A stretch of 11,141 nucleotides of DNA from DASVDK01 sp036562265 [NCBI: Thermodesulfobacteriota bacterium] (GTDB lineage Bacteria > DASVDK01), in contig DATCKS010000506.1 of NCBI GenBank assembly GCA_036562265.1, forward strand, positions 1 through 11,141. Direction: 5' to 3'. The number at the start of each line of letters is the position of its first letter. The stretch's first letter is position 1. Positions 1-11,141 of this stretch are shown one piece after another. Below the pieces are notes generated by a model. That model saw only the letters and a list, made by a program, of their open reading frames with translations. It made no database searches and was not told the DNA's origin. A program made the translations under genes and the position numbers.

Positions 1-285
1 GGCCAGGGCCGAGAGGAGGCCGCCCGCCGCGAGGAGGAGGCCCCCCGCGACGAAGCCGCGGCGACGGCCGACCCGCTCGAGGACCATCCCGGCCGGAAGG
101 TCGACGACCAGCCGGGCCATCGCGAAGGCCGAGACGATCCACGCCGCGCCGACGTCCGAGAGGCCGAGGCCGCTCCGCATGGCGGGCAGGAGCGGCGGCA
201 CGACGCCGACCGCGGCGGCGAACGCGCAGTTGCAGACGAGCGCCGTGGCGACGGCGCGGCGCGTTGCCGCGCCGCCGTCGGGCAC
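1..285 (-). CDS. MFS transporter, N-terminal part (runs off left edge)
   Basis: This is the N-terminal 95 residues of a Major Facilitator Superfamily transporter in the inner membrane. A hydrophobic helix spans about residues 11-35 and ends in PPLLP. A second covers about 44-61. It is followed by the classic MFS motif A loop, here DLPAGMVLERVGRRR (residues 62-76), and then a third hydrophobic stretch (78-95). The frame is open to the window edge, so roughly three quarters of the protein is missing. The start is a GTG at 285-283. Another in-frame GTG at 303-301 would add six residues, and neither has a convincing Shine-Dalgarno at proper spacing. The gene lies 27 nt (or 9 nt) after the cupin stop and is probably the last gene seen of the dehydrogenase operon. 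That would make it the uptake or efflux system for the operon's substrate. The substrate cannot be told from this fragment. Confidence 0.85.
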   Translation of the reverse strand, partial: MPDGGAATRRAVATALVCNCAFAAAVGVVPPLLPAMRSGLGLSDVGAAWIVSAFAMARLVVDLPAGMVLERVGRRRGFVAGGLLLAAGGLLSALA

Positions 286-312
286 GCTCCCGCCGTGACG
301 CACCTCGCGAGG

Positions 313-843
313 CTAGACGGAGGTCCCCGGAGCCCGGCGGACCAGGGCCCGGGCGGCGGGGTTGGCGTCGATGGCGGCCTGCTCCTCCGGCGAGAGGTCG
401 CGCGGCCGGTCGCGCTCCGACGCGACGATGCAGAAGAAGCCGAAGGGGGCGTCGCTCGTGTTCACGAACTGGTGCGGCGTGTCGGGGCCGATGTAGAGGG
501 CGTCCTTCTCCCGAAGTTCGCGCGTCTCGTGCCCCACGAGCACCTGCCCCACGCCGCGGGCGCCGATGACCAGGTGCTCGTGGCGGTGCTTCTCGAGCGA
601 GGAGTGGCCGCCCGGCGCCACCTCGAAGTAGCGCAACTGCATCGACGGCCGGCCGCTGTGGTGCCCCACGATGACGTGCCGCTCGATCCCGCAGAAGAAA
701 CGCCCGTCGGTCGCCTCGGCGTAGGCCTTCCGCTCGACCCCCTCCCAGCCGTGGGTCGCCGGGTCGAACCGGTAGTAGGCGCCCTCGTGCCCCTCGATGC
801 GCGTCGGGTCCTTCACCCCGACGTCCGCCTTGACGTCGCTCAC
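313..843 (-). CDS. Cupin-domain protein (176 aa)
   Basis: A single-domain cupin, probably metal-binding. Cupin motif 1 is seen at about residues 78-99 (APGG, then H86, H88 and H90 in EKHRHEHLVI). Motif 2 is at 119-128, GPDTPHQFVN, with H124 as the usual fourth-ligand position. A tail rich in charged residues follows (143-176). The N-terminal 60 residues, with RHVIVGHH at 55-62, precede the barrel. The start is a GTG at 843-841 that overlaps the TGA of the upstream dehydrogenase in a GTGA tetranucleotide, which implies translational coupling. Cupins of this size act as isomerases, dioxygenases, or sensors and stabilisers of small molecules. The sequence does not say which. Its place between dehydrogenases and an MFS transporter suggests a step on the same small-molecule substrate. 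The frame also stays open far upstream, but that part is antisense or out-of-frame noise over the dehydrogenase gene. Confidence 0.85.
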   Translation of the reverse strand: MSDVKADVGVKDPTRIEGHEGAYYRFDPATHGWEGVERKAYAEATDGRFFCGIERHVIVGHHSGRPSMQLRYFEVAPGGHSSLEKHRHEHLVIGARGVGQVLVGHETRELREKDALYIGPDTPHQFVNTSDAPFGFFCIVASERDRPRDLSPEEQAAIDANPAARALVRRAPGTSV

Positions 844-1970
844 AGGGCCTCCAGCGGCTCGCGGCCGCTCGCCTGATCGGCGCCTCCCGGCGCCGCGTCG
901 AAGACGATCATCGATTTTATCGCGCGTCCCCCCCTCGCCATGGTCCGGTACGCCTCGGCCACCCCCTCGATCGGCGCGCGGTGGGTGACGAGGTCGACCG
1001 CCCGCACGACGCCCGCCGCGATCGCCTCGAGGGCGGCGCGCGTGTCCTCCGGGCCGCAGGAGTAGGACGGAATCAGCGACACCTCGTCGAAGTAGAGCCG
1101 GTTCGTGTCGATCGACGTCGTGCGCCCCGGCGCGGTCGGCGTGAAGAGCACGACGCGGCCGGCTGGAGCGGCCAGCGCCACGCCGAGCGCGATCGCCTCC
1201 GGCGTGCCCGGTCCGACGACGACGAGGTCGGCGAGCCGGCCGCCGGTCGCCTCCCGCAGGACGGCGGCGGCGTCCTCCTCGGGCGGCCGGACGGTCCGGT
1301 CGGCGCCGTGGGCGAGCCCGGCCGCGCAGCGATCGGCGTCGAGGTCGATCCCGACCACCGGAGAGGCCCCGGCCGCCTTCGCGAGCCGCACGTGGATGAG
1401 GCCCATCACGCCGAGGCCGATCACCGCGACCGCGTCCCCGGCGCGCAGCCCGCCCCTCCGCAGCGACTTCACCACGCAGGCGGTCGGCTCGACCAGGGCG
1501 CCGTCCTCGAACGACAGACCGGGCGGCAGCCGCAGCGTGTCCCCCTCGAGGTTCACGCGCGGGACGCGCACGTACTCGGCGACGCCGCCCGGGTCGAGGC
1601 GCGACCGCCGCCAGGTCTCGCACTGTACCGGCTCGCCGCGCCGGCAGGCGCGGCACGCGAAGCAGGGGGCGTGGTGGTGCACCGCGACGCGGTCCCCGAC
1701 GCGGAAGGGGCCGCCGCCCGCCCGCGGCGCCACCGGCTCGCCGCCACCGAGCGCCACGACCTCGCCCGCCACCTCGTGCCCCAGGACCAGCGGCGCCTTC
1801 CTCGCGATGTACCACGGCATCAGGTCGCCGGAGCAGATGCCGGCCGCCCGGACCCGGACGAGCGCCTCGCCCGGTCCCGGCTGCGGGACGGGGGCGCGCT
1901 CGACCCTGATGTCGTCGGCCGAGCGGACGACGGCGACCCGCATGGTGGAGGGGAGCGCCGGGGCGGCCAC
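840..1970 (-). CDS. Zinc-dependent medium-chain alcohol dehydrogenase, NAD-type
   Basis: Medium-chain dehydrogenase/reductase of 376 residues, expected to oxidise an alcohol or polyol with a catalytic zinc. Catalytic zinc ligands are visible as C46 (ICSGD), H65-E66 (GHEVAGEV) and E161 (ALVEP). The structural zinc loop has the four cysteines C103, C106, C109 and C117. The Rossmann motif is GLGVMG (185-190), and the next strand ends in D209 (VGIDLD), the acidic residue that usually favours NAD. A Gly/Pro/Ala-rich loop at 75-90 is slightly longer than usual, and the last 15 residues look like a disordered tail. The start is a GTG one nucleotide after the upstream dehydrogenase's TGA, with GAGG 7 nt before it. 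An ATG at 1943 (residue 10) is an alternative but has only pyrimidines in front. It is the second gene of the operon. The substrate is unknown. Sorbitol or threonine dehydrogenase-like labels would be guesses. Confidence 0.92.
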   Translation of the reverse strand: MAAPALPSTMRVAVVRSADDIRVERAPVPQPGPGEALVRVRAAGICSGDLMPWYIARKAPLVLGHEVAGEVVALGGGEPVAPRAGGGPFRVGDRVAVHHHAPCFACRACRRGEPVQCETWRRSRLDPGGVAEYVRVPRVNLEGDTLRLPPGLSFEDGALVEPTACVVKSLRRGGLRAGDAVAVIGLGVMGLIHVRLAKAAGASPVVGIDLDADRCAAGLAHGADRTVRPPEEDAAAVLREATGGRLADLVVVGPGTPEAIALGVALAAPAGRVVLFTPTAPGRTTSIDTNRLYFDEVSLIPSYSCGPEDTRAALEAIAAGVVRAVDLVTHRAPIEGVAEAYRTMARGGRAIKSMIVFDAAPGGADQASGREPLEAL

Positions 1971-1971
1971 C

Positions 1972-2997
1972 TCAGGGCCTCACCACGTACTTGATCCCCT
2001 CGCCGCGGCCCATCGCCTCGAAGGCAGCCGCGATCTCCTCGAGCGGCACCTCGGCCGTGAGGAGAGGGCGGACCGGGACGCGGCCCGCGGAGAGCCACCC
2101 GCGCGCCGCCGCGACGTCCCTCGGCGTGAAGTGGAAGGGCGACAGGAGCCGGAGTTCGTCGTAGTGGAGGCGTCCCGCGTCCAGGGGGAAGGGCACGCCC
2201 GAAGGCAGGCCGCCGAAGCAGCAGACGGTGCCCCCCGGCCGCACCCGCGCGATCGCCTCGGCCCACCCTGCCGCAACCCCCGTGCACTCGATCACCACGT
2301 CGGGACCGCGTCCCTCCGTGGCGTCGCGGACGGCGGCGTCGACGTCGTCGCGGTCGGCGTCGAAGACCTGCCAGGCGCCGAGGGCCCGCGCGATCTCCAG
2401 ACGGGCCGCCCGCCGCCCGCTCACGAGGAGCCGCTCGACGCCGATCGCCCTGAGCGCCGCCACGTGGAGCAGCCCGAACCCACCGGCGCCGATGACCAGC
2501 ACGACGTCGTCCGGCCGGACCCCGAGCATCCCCACGCTGTGCGCGACGCAGGCCAGCGGTTCCAGCGCCGCGGCCTCCTCGAAGGGGAGCGCCTCCGGCT
2601 TGGGGAAGAGGTGGCGCGCCACGATGTGCGCCGGCACCCGGAGGCGATCGGCGTACGCGCCGAGCATGAGCCGCCCCATGACGTCGGGGCAGAGGTTCTC
2701 CTGCCCGCGCTGGCAGAGCCGGCACGCCCCGCACGGCGCGGTGTGGACCCCCATGACGGCGTCCCCCTCGCGGAACGCCGTGACCCCCCGCCCCACGCGG
2801 ACGACGACTCCCGCGTACTCGTGGCCGAAGGGGGTCGGCATCGGCATCTTCGGATGGCCCCGGCGGAACGCCTTGAGGTCGGTGCCGCAGGTGAGCGCCG
2901 CGCGGACGGCGAGCACGACTTCGCCCGGCCCGGGCGTGGGATCGGGCGCCTCTTCGACGACGATTCGACCTGGGGCAAGCAGGCGAGCGACGCGCAT
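1972..2997 (-). CDS. Zinc-dependent medium-chain alcohol dehydrogenase, possibly NADP-type
   Basis: First gene of the minus-strand operon, a 341-residue medium-chain dehydrogenase. Catalytic zinc ligands are C37 (TCGTD), H59-E60 (FGHEYAGVV) and E146 (ALEPLAC). Structural zinc cysteines are C89, C92, C95 and C103. The cofactor motif is GAGGFG (170-175). The following strand ends LLVSGRRAAR (190-199), where the usual acidic residue is replaced by Ser-Gly-Arg-Arg, a pattern that in this family favours NADP(H). It therefore probably uses a different cofactor from the adjacent dehydrogenase, which fits two separate redox steps on one substrate. The ATG at 2997 has no Shine-Dalgarno but sits exactly 7 nt after a TAGAAT box, so its mRNA may be leaderless. 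The length is normal for the family. The overall pattern resembles sorbitol/threonine dehydrogenase-like members, but the substrate cannot be read from the sequence. Confidence 0.92.
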   Translation of the reverse strand: MRVARLLAPGRIVVEEAPDPTPGPGEVVLAVRAALTCGTDLKAFRRGHPKMPMPTPFGHEYAGVVVRVGRGVTAFREGDAVMGVHTAPCGACRLCQRGQENLCPDVMGRLMLGAYADRLRVPAHIVARHLFPKPEALPFEEAAALEPLACVAHSVGMLGVRPDDVVLVIGAGGFGLLHVAALRAIGVERLLVSGRRAARLEIARALGAWQVFDADRDDVDAAVRDATEGRGPDVVIECTGVAAGWAEAIARVRPGGTVCCFGGLPSGVPFPLDAGRLHYDELRLLSPFHFTPRDVAAARGWLSAGRVPVRPLLTAEVPLEEIAAAFEAMGRGEGIKYVVRP

Positions 2998-3004
2998 CCC
3001 GGGG

Positions 3005-3010
3005 ATTCTA
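3005..3010 (-). promoter_or_regulatory. Candidate -10 box (TAGAAT) for the dehydrogenase operon
   Basis: On the minus strand TAGAAT ends 7 nt before the ATG at 2997. Standard -10 to start-site spacing puts transcription initiation at or next to the A of the start codon, so the mRNA would be leaderless. That agrees with the absence of a Shine-Dalgarno here. A -35 box would fall within the opposite promoter, and none matches well. Confidence 0.55.
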
Positions 3011-3025
3011 GCGCCGCCTGCGCGC

Positions 3026-3031
3026 TAGAAT
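3026..3031 (+). promoter_or_regulatory. Candidate -10 box (TAGAAT) for the ABC exporter gene
   Basis: TAGAAT on the plus strand ends 9 nt before the ATG at 3041, and the intervening CGGCGGGCC holds no usable Shine-Dalgarno. Transcription would start about 3038-3041, giving a leaderless or near-leaderless message. The hexamer and its flanks (GCGCTAGAATC) are identical to those of the opposing promoter. Confidence 0.5.
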
Positions 3032-3040
3032 CGGCGGGCC

Positions 3041-4897
3041 ATGCCCGAACCCACCCATGTCCTGCGCGGCCACCCGGTGTCGGCCGGGGCCGCGGCGGGC
3101 GGCACCGATGGGGCGAGGCGCGGGGACGACGAAGGCCCGATCCGCCTGTTCGCCCGCTTCTTCCCGCTTCTCAAGCCCATCCGGTGGCCCCTCGCGATCG
3201 CGCTCCTGCTCGCCGTCCTGTCGCCCCTGGTCTCGACAGCGGTCATCGCCATCGTCAAGGTCATCATGGACGAGGCGGTCATCCCCCGCGACGTGGCGCG
3301 CCTGCGCGAGGTGCTCGCCGTCTTCCTCGGGCTCTCGATCCTCAAGGGCCTCCTCGACTTCGCCGACGGCTACCTCTCGACCTGGGTCGGCGAGCGCTTC
3401 CTGCTCGACCTGAAGACCCTCGTCCACCGCCGGCTCGTCACCCGCTCGCTCGAGTTCCACGCGGGCGCCCGCGTGGGGGACCTCCTCACGCGCCTCACGA
3501 GCGACGTCGTGGTCGTCGAGAACCTGATGGTGTCCGGGAGCCTCGAGATCCTGAGGAGCCTCCTCACCCTCGTCTACTTCGGCGCCGCGCTGGTCTACCT
3601 GTCGCCCCGGCTCGCGGCGATCGTCCTCCTGACCGTCCCACTCTTCGGCCTCGTGTCGAGGGCCTACATGACCCGGGTGCGCGACGCCTCGCGCGAGGCG
3701 CGCCGGCTCGACGGCGAGGCCGCCTCGATCGCCGAGGAGGCGCTCGCCAACGTGCCGCTCGTCCAGGCGCTCGACCGGACCGGCTACGAGGCGGAGCGGT
3801 TCCGGCAGGCGGTCGGCCGGTTCTTCAAGGCCGTCATGCGGCGCGCCCGCCTCAGGGCCTCCTTCTCGGCGCTCGTCGACACGGTGCCGGTCGTCGGCAC
3901 GATCGCCGTCTTCTGGATCGGCACCATGGAGCTGATCGCGGGGCGGATCACGCTCGGCGCCCTGGTCGCCTTCGTGAGCTACCTCGCCTCGCTCTACACG
4001 CCGGTCCGCACCCTGGCGCGGCTCTCGAACCAGGCGCAGGCGGCCGGCGCGTCGGCCGAGCGGCTGCTCGACCTCCTCGAGCCCGACCCGGGACCGCGCG
4101 AGGCCGAGGGGGCCATTAGGATCGGGCGCGCCGAGGGCCGGATCGCCTTCGAGCGGGTCGGCTTCGCCTACCGTCCGGGACGGCCGGTCCTCAGGGACGT
4201 GTCGTTCGAGATCCGGCCGGGCGAGATGGTGGCGCTCGTGGGACCGAGCGGCGCCGGCAAGAGCACGATCGTCAAGCTCCTCTTGCGGCTGTACGACCCG
4301 ACGCACGGCCGCATCACGCTCGACGGCCACGACCTGCGCGACCTCACCTTCCGGTCGCTGCGCGACCAGATCGCGCTGGTGCTCCAGGACCCGTACATCT
4401 TCGACGGCACGGTCAAGGAGAACCTCCGCTACGGGCGGCTCGACGCCACCGACGCCGACCTCGAGCGGGCCGCTCGCCTGGCCAACGCGCACGACTTCAT
4501 CACCGCGCTGCCCAGGGGGTACGACACCGACGTCGGCGCCAAGGGGGTGCGGCTCTCCGGCGGGCAGCAGCAGCGGCTCGCCATCGCCCGCGCGCTCCTG
4601 CGCGATGCGCCGATCCTCGTCCTCGACGAGGCCACCTCGTCGCTCGACTCCGAGAGCGAGCACCTGATCCAGCAGGCGCTCGAGCGCCTCACCGCCAGGC
4701 GGACGACGCTCGTCATCGCCCACCGCCTCTCGACCGTGCGGCGCGCCGACCGGATCGTCGTGCTCGACGAGGGGCGGATCGTCGAGTCGGGAACCCACGA
4801 GGCGCTCCTCGCGCAGGGAGGCCTCTACCGGCGGCTCTACGAGCGCCAGTTCATGCCGGCGGCGGCACGGGTCGCCGGCGCCGCCTCCGCCGACTGA
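3041..4897 (+). CDS. ABC exporter half-transporter (ABCB/MsbA-like, TMD-NBD fusion)
   Basis: A complete 618-residue half-transporter that would work as a homodimer in the inner membrane, exporting a lipid, drug or peptide powered by ATP. The first 35 residues are polar and not conserved in kind. The transmembrane domain follows (about 36-335), with hydrophobic helices near 48-75, 90-110, 165-215 and 280-325. The nucleotide-binding domain (about 360-600) is intact: Walker A GPSGAGKST at 401-409, Q-loop Q449 in LVLQDPYIF, signature LSGGQQQR from 505, Walker B ILVLDEATSSLD from 525 with catalytic E530, and H-loop H561 in AHRLS. The ATG at 3041 is the only reasonable start because the next Met lies inside the transmembrane domain. 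The gene stands alone on its strand, divergent from the dehydrogenase operon and convergent with the thioredoxin-fold gene. MsbA-like lipid A or phospholipid flipping is plausible, but the substrate is not determined by these motifs. Confidence 0.95.
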   Translation: MPEPTHVLRGHPVSAGAAAGGTDGARRGDDEGPIRLFARFFPLLKPIRWPLAIALLLAVLSPLVSTAVIAIVKVIMDEAVIPRDVARLREVLAVFLGLSILKGLLDFADGYLSTWVGERFLLDLKTLVHRRLVTRSLEFHAGARVGDLLTRLTSDVVVVENLMVSGSLEILRSLLTLVYFGAALVYLSPRLAAIVLLTVPLFGLVSRAYMTRVRDASREARRLDGEAASIAEEALANVPLVQALDRTGYEAERFRQAVGRFFKAVMRRARLRASFSALVDTVPVVGTIAVFWIGTMELIAGRITLGALVAFVSYLASLYTPVRTLARLSNQAQAAGASAERLLDLLEPDPGPREAEGAIRIGRAEGRIAFERVGFAYRPGRPVLRDVSFEIRPGEMVALVGPSGAGKSTIVKLLLRLYDPTHGRITLDGHDLRDLTFRSLRDQIALVLQDPYIFDGTVKENLRYGRLDATDADLERAARLANAHDFITALPRGYDTDVGAKGVRLSGGQQQRLAIARALLRDAPILVLDEATSSLDSESEHLIQQALERLTARRTTLVIAHRLSTVRRADRIVVLDEGRIVESGTHEALLAQGGLYRRLYERQFMPAAARVAGAASAD

Positions 4898-4947
4898 TCC
4901 CTCGAGGGCGCCGGACGGCGCGCCGCGTCAGGCGACCGGCTGGCTCG

Positions 4948-5544
4948 CTATCCCGCCCGCCGTCCCTCCGACGGCGCGGGCTCGCGGATGAAGGAGACCT
5001 TGCTTGCCCAGACGGTCCCCGGGTAGCGGTCGAGCAGCTCGTTCCACCCTTCCTTGAGCGCCTCGCCGCGTCCCGTCGCCCGGTAGCGGGCCACCGCGAG
5101 CCAGTAGAGCGCCTCCGGGGCGTAGGGCGAGCTCCCCGCCTCGCCGACGGCGCGCACGCAGGCCGCCTCGGCGTCCGCGTAACGCCGCTCGGCGAACGCC
5201 ACCATCGCCTCGCCGAGCGCCAGCTCGACGAGGAACGCCTCGGGCGCGAAGTAGCCGGTCGAGGCGCGCACCAGGCGGTCGTCGGGGGTCCGGAACTGGA
5301 AGGTCGGGGTCCAGACGGCGCCGAGCGCGCCGGCGACCTCCGACTGCTGCGCGAAGCTGACCTTCACCGGGACCATGCCCGCGAGCGCCTCGCGCACGCG
5401 GGGGTGTGGATACGTCACGGCATCCATCCGGGCGCAGCCGCCTCAGCCAGGGGCGAAGACGTCCACGAAGAGTAGCCGCCGCTCGCGGCGCGCCCGTTCA
5501 CGCGCCTCCTCGAGCGACGCCGCCCAGGCGATCGCATCGGCCAT
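4948..5544 (-). CDS. Candidate selenoprotein: thioredoxin-fold domain (UGGC) plus TPR-like C-terminus
   Basis: One continuous frame of 198 residues with a single in-frame TGA as codon 34. It would be read as FAPG-U-G-G-C-ARM, the exact place of the thioredoxin motif FWAPWCxxC. Both sides of the TGA form one complete thioredoxin fold: strand LLFVDVF (24-30), U34/C37 at the helix start, strand VPVKVSF (about 58-64), cis-proline motif VWTPT with P80, strands FQF and RLVRASTGY. A helical TPR-like region follows at about 110-174 (AFAERRYADAEAACVRAV; EALYWLAVARYRATGRGEAL). There is no signal peptide, so it should be cytoplasmic. The ATG start at 5544 has an ideal GAGGAGG 8 nt upstream. The ATG just after the TGA (5427) has none, so simple reinitiation is unlikely. 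It is probably a thiol/selenol reductase or peroxide-handling enzyme. The main alternative is a pseudogene or a sequencing error for TGC. Confidence 0.78.
5407..5426 (-). promoter_or_regulatory. Candidate bSECIS hairpin downstream of the in-frame UGA
   Basis: In the mRNA a 7-bp stem forms between UGGAUGC (5426-5420) and GUAUCCA (5413-5407), with one G-U pair. It closes a 6-nt loop CGUGAC (5419-5414). The loop starts 24 nt after the UGA and has a G at its second position. As I recall the bacterial SECIS model, the apical loop lies about 16-37 nt after UGA with a G among its first two bases, and this fits. I could not compute the folding energy. Confidence 0.5.
5443..5445 (-). other. In-frame TGA, proposed selenocysteine codon
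   Basis: TGA interrupts the frame between GTC TTC GCC CCT GGC and GGC GGC TGC GCC CGG. It replaces the first Cys of a CGGC motif. The frame is unshifted and high-quality thioredoxin sequence continues directly after it. Ordinary cysteines in the neighbourhood use TGC. Confidence 0.7.
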
Positions 5545-5552
5545 GTCGAGAA

Positions 5553-5559
5553 CCTCCTC
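5553..5559 (-). promoter_or_regulatory. Ribosome binding site that fixes the thioredoxin-fold gene start
   Basis: GAGGAGG lies 8 nt before the ATG at 5544-5542. It is the strongest Shine-Dalgarno in the window. It selects this start over a TTG at 5628 and over the ATG at 5427 downstream of the TGA. Confidence 0.8.
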
Positions 5560-5574
5560 GAGAGAGAACCGGAC

Positions 5575-5591
5575 GCGCGCAACCCGCGCGC
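5575..5591 (-). repeat. GC hairpin in the leader of the thioredoxin-fold gene
   Basis: A perfect 6-bp stem GCGCGC/GCGCGC with a 5-nt loop (GGGTT on the minus strand) lies about 30 nt upstream of the start codon and just ahead of the Shine-Dalgarno. There is no U-tract. It may be chance in such GC-rich DNA, or a leader structure. Confidence 0.35.
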
Positions 5592-5688
5592 CTCTTCCAG
5601 GCTGATCGCCCGCACCCGACGAGGTCAAGCGGCAAACGCCCGCCGCACGGGCGGTTCTCCCGGCAGCAGCAAGGAGGTTGGCGGATTT

Positions 5689-5743
5689 CCAGGGGGTCAG
5701 GCCTTTCCATTTTCCAGGGGGTCAGGCCTTTCCATTTTCCAGG
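5689..5743. repeat. 25-bp tandem repeat, two full copies plus a 5-bp start of a third
   Basis: Two identical 25-bp units (5689-5713 and 5714-5738) begin CCAGGGGGTCAGG and end CCTTTCCATTTT. A third copy breaks off after CCAGG (5739-5743). Just before the array, ATTTCC (5685-5690) resembles the unit junction TTTTCC. The T-runs make it clearly less GC-rich than its surroundings. It lies between the rhomboid stop and the leader of the thioredoxin-fold gene. Similar GGGGTCAGGCCT-type repeats occur as dispersed intergenic elements in some bacterial genomes, but I cannot test that here. Confidence 0.85.
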
Positions 5744-5805
5744 CGCGTGCTCCACGGGCCCAGGGCGGCCCGTCCCCCGCGCCCCACGCCACGGCGATTC
5801 CCGCG

Positions 5806-6531
5806 TCAGCGCAGACGGGGCGTCGGCACGCGCCGCCGCCTGGCGCCCATGAAGACCGGTCCGAGCAGCATGCCGGCGACGAAGCCGCCGATGTGGGCGT
5901 ACCAGGCGACCCCAGTACCGCCCCCGAGGGAGCTCAGGATCTGCCCGACGAACCAGACGACGAGCCAGACACCGGCCGGGATCCAGACGACCCAGGCGAG
6001 GATCAAGGGCACGACGGTCAGGATGCGGGCCTTCGGGAAGCGCAGCAGGTAGGCGCCGAGGACCCCGGCGATGGCCCCGCTCGCGCCGACCATCGGCACG
6101 GGCGACCCCGGGTTCACCGCCGCCTGCGTGATCGCCGCCGACACGCCGCTCGTCAGGTAGAAGACGAGGAAGCCGCCCGGGCCGATCTCGTCCTCGACGT
6201 TGTTGCCGAAGATCCAGAGCGACCACATGTTGCCGAGCAGGTGGAGCCACCCGCCGTGGAGGAACATGGACGTGACCACGGTGGCGGGGACCGGGAGCGG
6301 CGGGTCGTAGGCCAGGTAGAGCCGTGCGGCGGTCGGGTCGAGGAGGGGCGGGACGTCGAGCCCGAACGTCTCGGCCAGCGCCCGCGGCACCATGGCGAAG
6401 GCGAGCAGGCCGTACTCGCGGGTCGGGCCCTGGCCGAGCTGCCAGACGAAGACCAGCAGGTTCGCCCCGATGATCAGGAGGGTCATCACGGGCGTGGAGC
6501 GGAGCGGGTTGTCGTCCTTGAGGGGGAACAT
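5806..6531 (-). CDS. Rhomboid family intramembrane serine protease
   Basis: A 241-residue polytopic membrane protein that cleaves transmembrane substrates within the inner membrane. The catalytic serine is S151 in GASGAIAG (149-156) and the catalytic histidine is H213 in WYAHIGGFVAGMLLG. The supporting motif H97-x3-N101 (HGGWLHLLGNMWSLWIFGN) lies in the second helix. Hydrophobic helices occur at about 15-33, 80-110, 120-138, 150-165, 170-200 and 208-228. A loop of about 45 residues (35-80) after helix 1 is typical of the class with an L1 loop. The start ATG at 6531 has GGAGGG just upstream and also a TATAGT box ending 7 nt before it. Any longer N-terminus would run through the tRNA gene. The C-terminus is short and basic (ARRRRVPTPRLR). 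The thioredoxin-fold gene follows 261 nt downstream on the same strand. Substrates are unknown. Confidence 0.93.
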   Translation of the reverse strand: MFPLKDDNPLRSTPVMTLLIIGANLLVFVWQLGQGPTREYGLLAFAMVPRALAETFGLDVPPLLDPTAARLYLAYDPPLPVPATVVTSMFLHGGWLHLLGNMWSLWIFGNNVEDEIGPGGFLVFYLTSGVSAAITQAAVNPGSPVPMVGASGAIAGVLGAYLLRFPKARILTVVPLILAWVVWIPAGVWLVVWFVGQILSSLGGGTGVAWYAHIGGFVAGMLLGPVFMGARRRRVPTPRLR

Positions 6532-6546
6532 GCCCTCCACTATACT
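6518..6546 (+). promoter_or_regulatory. Sigma70-type promoter of tRNA-Thr
   Basis: TTGAGG (6518-6523), a 17-nt spacer and TATACT (6541-6546) form a good housekeeping promoter on the plus strand. Transcription would start near 6553 and give a 5' leader of about 30 nt before the tRNA. The -35 box lies within the first codons of the rhomboid gene, which is transcribed the other way. Confidence 0.7.
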
Positions 6547-6582
6547 CGGGCGAGACCATCGCGATTCCTGCCCGAGGCGGAG

Positions 6583-6657
6583 GCTGGCGTAGCTCAACGG
6601 TAGAGCACCGGTTTTGTAAACCGTAGGTTGCGGGTTCGAATCCCGCCGCCAGCTCCA
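6583..6657 (+). tRNA. tRNA-Thr, anticodon TGT
   Basis: A full cloverleaf can be folded. The acceptor stem GCTGGCG/CGCCAGC is perfect, the D-stem is GCTC/GAGC, and the anticodon loop TTTGTAA carries TGT. The variable loop is AGGTT, the T-arm GCGGG-TTCGAAT-CCCGC is perfect, the discriminator is T, and the 3' CCA is encoded. The anticodon stem CCGGT/ACCGT has four pairs plus a C-T mismatch at the base (27:43). It decodes ACA, and other Thr codons by wobble. The promoter is at 6518-6546. No U-tract terminator is seen after it. Confidence 0.96.
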
Positions 6658-7387
6658 CGCACACCTGCCGATCGTCAAGCTTTCGCCGCGACGCCCCACC
6701 CTAAGGTCGTACAGGACGCCGTCATCGGAACGAGCGGTCGGCGGCCGACGCCACGGTCGCGCGGCTCGAGGGCGAGGCGCACGGAGGTCCACCGATGCAG
6801 TGGTCCGGCCGCCCGGGAGGGGAGATCACGGGCGGCCCCGAGCCCCCGTGCGCACCGCGGCATCGCTGCAAGCGAGGCGCCATCGCGCGGTGCGGCGTCT
6901 CGGGCGGACGCCGCACCGCGGCAGGGGCGCGAGCGGCGGCTCGACGAGCCACCCAGACTCGCGATCGCGCGCCGCTTGCCAGGGGCCGTCGGCGTCGGCC
7001 CCGGCGACGATCACCCCGAGGTCCGGCGGCAGCCCTCGGCGCAGAGGATGATCCGGCCCGGCCGGGAAGCCGTCGCCGACTGTCTCCCCAAGATGACGTC
7101 AGGGTCGCATCCGAGCGGTCGAGGCCGTGCCGATCCGTTCACGGACGACATCGCCCGCGTCCGAGCGCACCGGGGTACCGGGCGCCGGCGCGCGCCGCGC
7201 CGGTCCTCGCCGAGGCGGGCCGAGGGACGCTACCAGCCCCCTGCTCGCCCGGCGGCCCACGTCTCACCCGATACGTGCATACGTCTTGCGACGCCGGCAG
7301 ACCTCTGGTCGCTACCCGGCGCGACGCGGCGGTGCTCTCCCGCGACACGCGCATCCCGGCGAGCGATCGACAACAGGGGGAAGGACG
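6658..7387. other. 730-bp region without a recognisable gene
   Basis: Open frames here are rich in Arg, Pro and Ala, resemble no family I know, and lack a start with a ribosome binding site. I treat the region as noncoding. It holds a strong 14-bp hairpin (6886-6920) and a 7-bp hairpin GGGGCCG/CGGCCCC (6982-6988 with 6996-7002). An ATACGT direct repeat lies at 7271-7276 and 7279-7284. It should also contain the leader and promoter of the sugar dehydrogenase gene. No convincing -35/-10 pair was found. Confidence 0.6.
6886..6920. repeat. Perfect 14-bp inverted repeat (stable hairpin)
   Basis: CGCGGTGCGGCGTC (6886-6899) and its exact reverse complement (6907-6920) enclose a 7-nt loop TCGGGCG. 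An extra copy of the right-arm core, CGCACCGCG, stands at 6851-6859 and could pair with 6886-6894 instead. No T-run follows, so a classical intrinsic terminator is not supported. Confidence 0.75.
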
Positions 7388-8821
7388 ATGAAGAGTCTGA
7401 CGGTGGTCGCCGGTACGGCGCTGCTCGCGCTGGCCGCGCCGGCCTTCGGTGCGACGGTCCCACAGGAGCCGGGTCAGGTCGCCCAGCTCGGTGGTCGGAT
7501 CCCGGGCAACCCGTCAATTGCTCTGGTGAGGGTCGCCGACGGCTTCAACGACCCGACGAACGTCGCCTCGGCCCACGACGGCACGGGACGGCTCTTCGTG
7601 ACCGAGCGGGTCGGGCGGATCAAGATCGTGACGCGGGACGGTCAGGTGCTGCCCGAGCCGTTCCTCGACCTCACGAAGATCAACCCCCTCGGCAACGAGG
7701 TCCAGACCGGCTTCGTCGAGCAGGGCCTCTACTCCGTCGCCTTCCATCCCAGGTTCCGGGAGAACGGCTACTTCTACATCCACTACGCCTCGCTGCCGTT
7801 CAACGGCGACGGGATGATCGTCCGCTACACGGTGTCCAAGGACGACCCGAACAAGGCCGATCCGCAGAGCGCCAAGGTGATCATGCGGATCCCGCAGCCC
7901 TACTACAACCACAACGGCGGGCAGATCCTGTTCGGTCCGAAGGACGGCTTCCTCTACATCGCCAGCGGCGACGGCGGCTGGGAGGGGGACCCGCTCGGCG
8001 CGGGCCAGGACCTCTCCACCTGGCTCGGCAAGATCCTCCGCATCGACGTCGACGTCGAGGACGACCAGCAGCCCTACCGCGTCCCGCCGTCCAACCCCTT
8101 CCTCGAGGCGTCGAAGGAACGCCTGATGTTCCTCTTCGGCATCACCGAGGAGCAGTTCGCCCGGATCAAGACCACGGCGCGGCCGGAGATCTGGGCCTAC
8201 GGGCTGCGCAACCCCTACGAGATGAGCTTCGACCCGAAGACCGGCGACCTCTTCATCGCGGAGGTCGGGCAGAACCACTGGGAGGAGATCAACTACCAGC
8301 CGGCCGGTAGCAGCGGCGGCGAGAACTACGGCTGGAACTTCAACATGGGGACCCACTGCTTCCCGATCGAGTCGAAGTCCTGCCCCCAGGTCGGCGTCCT
8401 GCCGGCGGCCGAGTACGAGCACTCGCAGGGCGGCTGCGCCGTCATCGGCCTGGGCGTGGCGTACTACGGCGGCATGGAGGGGGTTTACCTCGCAGGCGAC
8501 TGGTGCTCCGGCAAGGTGTTCGGGCTCGCCTACGACGACGCGGCGGGGCGGTGGCAGTTCCAGGAACTGGCCCAGACAGGGCTCCAGTTCACCGGGGGCG
8601 GGGAGGACGAGGAGGGGTTCGTCTACGCGGTGAACTGCGACTGCTTCTACACGGAGGACCGGGGGCCGCTCGACAACCCGCCGGGCGCGCTCTGGCGGAT
8701 CGTGCCGGCCAACCAGGTGCCGCAGGGAGCCGTCATGGCACCGGGCCCGAAGGCTACGGGAGCGTCGGGCGCTGCGCCAGCCGCCGGCGAGCCGCAGCCG
8801 CCGCCCTCGCCGCAGCAGTAG
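7388..8821 (+). CDS. Exported PQQ-dependent sugar dehydrogenase-like protein (soluble GDH / sorbosone dehydrogenase fold)
   Basis: A 477-residue protein of the soluble glucose/sorbosone dehydrogenase beta-propeller family, which oxidises aldoses with bound PQQ in the periplasm. A signal peptide is clear: MKSLTVVAGTALLALAAPAFGA, with cleavage likely after AFGA at about residue 22. Family motifs follow in order: VADGFNDPTNVA, RLFVTERVGRIKI, GLYSVAFHPRF, NHNGGQILFGPKDGFLYIASGDGG with H175 at the place of the catalytic His, GLRNPYEMSFDP with R274, and VGQNHWEEINY. The last 40 residues are a Pro/Ala/Gln-rich tail. Several cysteines in the C-terminal half (CFPIESKSC, GGC, WCSGK, NCDCF) suggest disulfides. 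No haem-binding CxxCH is present, so electrons must pass to a separate carrier. The ATG at 7388 is preceded by GGGGGAAGGA at good spacing. The real substrate is uncertain because this fold also includes lectin-like and hydrolase-like members. Confidence 0.9.
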   Translation: MKSLTVVAGTALLALAAPAFGATVPQEPGQVAQLGGRIPGNPSIALVRVADGFNDPTNVASAHDGTGRLFVTERVGRIKIVTRDGQVLPEPFLDLTKINPLGNEVQTGFVEQGLYSVAFHPRFRENGYFYIHYASLPFNGDGMIVRYTVSKDDPNKADPQSAKVIMRIPQPYYNHNGGQILFGPKDGFLYIASGDGGWEGDPLGAGQDLSTWLGKILRIDVDVEDDQQPYRVPPSNPFLEASKERLMFLFGITEEQFARIKTTARPEIWAYGLRNPYEMSFDPKTGDLFIAEVGQNHWEEINYQPAGSSGGENYGWNFNMGTHCFPIESKSCPQVGVLPAAEYEHSQGGCAVIGLGVAYYGGMEGVYLAGDWCSGKVFGLAYDDAAGRWQFQELAQTGLQFTGGGEDEEGFVYAVNCDCFYTEDRGPLDNPPGALWRIVPANQVPQGAVMAPGPKATGASGAAPAAGEPQPPPSPQQ

Positions 8822-8843
8822 CGGTGGCGTCATTCCAAGAGAC

Positions 8844-8872
8844 CGGCGCCCGGCCACTCTGGCCGGGCGCCG
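8844..8872. terminator. Strong hairpin between convergent genes, possible terminator
   Basis: A perfect 12-bp stem CGGCGCCCGGCC (8844-8855) / GGCCGGGCGCCG (8861-8872) closes a 5-nt loop ACTCT. It begins 22 nt after the sugar dehydrogenase stop, between two convergent transcription units, which is where a terminator is expected. No T-run follows on either strand, so it is either a U-less terminator or an mRNA 3'-end stabiliser. Confidence 0.6.
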
Positions 8873-8880
8873 CCCGGGGC

Positions 8881-8916
8881 TCGGTCGGCCGTCGGCCCCA
8901 CCGGTCGGTCGGCCGT
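8881..8916. repeat. 12-bp direct repeat TCGGTCGGCCGT in the convergent gap
   Basis: TCGGTCGGCCGT occurs at 8881-8892 and again at 8905-8916, offset by 24 bp, just after the hairpin. The rest of the gap up to 9058 shows nothing else I can name. Confidence 0.5.
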
Positions 8917-9058
8917 GGCCTGGCCCGCCTCCTGCCTGGTGATCCACCGTGACGCCAGGGCTTGCCGCCGCGCGCCTGCTCGTCCTGCGCACGGCCGGCC
9001 CAACTCGGTTCGGACCGGGGTGCGCGAGACCGCTCCGGCACCGAATGACGGGCTCTGG

Positions 9059-9427
9059 CTAGGGCCGGTAGGCGTAGTTCGGCTGGACGGCCGTGACGTC
9101 CGGCGACGAGAGCCCTCGCGCCCTGACCGCCTCCGGACCGGGGTCTTTCGCGATCCTCAACAGGAAGACGTCGTCGCGCACCCGCCGCAGGCCGGCGACC
9201 TGGTACTCGGCGAAAAGGTCCCGGATGCGCCGCTCGTCGGTGCCGGCGCGGACGGTAACCAGGTACTCCCCGGGGACGCGCTGCCCCTGTCTCCCCATGA
9301 CCGCCGGCTCCCCTGCGGCCGGCCCGCCGGCGGGGCCCGCCGTCTCGGCGCATCCGAGGGCCCCGGCGAGGAGGACGAGGGCGGTCGAGACGGCCAGGCG
9401 CCGCGCCGTGCGTGCGATGCCGCCCAT
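9059..9427 (-). CDS. Lipoprotein consisting of a stand-alone subtilase propeptide / I9-like inhibitor domain
   Basis: A 122-residue exported protein. An N-terminal signal (RTARRLAVSTALVLLAGALGC) ends in a lipobox-like ALGC with C26, so it is probably lipid-anchored, although the -3 residue is Ala rather than Leu. A short Gly/Pro/Ala linker follows (27-50). Residues 52-122 have the pattern of the I9 propeptide-like inhibitor: GEYLVTVRAGTDERRIRDL, then FLLRIA, then DVTAVQPNYAYRP. The same landmarks occur in the propeptide of the neighbouring protease (VPGEILVKF and DVEYVQPNYRYR). The protein ends just where a catalytic domain would begin. The start ATG is 4 nt after the protease stop, so the two are co-expressed. 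Likely role: inhibitor or folding helper of that subtilase. The domain assignment is by pattern, and the function is inferred from homology and context. Confidence 0.8.
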   Translation of the reverse strand: MGGIARTARRLAVSTALVLLAGALGCAETAGPAGGPAAGEPAVMGRQGQRVPGEYLVTVRAGTDERRIRDLFAEYQVAGLRRVRDDVFLLRIAKDPGPEAVRARGLSSPDVTAVQPNYAYRP

Positions 9428-9431
9428 GCCC

Positions 9432-11141
9432 CTACGGCTGCGGCACCACCGCGACGCCGGTCGGCGGCCGGATGTAGGCCAGCGACCCCATGGCGTTCAC
9501 GGCCCGACCGGTCGTCGTCCTGGTGGTCAGCGCGGCGACCGGCGTGCCGCCGTTCTTGATCGACTCGACGACGTCCAGGTACCCGTAGTTCGGGTTGTAG
9601 GCGAAGAGGAGCGCCGCCAGGCCGGAGACGTGGGGGGCCGCCATGGAGGTGCCGTTGAGGATCCCGTACCTGTTCGTGGCGAGCTCGAGGGTGTTGATGC
9701 CGAACTCGAAGATGCCGACCCCGAGGTCCTGGCCGGCCGCGTCGGTGAGGAGCTGGAAGCCGATGGTGCAGGTCGCCGTGACGCAGTCGGCGATGTCGTA
9801 CTCCCGGAAGTCCGAGAGGTCGTTGGTCGCCCCGTCGATGCTCTCGAGCACGACCCCGCCGGCGAACGGGTCGCCTCCCGCGGGGCTGTAGGCCACCCTG
9901 AAGAAGTCGGCCCCCGGCTGCGTGTCGGCGAAGAAGGCGAAGCTCACCGTGGCCGAGTCGGCGCCGGCCAGGTTGAAGGTCTTGTAGACCCGGTCGTCCC
10001 GGTTGTTGCCGTAGAGGCCCGAGGGCCAGGTCGACGGGTTGAGGAGCATGGGGAGGACGACGGGGCCGCCCGGCCCGCCGAGGGTACGCGAGCCGTACAC
10101 CCACCCGCCCACCGGCGCCGCCGTCCAGTCGAGGACGCCGCCGACGTTGAAGGTGTCGGTGATCGTCTGGACGATGCCCGGCCACACGCTGAGGATGTTC
10201 GTGCCCGGTGCGCCGACGTCGACGGCCGTGCTGCCGAAGTTGGAGAAGCTCGCGAGCGCGTAGGCCTGGTCCAGGGCGGCCACGCAGACGATGTTGTCGT
10301 GGGGGAAGTTGCAGGGATAACGGGGGGACGTGTTGTTGTTGTTCCCCTCGTTGCCGGCCGCGGCCACGACCACGACGCCCTCGTCCCGTGCGTTCAGGAT
10401 CGCACTGCTCAGCACGGCATCGGCGGACGGCCCGCCCAGGCTCAGGTTGATGACCTTCGCGCCCTGGTCGACGGCGAAGTCGATCCCGGCGGCGATCGAC
10501 GCCGTCGTACCCCAGCCGGCGGCGTCGAGAACGCGGACGGCCATGAGCTGCACGCGCCAGCAGACGCCGGTCGTCCCGAGGCCGTTGTTGCCGACGGCGC
10601 CGATGGTCCCCGCCACGTGGGTCCCGTGGCCGTGCTCGTCCATCGGGTCGCCGTCGCCGTCGATGAAGTCGTCGCCGTGGTTCGGCGAGCCGTTCCACAT
10701 GTTGGGCGCGAGGTCCTCGTGGTCGTAGTTGACCCCCGTGTCGAGGACGGCGACGATCACCGAGCTGCAGTCGGTTTCGAGGTCCCAGGCGGCCTCGGCC
10801 CCCATGTCCCGGCCAGCCACCCCCGGGTTGTTCGCCGGGTACGAGCCGCCGGCGATCGACTGGCCGGTGTTCCTGAGCCCCCAGAGCTGGCCGTACCGCG
10901 GGTCGTTCGGGACGGCGAAGGCCCGGTACCGGTAGTTCGGCTGCACGTACTCGACGTCCGGGTCACGCTGGTAGGCGTCGAGGGCGGCGGCCACGGTCTC
11001 ACCGGGGGCCAGCCTGACCCGAACCACCCCCGAGCGCCCCACCTCCCGGAGCACCTGGTTGCCGCGGGCGCCGATCGCCCGCGCGCGCACGCCCGGCGCG
11101 ACCTCGGGCCGGAACTTGACCAGGATCTCGCCCGGGACGTA
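9432..11141 (-). CDS. Subtilisin-like serine protease (peptidase S8), N-terminus beyond right edge
   Basis: A 569-residue visible part of a secreted S8 protease. The frame is open at the window edge, so the signal peptide is missing. Numbering from the edge, residues 1-72 are the I9-type propeptide (YVPGEILVKF to VEYVQPNYRYR). The catalytic domain then shows the complete triad: D134 in VIVAVLDTGVNYDHEDL, H172 in HGHGTHVAGTIG, and S499 in LNGTSMAAPHVSGLAAL. The oxyanion-hole N264 is in AAAGNEGN. An extra segment of about 155 residues (roughly 322-477) is inserted between the APGTNILS strand and the catalytic serine region. Its beta-rich, Gly/Asp-rich makeup suggests a beta-sandwich domain. Paired cysteines (YPCNFPHDNIVC, ADCVTATC) fit an extracellular protein. 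It is followed 4 nt later by the stand-alone propeptide-like lipoprotein. The protease class is certain; its substrate is not. Confidence 0.95.
   Translation of the reverse strand, partial: YVPGEILVKFRPEVAPGVRARAIGARGNQVLREVGRSGVVRVRLAPGETVAAALDAYQRDPDVEYVQPNYRYRAFAVPNDPRYGQLWGLRNTGQSIAGGSYPANNPGVAGRDMGAEAAWDLETDCSSVIVAVLDTGVNYDHEDLAPNMWNGSPNHGDDFIDGDGDPMDEHGHGTHVAGTIGAVGNNGLGTTGVCWRVQLMAVRVLDAAGWGTTASIAAGIDFAVDQGAKVINLSLGGPSADAVLSSAILNARDEGVVVVAAAGNEGNNNNTSPRYPCNFPHDNIVCVAALDQAYALASFSNFGSTAVDVGAPGTNILSVWPGIVQTITDTFNVGGVLDWTAAPVGGWVYGSRTLGGPGGPVVLPMLLNPSTWPSGLYGNNRDDRVYKTFNLAGADSATVSFAFFADTQPGADFFRVAYSPAGGDPFAGGVVLESIDGATNDLSDFREYDIADCVTATCTIGFQLLTDAAGQDLGVGIFEFGINTLELATNRYGILNGTSMAAPHVSGLAALLFAYNPNYGYLDVVESIKNGGTPVAALTTRTTTGRAVNAMGSLAYIRPPTGVAVVPQP

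Follow-up and report, generated by a model that had tools for sequence, protein, structure and literature searches.

The gene and its in-frame TGA

The window, by which we mean the whole 11,141-nucleotide stretch of DNA that was analysed, carries on its minus strand a candidate selenoprotein gene (4948..5544) of 198 codons plus a TAG stop, encoding a UGGC thioredoxin fold followed by TPR-like helices. Read from 5544 to 4948, the frame starts with ATG, ends with TAG, and contains one internal TGA and no further stop. This confirms the initial annotation, which had described a single unshifted frame split by one TGA. The TGA is codon 34 (5443..5445, minus strand), which is TGA in 59 of 67 full-length rows of the family and which we read as selenocysteine (Sec). 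The predicted resolving residue, Cys37 of U-G-G-C (5434..5436, minus strand), is Cys in all 65 Sec-form rows. The active-site motif of the window protein is FAPG-U-GGC, and within VWTPT (residues 77-81) Pro80 sits where the cis-proline is expected, in agreement with the proposal that codon 34 lies in a thioredoxin active site.

A Shine-Dalgarno sequence, AGGAGG (5553..5558, minus strand), is present 8 bases 5' of the first ATG, as had been noted. The ATG after the TGA, at codon 40, has as its sole upstream candidate a GAGG 13 bases 5', made from the TGA and the next codon. This ATG and its GAGG fit a reading in which the UGA is a true stop that ends a 33-residue leader peptide, with a separate 159-residue protein starting at codon 40. 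However, compared with the AGGAGG of the first ATG, this GAGG is a weak signal at a poor spacing. In the AlphaFold model (50 rows; pLDDT 95.3, pTM 0.88) a strand (25-30) precedes the TGA while the active-site helix (35-44) and strands 58-63, 81-85 and 91-96 follow it; the modelled fold needs both parts, so that each half would break the thioredoxin fold, as had been claimed. Moreover, nine of the ten non-TGA relatives have Cys at this position (one has Glu), giving one continuous protein. A true stop is thus very improbable.

Four Pfam-supported neighbours in the window, two dehydrogenases, an ABC transporter and a rhomboid protein, end in TGA. TGA thus acts as an ordinary terminator in the rest of the window. 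For the ABC transporter, none of the matches listed from the two groups searched (154 and 198 genomes) exceeds 43% identity. Upstream of the selenoprotein gene, at 5686-5743, is a 25-base unit, TTTCCAGGGGGTCAGGCCTTTCCAT, in 2.3 perfect tandem copies. A tRNA-Thr(TGT) at 6583-6657 on the plus strand adjoins the rhomboid gene.

Relatives and the residue at codon 34

In one genome-contig scan the first relatives found, L001, L002 and L003, had 31-40% identity to the window protein over nearly its whole length. The alignment extends across both sides of the TGA, and the aligned codon is TGA in 3/3. L001 is from a metagenome-assembled genome (MAG) titled Bacillota; L002 and L003 are from MAGs titled Deltaproteobacteria, but labelled Myxococcota in the tree. 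We then counted family members with a profile built from Sec forms, with Sec entered as Cys, and since it was made from Sec forms this search favours them. Full-length TGA forms, defined as rows with a single TGA that cover almost the whole profile, were found in 54 of 297 genomes of the phylum of L002, its own included. All 55 such genes in these 54 genomes were read, and each has TGA at the aligned codon. Any match to the profile was seen in 116 of the 297 genomes; many of these are partial, mostly covering the thioredoxin domain only, and partial matches were dropped from the family counts, while one short fetched sequence (L063) was left out of all counts. The full-length TGA form was present in 2 of 299 genomes of the phylum of L001 (seed genome included), and in its class 9 of 154 genomes have it (L001's own included) out of 11 that match, the remaining two having Cys forms.

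Among the 67 full-length rows, from which duplicates and one short paralogue were left out, the 8 without TGA at codon 34 have Cys (7) or Glu (1). The phylum of L002 contains 8 genes of the non-TGA kind (7 Cys, 1 Glu) in 6 of 297 genomes. Counted over all non-TGA homologues, 9/10 have Cys, 1/10 has Glu and none has Trp. The motif in 65 Sec rows is U-I-G-C in 47, U-G-G-C in 12 and another UxGC in 6. The check that the initial annotation called for, on homologues, therefore supports its claim: the UGA is conserved in relatives and Cys replaces it in nearly all other forms. We also looked for the random stops that would mark a pseudogene, and found none at the aligned codon in relatives.

In a tree of 75 rows, five changes are needed between TGA and non-TGA forms. 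The window groups with L118-L120 (96/83 support), on long branches and with the window composition flagged as unusual. For the tree and the third-base analysis described below, L008 and L038, duplicates of L002 and L001, were left out together with L084. The Glu form, L062, has GAG at the Sec codon; it is counted among the 8 non-TGA forms and carries the label Cys in the third-base and tree analyses. Because it has Glu and Ser at its two active-site positions, L062 should be redox-dead.

These comparisons bear on the possibility that this is an ordinary Cys thioredoxin gene whose TGA arose by sequencing error or by a mutation that made it a pseudogene. The window sequence is a single contig, which leaves room for such an error. 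However, this codon is TGA in 58 further rows that come from other genomes; apart from it the frame is conserved and free of stops, and synonymous sites preserve the hairpin described below. We therefore consider error or decay the least probable of the explanations weighed here, and the gene is almost certainly intact despite its internal stop.

Some features of the relatives were observed alongside. Four non-TGA sequences, L059, L060, L061 and L062 (three Cys, one Glu), form a clade with a conserved Gly/Ser-rich C-terminal tail ending in GGGSxGSGAY. Many Sec forms (L003, L011, L012 and others) keep a C-terminal PYRLL tail, which is absent from the window protein and from the rows of the class of L001. 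Judged from its sequence, this tail could possibly be a docking signal. Viral and plasmid collections gave no relative, and a TGA-plus-hairpin pattern had 0 matches there; another pattern run on these collections demanded Cys and so was blind to Sec forms.

A SECIS hairpin and the selenocysteine machinery

Downstream of the TGA the window has a putative SECIS hairpin (5408..5425, minus strand) with a 6-bp stem (5425-5420 / 5413-5408) and the loop CGUGAC (5419-5414), in which the G at 5418 is conserved. The bacterial SECIS model, as given in the parts of PMC13188914 covered, has an apical loop of 3-9 nt, a stem of 4-16 bp, a distance of 16-37 nt from the UGA, and a G at loop position 1 or 2 that usually has G or U after it. 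The window hairpin has this geometry, with a loop of 6 nt, 6 bp, G second and then U, and 23 nt from UGA to loop. A 50-base stretch around the TGA and hairpin (5402..5451, minus strand) is identical to that of L001, the two proteins being about 40% identical.

We found that the 48 bases from the TGA onward align gap-free in 59 Sec rows. In the stem columns (21-26 / 33-38) 92.7% of cells are paired among 57 distinct Sec rows, and two-sided changes occur in 18 cells, at three pairs. None of 500 shuffles reached the observed percentage paired, number of two-sided-change cells or covariation score (0/500 each), although these shuffle tests do not remove kinship among rows. Less striking in the 6-bp stem were the number of pairs with a two-sided change (38/500 shuffles as high) and the further pair types (85/500 as high, not striking). 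The stem variants correspond to different residues, GGAUGC/GUAUCC to Asp-Tyr, GGGUGC/GUACCC to Gly-Tyr and GGAAGC/GUUUCC to Glu-Phe. By sequence comparison, then, the covarying stem is seen to shift residues in step, from Asp-Tyr to Glu-Phe or Gly-Tyr. The 8 non-TGA forms have only 41.7% of stem cells paired, no better than slid versions, and by the same comparison the hairpin is not kept in them.

The loop also appears constrained. Of 59 rows, 57 have complementary bases at loop positions 1 and 4, which flank the conserved G-U. In 49 distinct rows both are third bases of GCN-GTN codons; 47 of these pair, whereas shuffling gives a mean of 31, and 0 of 20,000 shuffles of this subset were as high. 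Among 183 columns, synonymous conservation peaks at the stem-paired third base of Thr44 (0.96, against 0.42 in the remainder of the gene). Values at the other stem third bases are 0.72 for Asp41 and 0.55 for Tyr45, where there are covarying pairs; those in the loop or outside are 0.37 for Ala42, 0.35 for Val43 and 0.31 for Pro46, but 0.77 for Arg39, which lies outside the stem. High third-base conservation is therefore not confined to the stem, as Arg39 is at 0.77 and Tyr45, inside it, is at only 0.55.

The 60-base hairpin region of the window was no more stable than shuffles (z 0.22, in GC-rich DNA). Since this fold energy is not significant, we used comparative evidence for the SECIS. RNAalifold run unaided recovered just half of the stem (3 of 6 pairs), and no Rfam family came near its gathering score. 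A subfamily with the sequence MDAVAYP (L070, L071, L073, L074, L075, L087, L088) has A-C mismatches in the usual stem register. From its sequences it seems to bypass them with a shifted stem, ACGC/GCGU, and a GGUC tetraloop.

We searched the Sec-form genomes for the machinery of Sec insertion. SelB was over the cut-off in 55/57 and in 7/7 further genomes (62/64 together), and SelA in 53/57. Two Sec-form genomes are without SelB, four without SelA and one (G045) without both. tRNA-Sec was over the cut-off in all 10 Sec-form genomes tested (3/3 and 9/9 genomes, the 9 including 2 Cys-form genomes). ARAGORN confirmed it in the first three genomes and called a fourth match tRNA-Ser. The tRNA-Sec cut-off has limited specificity, since 5 of the 14 controls also exceeded it; a stricter E-value left two, E. 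coli and M. jannaschii. Among 14 named genomes used as controls, SelB was found in two and SelA in one. Genomes of the phylum of L002 without a family match have SelB in 14/17 and SelA in 16/17. Sec machinery is thus common in this phylum anyway, and its co-occurrence with the gene discriminates weakly. Six genomes carry non-TGA forms alone; SelA and SelB are both present in three of them and both absent from the other three. In five genomes (G104, G032, G234, G008, G279) two or three SelB genes per genome are over the cut-off, some of them full length. From sequence, the extra copies might represent a specialised additional Sec elongation factor.

UGA is read through as Trp or Cys in other systems, and this precedent is the argument for its standing for another amino acid here, through whole-genome reassignment or near-cognate read-through. 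However, TGA ends the four Pfam-supported neighbours in the window, the SECIS hairpin and the Sec machinery of relatives point to Sec, and at this position the ten non-TGA relatives carry nine Cys and one Glu, never Trp. We give another amino acid hardly any weight. The claim that the UGA is recoded as Sec is borne out by UGA recurring in independent lineages, by Cys in nearly all non-TGA homologues, and by the covarying SECIS and the relatives' Sec machinery.

Fold, proposed activity and known systems

The thioredoxin-fold domain spans about residues 1-112 (5209..5544, minus strand); by structure match it is nearest to DsbD-gamma, with Pro80 as the cis-proline. Pfam matches run across the TGA (Thioredoxin_7, 1.6e-7; Thioredoxin_2, PF13098, 4.8e-6), and PF13098 scores 27.3 bits against a cut-off of 27 in the window protein and is found at E<=0.001 in 50/50 members. 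The top match in a structure search was DsbD-gamma (1uc7, Z 15.6, rmsd 1.7 over 110 residues, 21% identity). The residues W7, G36, C37, W78-T79-P80, G97 and W179 are conserved in 64 or 65 of 65 Sec rows.

TPR-like helices follow at about residues 113-182 (4999..5208, minus strand), continuing the last thioredoxin helix. Helices of the model in the C-terminal part are 101-118, 122-136, 142-157, 160-173 and 178-182. In the window protein TPR_16 scores 15.8 versus 32.7 bits, below the cut-off, as is TPR_6, which 30 of the 50 family members match at E<=0.001. Since Pfam does not by itself establish TPR in the window protein, that reading draws on the relatives and the model. Together these bear out the claim of a TPR-like C-terminus fused to a UxxC thioredoxin domain, and the model predicts, at high confidence, a thioredoxin fold that passes into TPR-like hairpins.

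No signal peptide is evident from a reading of the window protein, so a cytoplasmic location is most likely. In 43 loci (the window, L001, L002 and 40 others; simple ORF calling) no gene cluster recurred in more than six. The most frequent neighbours, by reading, belong to common families (response regulator, ABC ATPase, oxidoreductase), and as no neighbours are conserved we inferred no pathway. By reading, argS precedes three loci of the class of L001.

Our data suggest the following sequence of events. A ribosome reaching the UGA at codon 34 would meet the SECIS hairpin, its loop 23 bases downstream. SelB carrying Sec-tRNA would bind this loop, and Sec would be inserted to give a 198-residue protein. 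Sec34 and Cys37 would then form the UxxC redox pair that opens the active-site helix of a DsbD-gamma-like fold. The product would be a selenol-dependent disulfide (or related) reductase in which Sec attacks the substrate bond and Cys37 resolves it, and the TPR-like helices, joined directly to the fold, would most likely hold a partner or client. For this reading taken jointly (a selenoprotein made by SelB/SECIS Sec insertion, with a UxxC DsbD-gamma-like fold, acting as a cytosolic reductase with TPR docking) we estimate a probability of roughly 0.93. It relies on comparison, namely the recurring UGA, the covarying SECIS and the Sec machinery of relatives; within it the reductase direction, the cytosolic location and the docking role are each probable.

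DsbD-gamma (1uc7, 2fwf) is the nearest fold. It is periplasmic, has CxxC and is part of a membrane protein; in contrast, the window protein has 198 residues, UxxC and no evident membrane part. The full-length DsbD profile gave 19.2 bits versus a cut-off of 330, covering only 459-528 of 574.

CnoX/YbbN is a second comparison, as it shares with the window protein a thioredoxin fold followed by TPR. The protein could accordingly be a Sec chaperedoxin, in which a TPR holdase passes clients to GroEL and the thioredoxin domain protects or reduces thiols. In addition to the shared domain order, E. coli YbbN (3qou) was rank 2 in Foldseek (E 7.4e-7 over 189 columns), and a Caulobacter CnoX with an active CXXC is described in the excerpts of PMC8129009 and PMC6282202 covered. 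However, the two-domain fit to 3qou is poor (rmsd 11.6, TM 0.41), 3qou is not among the 50 matches listed by the Z-scored structure search, and the catalytic domain is nearer to DsbD-gamma. The TPR part is also shorter, 4-5 helices compared with the two five-helix subdomains that the same excerpts (PMC8129009/PMC6282202) give for CnoX, and the window protein differs in having Sec at the first active-site position. We regard this role as rather unlikely. Similarly doubtful, taken as a whole, is a broader statement that would make the family Sec chaperedoxins of at least two, probably three phyla, with UxxC and a cytoplasmic TPR client-holder, Sec being ancestral or of repeated origin and the SECIS driving paired changes at Asp41/Tyr45, where the active-site helix ends. 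As a compact thioredoxin-plus-TPR Sec protein, the window protein could be probed as a Sec counterpart of chaperedoxins.

Thioredoxin-like enzymes with UGA-encoded Sec are already a known kind, and the window adds a member and not a new category. The selenoprotein called thiol:disulfide interchange protein has PF13098 and UxxC (example WP_011366075.1; PMC1794560 Table 3, PMC13188914 Table 1). According to the parts of PMC1794560 and PMC13188914 covered, it has been listed since 2006 and was reported from Syntrophus aciditrophicus, Geobacter metallireducens and G. uraniumreducens; 22 sequences are given in the part of PMC2398784 covered. It is also labelled Trx-like 2, cd02953. Like the window protein it has UxxC, PF13098 and a DsbD-gamma-like domain, and by sequence features the window family may be this selenoprotein. 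In contrast to the window protein with its TPR-like part, its descriptions, in the portions covered, contain no mention of TPR. Neither TPR nor tetratricopeptide is mentioned in the main text of PMC13188914 and PMC9312934; in the portions covered, "tetratricopeptide" is absent from PMC2398784 and PMC1088965 and "TPR" from PMC1914089. A literature search for a Sec thioredoxin combined with TPR returned nothing relevant. The suggestion of a little-described architecture holds only in part: the TPR fusion did not turn up within the literature looked at, but the Sec protein itself may be of a kind listed since 2006.

TsoB (NF045694) and VPGUxxT type 2 (NF041383) selenoproteins are weakly similar to the window protein over the thioredoxin domain and differ from it in architecture and motif. 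On the window protein no NCBIfam model reached its cut-off (TsoB 19 versus 805 bits, VPGUxxT 14.5 versus 275); on the other 49 members, by E-values only, the best was TsoB at 7.6e-18. The family is common (54/297 genomes in one phylum), yet no NCBIfam model is at cut-off on the window protein, and automatic annotation would probably split or drop the gene. It also offers a clean case of an RNA signal that constrains the residues around an active-site helix.

Elsewhere in the window, a small lipoprotein-like ORF without a Pfam match (9059-9427, minus strand) ends in VQPNYAYRP. This end resembles the prodomain of the adjacent subtilase (VQPNYRYR), and going by this likeness the ORF is perhaps a stand-alone protease propeptide.
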